A stretch of 41,326 nt of DNA from Defluviitaleaceae bacterium (GTDB lineage: Bacteria; Bacillota; Clostridia; Lachnospirales; WQUN01). Location of the stretch: contig WRGY01000121.1 of the NCBI GenBank assembly GCA_009786925.1, positions 1 through 41,326 on the forward strand. Reading direction: 5' to 3'. Position 1 is the stretch's first letter; the number at the start of each line of letters is the position of its first letter. Below, piece by piece: positions 1-41,326 of this stretch. The translations under genes and the position numbers were made by a program. The notes beneath the pieces are model-generated. The model was not told where the DNA came from. It worked only from the letters and a program-made list of their open reading frames with translations, and ran no database searches.

Positions 1-911
1 GCATCGGTGAGGGCAAGGTCTGCTTGGGCATTTCTATTGAAAACACTGGCAAACATAAGCCCTGCCGAGCCGATTATACCCATTTCGTCCTTTGTAAATG
101 TACGCGATTTTGTACAATCGTCTATTCTAAAGAAGCCGATTAGCTCATTGTTCATAAATAGCGGCAGACATACAATGGAGAGCATTTCGTATTGGGAAAA
201 AAATGCCTCCTCCTGTGGCGGAAGGTCTGCCAGTGGTGAGTTTATGCTCTCGCCTCGTTCAAATTTTTCCAGCCAGCTCTTCCATTCACTGTATGGGTAG
301 CTAGACCCCAGTGGGACGGACTTTCTCTGCTTTCCTATTTCACTTAACCACTCGTAACGCATCACAAAATGCAACTCATCATCTATTATTTCGTTACGCA
401 ATATCTGCACGCGGTCTACCTTTAAGCAACGCCCTACGATTTCCATGCCTTCCATCAATACTTGCATGGTATCCTCTTTGTTTGCGGTCAGTAGAGCCTC
501 TGCGGATTTTATTACTGCGGAGAGCAAGTTTTCGGAGGCTTTTGTCTCCCTCATGTCCTTCATGTATTCTACAAGCAGCGTTTTTCCTTCATATGTTACG
601 CATTCACCAAAAACCTCTACAGGAAGCTCCTCACCGTTTGGTAAACGATACATCCAATCACTGCAATGATAGCTGCCAGCCTCAAAAGCCCCTCTGACAA
701 GCATGTCTGAAAGCTCGGCAGAAGTCGTGCCGCATGGTTGATACTCCGGCAAACAATCCAAATACCTTGCAATGCATTCTTCCTTAGTCTTTATCCCAAA
801 AGTATCCAACAACCGCTGATTGCAATCAATCAGCTTATACGTATCGTCCCATATTTTTATCATCATGGGTGATGCATCCAATAACAAGTCTGCCAGTTCG
901 AGTCCGTGCAT
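1..911 (-). CDS. PAS-GAF sensor protein, C-terminus cut off by window edge
   Basis: An open frame runs leftwards from an ATG at 911 off the window edge without a stop, giving at least 303 residues. The start has a good ribosome binding site (GAGGTGA, 4-5 bases upstream). Residues about 5-118 read as a PAS domain (MIKIWDDTYKLIDCN, then a YQPCGTTSAEL segment and PNGEELPVEVFGE). Residues about 130-300 read as a GAF domain (LPLFMNNELIGFFRID, TKDEMGIIGSAG). No membrane segment precedes the PAS, so this is probably a cytoplasmic signal sensor. The output domain (histidine kinase, GGDEF or other) lies outside the window. The PAS resembles that of the hybrid kinase at 30043-32604, suggesting the two are related. 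Domain calls are by motif only. Confidence 0.8.
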   Translation of the reverse strand, partial: MHGLELADLLLDASPMMIKIWDDTYKLIDCNQRLLDTFGIKTKEECIARYLDCLPEYQPCGTTSAELSDMLVRGAFEAGSYHCSDWMYRLPNGEELPVEVFGECVTYEGKTLLVEYMKDMRETKASENLLSAVIKSAEALLTANKEDTMQVLMEGMEIVGRCLKVDRVQILRNEIIDDELHFVMRYEWLSEIGKQRKSVPLGSSYPYSEWKSWLEKFERGESINSPLADLPPQEEAFFSQYEMLSIVCLPLFMNNELIGFFRIDDCTKSRTFTKDEMGIIGSAGLMFASVFNRNAQADLALTD

Positions 912-940
912 ACTTCACCTCGGCATTTTTTTTCACTATA

Positions 941-970
941 ACACAAAAAAAGCCACGTTTCCATGGCTTT
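941..970 (-). terminator. Rho-independent terminator after mazF
   Basis: AAAGCCA (949-955) pairs perfectly with TGGCTTT (964-970) around an 8-base loop. On the minus strand the stem is followed by a T-rich run. It lies just downstream of the mazF stop at 987 and closes the gerS-alr-mazF unit. T-rich sequence also flanks it on the plus strand, so it may work in both directions. Confidence 0.75.
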
Positions 971-986
971 GTGTTTTTGGCAGATT

Positions 987-1334
987 TTATGTATCCAACC
1001 CAAGGCTGATACTGATTGCGCGATTTACCCGACGCATTATATTTTCGTCCAAGCGGCATATTTTTTCGCGCAGTCGTTTTTTATCAATCGTGCGTATTTG
1101 TTCCAACAAAATAACAGAGTCCTTTACCAGTGTAGAATTTGCCGAATCAATTTCTATATGCGTAGGTAGTTTTGCTTTATTAATTTGTGATGTAATGGCG
1201 GCACAGATTACTGTGGGGCTGTATTTGTTACCCACATCGTTTTGTATAATTAAAACAGGGCGCACTCCGCCTTGCTCTGACCCTATTACGGGACTCAGGT
1301 CTGCGTAAAAGATTTCGCCTCTCCATACTTGCAC
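987..1334 (-). CDS. mazF: MazF/NdoA-type endoribonuclease toxin, no antitoxin gene adjacent
   Basis: A 115-residue protein of the MazF/PemK/NdoA family, mRNA interferases that cut single-stranded RNA at short motifs. The sequence shows the family N-terminus [19 protein letters not shown], then [17 protein letters not shown] and the [17 protein letters not shown] block, close to Bacillus NdoA and of normal length. The start is GTG at 1334 because GGAGGTG sits 6 bases upstream; a TTG at 1349 in the same frame is itself part of that ribosome binding site. It follows alr by 36 bases, the classical Bacillota position. The usual small antitoxin gene (mazE/ndoAI) between alr and mazF is absent, and no such frame fits in the gap. 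The antitoxin may be elsewhere or the protein may be free-standing. Confidence 0.92.
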
Positions 1335-1370
1335 ATCTATCACCTCCAACTGATTAGATTGTTCCCACCA

Positions 1371-2525
1371 TTAATTGGAAATATACACTCGAGGGACACG
1401 TTTTCCTATACAGCATAAAATTTCGTAACTGATTGTACCCACAGTGTCTGCCAAACACTCGGCACTTATGTTGTTATCTATGGTATCAAGCATTATTACG
1501 GGGTCGCCCGGTTTTACATCAGGTATATCCGTGACATCCACCATACACTGGTCCATACAAATGGCACCCGCAATCGGTGCAAACTTTCCGTTAACAAGCA
1601 CCCTACCGCCATGCGAGAGCCTCCGCGGATAGCCGTCTGCATAGCCTACAGGAAGCACTGCGATTGTACTCGGACGTGTTGTTTTATAGATATGACCGTA
1701 GCTTATGCCTACATCAGCAGGCAGCTGTTTTACCATGCTGACCTGCGACATAAAGCGCATGACAGGCTTTAACCCAAACCCCTTACATACTTCTGCCATT
1801 TCTCCCGAAGGTGGGTGTCCATACAGCAAAATCCCGGGTCTCACTACATCAAGGAATAAATTTTTCATATGTATATCAAAGTTTTTGCGCAAAATTTGTG
1901 ATATTGCGCCGGAGTTTGCTGTATGTTTTATGGGAATATGCAGGCCGCGGTCTTGCAGCTCGCCCACCACCCAATTAAAGCGAGCGAGCTGCTCATGCAT
2001 AAAGCTACTGTCATATGCGTCTGATGTAGCAAAATGGGTGTAGATGCCCTCCGGATACAGATTGGGATTTTTTGAGATGGAGCAGATTTCATCCACGCTT
2101 TCTTTTGTTGGTAAAAAGCCCAGACGGCTCATGCCTGTGTCAATTTTTATATGTATAGTCGCCCGCTTATTGTATCGGGCGGCCTGTGACGCTAAAATCA
2201 CTGCACTTTCCTCACTAAATACAGTCTGCGTCAAATTGTTTTCTATAATGTACGGCAAAAGCGGCTCGGGTGTAAATCCCATGACCAAAATGGGCAGAGT
2301 GATTCCGTTTTCTCGCAGGGTAACGCCCTCTTCGCAAATAGCTACGCCAAGCGACCCCACACCGCCCGAAACAAGTGTATGTGCCACAGGCACGGCTCCG
2401 TGACCATAGCCGTCTGCTTTTACAATCCCCATGATGTCTACGCCACCAAAATAATTTTTGAGCGACATTAAATTATGCGACAAATGCGCAAGATTAATTT
2501 CTGCCCATGCTCTTTGGTACTTCAC
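1371..2525 (-). CDS. alr: Alanine racemase
   Basis: Pyridoxal-phosphate enzyme of 384 residues that interconverts L- and D-alanine for peptidoglycan. In Clostridia an alr beside gerS may instead supply a spore-associated racemase. The PLP lysine is K36 in the IVKADGYGHG motif. The catalytic tyrosine is about residue 276 in SYGHIYKT, and the GAICMDQCMVDVT block is typical of the C-terminal beta domain. The length is normal. The start is GTG at 2525 with a GGGTGA-like ribosome binding site. It lies 31 bases after the GerS-like lipoprotein gene and 36 bases before mazF on the same strand, so the three probably share a transcript. Confidence 0.95.
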   Translation of the reverse strand: MKYQRAWAEINLAHLSHNLMSLKNYFGGVDIMGIVKADGYGHGAVPVAHTLVSGGVGSLGVAICEEGVTLRENGITLPILVMGFTPEPLLPYIIENNLTQTVFSEESAVILASQAARYNKRATIHIKIDTGMSRLGFLPTKESVDEICSISKNPNLYPEGIYTHFATSDAYDSSFMHEQLARFNWVVGELQDRGLHIPIKHTANSGAISQILRKNFDIHMKNLFLDVVRPGILLYGHPPSGEMAEVCKGFGLKPVMRFMSQVSMVKQLPADVGISYGHIYKTTRPSTIAVLPVGYADGYPRRLSHGGRVLVNGKFAPIAGAICMDQCMVDVTDIPDVKPGDPVIMLDTIDNNISAECLADTVGTISYEILCCIGKRVPRVYISN

Positions 2526-2556
2526 AAAAAATCACCCAAAATTCAGTTTGTACAAA

Positions 2557-3204
2557 CTATAATGTAAATAATGCGTCTGCCAATGATACGTTTTTCTCAA
2601 AAACGTGATATGTAACAACAATACGCTCTGTGCCGTCGCGGTCAAAGACAACTAATTTTACAGGAACCAAGCTCTCGTTGTCTACCCACAAACGCGCAGT
2701 GGAAAGATATGGATGGTCGCCGGGTACAGTAGCCTCTAAAACAGTACGCACGCCTTCTTCCATATCCGATACGCTAACAGAAATCTCATCACTTTGCAAA
2801 TAATTTTTTATAAAACTCGTTAAAAAAATTTCGCTACGTTCCTGTGTTTCGCTTACAAGAAGGTTTACACTGCCGTTTACTCTGCTGTTAAACTGAAATA
2901 TTTGCTTGTTATCGCTGGTTGTCACACTTCCTGCCACATGCTCAGGTGCAGTGACCTCTACACGGTATTCTCCCGTAATCCTGGCATGTTGGATTGTCTC
3001 ATATGTATTTACACCCTTGTTTGAACGATACTCAACTGTAGCGATTGCTCGAAAAGTTTCGAGTTCCATGAGCATTTTTTGCACACGCTCAAATGCGGAT
3101 ATTTCTTCCGTGTCTGTGGGTCCTCTCAGGTCGCTCCCTCCACACGCCGCAAAAACAGCCAACAATGTCAGTACGATGGTAATTTGCAATACTTTTTTAA
3201 ACAT
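2557..3204 (-). CDS. GerS-like LolA-fold lipoprotein
   Basis: A 215-residue secreted lipoprotein with an N-terminal hydrophobic signal and a lipobox ending at C21 (VFAAC). The rest reads as a beta-rich LolA/MucB-like fold, with alternating strands such as FRAIATVEYRSN, YRVEVTAPEH and KQIFQFNSRVNGSVNLLV. In Clostridioides difficile the germination lipoprotein gene gerS sits immediately before an alanine racemase gene; GerS works with GerSI to licence the cortex hydrolase SleC. Position and fold both match here, so a role in spore cortex hydrolysis is a fair inference, although I cannot show orthology. Its ribosome binding site GGAGGG lies in the 3' arm of a long hairpin (3209-3253), so its translation may be controlled. 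Confidence 0.72.
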   Translation of the reverse strand: MFKKVLQITIVLTLLAVFAACGGSDLRGPTDTEEISAFERVQKMLMELETFRAIATVEYRSNKGVNTYETIQHARITGEYRVEVTAPEHVAGSVTTSDNKQIFQFNSRVNGSVNLLVSETQERSEIFLTSFIKNYLQSDEISVSVSDMEEGVRTVLEATVPGDHPYLSTARLWVDNESLVPVKLVVFDRDGTERIVVTYHVFEKNVSLADALFTL

Positions 3205-3208
3205 AAAA

Positions 3209-3253
3209 AATTCCCTCCGTTAAATTATTTTTTATAATTATACGAAGGGAATT
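3209..3253 (-). terminator. Long hairpin that is both a terminator and a cover for the gerS-like ribosome binding site
   Basis: AATTCCCTCCGT (3209-3220) and ACGAAGGGAATT (3242-3253) pair over 12 positions with one mismatch, with a 21-base AT-rich loop. Read on the minus strand, the 3' arm contains GGAGGG, the ribosome binding site of the lipoprotein gene, and is followed by TTTTTT and then the ATG at 3204. The structure therefore looks like an intrinsic terminator for the upstream degV-ndpA-GH130 genes and also sequesters the next start. It may set relative expression of the two gene groups. Confidence 0.7.
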
Positions 3254-3265
3254 GAGGTTTAATGC

Positions 3266-4282
3266 TTAGTCTCTCCCGATGTCGCTGTCACCATGGAGCA
3301 AATTGTTTGTTTCCTTAGTAAATTTAATAATATCGTCTACAGTGCCAAAGGCAATGCCTGTGTAGGTATCTGCCGTGCCATAGTATATTGCAATACGCCT
3401 CGTAGGCGCGTCTACAAGTGCCGCGCATGGGAAACACACATTTTGTACAAAGCCGACTGTCTCGTATGGCTCCTCCGGGGTAAGCAAATAATTCCCGCTC
3501 CTATAAAGCACTTTGGATGGATTTTCCAAATCCAACAACGCCGCACCAAAACTGTAGACATATCCGTTGCATGTAAGTACAACACCGTGATAAATCATGA
3601 GCCAGCCCTCGTCGGTCTCTATGGGAATCGGCCCCGCACCTATCTTGAGAGACTGCCACGAGCCACCCGCCTTCATCACACAGCGATGCTTGCCCCAAAA
3701 CGTCATATCAGGGCTTTCTGAAAGATAAATATCGCCAAACGGCGTATGTCCGTTATCACTTGGGCGCGAAAGAAGTACATAGTTTCCGCCGATTTTACGC
3801 GGGAAAAGCACCCCATTACGGTTATGCGGCAAAAACGCATTTTCTAATCGCGTAAATGTCTTAAAATCCCGCGTTTTTCCAAGTCCGATAGTGGGCGACC
3901 CTGCAAAAGAAGTACACCACATTATAAAATAATCATCACCGATTTTTGTAACGCGAGGGTCATAGCCATAGGCCGGTTGAAACGGCTTTCCGCTTTCATC
4001 CACCCATTTTATGTCTTCGTCGTCCAGTTGCCAGTTGACAGCATCCTTACTCCTGCCAAAATGCAAATGCATGGTGATGTCCTTGTGGTCTGCGCGAAAA
4101 ACCCCTACAAACTCATCCCCATACGGCACAACCGCACTGTTAAATACCCTTGCCGCCTTAGGCCCCGGGTTTTGTTTGAAAATCGGGTTGCCGCTGTACC
4201 GCCAAAGTATTTCTTTATGCCCTGTGGGTTTTTCTTCCCATGGCATATTAGGTATTGCTTGCTCTCCAAATATTTTCGCCAT
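3266..4282 (-). CDS. GH130 family beta-mannoside phosphorylase
   Basis: A 338-residue cytoplasmic protein of glycoside hydrolase family 130, inverting phosphorylases that split beta-mannosides (for example mannosyl-glucose, mannooligosaccharides or beta-1,2-mannobiose) with phosphate to give mannose-1-phosphate. Family signs are the N-terminal WRYSGNPIF, FNSAVVPYGDEFVGVFRAD, the catalytic aspartate D108 in YGYDPRVTKIG, and HTPFGDIYLSESPDM. There is no signal peptide. The start at 4282 has GGGGAGG upstream. It follows the nucleoid-associated protein gene by 14 bases. Exact substrate and subfamily cannot be read from the sequence, and no mannoside transporter is adjacent. Confidence 0.88.
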   Translation of the reverse strand: MAKIFGEQAIPNMPWEEKPTGHKEILWRYSGNPIFKQNPGPKAARVFNSAVVPYGDEFVGVFRADHKDITMHLHFGRSKDAVNWQLDDEDIKWVDESGKPFQPAYGYDPRVTKIGDDYFIMWCTSFAGSPTIGLGKTRDFKTFTRLENAFLPHNRNGVLFPRKIGGNYVLLSRPSDNGHTPFGDIYLSESPDMTFWGKHRCVMKAGGSWQSLKIGAGPIPIETDEGWLMIYHGVVLTCNGYVYSFGAALLDLENPSKVLYRSGNYLLTPEEPYETVGFVQNVCFPCAALVDAPTRRIAIYYGTADTYTGIAFGTVDDIIKFTKETNNLLHGDSDIGRD

Positions 4283-4296
4283 TTTTGCCTCCCCTT

Positions 4297-5283
4297 TTAT
4301 ACCAATCGTAAGTTTTTAAATAAAACCGACACTGTACCGTCTTGGTGTGTGGTGATTTCCAAATCATCTTCGATGGCTACAAGCTCGGCAGGAAAGCGGA
4401 TTTCCACGCCATTTTCCGCTTTGATTTTATGTGTAGAAAACTGTTGCTTTACCACCTTTTCACCCAGTGGGACATCCGCAGTGACCCCCGCCTCGCGTAA
4501 TGTATTGACGTACTGCTCTTTGATTTCACTGTCCTCAAACGCTTTTGCCGCCACATTGTCCATAGAAATAAAACCATCTTCGCTGTCAGATTCGTCCAGT
4601 ACAGCAGTTTTTATTTTTGCAGACATTTTTGGGTCATTATTAAAATATTCTTCGACAAACTCTGTAGTTACCTCACTGATGAGTACGGCTTGCTCCTTCT
4701 TAGAAGGCGTGGTTTCGCAATCCAAAAACATCTCGGAAAAATACATAACACTGTTGCCCTCGATGACCTCGGGCTTTTCGGTAATGCTTATTGGCATTGC
4801 CGCTCCCTCCAGGCCGATTAATGCCGCATACTCTACTTTACCACTACTAAACGGCAGAGCGTTACATGTCTTTAGCTGAATATCAGAGCCTTTTGAATTA
4901 TGCGAGTATACCTCTAAGTAATGTAGCAAAAGAACGGCAAAAAAATCGCCGCTCTTATGACCCACCCTTGCGATTAGCATGTCACAGGGCGGGATTTTTG
5001 GATATTTTTTCATGATTGCGTCCATTTTTTCGGCGATTAATTGAGATGTTTCTTTAAAATATTTTTCTCCGTTTTGGTATGCGGTAAGCCAGCCGTAAAT
5101 CTCTGCATCGGGCTTAAAATCCGCCGTGCGCACCGCAACATTGTTTATTAGTTTCTTCACATGCTTTGTGATAAACGCCTCGCATGTTTCGCTTTCGAAA
5201 TCCAACTCTGTGTCAGAAAAATTTGATGGAGGCCCATCGTTTCTTAATATATGAAGGATTGCGTTTTTAATTTTAATAGCCAC
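4297..5283 (-). CDS. Nucleoid-associated protein, NdpA/YejK family
   Basis: A 328-residue protein resembling the 37-kDa nucleoid-associated family (E. coli YejK/NdpA). Recognisable features are the N-terminal IKNAILHILRND, the DMLIARVGHKSGDFFAVLLLHY segment, the acidic middle part and the C-terminal VEIRFPAELV block. E. coli YejK binds the nucleoid and has been reported to affect topoisomerase IV and gyrase; the role of Bacillota members is little known. The start is GTG at 5283 with a G-rich ribosome binding site. It is 15 bases downstream of degV and 14 upstream of the GH130 gene, so it is in the same operon. Confidence 0.82.
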   Translation of the reverse strand: MAIKIKNAILHILRNDGPPSNFSDTELDFESETCEAFITKHVKKLINNVAVRTADFKPDAEIYGWLTAYQNGEKYFKETSQLIAEKMDAIMKKYPKIPPCDMLIARVGHKSGDFFAVLLLHYLEVYSHNSKGSDIQLKTCNALPFSSGKVEYAALIGLEGAAMPISITEKPEVIEGNSVMYFSEMFLDCETTPSKKEQAVLISEVTTEFVEEYFNNDPKMSAKIKTAVLDESDSEDGFISMDNVAAKAFEDSEIKEQYVNTLREAGVTADVPLGEKVVKQQFSTHKIKAENGVEIRFPAELVAIEDDLEITTHQDGTVSVLFKNLRLV

Positions 5284-5298
5284 CTTTTGTCCCCCTGC

Positions 5299-6183
5299 CT
5301 ACTCTATACTTACTCGTTCTTTTTTTGCATTAAACATCACTGCGATGGTACCCGGACCTGTATGCGCACCTATTACAGGGCCTATGTCATTTACAACAAT
5401 GTCTATTTCTCCAAATTTTTCGGATAGTAATGTCTTTAATTGCTCTGCACTCTCCGGCACATCACTATGTGCGATGCATACCGGCTCGCCTTTGATGTAT
5501 TCGTATTTTTCCATATTGTCTACAAAGAGTGAAAGTGCCTTGTTTCGACCGCGAGCTTTGCCTACAGGGGCAAGTTTGCCTGTATCAGAGATGGTCAAAA
5601 TAGGCTTTACATTTAGCATGGTACCTATCACGGCTTTTGTACCGGAAATCCTGCCACCACGTTTTAGGTGATGCAAGTCATCCGCCATCACCCAGTGATG
5701 CAATGTTTTTACTGTTTCTTCTAATATCTCTGCGGCTTCGTTGAGCGTTTTGCCTTCGTCACGGACTTTTGCAGCCTTTATTGCTAAAAGACCTTGTCCC
5801 AGTGACGCAGATTTGCTATCTATTGTAATCACCTTGCACCCTGGAAATGTTGCCATTGCTTCACGAGAGGCCAAAATACTCTGGTCATAACTTTTGCTCA
5901 ACATGGACGACAGGCACATATATAATATGTTTTTTCCGTCTTCAAGATATGGTTTCCATGCATCCATGTATCGATGTGATGTTACTTGTGTAGTTGTGCC
6001 TTTTTTGCCTTCTCGCAATGCATTATAAAAATCCTTAACAGGCAACTCTCTATAATCCAGATGGTTGTAATATTCCTTGCCGTCGAGTGTATAAATATAC
6101 GGTATCACGTTTAAGTCTAAATCTTTTGCCATTTTATCGGGCAAGTCTACTGTCGAGTCAACAAAAATCACATAGTTTTTCAT
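5299..6183 (-). CDS. DegV family fatty-acid binding protein (copy 1)
   Basis: A 294-residue DegV protein. DegV family members bind a fatty acid in a deep pocket, and the FakB type presents it to a fatty-acid kinase. Visible motifs are VIFVDSTVDLP at the start, the TSH stretch at about residue 92, SASLGQGLL, LHHLKRGGRISG, NVKPILTI and GTHTGPGT-like IGAHTGPGTIAV near the end. The ATG at 6183 is chosen because AAAGGAG sits upstream. A longer reading with a hydrophobic, low-quality N-terminus is possible but has no ribosome binding site. No fakA-like kinase gene lies in this window. It heads the minus-strand operon that continues to the GH130 gene. A second copy is at 10515-11402. Confidence 0.92.
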   Translation of the reverse strand: MKNYVIFVDSTVDLPDKMAKDLDLNVIPYIYTLDGKEYYNHLDYRELPVKDFYNALREGKKGTTTQVTSHRYMDAWKPYLEDGKNILYMCLSSMLSKSYDQSILASREAMATFPGCKVITIDSKSASLGQGLLAIKAAKVRDEGKTLNEAAEILEETVKTLHHWVMADDLHHLKRGGRISGTKAVIGTMLNVKPILTISDTGKLAPVGKARGRNKALSLFVDNMEKYEYIKGEPVCIAHSDVPESAEQLKTLLSEKFGEIDIVVNDIGPVIGAHTGPGTIAVMFNAKKERVSIE

Positions 6184-6261
6184 ATTTAAAATTCTCCTTT
6201 GACTTATTTTACCACTCTTCTTCCAATAATAAACAAAAAACAAGCAGGTGTAAAGCCTTTC

Positions 6262-6270
6262 TGCTATAAT
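6262..6270 (+). promoter_or_regulatory. Extended -10 promoter candidate for ogt
   Basis: TGCTATAAT is a perfect extended -10 element (TGnTATAAT) in the divergent gap between degV and ogt. No good -35 hexamer lies 16-18 bases upstream, as is common for extended -10 promoters. The leader to the ATG at 6338 would be about 60 bases and would contain the small GCGCA/TGCGC hairpin. Confidence 0.55.
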
Positions 6271-6302
6271 GAGAGTGTTGAAAATTCGTAAAATTAAGTA
6301 GT

Positions 6303-6317
6303 GCGCAGAGAGTGCGC
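6303..6317 (+). repeat. GCGCA-GAGAG-TGCGC intergenic hairpin
   Basis: GCGCA (6303-6307) and TGCGC (6313-6317) form a 5-bp stem with loop GAGAG, followed by GCTTCAAAGG just before the ogt start. A nearly identical hairpin with loop AAGAG lies at 37832-37846, and related GCGC palindromes lie at 8219-8228 and 18949-18960. All are in gaps directly upstream of a ribosome binding site. Confidence 0.5.
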
Positions 6318-6337
6318 GCTTCAAAGGATGAAAATAT

Positions 6338-6784
6338 ATGCAAAAAGAATATCTGTCACCGGTCGGGATTTTAACAATAACCTCTGACGGCGAACATATC
6401 ACAGAAATAAAATATTTGACTACACGAATGATACAGCAATGCGGCGATGCTGTAATACGTGAATGTGAGAAGGAGCTGGACGCTTACTTTGCGGGCAAAT
6501 TGCGTGACTTTTCTGTACCTATCAAACCAAAAGGCACAGCATTTCGTATGAAGGTATGGGAAGAATTGCAAAGAATCCCTTATGGTGAGGTAATAAGCTA
6601 TAAAGAACTCGCAAAAAGAATAGAAAATCCCGCCGCAGTGCGTGCAGTGGGCGGGGCAAACCATCACAATCCGATTAACATAATAATCCCATGCCATAGG
6701 GTTATAGGTGCAAACGGCAAACTGACAGGCTATGGCGGAGGGCTTGATAAAAAGGAGTTTTTATTAAACTTAGAACGACAATAA
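6338..6784 (+). CDS. ogt: Methylated-DNA-protein cysteine S-methyltransferase
   Basis: A 148-residue suicide repair protein that moves the alkyl group from O6-alkylguanine in DNA to its own cysteine. The acceptor is C119 in the IIPCHRVIG motif. The helix-turn-helix DNA-binding part (WEELQRIPYGEVISYKELAKRI, arginine finger in AVRAVGGANHHNP) and the GYGGGLDKKEFLLNLE tail are complete. It is slightly short at the N-terminus compared with E. coli Ogt, as in many Clostridia. It is divergent from degV and ends inside the 3' end of spoIIIAE (15-base tail-to-tail overlap). Confidence 0.95.
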   Translation: MQKEYLSPVGILTITSDGEHITEIKYLTTRMIQQCGDAVIRECEKELDAYFAGKLRDFSVPIKPKGTAFRMKVWEELQRIPYGEVISYKELAKRIENPAAVRAVGGANHHNPINIIIPCHRVIGANGKLTGYGGGLDKKEFLLNLERQ

Positions 6785-7813
6785 AATCACTACGGAGTAA
6801 ATACACATCACACCAATAAGTGCGGCCGCATTAAAAAGCATGGCCATATGCTTGCCTATTCCATCCATGAGTGCGACCAGTCTTTTGTCAGCTATTGGCT
6901 GTAAAAACGCCGCAACCACTCGATAAATAAATGACATGACAAGCATCTTCAAAAGCGGTGTCGCAAGCACAAAGCACAAAACCAAAACCAATGCTACAAG
7001 CACGCCGCTTCTTGCCGCTTGGCTAAAGCTGACCACGGTATCTACCGCCGCAGAAAACGCCCCACCCACCACAGGCACTGCACCTACAACATTTCGCGAA
7101 GTACGTATGGCAACATTACTTATGATGGGTGCAGAAAATCGTTGCAATGTAAGCAAAAATGCAAATGCCGCCAAAATCCCCTTTAGTGACCAGCTTGCAA
7201 TTTTTCGCATTAGTTGTGCCATTTTTTCCAGCTTATGCCCATCGGGTGCGATTTGCCCTGCTATATCGAGTGCGGCAGAAGAAAAAACAAGAGGAATAAA
7301 TAAACCGGAGATAAACCATGTCACCAGTTGTAACGCAAAAAACATCATCGGCTGAAATGCCGCCGCCCCCACAAAGTTACCACCCATTACCATCAGCCCA
7401 ATCATAAGCGGTATGGAGGCATACATAAGAGCAGTCACAATACCCACAAGAGAATTTAACATCCCCACGACAATATAAAACGAAGAAACAACTAATAACG
7501 CCGCCATCAGATAAGTTACATAAAAGCCCGTTTCACTTGCGGATTTATGCTTAAATGCCTCTGTCAAGCAACTCATCAACGCACCGAGGGTTGCGATTAC
7601 CACAAGCTGGCGTATTAGTTGTCCATTTGCAATAAATTCTGCAAAAACCACATCCCCAAAGGCTGTAATCACACCACTAAGAGATAGATTAATCTGACCT
7701 GTGAGTGCGTCACGCACAAGGTCTGTAAAACGCGGCATACCGGGTCTGTCCAATATCCCTACGTCATAACTGTTTACCACCTCTACAATTTCATCTACAA
7801 TGCTCATATTCAT
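6770..7813 (-). CDS. spoIIIAE: Stage III sporulation protein AE
   Basis: A 347-residue polytopic membrane protein of the SpoIIIAE family, a core membrane part of the SpoIIIA-SpoIIQ channel that links mother cell and forespore after engulfment. Many hydrophobic helices are visible (VVIATLGALMSCL, TYLMAALLVVSSFYIVVGML, LMVMGGNFVGAAAF, LVALVLVLCFVLATPLLKMLV). The conserved FSAPIISNVAIRTSRNVVGAVPVVGGAFSAAVDTVV block is family-typical. It is shorter than the approximately 400-residue Bacillus protein. The N-terminus begins MNMSIVDEIVEVV and lacks the usual signal peptide. Its ATG overlaps the spoIIIAD stop (ATGA). The operon ends here rather than continuing to AF. Confidence 0.95.
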   Translation of the reverse strand: MNMSIVDEIVEVVNSYDVGILDRPGMPRFTDLVRDALTGQINLSLSGVITAFGDVVFAEFIANGQLIRQLVVIATLGALMSCLTEAFKHKSASETGFYVTYLMAALLVVSSFYIVVGMLNSLVGIVTALMYASIPLMIGLMVMGGNFVGAAAFQPMMFFALQLVTWFISGLFIPLVFSSAALDIAGQIAPDGHKLEKMAQLMRKIASWSLKGILAAFAFLLTLQRFSAPIISNVAIRTSRNVVGAVPVVGGAFSAAVDTVVSFSQAARSGVLVALVLVLCFVLATPLLKMLVMSFIYRVVAAFLQPIADKRLVALMDGIGKHMAMLFNAAALIGVMCIYSVVILLSF

Positions 7814-8196
7814 GGCAATAGACCTGTCACTATTCGCACTATGTCTACGATTACAGGCATCGCCATGATTAGGATGATTACACGACCGGCAAGGTCTATT
7901 TTTGCGGCTATTGCTGTTTCGTTTGCGTCGTTACATACACTTGTGCCAAACTCTACGATGTATGCCACGCCAATAACTCGGATAGCCAGTGCGGTATACG
8001 CGCCAAACCCCTCTGCCATATCACCCAAATGCCTAACAAAACCTAATGCCTCTGCCATCAAAGGCAAAACCATCAAAAAAATCAAAACCCCTGCCGCCAA
8101 AGAGATGAGTAGAGAAATTGCGGGGTTGTAGTTTTTCATAAAAAGTGCAAGCACTACGGCAAGCACACCGATGATTACAATCTGGAATATTACCAC
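7810..8196 (-). CDS. spoIIIAD: Stage III sporulation protein AD
   Basis: A 128-residue membrane protein with four hydrophobic segments, matching SpoIIIAD in length and in the GVAYIVEFGTSVCNDANETAIAAKIDLAGRVIILIMAMPV region. It is part of the mother-cell membrane platform of the SpoIIIA channel. The start is GTG at 8196, seven bases after AAGGAGG; a longer frame upstream runs through the spoIIIAC coding end and lacks membrane character. The stop overlaps the spoIIIAE start. Confidence 0.93.
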   Translation of the reverse strand: MVIFQIVIIGVLAVVLALFMKNYNPAISLLISLAAGVLIFLMVLPLMAEALGFVRHLGDMAEGFGAYTALAIRVIGVAYIVEFGTSVCNDANETAIAAKIDLAGRVIILIMAMPVIVDIVRIVTGLLP

Positions 8197-8218
8197 TACG
8201 CAACCTCCTTCATCGCTC

Positions 8219-8228
8219 CGCGTACGCG
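8219..8228. repeat. CGCGTACGCG palindrome between spoIIIAC and spoIIIAD
   Basis: This perfect 10-bp palindrome lies directly after the spoIIIAC stop codon and before the spoIIIAD ribosome binding site. It is flanked on the plus strand by GCTTCG, a motif also found beside the palindromes upstream of ogt and of the MFS transporter gene. It could form a small mRNA hairpin between two coupled sporulation genes. Confidence 0.45.
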
Positions 8229-8234
8229 CTTCGT

Positions 8235-8429
8235 TTATAATTCGAACATAACTCGCAAATGCGTAAACAAATCCGCGATATGCCCCACAATCCAAAACAA
8301 CACAAGCACTATGCCCGCGATAGTCACCATGGTGGCCTGTTCTTCACGTCCGCCATTTTTTAGCACTTGGTTAAGCACCGTTACCAAAATACCCACTGCC
8401 GCGATTTGAAAAAGTAAGCTTATATCCAT
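8235..8429 (-). CDS. spoIIIAC: Stage III sporulation protein AC
   Basis: A 64-residue protein with two transmembrane helices, the expected size and form of SpoIIIAC (MDISLLFQIAAVGILVTVLN, then KNGGREEQATMVTIAGIVLVLFWIV). AC and AD are related small membrane proteins of the SpoIIIA complex. The start at 8429 has AAAGGAGG upstream. It is 13 bases after spoIIIAB. Confidence 0.95.
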   Translation of the reverse strand: MDISLLFQIAAVGILVTVLNQVLKNGGREEQATMVTIAGIVLVLFWIVGHIADLFTHLRVMFEL

Positions 8430-8442
8430 TTGTGTACCTCCT

Positions 8443-8958
8443 TTACCACAGCACAACGGTGATTAGCAAACCGCCGATTACGCCAAGGCTGTGATACATC
8501 CTCTTGTTTTTGTCTGCCTTACCCCGTAGCGATGTTGTTTTTTCGTCAATGTAGGCTACCGCATATTCAATTGCGTTTTTCTGCATTTCTTTATCCAAAT
8601 AGCCCAAGGTTTTCCCAAAATCCTCTATTACTGTCCTATCCTCCGGTGCTAAAAGAACTTTGTCGTTTTGGATGAAGGTTATCCATAGCTGATAAGCTGT
8701 CTCTCCGTTGGTATCTTTAAGCCCCTCTGCAAAGTTATCAAAGACAAGGCTTACGCCGCCGCTTGTACGTTTAGCGACGTTTTTACAGGCTTCCGCGAGA
8801 GTGGAACGCATGTATTCTATTTCCGAGGAAAGAATAAGCAGTGCTTTTTTAAATTCCAATAAATCCTGTACACGAAAGCTTTCCTTGGCGGCAAAAAACA
8901 GCCCAAGCCCAACCGAACCCACCATAATAAGGAGCATCCCTGCGACTCTAATAAACAT
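8443..8958 (-). CDS. spoIIIAB: Stage III sporulation protein AB
   Basis: A 171-residue protein of the SpoIIIAB family, similar in plan to the type II secretion platform protein GspF. An N-terminal membrane helix (VAGMLLIMVGSVGLGLFFA) is followed by a helical cytoplasmic part with the family motif ALLILSSEIEYMRSTLAEA, and a C-terminal membrane helix LGVIGGLLITVVLW closes it. It is thought to partner the ATPase SpoIIIAA. The chosen ATG at 8958 is preceded by purine-rich GGAGTGGGGAAG; the gene overlaps the end of spoIIIAA by 11 bases. Confidence 0.93.
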   Translation of the reverse strand: MFIRVAGMLLIMVGSVGLGLFFAAKESFRVQDLLEFKKALLILSSEIEYMRSTLAEACKNVAKRTSGGVSLVFDNFAEGLKDTNGETAYQLWITFIQNDKVLLAPEDRTVIEDFGKTLGYLDKEMQKNAIEYAVAYIDEKTTSLRGKADKNKRMYHSLGVIGGLLITVVLW

Positions 8959-9793
8959 GCGGCTTCCCCACTCCTTCCAATACAATAAAACGCTCAAAAA
9001 CATTTCGGCGTAACAGCGCGGCGAGGGATGGATTTTGTTTTACATCGTCCATATCGCGTCCATGCACTGTGCATATCAGCTTTATTCCCGCGTTTAGGAC
9101 TGTCTCAACGGCACGCACATCTTGTTCTCCCCCCAACTCGTCCACCGCGATTACATCCGGTGACATCCCACGCAAAAGCATAATCATTGCATGAGCTTTT
9201 GGGCAGCCATCTATGACATCCGTGCGGAGGCCAACGTCGTTTTGTGGGATTCCACGGAAACATCCCGCGATTTCTGAGCGTTCGTCAGCCAGGCCAATGG
9301 TTAGTCCCCCATCAGAAAGTTGCCTCACAATATCGCGCAAAAGTGTTGTTTTTCCAAAAGCGGGCGGAGAAATTATCATAGTGTGCGGGATTTCCGAAGA
9401 AAGATGCGGCATTATTTTGTCCGCACAGCCTATGACAGCATGGGCAATACGGATGTTTATTCCGCTTATATGCCGCCAAGTTTTTACCGCACCGTTTTCT
9501 GTCACGACTTGACCCGACACCCCTACCCTATGCCCCCCGGGCAGAGTGATATACCCCGCCGAAAGCTCTGCTTCGTATGCATAAAAAGAATGCTGACTAA
9601 TCCGCTCCATAGTCTCACGTATATCCTCGGCAGTAGGGAAAAAAGTGTCACGCATAGGGATTTCCTGCCCGCGTAATTTCAAAATCATCGGCTTGTCCAC
9701 CCTAAGGCGGATTTCCGATATATTTTCCAATCCGCCAAATGCGTCCAAATGCGCAATAACTTGTACACCAAGAAATCTCTTTATACTCTCCAC
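8948..9793 (-). CDS. spoIIIAA: Stage III sporulation protein AA (ATPase)
   Basis: A 281-residue ATPase of the SpoIIIAA family, a distant relative of secretion ATPases that powers assembly or transport of the SpoIIIA-SpoIIQ channel. Walker A is SPPAFGKTT at about residue 140-150, Walker B is DVIAVDELGG, and a following TVHG/RDMDD segment is typical. The start is taken as GTG at 9793, with GAGGTGG 5 bases upstream; an in-frame GTG at 9802 would sit inside that ribosome binding site. It is the first gene of the spoIIIA run. A sigma-E promoter is expected in the gap 9794-9856 but I could not find a convincing one. Confidence 0.94.
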   Translation of the reverse strand: MESIKRFLGVQVIAHLDAFGGLENISEIRLRVDKPMILKLRGQEIPMRDTFFPTAEDIRETMERISQHSFYAYEAELSAGYITLPGGHRVGVSGQVVTENGAVKTWRHISGINIRIAHAVIGCADKIMPHLSSEIPHTMIISPPAFGKTTLLRDIVRQLSDGGLTIGLADERSEIAGCFRGIPQNDVGLRTDVIDGCPKAHAMIMLLRGMSPDVIAVDELGGEQDVRAVETVLNAGIKLICTVHGRDMDDVKQNPSLAALLRRNVFERFIVLEGVGKPHVY

Positions 9794-9856
9794 ATCAACC
9801 ACCTCATTTGATTTGCTTTATAACTATATGATGGTTGTCCGTGGTTAAGTACAAAA

Positions 9857-9882
9857 AAAGAGCTACCCTAAGGCAACCCTTT
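9857..9882 (-). terminator. Terminator after degV-ygjV
   Basis: On the minus strand AAAGGGTTGCC pairs with GGTAGCTCTTT over 11 positions (three G-U pairs), with a four-base loop, followed by a run of T. It lies between the ygjV stop (9898) and the spoIIIA start, and separates the two transcription units. Confidence 0.7.
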
Positions 9883-9897
9883 GTTTCACTATAATAT

Positions 9898-10518
9898 TTA
9901 CGGTTTTGCAAAAACTAACTGCGGAGTCTTGGGCTGTGTCGAGTATCTGACGTAGAAAACAATGACAGAAATAATTTTTGCTGATTCTATTAGAATACCC
10001 ATGATGTTCCAGCGGAAGTCGCCGTACAAAATATTAATCGGCGTTTGTGTAAGCAAGACAACCACGGCATAAAACACAACGGCAACACGTACATAGTGTA
10101 CGCCCGGCAAATATTGCCCTACAACAAATCCTAACGCAACTACCAATCCGAGTATATGGAGCCATCTTACTTGTTCCGGAGCGTTAAGCACAGTAACCGT
10201 ACCTGCGACTATGGCTATTACAATCATCACAAGCAGGAAGTTGAGTCCAATTTCCTTGCTCTGCGGTGTGTTTTTTTTGAAAATTACGTAGAATACAAGA
10301 TTGCGAACGGTACTGTACACTGCGGCGATGATAAGCGACATCTGCGTATCCATACCGGTAGAAATACCGATAGCAACAAACATCGCCATCCAGAACAAAC
10401 TACCTATACCCGTGACCAAAAAATACTTTGTTTTGTCCTTAATTTGATATGACGAAAACTCGAATGCTATTGTAATCAGCCCCAAGATTTGGGCGATAAT
10501 ATACCATGTGTTAATCAT
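9898..10518 (-). CDS. YgjV-like inner membrane protein
   Basis: A 206-residue membrane protein with six or more hydrophobic helices. It resembles the Imp-YgjV family, with an N-terminal ILGLITIAFEFSSYQIKDKTKYFLV block (a short SYQ motif after the first helix), a central ARN-like segment STVRNLVFYVIFKKN and a C-terminal helix pair. The molecular function of this family is not known. Its ATG overlaps the stop of the upstream degV gene by four bases, so the two are translationally coupled. If the ECF-type promoter upstream of degV is real, this membrane protein is also part of that sigma factor's regulon. Confidence 0.75.
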   Translation of the reverse strand: MINTWYIIAQILGLITIAFEFSSYQIKDKTKYFLVTGIGSLFWMAMFVAIGISTGMDTQMSLIIAAVYSTVRNLVFYVIFKKNTPQSKEIGLNFLLVMIVIAIVAGTVTVLNAPEQVRWLHILGLVVALGFVVGQYLPGVHYVRVAVVFYAVVVLLTQTPINILYGDFRWNIMGILIESAKIISVIVFYVRYSTQPKTPQLVFAKP

Positions 10519-11402
10519 GCCGCATCTCCTATCATTTCATATTTTTTGCAATACGCAAACGCTAACGCTCCCGGCCCTGCATGTGTACCGATTGCCGCGC
10601 CTACCTCTGTTATTGGGTTGTCGATTTCCATGCCGAGTGACAGCTCTGTATTTGCTTTAAAATTAACCGCGTCATCCTCACTTAGGATATGGCCTATGCT
10701 TAGGTTAACGTTTTTCTTTTCTTCTTGTAATGCGGCTACGATTCCCTCTTGAATCATTTTTAAGGCATTCTTTTTTCCGCGTACACTATCGAGCTGTGAG
10801 ACCTGTCCATCCTCCAGTTGCAAAATCGGTCGCAGTCCTAAAATCCCGCCGACAAAAGCCGTCGTAGGTCCGATTCGTCCGCCTCTTTTAAGATACTCCA
10901 CAGTGTCCAGAGTAAAGTAGACACGAGTAGTTTTAAGGATTTTCTCTGCATAAGAAACGGTTTTTTGCAAATTAAAGTTAGCCTTTTGCATTTTTAGTAT
11001 TTCGCGCAATATCAGTCCCTGACCTACACTCGCGCTCAAGGTGTCGATTACTTTGATGACACTGTTTGGATAGTCATCGCTTAGGATTCCTGCGGCGAGT
11101 GTCGCACTATTGTATGAGCCGCTCAATTTTGAAGAAATTGTGATAACAACAAGGTCTTTGCCCGATTCCAGATGTGGCTTCATTACATCTATATAATCCT
11201 GCGGGCTGGGCTGGGCTGTTTTTGGAAAAACACCCTTTTCTTCTAACAATCGCTTGAAATAATCTTCTTTTGTGATATCAACGCCTTCTTTTAAATGACC
11301 ATCATCCTCAAATGTGATGTAAAAAGGAACTACCTCTATGTTGTACTTTCTAGCTTCCTCTTTTGTAAAGTCACAACCGCCGTCCGAAATAATTTGATAC
11401 AT
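10515..11402 (-). CDS. DegV family fatty-acid binding protein (copy 2)
   Basis: A 295-residue DegV/FakB-type protein (YQIISDGGCDFTKEEA, TAQPSPQDY, TISSKLSGSYNSA, DTLSASVGQGL, TVEYLKRGGRIGP, ILGLRPIL, GTHAGPGALA). Such proteins bind long-chain acyl groups. It differs clearly from copy 1 at 5299-6183, for example in TAQPSPQDY in place of TQVTSHRYM, so the two probably bind different lipids. The start at 11402 has GAGGAGG upstream. It is coupled to ygjV and is divergent from an ECF sigma factor; the shared upstream DNA carries an 18-bp inverted repeat that looks like two opposed ECF-type promoters. Confidence 0.93.
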   Translation of the reverse strand: MYQIISDGGCDFTKEEARKYNIEVVPFYITFEDDGHLKEGVDITKEDYFKRLLEEKGVFPKTAQPSPQDYIDVMKPHLESGKDLVVITISSKLSGSYNSATLAAGILSDDYPNSVIKVIDTLSASVGQGLILREILKMQKANFNLQKTVSYAEKILKTTRVYFTLDTVEYLKRGGRIGPTTAFVGGILGLRPILQLEDGQVSQLDSVRGKKNALKMIQEGIVAALQEEKKNVNLSIGHILSEDDAVNFKANTELSLGMEIDNPITEVGAAIGTHAGPGALAFAYCKKYEMIGDAA

Positions 11403-11431
11403 GGTATTACCTCCTCATGATTTTTGGGTTA

Positions 11432-11500
11432 CACTAATATAGACAGAAAAAAAAATGGTTGGTTGCAACGGTTGCAGAAAAATTTCTGTCTATATTAGTG
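11432..11500. promoter_or_regulatory. Symmetrical divergent ECF-type promoter pair in a perfect 18-bp inverted repeat
   Basis: The 18-base sequence at 11432-11449 is repeated exactly as its reverse complement at 11483-11500. In the centre is the palindrome GTTGCAAC (11462-11469). Rightwards, TGCAAC (11464-11469) is followed 17 bases later by TGTCTA (11487-11492). Leftwards, TGCAAC (11467-11462) is followed 16 bases later by TGTCTA (11445-11440). Both resemble ECF sigma promoters (AAC-type -35, CGTC-like -10). One points at the sigma factor gene, the other at degV-ygjV. As RNA the repeat could also form a long hairpin. Assignment to the adjacent sigma factor is inference. Confidence 0.65.
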
Positions 11501-11514
11501 AGGATGGTGATTTA

Positions 11515-12078
11515 ATGGAAGATGCAGAAATTTTGGATATGTACTTTAGCAGAGAAGAAGCGGCTTTATCTGAAACAAAAACAAAATACGGCAGACGACT
11601 GTTTAAAGTATCAAACAACATACTACACAGTTCGGAAGATGCAGAAGAAAACGTAAACGATACTCTTTTAAAAAGCTGGAATGTAATCCCACCGAGCCGC
11701 CCCTTAATGTTTGGCGCGTTTTTGGCAAAAATCGCTCGCAATCTTTCGCTAAACAAATGGGAAGCAAAAAATGCCGCAAAGCGCGGCGGTGGAGAAGTGG
11801 GTATAATGCTCGGGGAACTTGAAGAGTGCATACCTTCAGCGGACAACAGTCCGGAAGAAGCCCACGAAGCCCTTGTCGTAACCGATACAATAAACATATT
11901 CTTAAGTACACTGGACAAACCTGCAAGGGTGGCATTTATACTACGCTACTTCCACAGCGAAAGCATAAGCACGATAAGTACACGTTTCAAAATGAGCGAA
12001 AGCAAAATAAAATCATTATTGTTTCGCACAAGAAAAAAGCTGCGCACACATCTCGAAAAGGAGGGAATAACAATATGA
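11515..12078 (+). CDS. ECF-type RNA polymerase sigma factor
   Basis: A 187-residue sigma-70 family protein of ECF size. Region 2 runs over about residues 20-90 (GRRLFKVSNNILHSSEDAEENVNDTLLKSWNVIPP, with FLAKIARNLSLNKW at its end). Region 4 is at about 125-185 (LDKPARVAFILRYFHSESISTISTRFKMSESKIKSLLFRTRKKLRTHLE), a clear helix-turn-helix. The ATG at 11515 is chosen because an earlier in-frame ATG at 11455 lies inside the promoter repeat; AGGATGGTGA precedes the chosen start. It is coupled by ATGA overlap to a small membrane protein that is a candidate anti-sigma factor. It probably controls itself and degV-ygjV through the adjacent repeat. Confidence 0.92.
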   Translation: MEDAEILDMYFSREEAALSETKTKYGRRLFKVSNNILHSSEDAEENVNDTLLKSWNVIPPSRPLMFGAFLAKIARNLSLNKWEAKNAAKRGGGEVGIMLGELEECIPSADNSPEEAHEALVVTDTINIFLSTLDKPARVAFILRYFHSESISTISTRFKMSESKIKSLLFRTRKKLRTHLEKEGITI

Positions 12079-12284
12079 AAGAAAAGAGACTATTGCTTTG
12101 CATAGGCGAAATAAGCGACATATTTTTAGAAGAGGCCGAAACCGCAATTTTTGCAATATCAAAGCGAAAAAAAATCGCTAAGTATGGCGCGTTGGCCGCT
12201 GCCGCTGCTGTTGGCATCGCACTCACGTACAAATTTGTACTCTACCGACGCGCAAATACACAGGTTGTAGCTAAAATCGCATAA
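12075..12284 (+). CDS. Small single-span membrane protein, candidate anti-sigma factor
   Basis: A 69-residue protein starting at the ATG that overlaps the sigma factor stop (12075-12078), with GGAGGGAATAACAAT upstream. Residues 1-35 form a charged helical stretch (MKEKRLLLCIGEISDIFLEEAE, then a basic KRKKIAK). Residues about 37-56 are one hydrophobic helix (YGALAAAAAVGIALTYKFVLY), and a short tail follows. The order, coupling and topology (cytoplasmic N-terminus, one membrane span) suit a minimal anti-sigma factor or membrane anchor for the sigma factor. It has no recognisable zinc-binding anti-sigma domain, and there is no sequence proof of function. Confidence 0.75.
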   Translation: MKEKRLLLCIGEISDIFLEEAETAIFAISKRKKIAKYGALAAAAAVGIALTYKFVLYRRANTQVVAKIA

Positions 12285-12306
12285 ATCTTTTTTTTTCGGC
12301 TTTTTA

Positions 12307-12315
12307 TGTTATACT
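12307..12315 (+). promoter_or_regulatory. Extended -10 promoter candidate for the FMN-binding lipoprotein gene
   Basis: TGTTATACT (TGnTATACT) lies 43 bases before the ATG at 12358, in a 73-base gap after the sigma factor operon. The stretch where a -35 would be is a T-run without a good hexamer. The T-run at 12287-12296 follows only a weak stem, so I cannot call a terminator there. Confidence 0.4.
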
Positions 12316-12357
12316 CTTAGTCAACCTAAAATATATGGAAATATAGGGGGACTAAAA

Positions 12358-13977
12358 ATGAATTTATCTAAAGCGATAAAAGCATTCGCAGGATTATTAT
12401 TTCTGCCTGTGCTTTTATTTTCTTGTGGCGGAAATCAAACAGTAGACGACAGTCAAACCTTACTCCCATTTCGTAATGGTGTGTTTTCCGGTGTTAGTGT
12501 GGGTTATCTTGGTGACATACATGTAGAGGTCGAAGTTGCGGATGGTCGGATTGTGCGTCTGGATGTCACGCAACATGAAGAAACCCCGGGCTTTGCTTAC
12601 CCTACTTTTGAAATAATGCGGGCTGCTATTACTTTTAATCAAAATACCGATGTTTCGTTGGTTACAGGTGCTACGTCTACGTCCAGAGCTTTTAGGGAAG
12701 CGGTGGAGTCTGCCTTGGTACAGGCGGGTGTTTCGCTTGCACAGCTTAGACCCGGTGCTACGACCGCACCCGGTATCGCTGTGGCCGGTGGTGTTGATGT
12801 TGCGCAGGCACCCGTTGCTGTTGTTACGCTTGATACTTCTTTGTCTGCGGCGGCATTGTTGGCTTTGCCTGTTTCTACAGCGAACTTTACGCCCGGGGAT
12901 TTTATTGTAACTGTTCCCGGTTGGCAGGAAGCACCTATGACGGTGCAGGTTTCTTTTACAGAAAATCAAATCGTTGGTATAGAAATTCTTGACCACAATG
13001 AGTCTATGTATGGCTCCGGCTGGGGTTTTAGGGCAATGCCCGCTACACAGGACCAGATTCTTGTGAGGCAATCTACACAGGATATCGACGTGTTTACCGG
13101 TGCGACTATAACAAGAAACGCCATTGTAAACGCTGTGGAATACGCCATTGTACAAGCCGGTGCAGACCCTGTGCAGTTAGTACCACAGTTTATTACCGAA
13201 CCTTTGCCCGGCGATAGGTTTATCCCGGGCTTTATAGAAGTAAATGTACCTGCAAATACGATGGATATATATGGCAATCCACTCACAGAGGGTGCAATGA
13301 GGATGCTGTATAGCCAATATGCCGACATGAATCTACGCCTGTCCTTTGGAAGAAACGAATTCCATTTGCATAGTGGTGGTGGCTTTGGTCTGGGTCAAGG
13401 TAATGGCGGCCATGGAGAGTCTGTATATGGAGCGGGCGAAATTGGCGGAGGTGCATTAGGCGGATGGTGGTTTAGGCAAGTGGTAAACCATCAGGTAAAC
13501 GATAGGCAATCTACACAAAACATAGACATCGTTACAGGTGCTACTATGTCTGCGGCCGCGATTATTTGGGGTGTTGAACAGGGCATGATTGCGCAGGGCG
13601 CAAACCCGACACAAATCACACCGATAACATATCCGCGTGTACAAATCCACCGCAATCCATCCGGAGAATCTACCGACCCGTTTTTTGAGCCAAGTATATA
13701 TACAGTGACAGTAAATGCATGGGGTGGCCCTATGGTAGTTAGGGTGACGCTCGACAGGACTAATGTACGTCGTATCGAGGTGCTGGAGCATAACGAAACT
13801 GAGTCTTTTTGGGATATGGTATGGGGTGCCGGTGCAGACCATATAATGCGCAATGGTATTCTGCTTGCGGGTGCGAGTGGGCTTGATGATGTTGACCTTG
13901 TTACCGGTGCTACTGTTTCGTCAGCCGCCTTGGTCGAAGCTGTTCGTTTAGCTATGGAAGAAGCGTGGATAAACTAA
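12358..13977 (+). CDS. Lipoprotein with four FMN-binding (flavinylation) repeats
   Basis: A 539-residue lipoprotein (lipobox FSC, C23) with four FMN_bind-type repeats. Each ends in a covalent flavinylation motif TGATx(S/T): TGATST with acceptor T108, TGATIT with T252, TGATMS with S398 and TGATVS with S521. Repeats 1, 2 and 4 have the full beta-rich domain ([71 protein letters not shown]). Repeat 3 has lost much of this and instead carries a Gly/His-rich stretch at about residues 335-370. Such proteins (like Listeria PplA) receive FMN from ApbE and carry electrons outside the membrane. An ApbE gene lies at 16242-17234. The ribosome binding site is GGGGG, and a chemoreceptor follows 16 bases downstream. 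Confidence 0.92.
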
Positions 13978-13993
13978 ACTTTGGAGGTTAGTC

Positions 13994-16252
13994 ATGACCC
14001 TATTTAAAAATCTTAGAATCGGTGCAAAATTAGCTTTTGGTTTTTGTGTTTTGTTGGTTGTCTTATTTATCATCACGGCGATGTCATTTATTTCTTTGAT
14101 TGGGATAGAAAGGGATTACTCCAATATTTTTTATTACCCTTCTGCACAGCACGAAAAGCTTAATGCTATCGAACTGTATCTACTTGACTCTAGGCGCATA
14201 ACCGCACTTTCTGCCCTAAATGCAAGTAACGAGGACGCGCTTAACGGCTTGGAGCGAGAAATAGCGGACACAAGGGCTCTTATCGTACAAAATGTAAATG
14301 CAGTAAGGGCAAGCTTTGAAAACGACCCTCTTGTTTCAGAAGAAGTACAGCAAAAACGACTACGCCAGCTTCACCTGCTAGAAAACCTAATGTACATCTA
14401 TATAGATGGTTTTGTGCCTTCTATTATCACATTATCTCGTGCGGGGCATCAGGCAATAGCACTTAATCTTATAAACGAAGCCGCTGGTGGTTTGTTTAAA
14501 AATGTGTACAACGAGTTTACGGTTTTGCATTATGACATACGCGACTACATGTACAGCACAAGAGATGCCATCAGCGCGTCAAACAATGACACTCTAGCGA
14601 TGATGTTTGCTATCACCGCTATCGCAACAGTGCTTGGTTTAATTATTGCCTTCATCGTAACAAAAATGATTACAAAACCTGTAACAGACGTAGTCTATGC
14701 AATAGAAAACATGGCAAACGGAAACCTAAACGTAAACATAAAAGATGATGCAAAAGACGAAACAGGCAAACTCGCAAGGGCAGCAAAAACAATGGCAAGC
14801 ACACTAAAACGCTTGATAAACGAAATGGACAATATGGCAAACGACCATGACAAGGGTGAGATAGACACCTTTATAAAAGCCGAAAGTTTTAATGGCGACT
14901 ACGGTACAGTTGCTACAAAAATCAATGGAATGCTAAAGTCGTCGCTGTCTACACAAAATCGAGCAATAGAGACATTTGTAAAAATAGCAGAAGGCGATTT
15001 TGCCGCAGATATAGAAAAACTACCCGGCAAAAAAGCCAAAATAAACGATGCAATAAGCGAAATGCGCACAAGGATAGAATCCGTAAGCGACGAAGTAAAC
15101 ATGCTAATAAACCAAGCGGCAAACAAGGGACAACTATCCGTAAGCATCGACGAAAGCAAATACGATGGCGGATGGCTAACAATAATGAAGGGGCTAAACT
15201 CCCTAACACAGGCGGTAAACACCCCGATAGTAGAAATAAGAGACGTAATGGCGCGCCTAAACAACGGCCATTTTGACAAAACTGTAGTAGGCGATTACAA
15301 GGGCGACTTTTTGACAATAAAAGAAGCTGTAAACGAGGTAGTATCGGCATTAAACAAATATGTAGCAGAGATAAACATATGCCTAAACGAAATCGCAGAG
15401 GGCAATCTAACGCATAAATCCACGATGAACTTTGTTGGTGAGTTTTCTAAAATAGGCGAATCTATGGGGCATATCACAAATTCATTAAACAAAACGATGA
15501 CAGAAATCAACTCGGCATCGGGTCAAGTATTGGCGGGTGCAAAACAAATAGCATCGAGTGCAATGGATTTGGCAAATGGTGCAACAGAACAAGCAAGCTC
15601 GATAGAAGAATTAAACGCCTCGATAGATACAATAAATAAACAAACAAGCGACAATGCAGAAAGTGCGATGGAGGCAAGCAGTATATCTGTAAAATCTACA
15701 GAAAACGCCCGCGAGGGTAATAATGCGATGTCGAGTATGATGGACTCGATGCAACAAATAAAAGAATCGAGCCAAAATATTTCTAAGATAATAGGAACGA
15801 TACAAGAGATTGCATTCCAAACAAATCTGCTCGCGCTAAATGCCGCGGTAGAAGCAGCAAGAGCAGGCGAACATGGAAAAGGCTTTGCAGTAGTGGCAGA
15901 AGAGGTAAGAAACCTGGCATCAAGAAGCCAAAAAGCCGCAACAGAAACCACAGGGCTAATCCAAACCTCAATAGATAAAGTAGAAATGGGCAACGAAATA
16001 GCAGACAAAACATCGGAATCCCTAAACGTCATAGTGTCAAACGCAGACGATGTTTTACAGATAATAAACAAAATAGCAGAAGCCTCAAAGGAGCAAGCCG
16101 AAGCAATAGAGCAAGTAAGCATAGGGCTAAACCAAATATCCCAAGTAGTACAGAGCAACTCAGCGGTATCAGAAGAAGCCGCGGCAGCATCCGAGGAGCT
16201 AACCTCACAGGCAGAAATACTACAACAGCTTGTGGATTTCTTTAAGATTTGA
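13994..16252 (+). CDS. Methyl-accepting chemotaxis protein with poly-HAMP linker
   Basis: A 752-residue membrane chemoreceptor. Transmembrane helix 1 is at residues 11-31, a helical extracytoplasmic sensor follows to about 200, helix 2 is at about 202-224 and HAMP at about 225-278. Then come two or three further HAMP-like units (segments with [25 protein letters not shown] and [16 protein letters not shown]). The signalling domain is complete, with the tip [22 protein letters not shown] at about 605 and [12 protein letters not shown] after it. There is no C-terminal CheR-docking pentapeptide. The start has GGAGG 7 bases upstream. It lies 16 bases behind the multi-FMN lipoprotein gene with no terminator between them, so it is probably co-transcribed and may sense redox state or electron acceptors. 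The 3' end overlaps apbE by 11 bases, tail to tail. Confidence 0.93.
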
Positions 16253-17234
16253 TTACTGTACCATCTGCAAGCACCCATATCGCCTGCGCACCAAAATCTT
16301 GCATCAGCCTTTTTCCTTCTTCTATGTCCATGATAAAGGCTGCAAGCGAAAGATTTTCTGCTACGATACTGCTGGGGTGCATTACCGTAACAGATGCGGC
16401 AACCGAAGCGGGCATCAGCGTACTTGGGTCAATAATATGGTGCATCCTAACCCCATCCACAACAAAATAACGTCGATAATCACCGCTGGTAAAAACAGCG
16501 GTATTTTTTGTAAAAATCACATCTATTATTTCGCCCCGGTTATTTGGGTCTGTTACACCTACGCCCCATGCGTCCCTATCCACACTACGTGGTGCTTGTG
16601 CAAGAAACATATCACCACCGACAGAAAGCGTAAAAGATTCAAACCCTTTTTCCATGACAAAATTTGCTGTTTTTTCTATAGCAAAGCCTTTGCCTATACT
16701 CCCGATGTCCAAGGACATACCCTCGTATCGCAAAAACACCGTACTTTCTTCTGCATTTATCACAATGTCGTTGATGTTTGTTAGCTTGCTTGCATAGATT
16801 AGTGCTTCCATATCTGGCAAAGTATTTGCGGATGATGATATATACTCACGCCAAATTTTTGTCACTGCACCTATCGCTATATTTACTACCCCATTTGTTT
16901 GGTGGTAGGCTTTCTTGCCTATAGTTAAAACTTCTATAATATCCTCATGTACTTTTACAGACGCGATACCCGCATTTCTATTTATGGTATAAATATTATT
17001 TATGCCTTGATACTCATTAAACATATCAAACAATATATGAAAATGGTGCAACTGCTCATGGATTACATTGCTAAAATATTCAAATTCCTCAATAGTCTCG
17101 GCATAACCTATCACGCTGGTAAATGTATCAAACACATCAAAAAACATAACATTAAACCGTTCGTAGTTTTCTTCTTCATAAGAAGCACAGCCCATAAAAA
17201 CCAAAAGAATAAATAAAACCATAAATTTATACAT
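16242..17234 (-). CDS. apbE: FAD:protein FMN transferase lipoprotein
   Basis: A 330-residue ApbE-family enzyme anchored by a lipobox (FMGC, C16 from the chosen start). It moves FMN from FAD to Ser/Thr in TGATx(S/T) motifs of secreted flavoproteins, here most likely the four-repeat lipoprotein at 12358-13977. Family motifs are [12 protein letters not shown] near the start, the substrate pocket segment [26 protein letters not shown] and [13 protein letters not shown] with the metal-binding aspartate region. In the last motif the usual glycine after Thr (DPxTG) is leucine. The second ATG (17234) is preferred because GGGGG lies 6 bases before it; the first ATG at 17240 directly abuts that site. 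It is the last gene of a three-gene minus-strand operon. Confidence 0.92.
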
Positions 17235-17236
17235 CT

Positions 17237-17749
17237 TCATCCCCCATTAATTCTATTAAAAGCAGGAATAATAATTTTCAAAAACATCCCGGTGACTGTC
17301 CCAAAAACTGCACCGGTAATAATAAGCACAGGAAAATAAAAAACAAACAATCTAAAATCCCAAAGAAAAATGCAAGCAACAACAAGCTGTCCAACATTAA
17401 AGCCAATAGCACCCGCAACGCTATAAATAACATAAGAAATCCTTTGCCTAAACATAAAAAAAAGCACAAGCATAATAATAACCGAAAAAACCCCACCGGA
17501 AAAACTTAAAAGCCCGGCAACAGGCCCACGCAACAAAAATCCAAAAAGGGCCTTTAGACCCACCATAACAAACGCATCTTTTTTACCGACAAAAAAAAAC
17601 ACATACATAACAATAACATTAGCAAGCCCAATCTTACTAAACTGAGGAGGCAACATAGGAAGCGCGGGCATAGCTCTCTCTATCAAAAGTAAAACAAAAA
17701 CCATAGCAAGCATCATACCCATAAATGTAATCTTTTTTACATCAACCAC
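17237..17749 (-). CDS. Gx transporter / heptaprenyl diphosphate synthase component I-like membrane protein (EetB-like)
   Basis: A 170-residue membrane protein with about five helices (ITFMGMMLAMVFVLLLIERAMP, then FSKIGLANVIVMYVFFFVGKKDAFVMVGLKALFG, LLSFSGGVFSVIIML and the ITGAVFGTVTGMFLK end). It matches the small family once annotated as heptaprenyl diphosphate synthase component I, now often called Gx transporter, and resembles substrate-specific components of ECF transporters. This family occurs next to NusG-II and ApbE genes in flavin electron-transfer loci; the pair resembles EetA/EetB of Listeria. The start is GTG at 17749. The stop overlaps the apbE start region, and the NusG-II gene is 13 bases upstream. 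Confidence 0.8.
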   Translation of the reverse strand: MVDVKKITFMGMMLAMVFVLLLIERAMPALPMLPPQFSKIGLANVIVMYVFFFVGKKDAFVMVGLKALFGFLLRGPVAGLLSFSGGVFSVIIMLVLFFMFRQRISYVIYSVAGAIGFNVGQLVVACIFLWDFRLFVFYFPVLIITGAVFGTVTGMFLKIIIPAFNRINGG

Positions 17750-17762
17750 CCAAAGCCCACCC

Positions 17763-18134
17763 CTACCTGTTTTTTACGAACAAATCTATCCCGGCACTAT
17801 CCGCGTCTTCTCCTAAAATAGCCAAAACCGTATTGTTTGGCAAACAAACAGCCATTTGCCCGACGCGGCGTAAAAACCCCACATGCACGCACACCTTATC
17901 AGGGCAATCCGACTCCAAAAACGCAATTTGCCCATCTCTAATCTCAAACACAATATTTTCATTAGACGGCAAAGTAAATATCAAATCATCATCAAGGCTA
18001 AAAGTTGTAACACCAAAGAGACATGTAATCTGCGCAAAAACACCATCATCCCGCCTAAAAAAATAACGAGAAACCAGCAACAGTCCGCCCAAAATCAGAA
18101 TAATACCTACAATAATAAAATCTTTTTTTGTCAA
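17763..18134 (-). CDS. NusG domain II-containing membrane protein (EetA-like)
   Basis: A 123-residue protein with one N-terminal membrane helix (FIIVGIILILGGLLLVSRYFF) and an outside NusG-II domain carrying the characteristic ESDCPDKVCVHVGF and RRVGQMAVCLPNNTVL blocks. The three cysteines (two in DCPDKVC, one in VCLPN) are conserved in this family and could bind metal or form a disulfide. The start is put at TTG 18134 because the promoter at 18156-18184 would start transcription near 18149, after the in-frame GTG at 18152; GGGTGGCGA precedes the TTG. It heads the operon with the Gx-like protein and ApbE, a set found in extracytosolic electron-transfer loci. Confidence 0.82.
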   Translation of the reverse strand: MTKKDFIIVGIILILGGLLLVSRYFFRRDDGVFAQITCLFGVTTFSLDDDLIFTLPSNENIVFEIRDGQIAFLESDCPDKVCVHVGFLRRVGQMAVCLPNNTVLAILGEDADSAGIDLFVKNR

Positions 18135-18155
18135 ATCGCCACCCGCCCCCACGAA

Positions 18156-18184
18156 ATTTTATGCTAAAAAATATACTTTGTAAA
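18156..18184 (-). promoter_or_regulatory. Sigma-A promoter for the NusG-II/Gx/apbE operon
   Basis: On the minus strand TTTACA (18184-18179) and TAAAAT (18161-18156) are separated by 17 bases. Transcription would start near 18149, which favours the TTG start at 18134 and a very short leader. Confidence 0.75.
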
Positions 18185-18215
18185 CCCTGGGGAAATGCGC
18201 TTAAAGCAAAAAAGT

Positions 18216-18245
18216 TTGACAACGACAGGGTGGGAATGGTATTAT
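18216..18245 (+). promoter_or_regulatory. Strong sigma-A promoter for tetR-MFS
   Basis: A perfect TTGACA (18216-18221) and TATTAT (18240-18245) are separated by 18 bases. The likely start point is near 18252, just ahead of the TetR-type operator, so repressor binding would block early transcription. Confidence 0.8.
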
Positions 18246-18254
18246 CCCCACAAC

Positions 18255-18271
18255 AGACCATCGGTCGGTCT
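18255..18271. promoter_or_regulatory. TetR-family operator candidate
   Basis: AGACCATCGGTCGGTCT is an imperfect palindrome with perfect outer AGACC/GGTCT arms, of the GACC...GGTC type common for TetR regulators. It lies at the expected start point of the tetR promoter, 34 bases before the tetR ATG, and is best explained as an autoregulatory site. Confidence 0.7.
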
Positions 18272-18304
18272 ACAATTCCTTTTTAAACGATAGGAGTGGT
18301 ATAT

Positions 18305-18949
18305 ATGTCACGACGCATTGACCCGCAAAAAACTATTGCAAACATTCTCACGGTCTCGGAAAAGCTCTTTTTGGAAAAAGGCTACGAAAAGACAACAACA
18401 CAAGAGATTGTAAATGAAAGCGGCTTATCAAAAGGTACGATTTTTCACCACTTCAAATCAAAAGAGGATATTTTGTCCGCAGTACTGGAAAAGCATAACG
18501 ACTACACGGCAAAGGATATGCACAGATGGCTTTCCGAAATGGAAACATTGACATCGAGAGAAAAAATCGAGGGATTGTTTAATCGGTTTTATGAAGAAGC
18601 AGAAAGAACGCCACTATCAAAGTTAGCACTCACCTCCCAAAGCTCTCGACTTATTCTTGAGGATTTGAGGGTATGGGAAAAAAAAATATCACCCATCATC
18701 ACAACACTTATACAACAAGGCAATATCGACAAATCAATCAACACAGATTTCCCGGAAGAATGCGCCCACCTGTTTAATTTGCTGTTTTGTCTATGGTGTG
18801 ACCCTGTCACACTCGCCTGCGATGCAGAAGGTTTGCACAGACGTTTGCGTTTTATCCAACACACAATGAGGCTACTGGGTGTCGATGTTGCAAGCGACGA
18901 GTTTATAGAAAAATCTATGAAGTTTGCAGAAGACCTATATAAAAAATAG
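18305..18949 (+). CDS. TetR/AcrR family transcriptional regulator
   Basis: A 214-residue regulator. Residues about 5-60 are a typical TetR helix-turn-helix (TIANILTVSEKLFLEKGYEKTTTQEI, SGLSKGTIFHHFKSKEDILSAVLE). The C-terminal helical part, about 70-214, would bind the effector and dimerise; it has an FNRFYEEAE and LFNLLFCLWCDP region. The start is ATG at 18305, with TAGGAG 8 bases upstream; a GTG at 18296 lies inside that site. It is 29 bases before the MFS gene on the same strand and probably represses itself and that transporter. The effector is unknown. Confidence 0.93.
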   Translation: MSRRIDPQKTIANILTVSEKLFLEKGYEKTTTQEIVNESGLSKGTIFHHFKSKEDILSAVLEKHNDYTAKDMHRWLSEMETLTSREKIEGLFNRFYEEAERTPLSKLALTSQSSRLILEDLRVWEKKISPIITTLIQQGNIDKSINTDFPEECAHLFNLLFCLWCDPVTLACDAEGLHRRLRFIQHTMRLLGVDVASDEFIEKSMKFAEDLYKK

Positions 18950-18969
18950 CGCGAGCGCGCTTCGAAAGA
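18949..18969 (+). repeat. GCGC palindrome between tetR and the MFS gene
   Basis: GCGCGAGCGCGC begins in the last base of the tetR stop codon and is followed by TTCGAAAG and then the MFS ribosome binding site. The GCGCGCTTC core is shared with the ogt leader (6314-6322), and ACGCGCTTCG is found at the spoIIIAC/AD junction. Confidence 0.45.
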
Positions 18970-18978
18970 GGGATGATT

Positions 18979-20205
18979 ATGAAAATCAAAAACAACCGTA
19001 TATGGCTATTAGTTATTATACTGGTAAGCTACTTTGTCGTCGGATTTCCCGACGGCGCGTTTACTGTATCATGGGATGCCATGGAACTTGGCTTGGGCTT
19101 GGTCACATTTCACTCCGGGATTATTTTAGTGGGATATTCGGTGACATATACATTGGCGGGCATTATCCTTGCAAGCTTAAACCGTTTTATAAAATTACAG
19201 ACCATATATCTGTTTGGGCTTATCATTATGGCATTGGGTTTCGTAGGGCTTGCATTTTCTGCAAACTTCATTATGGCGTTGATTACAATAACCGTTTACG
19301 GATTTGGCACGGGTGCCATGGCATCCAGCATGAATGCCTATATGGCAAAACATTTTAGTGCAAAACAGAATAACTTGATGCACTTTTTTTGGGGAGCCGG
19401 AGCCGCTGTTAGTCCGCTCATCATGGGACGATTGTTGGTTTTGGACTTTAGCCAAACTTATGTACCGGGTGTGGGATATGATTTTAATGTATACGAATAC
19501 GGCTGGACAGCAGGTTATCTTGTAATTGCAGGTATCGTAGGAATTGTAGGCCTCATGCTGCTCATCAGTATGTACAAAAAAATCTGGATTGATGATGACG
19601 GTCGAGCAGACGAAGCGGTACAAACACATGAGACGAGCGAGCGAAAAAAACACCTCACAAAAAAATGGCATGAAGCGGTAGAAATTCTTACATTTTTCTT
19701 TCTTGGCGGCACAGATTATACGGTTGTATTCTTTACCAGCACTGTACTCATGCGTGAGCGGGGTTTTACCATTGCAGAGGTCGCGATATTCTCTACTATG
19801 TATTATGTAGGGATGACGCTTGGTCGTTTGGTCTTTGGCTGGCTTGCAAAATGGCTCAAAGAAATCACGATTATCCGCATCGGTATTGTCATTGCTGTCA
19901 CAGGGGTTTTGACACTATGGTTTACCAGTAGCATTGTGGGTATGGCCTTTGCCGGATTTGGGCTTGGCCCATTGCTCCCCACCCTAGTCTGCGACACGTC
20001 AAATCGCTTTAAACCAAAGCTGATTTCAAAACTGGTGGGTTATGAACTTGCAGCATTTGGTGCCGGTATTGCGGTTTTGTTTTTCATCACCAGCGTGGTT
20101 TTGACTTTGACAACATACGAAGCATTATTCCCCATCGTCTTATCTTTTATATTATTAGTATTCCTATGCAATGAAATATTGCAACGCGCATGGAAAACAA
20201 GCTAG
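18979..20205 (+). CDS. Major facilitator superfamily transporter
   Basis: A 408-residue transporter with twelve predicted helices in two halves of six. The first helix is WLLVIILVSYFVVGFPDGAF; a GFGTGAMASSMNAYMAKHF segment in helix 4-5 and FFLGGTDYTVVFFTSTVL at the start of the second half resemble the sugar/FucP-like branch of the superfamily. A charged cytoplasmic loop (about residues 205-235) separates the halves. The second ATG (18979) is preferred, with GAGGG 6 bases before it. It is co-transcribed with TetR. Substrate cannot be stated; sugar uptake or drug export are both possible. Its end overlaps the amidase gene by four bases, tail to tail. Confidence 0.88.
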   Translation: MKIKNNRIWLLVIILVSYFVVGFPDGAFTVSWDAMELGLGLVTFHSGIILVGYSVTYTLAGIILASLNRFIKLQTIYLFGLIIMALGFVGLAFSANFIMALITITVYGFGTGAMASSMNAYMAKHFSAKQNNLMHFFWGAGAAVSPLIMGRLLVLDFSQTYVPGVGYDFNVYEYGWTAGYLVIAGIVGIVGLMLLISMYKKIWIDDDGRADEAVQTHETSERKKHLTKKWHEAVEILTFFFLGGTDYTVVFFTSTVLMRERGFTIAEVAIFSTMYYVGMTLGRLVFGWLAKWLKEITIIRIGIVIAVTGVLTLWFTSSIVGMAFAGFGLGPLLPTLVCDTSNRFKPKLISKLVGYELAAFGAGIAVLFFITSVVLTLTTYEALFPIVLSFILLVFLCNEILQRAWKTS

Positions 20206-20756
20206 ACGACTGTTTCTTGTATACCTTCTGCAATAGCATATGCAACTTTATCTATGTCCAGCTTTGCCATATCCTGAGGGTTGTTTAAATATGCTACTTC
20301 CAACAAAACCGTAGGCATGTGGGTAAGACGAAGAATGCCAAAGCCATCCAATCCTTTTGGATTTACATTCGTAAAAACGCCGTGATTTTGCAATCCAAGA
20401 GACGCAAGGCGGGCTAAAATTGCGTCTGCAAGCTTTTTTGCCCGCCCATTCCACATAGTAGCATCCCTTATACTCACAAACGCCTCAGAGCCTGTCTCCG
20501 GGGTGCCATCATTACTATTTAGGTGTATTTCTACCACTGCATCTACATTGTTATCGTTTGCAAGCTTTGCATCGTGTGTGATACTACGCTCTGTGTCGGT
20601 TACGTGATTATTGATAACCACGTAACCCCACTCCCGCAGAATCGCCGTTACTGCATTCGAAATAGCCAGCGTAAAGACTTTTTCTTCATGCCCGTTTGCT
20701 CTTGCTCCATGGTCGCTTCCTCCATGCCCTGCAAATACCGCTATTTTTTTTGCCAC
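20202..20756 (-). CDS. N-acetylmuramoyl-L-alanine amidase (Amidase_3)
   Basis: A 184-residue zinc amidase of the Amidase_3 family, which cleaves the bond between muramic acid and the stem peptide. Zinc ligands are visible as H11 (FAGHGG), E24 or E25 (NGHEEK) and H78 (EIHLNS), with the catalytic glutamate E153 (LLEVAYLNN). There is no signal peptide and no cell-wall binding domain, so it is a bare catalytic domain, as in some phage-type or spore-related amidases; how it reaches the wall is unclear. The start is GTG at 20756, with GGGAG 7 bases upstream inside the rhodanese gene's end. It is the last gene after GH43 and rhodanese. Confidence 0.92.
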   Translation of the reverse strand: MAKKIAVFAGHGGSDHGARANGHEEKVFTLAISNAVTAILREWGYVVINNHVTDTERSITHDAKLANDNNVDAVVEIHLNSNDGTPETGSEAFVSIRDATMWNGRAKKLADAILARLASLGLQNHGVFTNVNPKGLDGFGILRLTHMPTVLLEVAYLNNPQDMAKLDIDKVAYAIAEGIQETVV

Positions 20757-20760
20757 GAGA

Positions 20761-21210
20761 TTACTCCCTCTCATATGGCCAAGAATTTATACCGCCAAAG
20801 TCATAAACATTTGTATATCCCATGGAAATCAGCTCATAAACCGCGTCGCGACTTCTTACGCCGCTACGACAGTAGACAAGTATCAATGCATCCTTGTCTG
20901 CAAGCACCGTCCCTGCTTTATCACGTATCGTATAGTTTGGCAACAAAATAGCTCCCGGTATCCTGCCTGCATCAAATTCTTCTGGCGTTCTTACATCCAC
21001 GATAATTGCATTTGATTTCATTTTTTCTCGTGCTTCCGATGCAGTTATAAAATAGTTCCTGTTCATTTCGATTTCTTCCCCCCTAAAGAAACGCGTATCT
21101 ATCGCGTTTTCTTCATTTTCATATGGCACTTTATATAGTGAAAATTCACTGTAGTGCCATGCCGTGGCGAGAATAAAGATTATAATAAATGATATAATTT
21201 TTATTTTCAT
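20761..21210 (-). CDS. Membrane-anchored rhodanese-domain protein
   Basis: A 149-residue protein with an N-terminal hydrophobic signal/anchor (IKIISFIIIFILATAWHY) and a single rhodanese domain at about residues 55-149. The active-site cysteine is C114 in YCRSGVRS; IIVDVRTPEEFDAGRIPGA is the typical entry motif. The domain would lie outside the membrane and carry sulfur as a persulfide or act as a redox/sulfur relay. It has AGGAG upstream of the ATG. It is 62 bases after GH43 and 4 bases before the amidase gene, the latter pair probably coupled. Confidence 0.9.
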   Translation of the reverse strand: MKIKIISFIIIFILATAWHYSEFSLYKVPYENEENAIDTRFFRGEEIEMNRNYFITASEAREKMKSNAIIVDVRTPEEFDAGRIPGAILLPNYTIRDKAGTVLADKDALILVYCRSGVRSRDAVYELISMGYTNVYDFGGINSWPYERE

Positions 21211-21272
21211 GGCAAATTGCTCCTGATTTTATAGTATGCAAGGGGGGTAAAATTGGTGTTTTCAGAGGTCGC

Positions 21273-22805
21273 CTAAAACGCCTTGTACTCGAAAATGGAA
21301 AACAAGGCGCGGTTATCACTATCTTCACCGTTTGATGAAGCGTACATACCTATTGTGTTACCTACAAAACCACCTGCGACATCTGTACTCAACATCCTTG
21401 CATCGACTGATAAAAGGATGTCAGTATCACTGACAGCATCAGTACCAAAAGTAAATTCCATTACCTGTTCTTTCGCACAAACCCTAAGATATAGGGGTTT
21501 GTCAGAGTTAACAATTGGACTTTCGTACAAGGTTGTAAGCACTTCGTTTTCGCATTTTATTATTTTTATTAAATCTTTTGTTTGCACAAATTGATAGTGA
21601 AATTTTCTGCTCTGAAATATCACAAGTCCGGCGCATTCATTTTCATTTTTTGGAGAAAACTGCATTTTTGCCACGACCTCAAAGCTTTTGTGTTGTTGGC
21701 GGACACAGAGGTAGCTTACGCTTTCCTTTTCAATAATTTTATTCTTGTTTAAACGAAGATGAAGCCCATCCGTATCGAGTTTATGGTCATCAGGGATGGG
21801 ATTGCGAAGATGTAACAGATTGATGGGGAGCTTAGACGCACCAGTAAAGTCAAAGCTCGTGCGCTGATGAAATGTCACCGGAGGCAAGTCGGGGAATCGT
21901 TCTGTAGAACGCACAAGCCCTACTCCATAGTTAAACACAGGCCAGTCATCCTCCCATGCAACAGGCACAAGAAAGGTCTCGCGTCCGAGGTTTCTGTATC
22001 GCCCGCCATATGGACGTGATGCCAGCAACACCGCCCACCATTCTCCGTGTTGCGTCTCTACAAGGTCTGAGTGGCCTACGTTTACTATAGGATAGTCCCT
22101 GCCCAAATGACGATGTGTCAGTATAGGATTTGACTTATGACCTTCGTAATAACCGGTTAATGTTTTGCTGCGAGCTACAGTGATTGCATGTTCGTGACCT
22201 GTGCCGCCTTCGGATATAAGCAGATAATACCAGTCACCTTTTTTGTAAATATGTGGGCCTTCAGGCCATACTGCATTTTTTAGCGCGCTATGCCAGATTA
22301 CATGGCGTTCGCCCACCAGTTTCATTTCTTTAAGGTCAAGTTCTTGTAGGTATATATCATTGTCTCCATAGTATTTGCCGTCGGGTTTTTCGCATGTACC
22401 GTGGTAGTAACACTTGCCATTCTCAAAGTACAGCGATGGGTCTATACCAACTGCCCCCTCCAAAAAGAATGGCTCAGACCATGGCCCTGCCGGATTTTTT
22501 GCAGTAACAATAAAGTTTCCGCCGCCTGATACATTGGTGGTAATCATATAAAAAATACCATCGTTGTATCGGATAGTAGGTGCAAATATACCTTGGCTAA
22601 CCTCAGTATTGGCCAAAGGCAGCTGCGAATCGCGTGTCAAAACATTGCCTATTTGCTTCCAATGCACCAAGTCTTTGCTATGAAAAATCGGCACACCCGG
22701 AAAGTAAGCAAAAGTAGAAGTAACAAGGTAATAATCTTCATCCACCCTGCACACCGATGGGTCAGGATAAAATCCGGGCAAAATCGGGTTTTCGAAAGTT
22801 TGCAT
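21273..22805 (-). CDS. Glycoside hydrolase family 43 (beta-xylosidase / alpha-L-arabinofuranosidase type)
   Basis: A 510-residue cytoplasmic enzyme with a five-bladed beta-propeller GH43 domain (about 1-310) and a C-terminal beta-sandwich (about 330-510). The catalytic base is D15 in GFYPDPSVCR, the pKa-modulating aspartate is in GIDPSLY and the general acid glutamate is in WPEGPHIY. No signal peptide is seen, so it works on imported oligosaccharides. The ATG at 22805 has AGGAG 8 bases upstream; a GTG three codons earlier is less likely. It is divergent from a sugar kinase gene, and a palindrome lies in the shared gap. Xylosidase versus arabinofuranosidase cannot be decided. Confidence 0.9.
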   Translation of the reverse strand: MQTFENPILPGFYPDPSVCRVDEDYYLVTSTFAYFPGVPIFHSKDLVHWKQIGNVLTRDSQLPLANTEVSQGIFAPTIRYNDGIFYMITTNVSGGGNFIVTAKNPAGPWSEPFFLEGAVGIDPSLYFENGKCYYHGTCEKPDGKYYGDNDIYLQELDLKEMKLVGERHVIWHSALKNAVWPEGPHIYKKGDWYYLLISEGGTGHEHAITVARSKTLTGYYEGHKSNPILTHRHLGRDYPIVNVGHSDLVETQHGEWWAVLLASRPYGGRYRNLGRETFLVPVAWEDDWPVFNYGVGLVRSTERFPDLPPVTFHQRTSFDFTGASKLPINLLHLRNPIPDDHKLDTDGLHLRLNKNKIIEKESVSYLCVRQQHKSFEVVAKMQFSPKNENECAGLVIFQSRKFHYQFVQTKDLIKIIKCENEVLTTLYESPIVNSDKPLYLRVCAKEQVMEFTFGTDAVSDTDILLSVDARMLSTDVAGGFVGNTIGMYASSNGEDSDNRALFSIFEYKAF

Positions 22806-22833
22806 AATTAACACTCCTCTTTTATAAAATTGC

Positions 22834-22846
22834 TGTTATAATAACA
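22834..22846. promoter_or_regulatory. Palindrome TGTTATAATAACA between GH43 and sugar kinase
   Basis: This perfect 13-bp palindrome (central A) contains TATAAT (22837-22842), a consensus -10 on the plus strand, though no matching -35 is seen. It sits in the middle of the 78-base divergent gap and is a plausible operator for a sugar regulator encoded elsewhere. Confidence 0.45.
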
Positions 22847-22883
22847 TGGACAAATGTTAAGAAAAAGAGATGGGAGCGTTCAA

Positions 22884-23882
22884 ATGAAAAAATATTTTTT
22901 AGGCGTGGATGGCGGCAATACAAAAACGGACTATGTACTATTCACAATCGACGGCAAATATGTAGACATGTTGCATACAAGCACATGCAGTCATGAGCAA
23001 TTTGAAAACGGTTTTGACGGAATGGAATCAACGATGCGTGATCAACTAGACGAAATTCTATCCCGCAATGACATAAAAGTGAAAGATATTGCAGCTGCGG
23101 GCTTTGGTTTGGCTGGTGCAGACTTGCCGTGGCAGGTAAAAGAACTAAAAAAACGTGTAGAAAAAATAGGTTTTACCAAATACGGATTGGCTAACGACGG
23201 TATTTTGGGTATCAAAGCAGAGTCAGAAAGCGGTGCAGGCATTTGCGCAGTTAACGGAACAGGCACAGTTGTAATAGGAATAAACGGACGTGGAGATATT
23301 TTGCAAATCGGCGGTGTAGGCCCTCTATCCGGAGATACCGCCGGAGGGAGTTACATCCGCGACAGAATCATTGCAACATTGTATGATTTCCATTATCGTT
23401 GTGGTGAGGACTCATCGATGTTTAATGATGTGTTGGAGTTGCTCCATGCCGAACCACATGATTTGTTATCAGTGATGGGCGATTATGACATGCTGACTAT
23501 GTATATGCGAGACATAATAAAACTGGGAGCGAAGGCCGCCATGGAGGGTGACAAGACGGCAAAAAAAATATTCGACGACATAGGCATAAGCATCGGAAAA
23601 TCAGCCGCAGGATGTATCAACCGCTTGGATTTTACGGGTCAAGGCACGGCAGATTCTCCGCTTACAATCGTACAAGTGGGAAGTATATGGCACAAAATCC
23701 CCTACGAGGGTATGAACGCCTCCTTCCTAAAAACAGTGCAAGATTTAAGCGGCAAACAATGCAGAATCCTTCCGCTGGAAACAACAGCCGCAGTAGGAGG
23801 CGTATTATGGGCAAAAGAAATCGCAGACAAGGAAATCCCGTCTGCGACATTTAGGAGCAGGGTAGTTCAAGGGGCTAAATAG
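22884..23882 (+). CDS. BadF/BadG-type sugar kinase (N-acetylglucosamine kinase-like)
   Basis: A 332-residue ATPase of the BadF/BadG/BcrA/BcrD family in the ASKHA fold, which includes N-acetylglucosamine kinases. The phosphate 1 motif is FLGVDGGNTKTDYVLF, AAAGFGLAGAD follows, and the phosphate 2/adenosine region is CAVNGTGTVVIGING with GDTAGGSYIRD. The start is ATG at 22884, with GGGAG upstream. The stop codon lies inside a terminator hairpin. Neighbours (GH43, ribose-type ABC transporter) point to phosphorylation of an imported sugar. The substrate is not certain. Confidence 0.85.
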   Translation: MKKYFLGVDGGNTKTDYVLFTIDGKYVDMLHTSTCSHEQFENGFDGMESTMRDQLDEILSRNDIKVKDIAAAGFGLAGADLPWQVKELKKRVEKIGFTKYGLANDGILGIKAESESGAGICAVNGTGTVVIGINGRGDILQIGGVGPLSGDTAGGSYIRDRIIATLYDFHYRCGEDSSMFNDVLELLHAEPHDLLSVMGDYDMLTMYMRDIIKLGAKAAMEGDKTAKKIFDDIGISIGKSAAGCINRLDFTGQGTADSPLTIVQVGSIWHKIPYEGMNASFLKTVQDLSGKQCRILPLETTAAVGGVLWAKEIADKEIPSATFRSRVVQGAK

Positions 23883-23892
23883 CCCCTTTTTT
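23871..23892 (+). terminator. Rho-independent terminator after the sugar kinase
   Basis: GGGGCT (23871-23876) pairs with AGCCCC (23881-23886) around AAAT and is followed by six T. The kinase stop codon TAG (23880-23882) is inside the hairpin. It separates the kinase from the convergent binding-protein gene. Confidence 0.9.
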
Positions 23893-23904
23893 AATTCAAA
23901 ATAT

Positions 23905-24852
23905 TTATTCCCAAATACCTGCGTTTCTAAATTGCTCGGCATTGGCGCTTGTGATAATCGGAGAGTACATAACATTTATTTTGTCAAAAGATTCTCCTGC
24001 GAGAATCCGTGCCATTACTGCGACACCCTCCGCGCCTATTACGTTGGCATCATTATGGCCTGTTGCCCTAAAGTTACCGCCTTCGAGTATAGCTTGGATG
24101 GCAGGGTTTGCGCCGTCGATACCTGCAAAGAACATTTCGTCAGAACGCCCCGCGTCCGCGGCAGCAGATTGCGCACCAAAAGCCATTGAGTCGTTTTCTG
24201 TAAATACTACATCAATTTGCGGTAATCTGGCGAGCATGTTTTCCATTGCGGTCTTTCCGCCGTCGGTAGACCATCCGGCAAAGTCAGGAGATACCTCAAT
24301 ATTAAAATTGCCTGCTGCATTAAGAGCCCTCGTTACGCCAGCGGTGCGATTTATACCGATTGTGTTTTCCGGCGGGCCGCCTCTGATGATGACCGCTGTA
24401 CCACCTTCAGGCAGACGAGAAACAATATATTCTCCGATTTGCCCACCCATGAACTCGTTATCAGGGCCTACCCATGCGGTAAAGTTTTGCGAATCAAACA
24501 TGCGGTCTACAAGTACAACAGGAATGCTTGCCGCTTCGGCAGCGTCGAGTGCGGCAGGTATGTCATTAAACCAAGCACCGGAAATAATAATACCGTCTAC
24601 ACCTTGCGCGATAAAATTTTCTACATGAGCTACGAGCTGTGCATCGTTGCCGTCAGCATTTGTTGCGTGCATAGTCCAGCCACGCTCTTCGCCGGCCGCT
24701 ACCACAGCATTGCGCATCCCGGTAAAATAATCACCCAGAGCAAGGTTTGCCATGCCGATTACGATTTCACCATCATCGTCATTTCCGCAAGCGGTGAAAA
24801 GCCCCATCAACATAACCACCGCAATCACTAATAAAAATCTTTTTGCTTTCAT
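23905..24852 (-). CDS. Sugar ABC transporter substrate-binding lipoprotein (RbsB-like)
   Basis: A 315-residue lipoprotein (lipobox LFTAC, cysteine at residue 22) with the type I periplasmic-binding fold of the ribose/galactose group: IVIGMANLALGDYFTGMRNAV, DGIIISGAW, IPVVLVDRMF, VVFTENDSMAFGAQSA and FFAGIDGAN. It captures the ligand outside the cell for the permease and ATPase encoded just upstream. It is last in the operon, 41 bases after the permease gene. The ligand could be a pentose, hexose or related compound; motif inspection cannot tell. Confidence 0.92.
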   Translation of the reverse strand: MKAKRFLLVIAVVMLMGLFTACGNDDDGEIVIGMANLALGDYFTGMRNAVVAAGEERGWTMHATNADGNDAQLVAHVENFIAQGVDGIIISGAWFNDIPAALDAAEAASIPVVLVDRMFDSQNFTAWVGPDNEFMGGQIGEYIVSRLPEGGTAVIIRGGPPENTIGINRTAGVTRALNAAGNFNIEVSPDFAGWSTDGGKTAMENMLARLPQIDVVFTENDSMAFGAQSAAADAGRSDEMFFAGIDGANPAIQAILEGGNFRATGHNDANVIGAEGVAVMARILAGESFDKINVMYSPIITSANAEQFRNAGIWE

Positions 24853-24893
24853 TTTAAAAGCACCTCCATAAATTTTTTATTTTAGTCACATAC

Positions 24894-25853
24894 TCATCCT
24901 CGTTTTTTTGAGCCGGAGCTGTGAATTAAAACCACAATGATAATAATCAACCCTTTTAGAATCCATTGCCAATACGTATCCACATTGCGCAACGATAAAA
25001 GATTGTTCATTACTGCTAAAATCAAGACACCAAGCAGAGTACCCTGTATTGTACCTTTTCCGCCTGAAAGGCTTGCACCGCCTATTACACATGCGGCTAT
25101 TGCGTCGAGTTCAAATGCGCCACCGAGTGACGGCTGTATATTTCCAAGCCGAGAAGCGAGTAAAATACCGCCCAACCCGGAACATATGCCGGAAATCACA
25201 TATGCAGTGATAATACCCTTTTGTACAGAAATCCCTGCGAGCCTAACTGTTTCGCGATTGCCACCGATAGCGATTATGCTACGACCAAGAGGCGTAAGAT
25301 TCAAAAAAATCGCCCCTATGATAAACATTGCTACCATAATCATCGCAGATATTGGTATCCCAAAAGCTACGGCAGAGCCAAGCGTGGTAAATGCAGGGAA
25401 AGCACGTGTGCTAATCGACATTTCGGAAACAACATATATCAACCCGCGTATAAGTGTCATCATCGCCAAGGTGACAACAAACGGAGCCAGCTTAAACCTT
25501 GCAATAATAAAGCCATTTACAAATCCCCAAAACGCTCCCGTTCCTATGCCAAGTAAAAACGCCGCCCATATAGGTAAGCCCCAATGAACTGTTGCAGTGG
25601 CGGCAATGATGGCCGAAAACCCAACTACAGAGCCTACGGACAGGTCTATCCCGCCTGTCAAAATAACAAAAAGCATTCCTAGAGACAGCAGTCCGGGTAT
25701 TGTCGTCATCTGCCGCATAAGGTTTGTGAGGTTTGCGGAGGTAAAGAAAACGCCGCTTGTTAAAGGATTGGCGATAAGCGCGAGTACAACAATCACTAAT
25801 GTTAAAATAATCGGCGCGGTTACGTCCTTACCCGAAATCACTATTTTTTTCAT
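24894..25853 (-). CDS. Ribose-type sugar ABC transporter permease (RbsC-like)
   Basis: A 319-residue permease with eight to ten hydrophobic helices and the family blocks GMLFVILTGGIDLSVGSVVGFSA, NGFIIARFKLAPFVVTLAMMTLIRGL and GGASLSGGKGTIQGTLLGVLIL. It forms the membrane channel of the importer with the ATPase encoded upstream; the ATPase stop and the permease start overlap by one base (TAATG). The cytoplasmic tail ends in basic residues. Confidence 0.93.
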   Translation of the reverse strand: MKKIVISGKDVTAPIILTLVIVVLALIANPLTSGVFFTSANLTNLMRQMTTIPGLLSLGMLFVILTGGIDLSVGSVVGFSAIIAATATVHWGLPIWAAFLLGIGTGAFWGFVNGFIIARFKLAPFVVTLAMMTLIRGLIYVVSEMSISTRAFPAFTTLGSAVAFGIPISAMIMVAMFIIGAIFLNLTPLGRSIIAIGGNRETVRLAGISVQKGIITAYVISGICSGLGGILLASRLGNIQPSLGGAFELDAIAACVIGGASLSGGKGTIQGTLLGVLILAVMNNLLSLRNVDTYWQWILKGLIIIIVVLIHSSGSKKRG

Positions 25854-27328
25854 TATTTAATGCCTCCAATCGCATATGCCAAAACTTCTTCTTCATCGGT
25901 ATCTGCCGCATTCAGCTCTTTTACCAAACACCCCTCTCGCATAACCAAAACCCTATCCGCCATAGATATTGCCTCCGTTAAATCAGAAGAAACCATCAAA
26001 ATAGAGATGCCTGACGACGCAAGCTCATCAATCTTTTGATATATCTCTGCACGAGTTGCCATATCTACACCGCGGGTCGGCTCATCCAATATCAGAATCG
26101 AAGGATTTGTTAACAGCCACTTAGAAATAACAACTTTTTGCTGGTTGCCTCCGGAAAGCTGCCATGCCTCCATTACCCGACAATGTGAAGGCTGTATAGA
26201 AAACTCATTTATCATAGCCTCTGATTTGTTTCGCCTCTCAGATAATGAAAGAAAAAAGCCGCGCATAGTAGCTAAGTTTACATTCTCGTTAACATTATGC
26301 ATAAGTACAAGTCCCGTGCGCTGTCGGTTTTCGGTTACTAGGGCAAGCCCGCTTTCGATTGCTTTTGCAGGTGAGTTGAATGACTTTGCTTCACCGCCAA
26401 TAGAGACACTACCACTTTGCAATCGCCTTGCCCCAAAAATCGCTTCTACAAGCTCACTGCGCCCTGCGCCGACTAGCCCAAAAAGTGATAAGACTTCACC
26501 CGCTCGCAGTCCAAAGCTTACATCTTTAAATTCCCCGACTCGGGTTAGCCCCTCTGCCGCTAATGTAATTCTTCCAAAAGACTCACGACGTTTGGGATAA
26601 ATAACATCTATCTTTCGACCCGCCATGAGTGTAATGATTTCATCTTCGGTCACTTCTTTCGGGTCCAACTCGGCGACAAAACTACCATCTTTTAAAATTA
26701 CAATCCTGTCGGCCAAATCTAAAACCTCTTGCAATCTATGCGATACATACAAAACAAGGGTGCCTTGGTCACGCAACCGCCTAACCAATGAATATAGCGA
26801 GTCCAAATCCGACCCCGAAAGCACTGCAGAAGGCTCATCGAGTATCAAAATTTTTGGATTGGAAACCAATGCTTTTGCGATTTCTACCATCTGCTGTTTT
26901 GCAATTGGCAAATCAAGTATTTTTGATGTCTCATCAACAGAATTAAAACCGACAGATGCGAGTATTTTCTTAGCACGGACACGAGCAGTTTTCCAATCAA
27001 TAAAACCACCACGCATAGGCAAAACGCCCAACAAAAGGTTTTCTGTCACCGATAATTCAGGCACCAAAGATAATTCCTGATACACAGTGCAAATTCCGCT
27101 ATTAATAGAGTCGCGAGGTTCTTTTAGATTTAGCGGCGTACCGTCCATTTCCAAAGTACCCGAATCTTTTGTAACGGCTCCTGCTAAAATTTTGATAAGC
27201 GTAGATTTGCCTGCACCATTTGCTCCGACAATCGCCACGACTTGGCCATAATCGGCACTAAGGTTAATGCCGTGCAAAACTTGTGCAAATCCGTATGACT
27301 TACGTATATCCCGAAGCACTAAAGACAT
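25853..27328 (-). CDS. Ribose-type sugar ABC transporter ATPase, two nucleotide-binding domains (RbsA-like)
   Basis: A 491-residue tandem ATPase. Domain 1 has Walker A GANGAGKST, the variant signature LPIAKQQMVEIAKAL and Walker B ILILDEPSAVL. Domain 2 has a degenerate Walker A GLVGAGRSEL, signature LSGGNQQKVVISKWL and Walker B ILILDEPTRGVD. This pattern is typical of RbsA/MglA proteins. It energises the permease and binding protein encoded directly downstream, and follows ridA by 12 bases. Confidence 0.94.
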   Translation of the reverse strand: MSLVLRDIRKSYGFAQVLHGINLSADYGQVVAIVGANGAGKSTLIKILAGAVTKDSGTLEMDGTPLNLKEPRDSINSGICTVYQELSLVPELSVTENLLLGVLPMRGGFIDWKTARVRAKKILASVGFNSVDETSKILDLPIAKQQMVEIAKALVSNPKILILDEPSAVLSGSDLDSLYSLVRRLRDQGTLVLYVSHRLQEVLDLADRIVILKDGSFVAELDPKEVTEDEIITLMAGRKIDVIYPKRRESFGRITLAAEGLTRVGEFKDVSFGLRAGEVLSLFGLVGAGRSELVEAIFGARRLQSGSVSIGGEAKSFNSPAKAIESGLALVTENRQRTGLVLMHNVNENVNLATMRGFFLSLSERRNKSEAMINEFSIQPSHCRVMEAWQLSGGNQQKVVISKWLLTNPSILILDEPTRGVDMATRAEIYQKIDELASSGISILMVSSDLTEAISMADRVLVMREGCLVKELNAADTDEEEVLAYAIGGIK

Positions 27329-27340
27329 TTTTTCACGCCC

Positions 27341-27799
27341 TTAAACCTCAAAAATAAATTCTATTTCTACTGTAATATCACCGGGCAACTCGTTTGCACC
27401 TATGGCAGAACGCGCACCCACACCTCGCTCTTCGCCAAAAATATCCGACAGTAGCTGTGATGCTCCATTTGCGACTTCCGGTTGTCTGCCAAATCCCTCC
27501 GCACTTGCCACAAACACCAGTAGCTTGACCACTGATTTTATTTTATTCAAATCGCCTATGTGGCGATGGAGATTGCTTAGAGCATTAAGCACACAAAGAC
27601 GAGCCGCATGTTGTCCCTCTTCAATTGTACGCTCTTTCCCCACTTTGCCTGCTATTAATGGCACGCCGTTTTCTGTTGGACCTTGTCCGGAAACATATAA
27701 CATATTTTCCACCTGTTTGACCGGTTTAAAAATCCCTGCCAGTGGGGGTGGAGCAGGCAATGTGATTTGCAGTTCTTCTAATTTCTTATAAATATCCAT
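27341..27799 (-). CDS. RidA (YjgF/YER057c/UK114) family protein
   Basis: A 152-residue RidA-like protein. RidA enzymes hydrolyse reactive enamine/imine products of PLP enzymes. The subfamily with an N-terminal YKKLEELQITLPAPPPLAGIF extension is longer than the classic 128-residue RidA. Visible blocks are MLYVSGQGPTENG and the C-terminal RSAIGANELPGDITVEIEFIFEV, where the usual catalytic arginine position R(S/T)AIG is present. It lies 16 bases behind the YheO-like regulator and 12 before the transporter ATPase, which suggests that the imported compound is processed to something that releases an imine. Confidence 0.88.
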   Translation of the reverse strand: MDIYKKLEELQITLPAPPPLAGIFKPVKQVENMLYVSGQGPTENGVPLIAGKVGKERTIEEGQHAARLCVLNALSNLHRHIGDLNKIKSVVKLLVFVASAEGFGRQPEVANGASQLLSDIFGEERGVGARSAIGANELPGDITVEIEFIFEV

Positions 27800-27815
27800 G
27801 TTTTACACCAACCCA

Positions 27816-28472
27816 TCATTTTTTTTCATTGTTTTTTCTTACCATATCCAAGAGATTGTAAAAAGTATATTTAGTAATCCCTAAGGCTTCACATATTTTT
27901 TCTCCCGCTTTTGTGATTAAAAACACGCCTTTTTTGTCAAGAAATTCTATGAGCCGCATTTTATCGTCCTTTGTCATTTCCTCAACAGGCTTGCCGATAA
28001 AGCTGACTCCGCGCTCAAAAATATTTTCTGTCAGGTCATGTATATTGCTTGCATGGAACTCCTCGACATTTGTGCCTGCCGACTCTAAGCCTATATTGTA
28101 TCTGTTTTGGTTATGAAGATATGTCTCAAACCGCAAGCTTTCAGTAATATCCATGTTAACGCAAACAGAGTATCTGACGTTTTGCTCTTCATCTTTTAAA
28201 TAAATGGAGGATGAACGCAAAATTTTGCCATCCCTTGTGGTAGTAAAATAGTTGAATTTGTCGCCATCTTTGACTGTACCTCGTATTACCTCAAGTCCCA
28301 GATTGCTACCGCAGTCACCTACCCTGCGACCTGTGACATGCCCATTACGTATATCAATAATAGTGCTATCATATGGCAAAGAAAGGTCGTGCAATACAAT
28401 CTCGCAATTAGAGCCAAACTGCTGCTCAATTAAATTCACCACTTGTGTAAGTACATTTGTCATCGAAATCAT
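27816..28472 (-). CDS. YheO-like PAS and helix-turn-helix transcriptional regulator
   Basis: A 218-residue regulator with an N-terminal YheO-like PAS domain (about 5-120; CEIVLHDLSLPYDSTIIDIRNGHVTGR, then NYFTTTRDGKILRSSSIYL) and a C-terminal helix-turn-helix (about 160-215; MRLIEFLDKKGVFLITKAG, ALGITKYTFYNLLDMVRK). Proteins of this class often control nearby ridA and amino acid or sugar genes. It is the first gene of its operon, behind a strong promoter, and dyads in the same gap (28525-28606) are candidate binding sites. The start at 28472 has GGAGG upstream. Confidence 0.9.
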   Translation of the reverse strand: MISMTNVLTQVVNLIEQQFGSNCEIVLHDLSLPYDSTIIDIRNGHVTGRRVGDCGSNLGLEVIRGTVKDGDKFNYFTTTRDGKILRSSSIYLKDEEQNVRYSVCVNMDITESLRFETYLHNQNRYNIGLESAGTNVEEFHASNIHDLTENIFERGVSFIGKPVEEMTKDDKMRLIEFLDKKGVFLITKAGEKICEALGITKYTFYNLLDMVRKNNEKK

Positions 28473-28493
28473 TACAACCCGCCTCCGAAACGC

Positions 28494-28522
28494 AATATAT
28501 CAAAACAAAACTTTGGTGTCAA
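28494..28522 (-). promoter_or_regulatory. Sigma-A promoter for the yheO-ridA-ABC operon
   Basis: On the minus strand a perfect TTGACA (28522-28517) is followed after 17 bases by TATATT (28499-28494). Transcription would start near 28487, 15 bases before the regulator's ATG. Confidence 0.82.
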
Positions 28523-28524
28523 CG

Positions 28525-28606
28525 GTTTTTGTTGTGCATATTGCAAATTAATTGCACAAAAACGCCCTGTTACAATGTGGGATGTGACATATTATCACGC
28601 CATCCG
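28525..28606. promoter_or_regulatory. Two dyads upstream of the yheO promoter; divergent gap to murA
   Basis: Dyad 1 is TTGTGCA (28532-28538) with TGCACAA (28553-28559), extended by GTTTTTG outside. Dyad 2 is GTGA (28584-28587) and TCAC (28595-28598), flanked by GGATG (28580-28584) and CATCC (28601-28605 region). Both lie just upstream of the yheO promoter and may bind the YheO-like regulator. For murA, the best promoter in the remaining gap is weak: TTCAAC (28640) then TAATAA (28662), 16 bases apart. Confidence 0.45.
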
Positions 28607-28689
28607 CCAAACAAAAATTTTGTTTTCGTGTTTTTAAAATTCAACATAATCGGGAATACTGTAATAAACATCAATTTTTGGAAGTGATT

Positions 28690-29985
28690 ATGATGGCAGA
28701 AAAATTTATCGTAACACCATGCGAGTCGTTACGAGGAAACATCGAAATCGGAGGAGCAAAAAATGCGGTGTTGCCTGTATTGGCAGCCGCACTTTTAACA
28801 GAAGAGTCATGCACACTACAAAACGTGCCTTCTTTGAGCGATGTGGACTCTATGCGCATCCTCATAGAGTCGCTTGGCGCGAAAACAACGACCACCGGAA
28901 AAGGAACAATACTCGTAGACGCAAGCAATATAACATCACTGGAAGCCCCTTATGAGACGGTTGGCAAACTACGCGCATCTTTTTTAGTTATGGGGCCACT
29001 ACTTGCGCGATTTGGGCAAGCAAAAATTCCGCTGCCGGGTGGATGTCCCATAGGCTCACGACCTGTAGATTTGCATTTAAAAGGTTTTGCGGCGCTGGGA
29101 GCAGACATAGACCACTCCCATGGGTTTGTAACAGCCACAGCAAACAAATTGCATGGTGCAAAAATTTACCTTGACTTCCCCAGTGTGGGCGCGACAGAAA
29201 ACATTATGATGGCCGCAGCTCTTGCAGAGGGGCAGACAATTTTGGAAAACTGTGCAAGCGAACCAGAAATAGTAGACCTTGCAAACTTTTTGAATAGCAT
29301 AGGCGGCAAAATCCGAGGAGCCGGGACCGATACAATAAAAATAGAAGGCGTGTCGCGCCTTCACTCCAAAAATATAAAGCACAGCATAATCCCCGACCGT
29401 ATCGAAGCGGGTACATTCATGGTGGCGGCCGCAATAACACGCGGTGATGTGACCCTCACAAATGTACTTGCCGACCACGTAAAGCCCGTTACTGCCAAGC
29501 TAAAAGAAGCAAATATTTTTGTAGAAGAGAGTGATAACGGTATACGTGTCTTTTGTGACAAAAAAATGGATGCAAAGGCGGCTGACTTAAAAACTTTACC
29601 ATATCCCGGGTTTCCCACAGATATGCAGGCACAATTTATGAGCCTGTTAGCAACAGCAAGCGGCACAAGTGTTATTACAGAGACTGTGTTCGAAAATAGA
29701 TTTATGCAAGTGGGTGAGCTAAAGCGCATGGGCGCGGAAATAAAAATAGAGAGTCGCAGTGCGATTATTGAAGGTGTAAAAAGTTTGACAGGCGCACAGG
29801 TAGTCGCGAGCGACCTTAGAGCAGGAGCCGCATTAGTCCTTGCCTCACTCCGTGCCGATGGAATAACCGAAATCACAGGCATCCACCACATAGACCGAGG
29901 CTATGACCATCTGGAGTTACAACTAAACCAACTAGGCGCGAGAATCGAAAGGGTGAGTGAAAAAACAATAGACACACAAGCATAA
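28690..29985 (+). CDS. murA: UDP-N-acetylglucosamine 1-carboxyvinyltransferase
   Basis: A 431-residue enzyme that transfers enolpyruvate from PEP to UDP-GlcNAc, the first committed step of peptidoglycan synthesis. The active-site cysteine is C119 in LPGGCPIGSRPVDLH (a Cys, so the fosfomycin target residue is present). K24 in GGAKNAVLPVLAA and the DMQAQFMSLLA, ENRFMQVGELKRMGA blocks are intact. The ATG at 28690 or 28693 follows GGAAGTGA. It is slightly longer than the E. coli enzyme at the C-terminus. A hybrid kinase gene follows after 57 bases. It may be one of two murA copies, as in many Bacillota. Confidence 0.96.
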   Translation: MMAEKFIVTPCESLRGNIEIGGAKNAVLPVLAAALLTEESCTLQNVPSLSDVDSMRILIESLGAKTTTTGKGTILVDASNITSLEAPYETVGKLRASFLVMGPLLARFGQAKIPLPGGCPIGSRPVDLHLKGFAALGADIDHSHGFVTATANKLHGAKIYLDFPSVGATENIMMAAALAEGQTILENCASEPEIVDLANFLNSIGGKIRGAGTDTIKIEGVSRLHSKNIKHSIIPDRIEAGTFMVAAAITRGDVTLTNVLADHVKPVTAKLKEANIFVEESDNGIRVFCDKKMDAKAADLKTLPYPGFPTDMQAQFMSLLATASGTSVITETVFENRFMQVGELKRMGAEIKIESRSAIIEGVKSLTGAQVVASDLRAGAALVLASLRADGITEITGIHHIDRGYDHLELQLNQLGARIERVSEKTIDTQA

Positions 29986-30042
29986 ATAATGCATAATTGA
30001 ATCCATGCCTTAATGGTCGGATGGCAGAAACGAGGTGTATGG

Positions 30043-32604
30043 ATGAAGTCAATCTTTACAACAAAACTGTCTTTGATACTCATAGTCCTATCTATTGCCA
30101 GCGTGTTCTTCATATGGTTAGTTACAAACATATTTGTCAGAGACGTATTTTACGAAAATTTGCGTCAGTCTGCCATGCGAGACCAAGCTGTGTACGCCAG
30201 TGATATAGATGAGTGGTTTGCGGTTGCGAGGGAAAGGGTGCGCAGCCTTTCTGTAGTTATACCACTGCTGGCAGACGAGGACGCAATGGAAGAGTTGGCA
30301 ATTAGCTTTGTGGAAAGCAACGAGGCTATCGAAAATGTTTTTATTGGGTTTAGTGATGGCCGTATTGTTAATGGGGTCGGCTGGGTTGCTCCGGAAGGGT
30401 GGTCATCAACGGATAGACCGTGGTACATAGAAGCGCGTGCCGTGCCGGTAGGCGATATTGTTGTTACAGGGTCTTATCTTTCGTATGCCAGCGGGAATAT
30501 CGCCGTTTCTGTTGCTACGTATGTACCGTATCTTGGTGGCGTTGGAGCAACGGTAGGCACAGCTATTCCGATTAATACAATACTCGAAAAAATTTCACAG
30601 CACCCTGTGATGGCAGAGGGCTACTTGATTTTGGTAGACATGGCAAATAATGGCGAAATCATTTTGCACGCAAACGAAGCATATAATCCGTCTCCCTACG
30701 GTATAGCAAAAAACATCGGAGATATTTATAATGCGGATGTTTTTTTGCCTCATTTGTGCAACACAAGCATTGTGCAATTTTATGATATGCATCTTGGCTC
30801 TTCTTATATGATTACGTTGCCGCTAGAAGAGGTGGACTGGACACTGATTGCAATAATACCTACCGCAGCAACTGATGCCACTGTTGCCAGATATACATAT
30901 ACCATATTGGCGGTTTTTGTTGTTTTGGTCTTGTTGATTTTGAGTATTGCGATTATTGCAATGAACTTCTTTAAAAACATTGAATCGCTAAAGCAAGAAG
31001 AATCAAAACTACACCAGACAATAGATGAAAAAAACACCACCATGGAGATGCTAAGCCTTTTTATTGACCATATGCCGCTTGGATGCAGTTTGCGCACAAA
31101 TGATTTTGAAATAATAGATGGAAATAAAACGGTACTGACCATGTTTGGTTTAGATGACAAACAATCATATCTCGATAACTGGAGAAAGCTCGTACCGACC
31201 TACCAGCCCGATGGCACCCTGTCCTCCGAGCTAATGCAAAAGCATATCAAAATCGCAATGGAGACTGGACATACAAATGTAGAATGGATGCTGCAAAAGC
31301 TTGATGGTACACTAATCCCTGCAGAAAGTACAATAGTACGTACAAAATGGCGTAACCATGATGGCATGGTGGTGTTTGTTCGCGATTTGACAGAAATATA
31401 TGACTACAAACGAGAAAAGGAAGAAATGTTGCACAAGCTGGAAAGGGCATTAAACGAAGCAAAAGTAGCAAACAGAGCAAAGAGTAATTTTTTGGCAAAC
31501 ATGAGTCACGAAATAAGGACACCTCTAAACGCCATCAAAGGCATGATGACAATAGGGAAGCTATCTTCTGACCAGGGCAAAAAGAATCAAGCTTTTGAGC
31601 GAATAGAAACAGCCTCTGACTTCTTGCTGGGGATTATCAACGATGTATTGGAAATGTCAAAAATCGAAGCGGGCAAATTTGAGTTAAACAACGCCCCATT
31701 CTCATTGAATAAGGTCGTCGCAGATGTCGCAGATATTTTGAGTATACAAGTCAACGCGAAAAATATCATACTGGAAACAAATATTGATGAGACAATTCCT
31801 AAATCCATAATAGGAGACAAAACCCGCATGTCGCAGGTTTTGACAAATTTATTAACAAACGCAATAAAATTCACTCCGGACGATGGTGTAGTCAAATTAA
31901 ATATTAACCATAAAAAATTAAGTAACAAAGAGCTGGTACTACGTGCCGAGGTTAGTGACACGGGCATCGGGATTTCAAAGGAGCAACAAAGCAGGCTGTT
32001 TGACGCATTTGAACAGGTGGAAAACGACTCGTCGCGCAAGTATGGCGGCACAGGTCTGGGGCTTGCCATAACAAAGAAAATTGTAGAGCAAATGGGTGGC
32101 AAGATTACTGTGGAGTCGGAGCTTGGTCATGGTGCGACTTTTAAATTCACCCTGTTTTTTGGCATTGATACATCAAATGAATCACCCCAAAACACCATGC
32201 TCCAAGCAATCGAAGATATTTTTAAGGGTAAGCGAATCTTGCTGACAGACGACGTGGAGCTTAACCGCGAAATTGTAATGTCATTGCTGGAGCCAACAGG
32301 CATACAAATCGACTGCGCCACAAATGGTATGGAAGCATTAAGCATGTTCCAAAATGCAAAGGAGAGCTATGATACAATCCTCATGGACATACAAATGCCA
32401 CATATGGATGGTCATACAGCCACGCGCCGCATCCGCGAGTTGCCGTTTGACTGGGCAAAGCAAATCCCCATCATCGCAATAACAGCAAACGCATTTCAAG
32501 AGGACATAGACCAATGTAAAGAAAGCGGCATGAACGACCATCTAGGCAAGCCGCTGGATATAAAACTGGTAATACAAAAATTGGATAGATATTTGACAAA
32601 ATAG
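30043..32604 (+). CDS. Hybrid sensor histidine kinase (dCache-PAS-HisKA-HATPase-REC)
   Basis: An 853-residue membrane kinase. Helix 1 is at about residues 9-30 and an outside double Cache sensor follows to about 280 (TDRPWYIEARA is a typical Cache motif). Helix 2 is at about 285-310, PAS at about 335-455, the phospho-acceptor H489 in FLANMSHEIRTPLNAIKG, the ATPase domain at about 590-705 (NLLTNAIKF, DTGIGI, KYGGTGLGLAI), and a C-terminal receiver at about 725-850 with D782 (ILMDIQMPHMDG). The start is ATG at 30043, with GAGGTG upstream. No response regulator gene lies nearby, so phosphotransfer to a distant partner is likely. It is followed 10 bases later by a lactonase-like hydrolase. Confidence 0.94.
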   Translation: MKSIFTTKLSLILIVLSIASVFFIWLVTNIFVRDVFYENLRQSAMRDQAVYASDIDEWFAVARERVRSLSVVIPLLADEDAMEELAISFVESNEAIENVFIGFSDGRIVNGVGWVAPEGWSSTDRPWYIEARAVPVGDIVVTGSYLSYASGNIAVSVATYVPYLGGVGATVGTAIPINTILEKISQHPVMAEGYLILVDMANNGEIILHANEAYNPSPYGIAKNIGDIYNADVFLPHLCNTSIVQFYDMHLGSSYMITLPLEEVDWTLIAIIPTAATDATVARYTYTILAVFVVLVLLILSIAIIAMNFFKNIESLKQEESKLHQTIDEKNTTMEMLSLFIDHMPLGCSLRTNDFEIIDGNKTVLTMFGLDDKQSYLDNWRKLVPTYQPDGTLSSELMQKHIKIAMETGHTNVEWMLQKLDGTLIPAESTIVRTKWRNHDGMVVFVRDLTEIYDYKREKEEMLHKLERALNEAKVANRAKSNFLANMSHEIRTPLNAIKGMMTIGKLSSDQGKKNQAFERIETASDFLLGIINDVLEMSKIEAGKFELNNAPFSLNKVVADVADILSIQVNAKNIILETNIDETIPKSIIGDKTRMSQVLTNLLTNAIKFTPDDGVVKLNINHKKLSNKELVLRAEVSDTGIGISKEQQSRLFDAFEQVENDSSRKYGGTGLGLAITKKIVEQMGGKITVESELGHGATFKFTLFFGIDTSNESPQNTMLQAIEDIFKGKRILLTDDVELNREIVMSLLEPTGIQIDCATNGMEALSMFQNAKESYDTILMDIQMPHMDGHTATRRIRELPFDWAKQIPIIAITANAFQEDIDQCKESGMNDHLGKPLDIKLVIQKLDRYLTK

Positions 32605-32614
32605 GGGGAGACAT

Positions 32615-33388
32615 ATGAAACTTTATGTAATGCAATGTGGTGTGCTGTACAGCGAAAAAGGCGTTTTTGTAAAAGGCTGTGATGGCATAAAATTTGATGT
32701 TCCTGTACCATACTTTCTAATCCAACATGAAAAGGGCTATGTTCTATTCGACTCAGGTCACAACAAAAACACCATAACAAACACAAAATCACTAAACTCT
32801 GTCATACTCGACTCGTTTTGTCCTGCTGAATTTGGTGACGGGTTTGTGTTGGAATCTTTAAAAAATCTGGGCGTTAGTCCCGAAGAAATCGTGTACCATG
32901 TATGTTCGCATCTGCATTTTGACCATGCGGGCGGCGTAGGGCTTTTTCCGAACGCCACATATGTAGTGCAAGAAGAAGAACTGCTCTTTGCCAACTCCCC
33001 TCCCCCTGCGATGGAGGCCGTCTACTTTCGTGAGGATTTTGACAAAGAGGTAAAGTGGTTAAAGCTTAGGGGAAACAAGGACAATAAATATGACCTTTTT
33101 GGAGATGGAAAACTAATCATATACTACACGCCCGGCCATACCCCGGGTACACAGTCACTACTGGTAAATCTGGAAAAATCACCACCTGTGCTACTGGCTC
33201 AAGACGCATGTTTTACGGAAGAAAATCTAAACGAACAAAAACTACCGGGCGCAGTAAACAATGGTGAGCAGTACATGGAAACATTAAAGATATTTAAAAA
33301 AATGCAGGATAATGGTGTAAAAATCATCACCGGCCATGACCCCATACCTTGGCAGGGACTAAAAAAATCACCTGAGTTTTATGCCTAA
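32615..33388 (+). CDS. Metallo-beta-lactamase-fold hydrolase, N-acyl homoserine lactonase family
   Basis: A 257-residue dizinc hydrolase like AiiA/AttM quorum-quenching lactonases. The full metal set is visible: HLHFDH in CSHLHFDHAGG, the histidine in YTPGHTPGTQS, the bridging aspartate in LLAQDACF and a late histidine in ITGHDP. Fold length fits AHL lactonases (about 250-276). It lies 10 bases behind the hybrid kinase gene with AGGGGGAG upstream, so it is co-transcribed. The true substrate may be another lactone or ester; this family name is often over-applied in Clostridia. Confidence 0.86.
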   Translation: MKLYVMQCGVLYSEKGVFVKGCDGIKFDVPVPYFLIQHEKGYVLFDSGHNKNTITNTKSLNSVILDSFCPAEFGDGFVLESLKNLGVSPEEIVYHVCSHLHFDHAGGVGLFPNATYVVQEEELLFANSPPPAMEAVYFREDFDKEVKWLKLRGNKDNKYDLFGDGKLIIYYTPGHTPGTQSLLVNLEKSPPVLLAQDACFTEENLNEQKLPGAVNNGEQYMETLKIFKKMQDNGVKIITGHDPIPWQGLKKSPEFYA

Positions 33389-33395
33389 AAACGGA

Positions 33396-34157
33396 CTAAA
33401 GATTAATGAGCCGCAACTCGTTGACAGGCTTGTTAACATTTTGTCTGCTCGTAAATATTTCTGTTTCTATTGCCAAAAACTCGCCGCTGATGTATTCCTT
33501 AAATATTTCGGCGGCGTTTTCTATTTGGCTTTCTTCTAATTGTATGCAGTAATATATCCCCTGCGGAATTGTTTCTTGATTTTCAGTTTTACGAGGTATT
33601 TCTATAAAATAGCTGTACATATCATTCTTACGCATTATGCCGTATTCAAAAAAACCAAAATCATCCTCCGCCCAAGATATATCCCCATAGGATTTTAGCA
33701 TTTTCATTCTGTCTATGTTTTCTAATGAGTCACCGCAGGGTAATGTACTAAAATTTTTTTGGGGAATTTTTCGAGTATATATTTGCTCGAGATTATGCTG
33801 TTCTGCCAATTCAATCTGTTGCTCTGCCTTGTCGATTAGCTCTAGCCCTTTTTTCAGTGAAACTATTTTTTTTTCTGCGATTTCGCGTCCTTTTTTTAAA
33901 AATTTTATTAAATCCATTGTGCCGTCGTTATCTACAAACTTCGACATTTCTGACAGGGGAATGTCCAACTCTATACATAGCATTATCATTTCGACCATAT
34001 GTGACTGGTCCAATGTGTAATACCTGTATCCCGTATCGGGCGATACATAGGCAGGCTTTAATACATTAATCCGTTCATAGTAACGAAGAGACTTTATGCC
34101 TGCACCTGTTATTTTTGACAAATCACCTATGGATATGAGATTACTTTTTCGGCTCAT
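33396..34157 (-). CDS. MerR family transcriptional regulator with effector domain
   Basis: A 253-residue MerR protein. The winged helix-turn-helix is at about 8-75 (ISIGDLSKITGAGIKSLRYYERINVLKPAYVSPDTGYRYYTLDQ). A long coiled-coil helix follows at about 85-125, then a GyrI/BmrR-like effector domain to the end. The start is ATG at 34157, with GAGGAGG upstream. It is divergent from the exporter operon, whose promoter has the 19-bp spacer that MerR activators act on, so it is very likely the ligand-sensing activator of that operon. BmrR-type regulators bind cationic drugs, which suits an efflux role. Confidence 0.92.
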   Translation of the reverse strand: MSRKSNLISIGDLSKITGAGIKSLRYYERINVLKPAYVSPDTGYRYYTLDQSHMVEMIMLCIELDIPLSEMSKFVDNDGTMDLIKFLKKGREIAEKKIVSLKKGLELIDKAEQQIELAEQHNLEQIYTRKIPQKNFSTLPCGDSLENIDRMKMLKSYGDISWAEDDFGFFEYGIMRKNDMYSYFIEIPRKTENQETIPQGIYYCIQLEESQIENAAEIFKEYISGEFLAIETEIFTSRQNVNKPVNELRLINL

Positions 34158-34185
34158 AAAAGCCTCCTCATTTAATAAAAAAGTA

Positions 34186-34216
34186 TTGACTCTCCCATAA
34201 TGGTACACATTACAAT
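34186..34216 (+). promoter_or_regulatory. MerR-type promoter with 19-bp spacer for the exporter operon
   Basis: TTGACT (34186-34191) and TACAAT (34211-34216) are separated by 19 bases, too long for normal use and typical of promoters twisted into shape by an activated MerR protein. A small dyad CCATAATGG (34195-34203) lies in the spacer. The merR gene starts on the other strand 28 bases away. Confidence 0.78.
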
Positions 34217-34240
34217 CGCCTTTGTCAAAGAGGTGATACT

Positions 34241-35986
34241 ATGTCAAAGTTTTTGGAACATATGAAGCCATATCACGGTATGATGCTTGCAGTGGTTGTA
34301 TTTCTTGCAGTAGAAGCGTATATCGCATTGATTTTGCCCGGGTATATGGCGGATATAGTCAATGACGGCGTTTTGCCCGGTCATTTGCCCGTGATTTGGC
34401 GCAACGGTTTGATTATGCTTGGGCTTACTTTTTTTAGTGTTTTTGTTGCGGTAATTACGGGTTTTTTTACGGCAAGGACTGCGGTTGGTGTATCAAATGA
34501 CCTAAGGGAAGCTGTCTATGAAAAGGTACTTAGTTTTTCTGATGCCGAGATTAATCGCTTTAATACATCGTCGCTGATTACACGAACCACAAACGATATT
34601 ACACAAGTGCAAAACACGCTCATGATGGCGATACGCCAGTTTATCTACGCGCCAATAATAGCCATAGGTGGGATTATCCGCGGACTGGAGCGCAGTACGG
34701 ATTTATCATGGATTGTGGTGGGGGCTACGGCAATCATGCTTACACTTATGGGGATTTTGTTTTTTATTGCATTACCGAAATATAAAAAATGGCAGGATTT
34801 AATAGACCGTGTCAATCAGGTCTCGCGTGAAAATCTAAGTGGAATTTTGGTCGTGCGTGCATTTTCTACACAAGCATTCGAGAAGGGGCGTTTTGGAAAG
34901 GCAAATAGTGACTTGGCAAGCACAGAGCGTTTTGTCAACCAGACTTTTGCCTTTATGACACCGATTATCTCGCTTGTTTTAAACCTGACAACCGCACTTA
35001 TTGTATGGGTAGGTGCGCATCAGGTATCGGCGTTCCGGGCCGATATTGGTGATATTTTTGCCTTTTTGCAATACGGAATGTTAATTATATTCTCGTTTTT
35101 GATGATTTCTATGATGTTTATTTTTGTGCCGCGTGCAGTGGTCAGCATGAATCGTATAAATGAAGTTTTGCATACAGACGGCAGTATTTTTTATAGCGAA
35201 AATCCCAAAACCTTCTCGTCGGATTTTGATGGGACGGTTGAGTTTAGGGATGTGACCTTTAAATACCCTGATGCACAAGAGGATGACGAAAATGTGCTGG
35301 AAAACATATCGTTTGTTGCCCGCCCCGGTGAAACAACCGCCATCATCGGTGCAACGGGTGTAGGCAAATCTACGATTTTCAAACTTTTGCTACGGTTCTT
35401 TGACGTAACCGGTGGCGGTATATATGTCGGCGGCTTAGACATCCGCGATGTTAATAAAGAAGAACTCCATCACAAAATCGGATATGTATCACAAAAAGCA
35501 TCACTTTTTACAGGCACAATCCGCTCAAACCTACTCTATGCAGACAAAAATGCCACAGAAAAAAAAATAAAAACCGCCGTAGAGATTTCGCAATCAGTGG
35601 CATTCATCGAGTCAAAACCTGACGGCTATGACTCAAATGTTGCTCAGGGTGGCTCAAACTTCTCAGGGGGCCAAAGGCAGCGGCTTTCTATTGCGCGGGC
35701 ATTGGTCAAGGATGCACAAATAAATTTATTCGATGACAGCTTTTCGGCATTGGATGTAAAAACCGATGCACTTTTACGCGCCGCGCTAAAAAAGATGGAT
35801 AATAAAACGACAATCATAATAGCACAGCGAGTTTCTTCCATAATGGATGCAGACCAAATCCTCGTCCTCGACCATAGCAAAATCGTGGGCATGGGCAAGC
35901 ATCATGACCTGATTAAAACCTGCGAAGTATATAGAGAAATAGCAGATTCACAGCTGTCGGAAGCGGAAGGCGAGGTGACGATATGA
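34241..35986 (+). CDS. ABC exporter half-transporter, subunit 1
   Basis: A 581-residue half-transporter: six membrane helices (about 1-310) and a nucleotide-binding domain (about 330-581). Walker A is IIGATGVGKST, the signature FSGGQRQRLS is canonical, but the Walker B end is FDDSFSALD, with Asp where the catalytic Glu should be. This is the pattern of the degenerate-site partner in heterodimeric exporters such as TM287/288, where the other subunit supplies the catalytic Glu. GAGGTGA precedes the ATG. Its stop overlaps the next gene's start (ATGA). Drug, lipid or peptide export are all possible. Confidence 0.93.
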   Translation: MSKFLEHMKPYHGMMLAVVVFLAVEAYIALILPGYMADIVNDGVLPGHLPVIWRNGLIMLGLTFFSVFVAVITGFFTARTAVGVSNDLREAVYEKVLSFSDAEINRFNTSSLITRTTNDITQVQNTLMMAIRQFIYAPIIAIGGIIRGLERSTDLSWIVVGATAIMLTLMGILFFIALPKYKKWQDLIDRVNQVSRENLSGILVVRAFSTQAFEKGRFGKANSDLASTERFVNQTFAFMTPIISLVLNLTTALIVWVGAHQVSAFRADIGDIFAFLQYGMLIIFSFLMISMMFIFVPRAVVSMNRINEVLHTDGSIFYSENPKTFSSDFDGTVEFRDVTFKYPDAQEDDENVLENISFVARPGETTAIIGATGVGKSTIFKLLLRFFDVTGGGIYVGGLDIRDVNKEELHHKIGYVSQKASLFTGTIRSNLLYADKNATEKKIKTAVEISQSVAFIESKPDGYDSNVAQGGSNFSGGQRQRLSIARALVKDAQINLFDDSFSALDVKTDALLRAALKKMDNKTTIIIAQRVSSIMDADQILVLDHSKIVGMGKHHDLIKTCEVYREIADSQLSEAEGEVTI

Positions 35987-37818
35987 ACGAAGATAGTGGC
36001 ATGGACTCCATGATGGGACTCGGCGGCGAAGGTGTAGCAGAAAAAGCTAAAGACCCGGCAAAGACCATCCGCAAGCTCATCGCCTACCTTGCGCCACAGA
36101 GGGTCGCGCTTATATTTGTCATCATGCTCGCCATAGTCTCCACGGTGTTTGCCGTAATCGGTCCGCGAATTATGGGGCGTGTAACAACGACGCTCGTAGA
36201 CGGCATAGTCGCGCATTGGATGGGAACGGGTCTACTCACGGATTTCCGGCATATGGGCAATCTTACAATGATTCTCATCATCCTGTACATCATAAGCGCG
36301 CTCTGTAACTTTTTTCAAGAAATAATAATGGCAAGGCTTTCTGTAAAAGTGACATATGAACTACGAGAGAAAATTTCTGAAAAAATGCATCGCTTGCCCA
36401 TAAACTACTATGACACACGCTCGCAAGGAGAAGTATTGTCACGTATGACAAACGACGTGGACATGATTAGCCAAACGCTAAGCACAAACCTTACGCAGTT
36501 GATTTCTTCTGCCACTACAATAGTCGGCACATTGGTGATGATGATTACTATAAGCATTTCTATGACAGCCGCCGCGCTTGTTGTGATTCCACTTTCTATG
36601 TGGATAATGATGGTCGTGTTAAATAAGTCTCATGTGTTTTTTAGCAAACAACAAGAAGCCCTCGGCAGACTAAACGGCATAGTAGAAGAAACATACAGTT
36701 CGCATAATGTAGTGCGTTCCTACAATGGAGAACAGGATGCACTGGCAAAATTTAAGGATGCTAATAAGGACGTGCGTTCCTCAGGCTGGAAGGCGCAGTT
36801 TATGGCAAACATAGTCGAGCCGATTTTTGGGCTGGTGGGCAATCTCGGATATGTACTCGTCACAGTAATGGGTGGGTGGCTGGTGGTACAACGCGCCATT
36901 ACCATAGGTGATGTACAGGCGTTTATACAATATATACAGACCTTCACGTATCCGCTGGGCGAAATCGGTGCGGCGGGCAACATGCTACAAGGTACGATTG
37001 CCGCCGCAGAGCGAGTTTTCGAGTTTTTGGAAGAAGAGGAAGAAGTCCCCGACCCCATCACCTCTGCTCACAAGGATAGCTACGAAGGCTATGTAAGCTT
37101 CCGAAATGTGCGCTTTGGCTACAGCCCGGACAAAATCATTTTGCATGATTTTTCAAAGGAGGTAAAACCCGGACAAAAAATCGCAATAGTGGGACCTACG
37201 GGCGCAGGCAAAACCACCGTCGTAAAACTGCTAATGCGTTTTTATGAACTCAATAGCGGCAAAATCCTCATAGACGGCATAGACTCCACCGAATTTTCTC
37301 GCGCAGAGCTACGACAAATCTTTGGGATGGTTTTGCAAGACACATGGCTGTACAACGCGACCATCATGGAAAACATCCGATACGGCTCACCACATGCCAC
37401 CGACGAAGAGGTAATAGCCGCCGCGAAAGCCGCACACTGCCACAAATTCATACGCACACTGCCCGGTGGATACAATATGATTTTAAACGAAGAAGCATCA
37501 AATATCTCGCAGGGGCAAAAACAACTCTTTACCATCGCCCGCGTGATATTAAAAAACCCCGCCATTCTTATACTTGACGAGGCAACGAGTTCCATTGACA
37601 CCCGCACCGAGGTACTAATCCAAGGCGCGATGAAGGAGCTGATGCGAGGACGCACATCCTTTGTAATAGCGCATAGGCTTTCTACCATAAAGGACGCTGA
37701 TGTCATATTTGTCATGAAGGAAGGTGACATCATAGAGCAAGGCTCTCACGAAAAATTATTGGAGCAAAAGGGGTTTTATGCAGATTTATATAATTCCCAG
37801 TTTACCGAAGTAGCGTAA
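35983..37818 (+). CDS. ABC exporter half-transporter, subunit 2
   Basis: A 611-residue half-transporter with an extra N-terminal segment of about 30 residues rich in Gly/Met/Asp (DSMMGLGGEGVAEKAKD). Walker A is IVGPTGAGKTT, Walker B LILDEATSSID has the catalytic Glu, and the signature is degenerate (ISQGQKQL in place of SGGQ). Together with subunit 1 this makes one active and one degenerate ATP site, so the two almost certainly form a heterodimer. The gene is translationally coupled to subunit 1 and is followed by membrane-fusion protein genes. Confidence 0.94.
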   Translation: MNEDSGMDSMMGLGGEGVAEKAKDPAKTIRKLIAYLAPQRVALIFVIMLAIVSTVFAVIGPRIMGRVTTTLVDGIVAHWMGTGLLTDFRHMGNLTMILIILYIISALCNFFQEIIMARLSVKVTYELREKISEKMHRLPINYYDTRSQGEVLSRMTNDVDMISQTLSTNLTQLISSATTIVGTLVMMITISISMTAAALVVIPLSMWIMMVVLNKSHVFFSKQQEALGRLNGIVEETYSSHNVVRSYNGEQDALAKFKDANKDVRSSGWKAQFMANIVEPIFGLVGNLGYVLVTVMGGWLVVQRAITIGDVQAFIQYIQTFTYPLGEIGAAGNMLQGTIAAAERVFEFLEEEEEVPDPITSAHKDSYEGYVSFRNVRFGYSPDKIILHDFSKEVKPGQKIAIVGPTGAGKTTVVKLLMRFYELNSGKILIDGIDSTEFSRAELRQIFGMVLQDTWLYNATIMENIRYGSPHATDEEVIAAAKAAHCHKFIRTLPGGYNMILNEEASNISQGQKQLFTIARVILKNPAILILDEATSSIDTRTEVLIQGAMKELMRGRTSFVIAHRLSTIKDADVIFVMKEGDIIEQGSHEKLLEQKGFYADLYNSQFTEVA

Positions 37819-37831
37819 ATAATCAAATTGC

Positions 37832-37846
37832 GCGCAAAGAGTGCGC
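37832..37846 (+). repeat. GCGCA-AAGAG-TGCGC intergenic hairpin
   Basis: GCGCA (37832-37836) and TGCGC (37842-37846) enclose AAGAG, nearly the same element as at 6303-6317. It lies between the stop of ABC subunit 2 and the ribosome binding site of the first fusion protein gene. Another small hairpin, AGCGA/TCGCT at 38494-38509, holds the same position before the second fusion protein gene. Confidence 0.5.
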
Positions 37847-37866
37847 ATGTCAGGAGAAAAAACAGC

Positions 37867-38493
37867 ATGAAAAAATTTTTAATCATTTTGACAGTTACCC
37901 TACTCCTAGTAGGGGGTGCGGCTACAGGCATTTATTTTATATGGCGAAGCACCGGGTATCTCACAACCGACAACGCCCGCGTCACCACAACACTTGTGGG
38001 GATTAACCCAACCATGCCCGGAACTCTCGAACGTTTTACGCTATACGAAGGCCGATACGTGACAGAAAATGAAATCATCGGATGGGTAGAAAACGCAGAA
38101 ACAATGCGCGCACCCTTCGACGGAATCGTCATACACACAGGCGCACGTCAAGACCAGCAAGTCACACCCGCTGATACGCTGGCCGTCATCGCAGATATAA
38201 ACAACATACACATACAAGCCAATATCGAAGAAACCGACATTGCTAATTTATATCGCGGTCTCCGCGTATATGTCACAATCGACCCCTTCGGTAGCCATGA
38301 GTTTATGGGATATATATCAGAAATTGCCCGAGTCACCAGCGCGGAACTCACGGGTCAAGCAATGTTTTTTAACACGGGAGGCACATTCACTCGTGTCACA
38401 CACCTAATCCCCATCGAAATCACCCTGCATGACGACATCGTACTCGATAATTTTATAGGCGTTAATGCAAGGGTGCGGATTCCGATTAGATAA
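37867..38493 (+). CDS. Membrane-fusion protein 1 (HlyD/EmrA-like, short)
   Basis: A 208-residue protein anchored by one N-terminal helix (FLIILTVTLLLVGGAATGIYFIW). The body follows the EmrA/HlyD plan: YLTTDNARVTTTLVGINPTMPGTLERF, the lipoyl half APFDGIVIHTGARQDQQVTPADTL, then IQANIEETDIANLYRGLRVYVTIDPF and a beta-barrel end. It lacks the long coiled-coil hairpin between the two lipoyl halves, replaced by a very short link. The start is ATG at 37867 with AGGAG upstream. It probably works with the ABC pair and with the second, hairpin-bearing fusion protein encoded next. Confidence 0.86.
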   Translation: MKKFLIILTVTLLLVGGAATGIYFIWRSTGYLTTDNARVTTTLVGINPTMPGTLERFTLYEGRYVTENEIIGWVENAETMRAPFDGIVIHTGARQDQQVTPADTLAVIADINNIHIQANIEETDIANLYRGLRVYVTIDPFGSHEFMGYISEIARVTSAELTGQAMFFNTGGTFTRVTHLIPIEITLHDDIVLDNFIGVNARVRIPIR

Positions 38494-38529
38494 AGCGAGT
38501 TATTTCGCTATAGAAATGGAGAATAGAAG

Positions 38530-39993
38530 ATGAATAAAATATTTTGCATGATGGCTTGTTTTGTTTGTTTGTCTGCTTTGCTCACGGCGTGTGCGTCCAA
38601 CGATGTACTGCCCACCACAACGATTTTGGATAACCGGAGCAGCTCTACCCCCGACAGTATAACTGTACGCGGCGTGGTAGAAAGCGTAGAGAGCAGGAAC
38701 ATCTACTCCACATTAGGTTTTGTGGTGGAACGTGTGTATGCCGAGGTCGGTGACGATGTGACAGAGGGGCAAGTTTTGGCTGTCTTGGACACCGAGGATT
38801 TGAGTCTGAAAATTGCGCAACAAAAGGTAGAACTGGAGCTTGTCCGTCAAATGATGGAAATCATACCACCGCAACGCCAAGCAGAGCTGGAATCTATACG
38901 TCAGATGTCAACATTGGCTCCACGCAGACAGCAATCGGAGCTAAACCTGCATCGGCAAAACACCGCAAACATGCTGCAACAATCACAGCGCATGTACAAC
39001 GAAGCCACCGAAAACTTGGCAAACAATACAAACATGCACATCATCAGCGCGGAAGCCAACCTCACCGTCGCGGAGCTAAACCTAAACTCGACACGCCTAA
39101 ATTATAACATGGCTCGCGCAGATTACGACACGCAGAGCAACCCCCATGTGACAGCCGCAGAAAGTCTCGTAATCGGCACACGCCTTGCATTGGAAACAAT
39201 CACAAACGACCACTATCGTCTACAACGGCTATATGAAGCAGGTGGTATTTCTCGAAACGACCTAAACCAAATAGAAACCGCTCTCACACATTCAACAAAC
39301 GCTTATTCTGATGCCTTAACAAATCTACAAAATGCCAAAGAGACAGAACGCCGAAACTTAGAACAACTGGAAATCGCATTATACGCGGCGACAGCTACAT
39401 TTCGTGACGCACAGTCTCTACTCGACACGACAAAACTAGCGGCGGTACAAGAACTCGACATGCTCCGCAGTCACCTCACCGCCGCAGAAATCGCCGCAAA
39501 TATAGAGCCAATGGAAATCGCCGCAAATATGTCCATCATGGAAATCACAACAAACCTAACGGCGATGGAAAACGCAATCACACTGGAGCTAAAAGAACTG
39601 GCCGCCACATCAGAGCGTCTGGAAATCGCATTACAGCTGATGGAACGCCAGCTGGCAGATTCTATTATAATCGCACCGATAAGCGGCACTGTGACAGCCG
39701 CCATCGCCCGCGAGGGTTCCTCCGGCATGGGCCTAATGTTTGTTGTCGCAGATACAGAAAACCTCCGTGTTATCACCCATTTTCGGGAATATGACATACC
39801 ATTGCTCTATCAGGGTATGGCAGTCACCATAGTGACCGACAACAGTAGTCACATCGGTACAATCCGTAGGATAAGCCCTGCAGCCGCCCTGCATTCCCAT
39901 ATAGTAGAGTTTGAAGTAGAAATCGAACTCCCTGCACAAACAGGACTACTCATAGGTATGAATACCAGAATTACACCGGGAGGTGCTGAATGA
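38530..39993 (+). CDS. Membrane-fusion lipoprotein 2 with long coiled-coil hairpin
   Basis: A 487-residue lipoprotein (lipobox LLTAC, C21). Residues about 42-90 form the first lipoyl half (TVRGVVESVESRNIYSTLGFVVERVYAEVGDDVTEGQVLAVLDTEDL). A very long helical hairpin follows over about 92-375, rich in Gln, Glu, Leu and Ala. The second lipoyl half is DSIIIAPISGTVTAAIAREGS and a beta-barrel domain ends the protein. Near the end of the hairpin a short motif (AAEIAANIEPMEIAANMSIMEIT) repeats. The length of the hairpin is like that of adaptors that reach an outer channel. Its stop overlaps the TolC-like gene start by four bases. Confidence 0.88.
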   Translation: MNKIFCMMACFVCLSALLTACASNDVLPTTTILDNRSSSTPDSITVRGVVESVESRNIYSTLGFVVERVYAEVGDDVTEGQVLAVLDTEDLSLKIAQQKVELELVRQMMEIIPPQRQAELESIRQMSTLAPRRQQSELNLHRQNTANMLQQSQRMYNEATENLANNTNMHIISAEANLTVAELNLNSTRLNYNMARADYDTQSNPHVTAAESLVIGTRLALETITNDHYRLQRLYEAGGISRNDLNQIETALTHSTNAYSDALTNLQNAKETERRNLEQLEIALYAATATFRDAQSLLDTTKLAAVQELDMLRSHLTAAEIAANIEPMEIAANMSIMEITTNLTAMENAITLELKELAATSERLEIALQLMERQLADSIIIAPISGTVTAAIAREGSSGMGLMFVVADTENLRVITHFREYDIPLLYQGMAVTIVTDNSSHIGTIRRISPAAALHSHIVEFEVEIELPAQTGLLIGMNTRITPGGAE

Positions 39994-40916
39994 TGTCAAA
40001 AATAATCGCATTTTTGCTTATCACAATCATTACAATCACGCCGGTGTTAGCTGAGCCGGCATCGGAGCCTGACAACCTGCTCGCCCGCATAGCAGAGCTC
40101 GAGGCACAGCTTGCGGCACTCACAGCGGCACTAAACACCCCACCTTTTGTAGACTTAGGCACAGTCCAACGACAACGACAAGAGGCAATACAGCTGGAGC
40201 GTTTTATGTTCCAAGCAAAATACTATGGCGCATGTTTGACCATCGCACACACCGACCTTCTCACATATCAGCACGAGCTTACAAAAAAACAATTAAATTT
40301 GGAATATGTACTCTACGACCTCGGACTCTCTACACAAAACAACATAAACGACATCCATACGACACTAAACAGCCTCTCGCGTCAAATAGAGCTAAACAAC
40401 GAATTAATCCGCCCAAAACGTCGCCTCATCGAAACACGCCGCAACCGCGAAGGCTACGAGTTTATCGGCAACTTTCGTATACCTGTACGAAATAACGCCC
40501 TTGTTAGTTCTGCCGAAACTTTGCGTGAAAACCTGTTACGAAACAACACCGCCCTCATAGTCCTAAACAGCCATCTTAACCAAGCCGCATGGCAGGGCGC
40601 GTCATGGCAAGAAGTCCGCCTTCTCGAAGAACAACGCGACCTACTGACACGCCAACTGGAAATCGCGGCACTCACATCATGGAACAACTACCAAAATGCC
40701 AAATCTGCACTTGCTCTGACTCGCGAAACCCTTCCCCTACTCCAAGCGCGCCAAACATTAACAGAAGAAATGTACACATTGGGCGAAATAAGCAGTATGG
40801 AAAAAGCAAATATTCTATTTGCCATTCGAGTCGAAAAATTCCAAGCAGACCAATCGGCAATCGCATTGGCAATGGCAATAGCCGAAGTAAACTTTATGAG
40901 CCAAGGTGTAATCTAA
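39990..40916 (+). CDS. TolC-like secreted coiled-coil protein
   Basis: A 308-residue protein with a cleavable signal peptide (about residues 1-21, VLA then EP) and an almost entirely helical mature part. It begins with a leucine heptad LLARIAELEAQLAALTAALN. The tail LTEEMYTLGEISSMEKANILFAIRVEKFQADQSAIALAMAIAEVNF has the spacing of the final helices of TolC/outer-membrane efflux proteins. It is shorter than TolC (about 430-490) and no clear pair of beta-strands for a barrel can be seen, so an outer-membrane channel is unproven. Coupled to the fusion lipoprotein gene, it may be an outside helical extension of the exporter. Confidence 0.72.
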   Translation: MMSKIIAFLLITIITITPVLAEPASEPDNLLARIAELEAQLAALTAALNTPPFVDLGTVQRQRQEAIQLERFMFQAKYYGACLTIAHTDLLTYQHELTKKQLNLEYVLYDLGLSTQNNINDIHTTLNSLSRQIELNNELIRPKRRLIETRRNREGYEFIGNFRIPVRNNALVSSAETLRENLLRNNTALIVLNSHLNQAAWQGASWQEVRLLEEQRDLLTRQLEIAALTSWNNYQNAKSALALTRETLPLLQARQTLTEEMYTLGEISSMEKANILFAIRVEKFQADQSAIALAMAIAEVNFMSQGVI

Positions 40917-41009
40917 GCTTACACAAAGTTTGCAGGGTTTAAACTCCCTAAAAACAGTCAATACTCCTAAAAATCGGCTAAGAGCCAAACAAAAATAGGA
41001 GGTGAGCGA

Positions 41010-41326
41010 ATGAAAAACGTTCCCGAGAGCAGTGTTTTTCGGAAGAAAGGATTTTTCATCGCGCTGTATTCATGTTTAGGGGTAGTAGCAATATTGGCTG
41101 TGGTGGTGACATTTGCAAACAGAGGACTATCGTCAGGGTATGAAGATGAGTTGACGATATATGTAGGTGCTGATGGGGTAGAAAGCTACCTTGCACAGGC
41201 ACAAGAAGAGGCATGGTTCCGCCCGCGTGCGACACCTGCACCGACACAGCCACCGGCACCCGTACCGACCCAGCCGCCGACCCAACCACGCGCACCCGAG
41301 CCACCACAGGCCGAAACGCCGGAGCC
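41010..41326 (+). CDS. Membrane-anchored protein with proline-rich linker, cut by window end
   Basis: An open frame of at least 105 residues begins at an ATG with GGAGGTGA upstream. A basic cytoplasmic tip (FRKKG) is followed by one membrane helix at about residues 15-36 (FFIALYSCLGVVAILAVVVTF), a short acidic part and a linker of Pro/Thr/Gln/Ala from about residue 75 on (PTQPPAPVPTQPPTQP). Such a layout is common for Clostridia M23 peptidases of the SpoIIQ type and other wall-associated enzymes, but the catalytic part is outside the window. The 93-base gap before it holds a weak dyad around GGGTTTAAACTCCC (40936-40950) without a T-run. Confidence 0.75.
   Translation, partial: MKNVPESSVFRKKGFFIALYSCLGVVAILAVVVTFANRGLSSGYEDELTIYVGADGVESYLAQAQEEAWFRPRATPAPTQPPAPVPTQPPTQPRAPEPPQAETPE

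Follow-up and report, generated by a model that had tools for sequence, protein, structure and literature searches.

A perfect inverted repeat between an ECF sigma factor gene and degV-ygjV in a Defluviitaleaceae bacterium reads as two divergent promoters with a common -35 element

What is the function of a long, perfect inverted repeat that separates a gene for an extracytoplasmic function (ECF) sigma factor from a degV-ygjV gene pair in Defluviitaleaceae bacterium (assembly GCA_009786925.1)? The repeat lies in contig WRGY01000121.1, which was analysed over a stretch of 41,326 nucleotides (hereafter, the window). Its two arms (Table 1) are complementary at 18 of 18 positions and are separated by 33 nucleotides, as given in a first-pass annotation; this is the sole perfect 18-bp inverted repeat with arms up to 120 nucleotides apart in the window, and none was found in 60 dinucleotide-shuffled windows under the same limit. 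That annotation read the repeat as two back-to-back promoters, in which TGCAAC is followed in each direction by TGTCTA after 16 or 17 bases, with one copy facing the sigma factor gene and the other facing degV-ygjV. Both elements were located, and a search of the whole 2.28-Mb assembly for TGCAAC-N15..18-TGTCTA gave exactly two matches, in opposite directions and both at this site, while the reversed control pattern gave none. The start codon of the sigma factor gene (ATG at 11515) lies 22 nucleotides past the -10 of the plus-strand element, and that of degV (ATG at 11402) lies 37 nucleotides past the -10 of the minus-strand element. Each promoter has its own -10, CTGTCTATA, placed in one arm, and the two share a palindromic -35 that occurs once in the window. 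Further copies of the arms elsewhere in the genome are partial, with two or three mismatches, and are not above the reversed control. On these grounds, and on the comparisons given below, the repeat very probably consists of two overlapping promoters that face in opposite directions and are read by the adjacently encoded ECF sigma factor.

Table 1. Coordinates of the repeat, the predicted promoter elements and the flanking genes in the window.
Feature	Position	Strand	Sequence or remark
Left arm of inverted repeat	11432-11449		CACTAATATAGACAGAAA; its minus-strand reading corresponds to the predicted -10/start region of the degV promoter
Right arm of inverted repeat	11483-11500		TTTCTGTCTATATTAGTG; predicted -10/start region of the sigma promoter
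Palindromic -35 common to both predicted promoters	11462-11469		GTTGCAAC; two overlapping TGCAAC
Predicted ECF-type promoter of the sigma gene	11464-11492	+	TGCAAC 11464-11469, N17, TGTCTA 11487-11492
Predicted ECF-type promoter of degV-ygjV	11440-11467	-	TGCAAC 11467-11462, N16, TGTCTA 11445-11440
ECF sigma factor, 187 aa	11515-12078	+	regions 2 and 4
Single-TM protein, 69 aa, putative minimal anti-sigma factor	12075-12284	+	overlaps sigma gene by 4 nt
DegV (FakB-like fatty-acid-binding) protein, 295 aa	10515-11402	-	
YgjV-like 7-TM membrane protein, 206 aa	9898-10518	-	overlaps degV by 4 nt

The sigma factor matches the Sigma70_r2 (30.2 bits) and r4_2 (35.3 bits) profiles, both past their cut-offs, as well as TIGR02937 (68 bits, cut-off 42.9); sigma regions 2 and 4 are the only ones present, and its length is within the range of about 180-200 amino acids typical of ECF factors. 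The open reading frame listing places its start at 11455, inside the repeat, and the orthologues together with the ribosome-binding region place it at 11515. In the window, the sigma operon is directly followed by a gene (12358-13977) for an RnfG/PplA-like lipoprotein that has three FMN-binding domains; in the relatives that were examined, this gene was not seen behind the sigma gene. On the other side, the DegV (EDD) domain is matched over the full length of DegV (242 bits, cut-off 27; TIGR00762, 252 bits), which places the protein in the DegV/FakB superfamily. Among solved structures, the closest to it is 3nyi, a protein that binds fatty acids; the DegV score of 134.8 lies below the NCBIfam FakB1 equivalog cut-off of 350. 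The name YgjV is weaker: the Imp-YgjV family (PF10688) is matched at 22.0 bits, under the Pfam gathering cut-off of 23.5, and the protein may at best be a distant relative. Its structure model has seven helices (pLDDT 85) and gave no significant match in the PDB; a PnuC-like fold (probability 0.94 at E 0.15, TM 0.42, VIA Z 7.8) was considered and set aside, as this level is common for helical bundles. The host genome encodes FakA.

The degV upstream regions of other genomes were scored against the 12 motif positions of the first-pass annotation, taken as given. In 22 genomes, including that of the window, 10-12 of the 12 positions matched; shuffled upstream regions had a mean of about 8/12, and at most one in 100 attained the observed score. 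All 22 genomes with the element before degV-ygjV carry an orthologous sigma factor (at least 52% identity), and the element is absent (9/12 or fewer) from all seven genomes that have degV-ygjV and lack an orthologous sigma factor (G077, G081, G082, G084, G085, G090 and G095), among which G084 and G095 have only a paralogue of 41-48% identity. This co-occurrence (22/0 versus 0/7) gives a Fisher p of 6e-7, a value that overstates independence because the genomes are related MAGs and the threshold of 10/12 was chosen once the data were known. Borderline elements (9/12) were found in G036 and G031, where degV is about 50% identical and ygjV is missing, and a second degV-ygjV copy in G071 (L164) has no element. 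The first-pass annotation had also suggested looking before orthologous sigma genes in related genomes, and 14 sigma upstream regions (13 besides that of the window) matched at 10-12 of 12 positions; a few sigma orthologues (L190, L198 and L199) have no clear element upstream. The nearest relative is Defluviitaleaceae bacterium Co191P1bin4, with 89% identity in YgjV and 87% in the sigma factor. As a separate observation, degV-ygjV in sigma-less genomes is preceded by other elements, as if the regulator had been swapped: a palindrome of roughly 50 nucleotides at L161, and at L153 and L168 blocks of TTTGAC/AATCAAA that look similar to FabT-type boxes. At L168 (5001-6379), a tandem pair of ygjV copies follows one degV.

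A long perfect dyad between divergent genes is also what would be expected of an operator, on which a dimeric repressor or activator would bind both arms and control both genes, and the palindrome before degV at the sigma-less L161 is in keeping with such a design. The loci at which the two transcription units are not adjacent argue against it. In several genomes (e.g., G021, G024, G033, G035, G019 and G058), the sigma gene and degV-ygjV lie on separate contigs; the degV operon keeps one element, and in most of these genomes the sigma gene also has one. These loci have a single asymmetric, oriented two-block element with 16/17-nucleotide spacing and no dyad: across 13 non-divergent degV loci and seven non-divergent sigma loci, the element matches at 10-12 positions when read toward the gene and at 7-9 when read away from it. 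In G047 and G071, degV, ygjV and the sigma gene run in one direction as an operon, with an element at degV and none at the sigma gene. Such behaviour fits a promoter and neither a dyad operator nor a hairpin. Moreover, at most divergent loci the arms diverge while the -35 and -10 persist, and the presence of the element follows the sigma gene, so that an operator is very unlikely. The footprint, the co-occurrence and the single-copy sites at non-adjacent loci together lend strong support to the two divergent ECF promoters, the self-activating sigma factor and the nearest target degV-ygjV that the first-pass annotation predicted.

The pattern conserved across sites is YGCAACC, a T-rich spacer (16-17 nucleotides between the hexamers) and CTGTCTATA, with conservation peaking at GCAAC and TGTCTA. 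It also bears on the possibility that housekeeping sigma-A recognizes the arms, with TATATT, which follows TGTC in each of them, as the -10; across loci, however, TATATT is variable, and conservation is highest in GCAAC and in the TGT/TA of TGTCTA. In addition, no sigma-70 promoter-like match was found at the site, and the presence of the element depends on the ECF gene; housekeeping promoters are therefore an extremely improbable explanation. The GT needed to complete the palindrome GTTGCAAC is found only at divergent loci and is not kept at single promoters, which identifies the palindrome as two overlapping -35 elements. A paralogous sigma family (about 48% identical; L208 and L205) seems to have a promoter of its own, GCAACC-N-CCGTTA or CCGTCA, in which the -35 is that of the window element and the -10 differs. 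In-frame TGA codons had been flagged in some relatives; within the aligned reading frames that were checked, none was seen except in a broken sigma paralogue of G007.

Most relatives have either no inverted repeat or an imperfect one. Much of the identity between its arms is accounted for by the promoter consensus occurring twice, and identity beyond the consensus is only weakly above expectation. Concerted change of the arms by template switching was considered and not adopted, as the difference in identity (0.58 within versus 0.49 between loci; 20/720 permutations) is only suggestive at six loci. The transcribed repeat could fold into a very stable RNA hairpin (-28.9 kcal/mol, z -8), and a bidirectional terminator or attenuator could be the functional element; the first-pass annotation had raised the hairpin as a second control layer. 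The repeat is, however, positioned upstream of both genes, and the starts of both predicted transcripts fall within or past the arms, with leaders that show no unusual folding. No terminator-like signature (a G+C stem followed by a T run) was found at 11432-11500, and the hairpin is not conserved, whereas the promoters are. A hairpin as the functional element thus has hardly any likelihood, and the second layer is not supported either: since the repeat consists of two promoters with a common -35 and is not conserved, the hairpin is probably incidental.

A profile was built from 30 sites, none of them from the window. The two window sites rank first and second genome-wide, the degV promoter being the best (E 2e-8) and the sigma promoter following (E 8e-5), in a test that is not fully independent because close relatives contributed some of the training sites. 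The next matches in this genome (E 0.14-0.18) give no further regulon, one that was inspected being located inside coding frames, and no site precedes its FakA gene; the convincing sites in the window's own genome are the two reported here only. Relatives have further sites: Asp23-FakA in G035 and FakA in G021 are preceded by one, as is a FabG-like/DUF2229 operon in three genomes (G005, G021 and G033), and in G015 both the DUF2229 gene and a secreted LCAT-like hydrolase (lipase) have one upstream. These extra sites score 20-23, whereas 146 control stretches reach no more than 16.5, and a FakA site in G024, at 15.3, does not exceed that level. In the sigma-less G018, the DUF2229 orthologue is retained and the site is absent. 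On contig C31 of G021 (L246, L252), degV-ygjV and the FabG-like/DUF2229 operon, which has an ECF site of its own, are within a few kilobases of each other and away from the sigma gene. The extra sites support a predicted lipid regulon in the relatives, with fatty-acid and lipid metabolism as its theme, in agreement with the membrane-lipid response that the first-pass annotation had anticipated.

The gene that follows the sigma factor suggests how the latter might be held inactive. In most orthologous loci, a partner transmembrane protein gene overlaps the sigma gene by 4 nucleotides, and the partner proteins of this sigma subfamily are 61-81 amino acids long, with the motif IGxIxDxFLEEAE and one transmembrane helix. 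Partners of the paralogous subfamily (about 48% identical) usually have 292-755 amino acids, with the same N-terminus, a transmembrane helix and a large outer part, and the short and long N-termini match each other in hhalign with 97% probability. The 69-amino-acid protein is probably a minimal anti-sigma factor that lacks an outer sensor, because its N-terminus matches those of long anti-sigma-like proteins and the extracellular part is absent.

The following mechanism is proposed from the sequence comparisons. A membrane signal would free the sigma factor from the small transmembrane protein, and the holoenzyme would bind the common -35 facing either one way or the other, with mutual exclusion. 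One promoter would drive the sigma gene and the 69-amino-acid membrane protein in positive autoregulation, and the other would drive degV-ygjV; sigma synthesis would rise, as would the FakB-type fatty-acid carrier and its 7-TM partner, and the acyl-chain supply to the membrane would be altered. What the sequences show are the DNA elements with their conservation and orientation, the joint occurrence of these elements with the sigma gene, and the gene families; sigma-dependent transcription, the anti-sigma role of the transmembrane protein and release from it, the signal, competition at the -35 and the lipid phenotype are all proposed steps.

Autoregulation of an ECF factor together with a divergent target is of an already known kind. 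SigW is linked to membrane fatty-acid synthesis genes, and SigW/RsiW, SigM, SigX and SigV of Firmicutes share with the window system a sigma factor of regions 2 and 4, a gene adjoining that of a transmembrane protein and an autoregulatory promoter in which the -35 is of the AAC type and the -10 of the GTC type. The window sigma factor is nonetheless far under the NCBIfam SigW equivalog cut-offs (44.9 versus 209; 38.5 versus 243.1), the transmembrane protein of its family has just 61-81 amino acids and almost no extracellular part, and the predicted target is a FakB/YgjV operon across a common -35. Bidirectional housekeeping promoters, in which a symmetric common -10 yields divergent transcripts and polymerase binding is mutually exclusive (Warman et al., 2026; PMC12825309), resemble the site in their symmetric DNA and in the divergent transcripts predicted here; the common element at this site is, in contrast, the -35 rather than a symmetric -10, and the factor is an ECF sigma. 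The system also resembles FakA/FakB in that DegV belongs to the FakB superfamily and fakA is under the same element in some relatives; whereas fakB4 of Streptococcus pyogenes is controlled by the MarR repressor FabT (PMC10138225), control here is predicted to be by an ECF sigma factor. No report that connects an ECF sigma factor with DegV or with fatty acid kinase came up in a search of the openly accessible literature. What would be new, judging from these comparisons, is the FakB-type operon as target, the common -35, the minimal anti-sigma factor and the habitat.

As to habitat, the named records with a close YgjV are MAGs from the guts of higher termites, the one exception being a Streptococcaceae MAG (Xx448_bin8) whose source is unknown. 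The named termite MAGs with YgjV come from P1 samples in 35 of 37 cases and from P3 in two; in the source study, which gives the sample codes, 164 of 589 MAGs came from P1, a highly alkaline segment (PMC7024585). The excess of P1 among YgjV carriers has a binomial p of 1e-17, which is inflated by relatedness, by sampling and by the fact that Defluviitaleaceae are mainly from P1. By their labels, the carriers belong to several groups, among them Coriobacteriia, Erysipelotrichales, Turicibacter and Lachnospiraceae, and alkaline or membrane stress is therefore a plausible signal. SigW of Bacillus subtilis is activated by alkaline shock (PMC5358783). Taken at its widest, the proposal is a tentative one, which we hold possible yet would not presume: a previously undescribed ECF pathway with a sensor-less minimal anti-sigma factor would control fatty-acid kinase components and a 7-TM protein, adjusting the membrane in the alkaline P1 segment, while sigma and effector synthesis compete at the common -35.

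The locus offers a concrete predicted regulatory circuit for an uncultured and abundant termite-gut lineage, made up of a single sigma factor with a single promoter code and a few lipid targets. If true, it would represent an ECF route to the control of fatty acid kinase. The common -35 would provide a natural case of two ECF promoters that are expected to exclude each other, which bears on the balance between autoregulation and output, and the link with P1 suggests how gut Firmicutes may fit their membranes to extreme pH.

Follow-up and report, generated by a model that had tools for sequence, protein, structure and literature searches.

Gene content of the locus

The window analyzed here (the whole stretch of 41,326 nucleotides) belongs to a MAG of 2.28 Mb in 127 contigs that is 90% complete (G000), whose GTDB relatives are termite-gut MAGs, mostly labeled Defluviitaleaceae, with the termite origin read from isolate names. 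The locus begins with a forward-strand gene (12358–13977) for a lipoprotein of 539 aa with four FMN_bind domains (PF04205, E 1.2e-48, in four stretches). The lipobox cysteine, Cys23, is the sole cysteine of the protein, and a single cysteine is also found in 3/3 of the paired orthologues described below. Four [ST]GAT motifs are observed, compared with a mean of 0.06 in shuffles. All lie on the forward strand: SLVTGAT (motif 1, 12655–12675), with Ser in place of the usual Asp; DVFTGAT (motif 2, 13087–13107) and DLVTGAT (motif 4, 13894–13914), both with the usual Asp; and DIVTGAT (motif 3, 13525–13545), which lies inside a divergent FMN_bind domain with an insertion that scores 21.2 bits, below the 22-bit cut-off. 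The four flavinylation motifs are kept in all four orthologues, including the window copy, and the Asp of motif 1 is retained in the others (DLITGAT, DLISGAT and DIITGAT). Site 1 of the window protein thus lacks its Asp, yet an Asp-to-Ala change in the flavinylation motif of another target barely affected flavinylation (a minor effect, reviewed in PMC12052999), so that three or four flavins are to be expected from the sequence. Like recognized multi-flavinylated proteins, the lipoprotein is exported and has more than one FMN_bind domain with the motif, domain 3 being weak. Its fold model is poor (pLDDT 62.7), and the closest solved chain is 8p2b, domain 1 of CbFMN4, a protein that carries covalent FMN when produced with ApbE (PMC10339131). 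The lipoprotein is thus a surface protein, probably with four covalent flavins.

Two further observations concern the lipoprotein gene and its surroundings. Four histidines of domain 3 (His336, 338, 352 and 378; window 13363–13491) are conserved, most of them being common to relatives in extracellular electron-transfer (EET) loci too, and they are a possible metal site. Just upstream (11455–12284) lies an ECF sigma gene overlapping at its stop with the start of the next gene, which encodes a candidate anti-sigma of 69 aa that likely has one membrane helix. This combination was considered as a part of the system and set aside, as it was not found at the paired flanks fetched from the other three genomes (G002, G009 and G096).

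The lipoprotein stop is separated from the ATG of the next gene by 16 bp (13978–13993, forward strand) containing a GGAGG ribosome-binding site. That gene (13994–16252, forward strand) encodes a methyl-accepting chemotaxis receptor of 752 aa (MCPsignal, 1.7e-47; HAMP_2, HAMP and HAMP_N3), with a transmembrane sensor, HAMP domains and a signaling domain, and CheA is encoded in the same genome; CheA and several flagellins were found in 11/11 genomes tested. The extracytoplasmic sensor domain (approximately residues 34–197; 14093–14584, forward strand) is predicted to be a Tsr-like four-helix bundle (AlphaFold2, mean pLDDT 82). Foldseek places Tsr at the top, NarQ next and MCP2201 lower, at the weak E-values (best 6.5e-3) that helix bundles usually give, and the paired receptor of G096 matches Pfam 4HB_MCP_1. 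The remainder comprises a HAMP array (residues 222–455; 14657–15358) and the MCP signaling domain (15683–16147), both on the forward strand. Domain search finds no PAS domain in the receptor, and its sensor domain contains no CXXCH heme motif, the only cysteine of the sensor region being Cys18, near TM1.

Three reverse-strand genes converge on this pair, the stop ends of the receptor and ApbE genes overlapping by 11 bp. They encode an ApbE family FAD:protein FMN transferase (16242–17240; PF02424, 1.3e-58), the only ApbE found in the genome; a Gx-like membrane protein (Hpre_diP_synt_I, 17237–17749; PF07456, 6.3e-29); and a NusG domain II protein (17763–18152; PF07009, 5.3e-18), for which the genome has one match. 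By domain, ApbE/FmnB-, EetB- and EetA-type proteins are therefore present in the window; the latter two we take to be EetB- and EetA-like from domain names and general knowledge rather than from comparison with the Listeria proteins. Domain searches accordingly bear out the genes named in the initial annotation, namely a four-FMN_bind lipoprotein, a poly-HAMP receptor close behind it and ApbE, Gx-like and NusG_II genes opposite. Of the limits given there, 12358 is the lipoprotein start, while 18134 falls within NusG_II, a gene that starts with GTG at 18152. The lipoprotein and receptor had been treated as belonging together, and neither a promoter nor a terminator match occurs in the 16 bp between them.

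Conservation of the lipoprotein–receptor pair

In a first search of 96 genomes the long lipoprotein was found in three members of one genus (G000, G002 and G009, each a different species), and a GTDB scan added a stretch (L092) of G096, an Oscillospiraceae-labeled MAG from another sample; all four genomes are MAGs. In 4/4 genomes found with this lipoprotein clade the receptor lies directly downstream on the same strand, at a distance of 16 bp in the window, 11 bp in G009, 104 bp in G002 and about 180 bp in L092. The outer flanks of the pair differ: ECF sigma and DegV in the window, a SigG-like gene and a Na+/solute symporter (SSF) in G002, a LeuA-like gene and ApbE in G009, and DsbD_TM and GNAT in L092. 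MCPsignal matches are few in the pair-bearing genomes (5, 14, 16 and 8), so that a random same-strand neighbor is expected to be an MCP in <1% of cases, and the pairing is beyond chance. Lack of conservation would have counted against the initial annotation; the pair is instead held in four genomes whose flanks are otherwise different.

The four paired lipoproteins form one clade (support 100/99) that is separate from the relatives found in classic EET loci. Both kinds occur in the G096 bin, which has, besides the paired lipoprotein of L092, a second copy in an EET locus (L096) next to Ndh2-like, FMN_bind, prenyl-synthase-type and UbiA genes. A candidate fifth pair in G052 was rejected because the receptor gene follows only after 2.4 kb and has a sensor unlike the paired ones (21–24% identity).

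Comparison of the receptors shows that the two halves of the protein behave differently. Sensor domains are 47–58% identical among paired receptors and only 21–35% identical to those of unpaired receptors, whereas for the signaling domain of the window receptor the order is reversed, with 52–53% identity to G002 and G009 and 57–73% to unpaired receptors. This contrast is conservative, because the unpaired receptors were chosen as best matches. When the sensor domain was searched against 116 genomes of relatives, only the three paired receptors scored above 100 bits, the next match being at 90 bits. The HAMP array also varies among paired receptors, that of G096 having no middle HAMP array, so that poly-HAMP, emphasized in the initial annotation as a feature of the receptor, is incidental and does not define it. 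By sequence comparison the conserved element is the sensor domain, with HAMP number and signaling domain varying around it, a pattern that would follow from a sensor domain that functions together with the lipoprotein and output modules that are swapped. Conserved sensor positions are biased to the membrane-distal half; pair-specific residues were tried as a marker of a docking face and discarded, their distal bias being weak (P 0.058).

Flavinylation genes and the question of respiratory electron transfer

The NusG_II, Gx and ApbE genes converge on the pair in G009 just as in the window; in G002 they lie at contig ends, away from the pair, and within the fetched L092 stretch of G096 the ApbE operon does not occur. 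On the G002 contig L101, a chemoreceptor gene (462–2858, reverse strand; HAMP, PAS_4, HAMP_2, MCPsignal) stands 11 bp before NusG_II (1–450, reverse strand), and thus the accessory operon of this genome seems to carry a receptor as well, a second and different one. In L092 the paired lipoprotein gene has a divergently oriented DsbD_TM (CcdA-like) neighbor (2693–3625, reverse strand); PMC8238504 lists DsbD as one of the membrane routes that carry electrons to flavinylated proteins.

Matches to ApbE, NusG_II and FMN_bind were obtained in each of the pair-bearing genomes G000, G002 and G009, and to none of the three in G001, G003, G004 and G006 of the same genus, each of which is at least 90% complete. 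Co-occurrence of the pair with NusG_II gives a Fisher P of 0.033 for ten genomes with kinship ignored. Since one ApbE was found in G002 and the paired lipoprotein is the only FMN_bind protein found there, the lipoprotein is likely to be the substrate of that ApbE. In the window genome an apparent Rnf-type operon (G000:C104, 9718–14496) includes an RnfG-like FMN_bind protein, a second candidate substrate that may share the single ApbE.

The initial annotation regarded the locus as a flavin EET locus tied to a receptor. The link to the receptor gains support from the pair in four genomes with differing flanks and from the sensor domain that travels with the lipoprotein; the EET designation does not. 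No match to an Ndh2-type NADH dehydrogenase was found in G000, G002 or G009, using one Ndh2-like protein of L096 as query and MAGs that are 71–92% complete; such a dehydrogenase is present in G096. UbiA was not found in G000, and its matches in G002, G009 and G096 are on contigs other than that of the pair. The lipoprotein was also tried against the PplA model and fails it (NF041941, 25.7 bits vs a cut-off of 325). A respiratory EET locus is thus not established, and this view of the window is the weaker one.

A proposed redox partner for the chemoreceptor

The reading preferred here, tentatively and at a confidence approaching an even chance, is that the four-helix-bundle chemoreceptor has the flavinylated lipoprotein as its extracytoplasmic redox co-receptor, or redox partner, in redox taxis. 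The elements of such a system exist as genes, from the conserved pair with its domains and motifs to the flavinylation machinery, CheA and flagellins. In vivo, the lipoprotein would face outward from the membrane, with as many as four of its threonines carrying FMN attached by ApbE. The flavins would receive electrons from a membrane module encoded nearby, which in the window and G009 is EetA/EetB-like and in G096 possibly DsbD/CcdA-like, and would pass them on to outside oxidants. Through its four-helix bundle the receptor would sense whether the lipoprotein is oxidized or reduced, or would sense the contact itself, and would then set CheA and the flagella, and with them taxis and its direction, making the lipoprotein a dedicated co-receptor. 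As the sensor domain has no redox centre of its own, it would depend on contact for sensing. The proposal of a redox-sensing partner draws on the type of the bundle, the likeness of the lipoprotein to CbFMN4 and two reported potentials: that of SaFMN3, a related multi-FMN protein, is -184 mV (PMC10339131), and Shewanella taxis to electrodes, for which flavins have been proposed as redox sensors, switches at about -0.2 V (PMC6336422). A more specific form of the idea, possible but doubtful, is that of a two-protein extracytoplasmic redox sense organ, in which the multi-flavinylated lipoprotein would equilibrate with extracellular electron acceptors and the bundle receptor would read it by contact, permitting redox taxis of a gut bacterium without a classic EET chain.

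Co-expression without contact would also account for the pair but is unlikely: the lipoprotein would be an electron carrier, and the receptor would respond on its own to an acceptor, to free flavin or to some other solute that is relevant whenever the carrier operates. Direct binding of small molecules is common in four-helix bundles (the Tsr and MCP2201 entries), and the two genes are co-directional with short gaps in the window and G009 but long ones in G002 and L092, so that tight coupling is unneeded. Against this, conservation of the sensor is specific to this lipoprotein clade and does not extend to the EET paralogues, even in the genome that also has an EET locus. Rather improbable is a non-redox co-receptor, in which the lipoprotein would capture a ligand like a solute-binding protein and dock on the receptor, the flavins and histidines binding the ligand or being vestigial. 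Binding proteins are known to partner four-helix-bundle receptors outside the cytoplasm (Tar with MBP, and Trg), and both the conserved histidines of domain 3 and the loss of the motif 1 Asp in the window would suit this explanation; however, all four flavinylation motifs are kept in 4/4 orthologues, and ApbE and NusG_II co-occur with the pair. That the adjacency is neutral, reflecting descent with no functional link, agrees with a small sample of MAGs in which 3/4 share a genus, but is very improbable, as the pair holds while its flanks differ, an MCP neighbor on the same strand is so rarely expected, and the sensor half tracks the lipoprotein while the output half does not.

If the lipoprotein is a redox partner, it would resemble several known systems in part. 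Like Tar and Trg, which are served by binding proteins, the receptor has a bundle sensor and a dedicated extracytoplasmic candidate partner; unlike theirs, the partner in the window is a lipid-anchored flavoprotein and not a solute-binding protein, and contact between the two is a proposal. Taxis by flavin redox state, as proposed here, is known from Aer, which however holds its own FAD in a cytoplasmic PAS domain (PMC12540587), whereas the flavins proposed here would be bound covalently to a different protein outside the membrane. The Geobacter c-type heme chemoreceptors GSU0582 and GSU0935 likewise link an outside redox cofactor to a chemoreceptor, but the heme is within their own PAS-fold sensor (PMC3460858), while the window sensor is a helix bundle with no heme motif. 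Taxis of Shewanella toward insoluble electron acceptors switches near the flavin potential, but involves free flavins and outer-membrane cytochromes, and no flavoprotein–receptor pair is described in the available part of that source (PMC6336422). Among the open-licence papers searched, none reports a pair of flavinylated lipoprotein and chemoreceptor or combines flavinylation, ApbE, extracellular electron transfer and chemotaxis, and papers that couple flavinylation or an FMN-binding domain with chemotaxis looked unrelated in the parts available. A covalent flavoprotein acting as a separate chemoreceptor partner would add a new form to these known systems. The conserved pair suggests that some termite-gut bacteria navigate by redox conditions outside the membrane and that some multi-flavin proteins are for signaling rather than respiration; one conserved flavoprotein and one receptor make a small system, of which both members are testable.

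Among flavin-based systems, the lipoprotein is like the multi-flavinylated proteins (Meheust 2021; CbFMN4 and SaFMN3, Tong 2023) in having several FMN_bind domains with D-x-x-[ST]-G-A-[ST] and in being exported, and differs in that its constant neighbor is a receptor. Meheust 2021 and its 2024 follow-up, both large genomic studies of flavinylation, have main texts that say nothing of chemotaxis or methyl-accepting proteins. FLEET (Ndh2, DmkA, PplA, FmnB, EetA, EetB) has in common with the window a multi-FMN lipoprotein, ApbE, NusG_II and Gx-like proteins, but in the window genome neither Ndh2 nor UbiA was found, a chemoreceptor is present instead, and the lipoprotein is not PplA by NCBIfam. 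FLEET-type loci house the nearest relatives of the lipoprotein in the same family (G030 and G016) and, in G096, the L096 copy. In the EET locus of G030 (L038, 15744–18216), near-identical small tandem genes (MNPHLTQQLQTGEI...TINPEKQGRHYVNH) lie between NusG_II and Gx, alternating with another short family.
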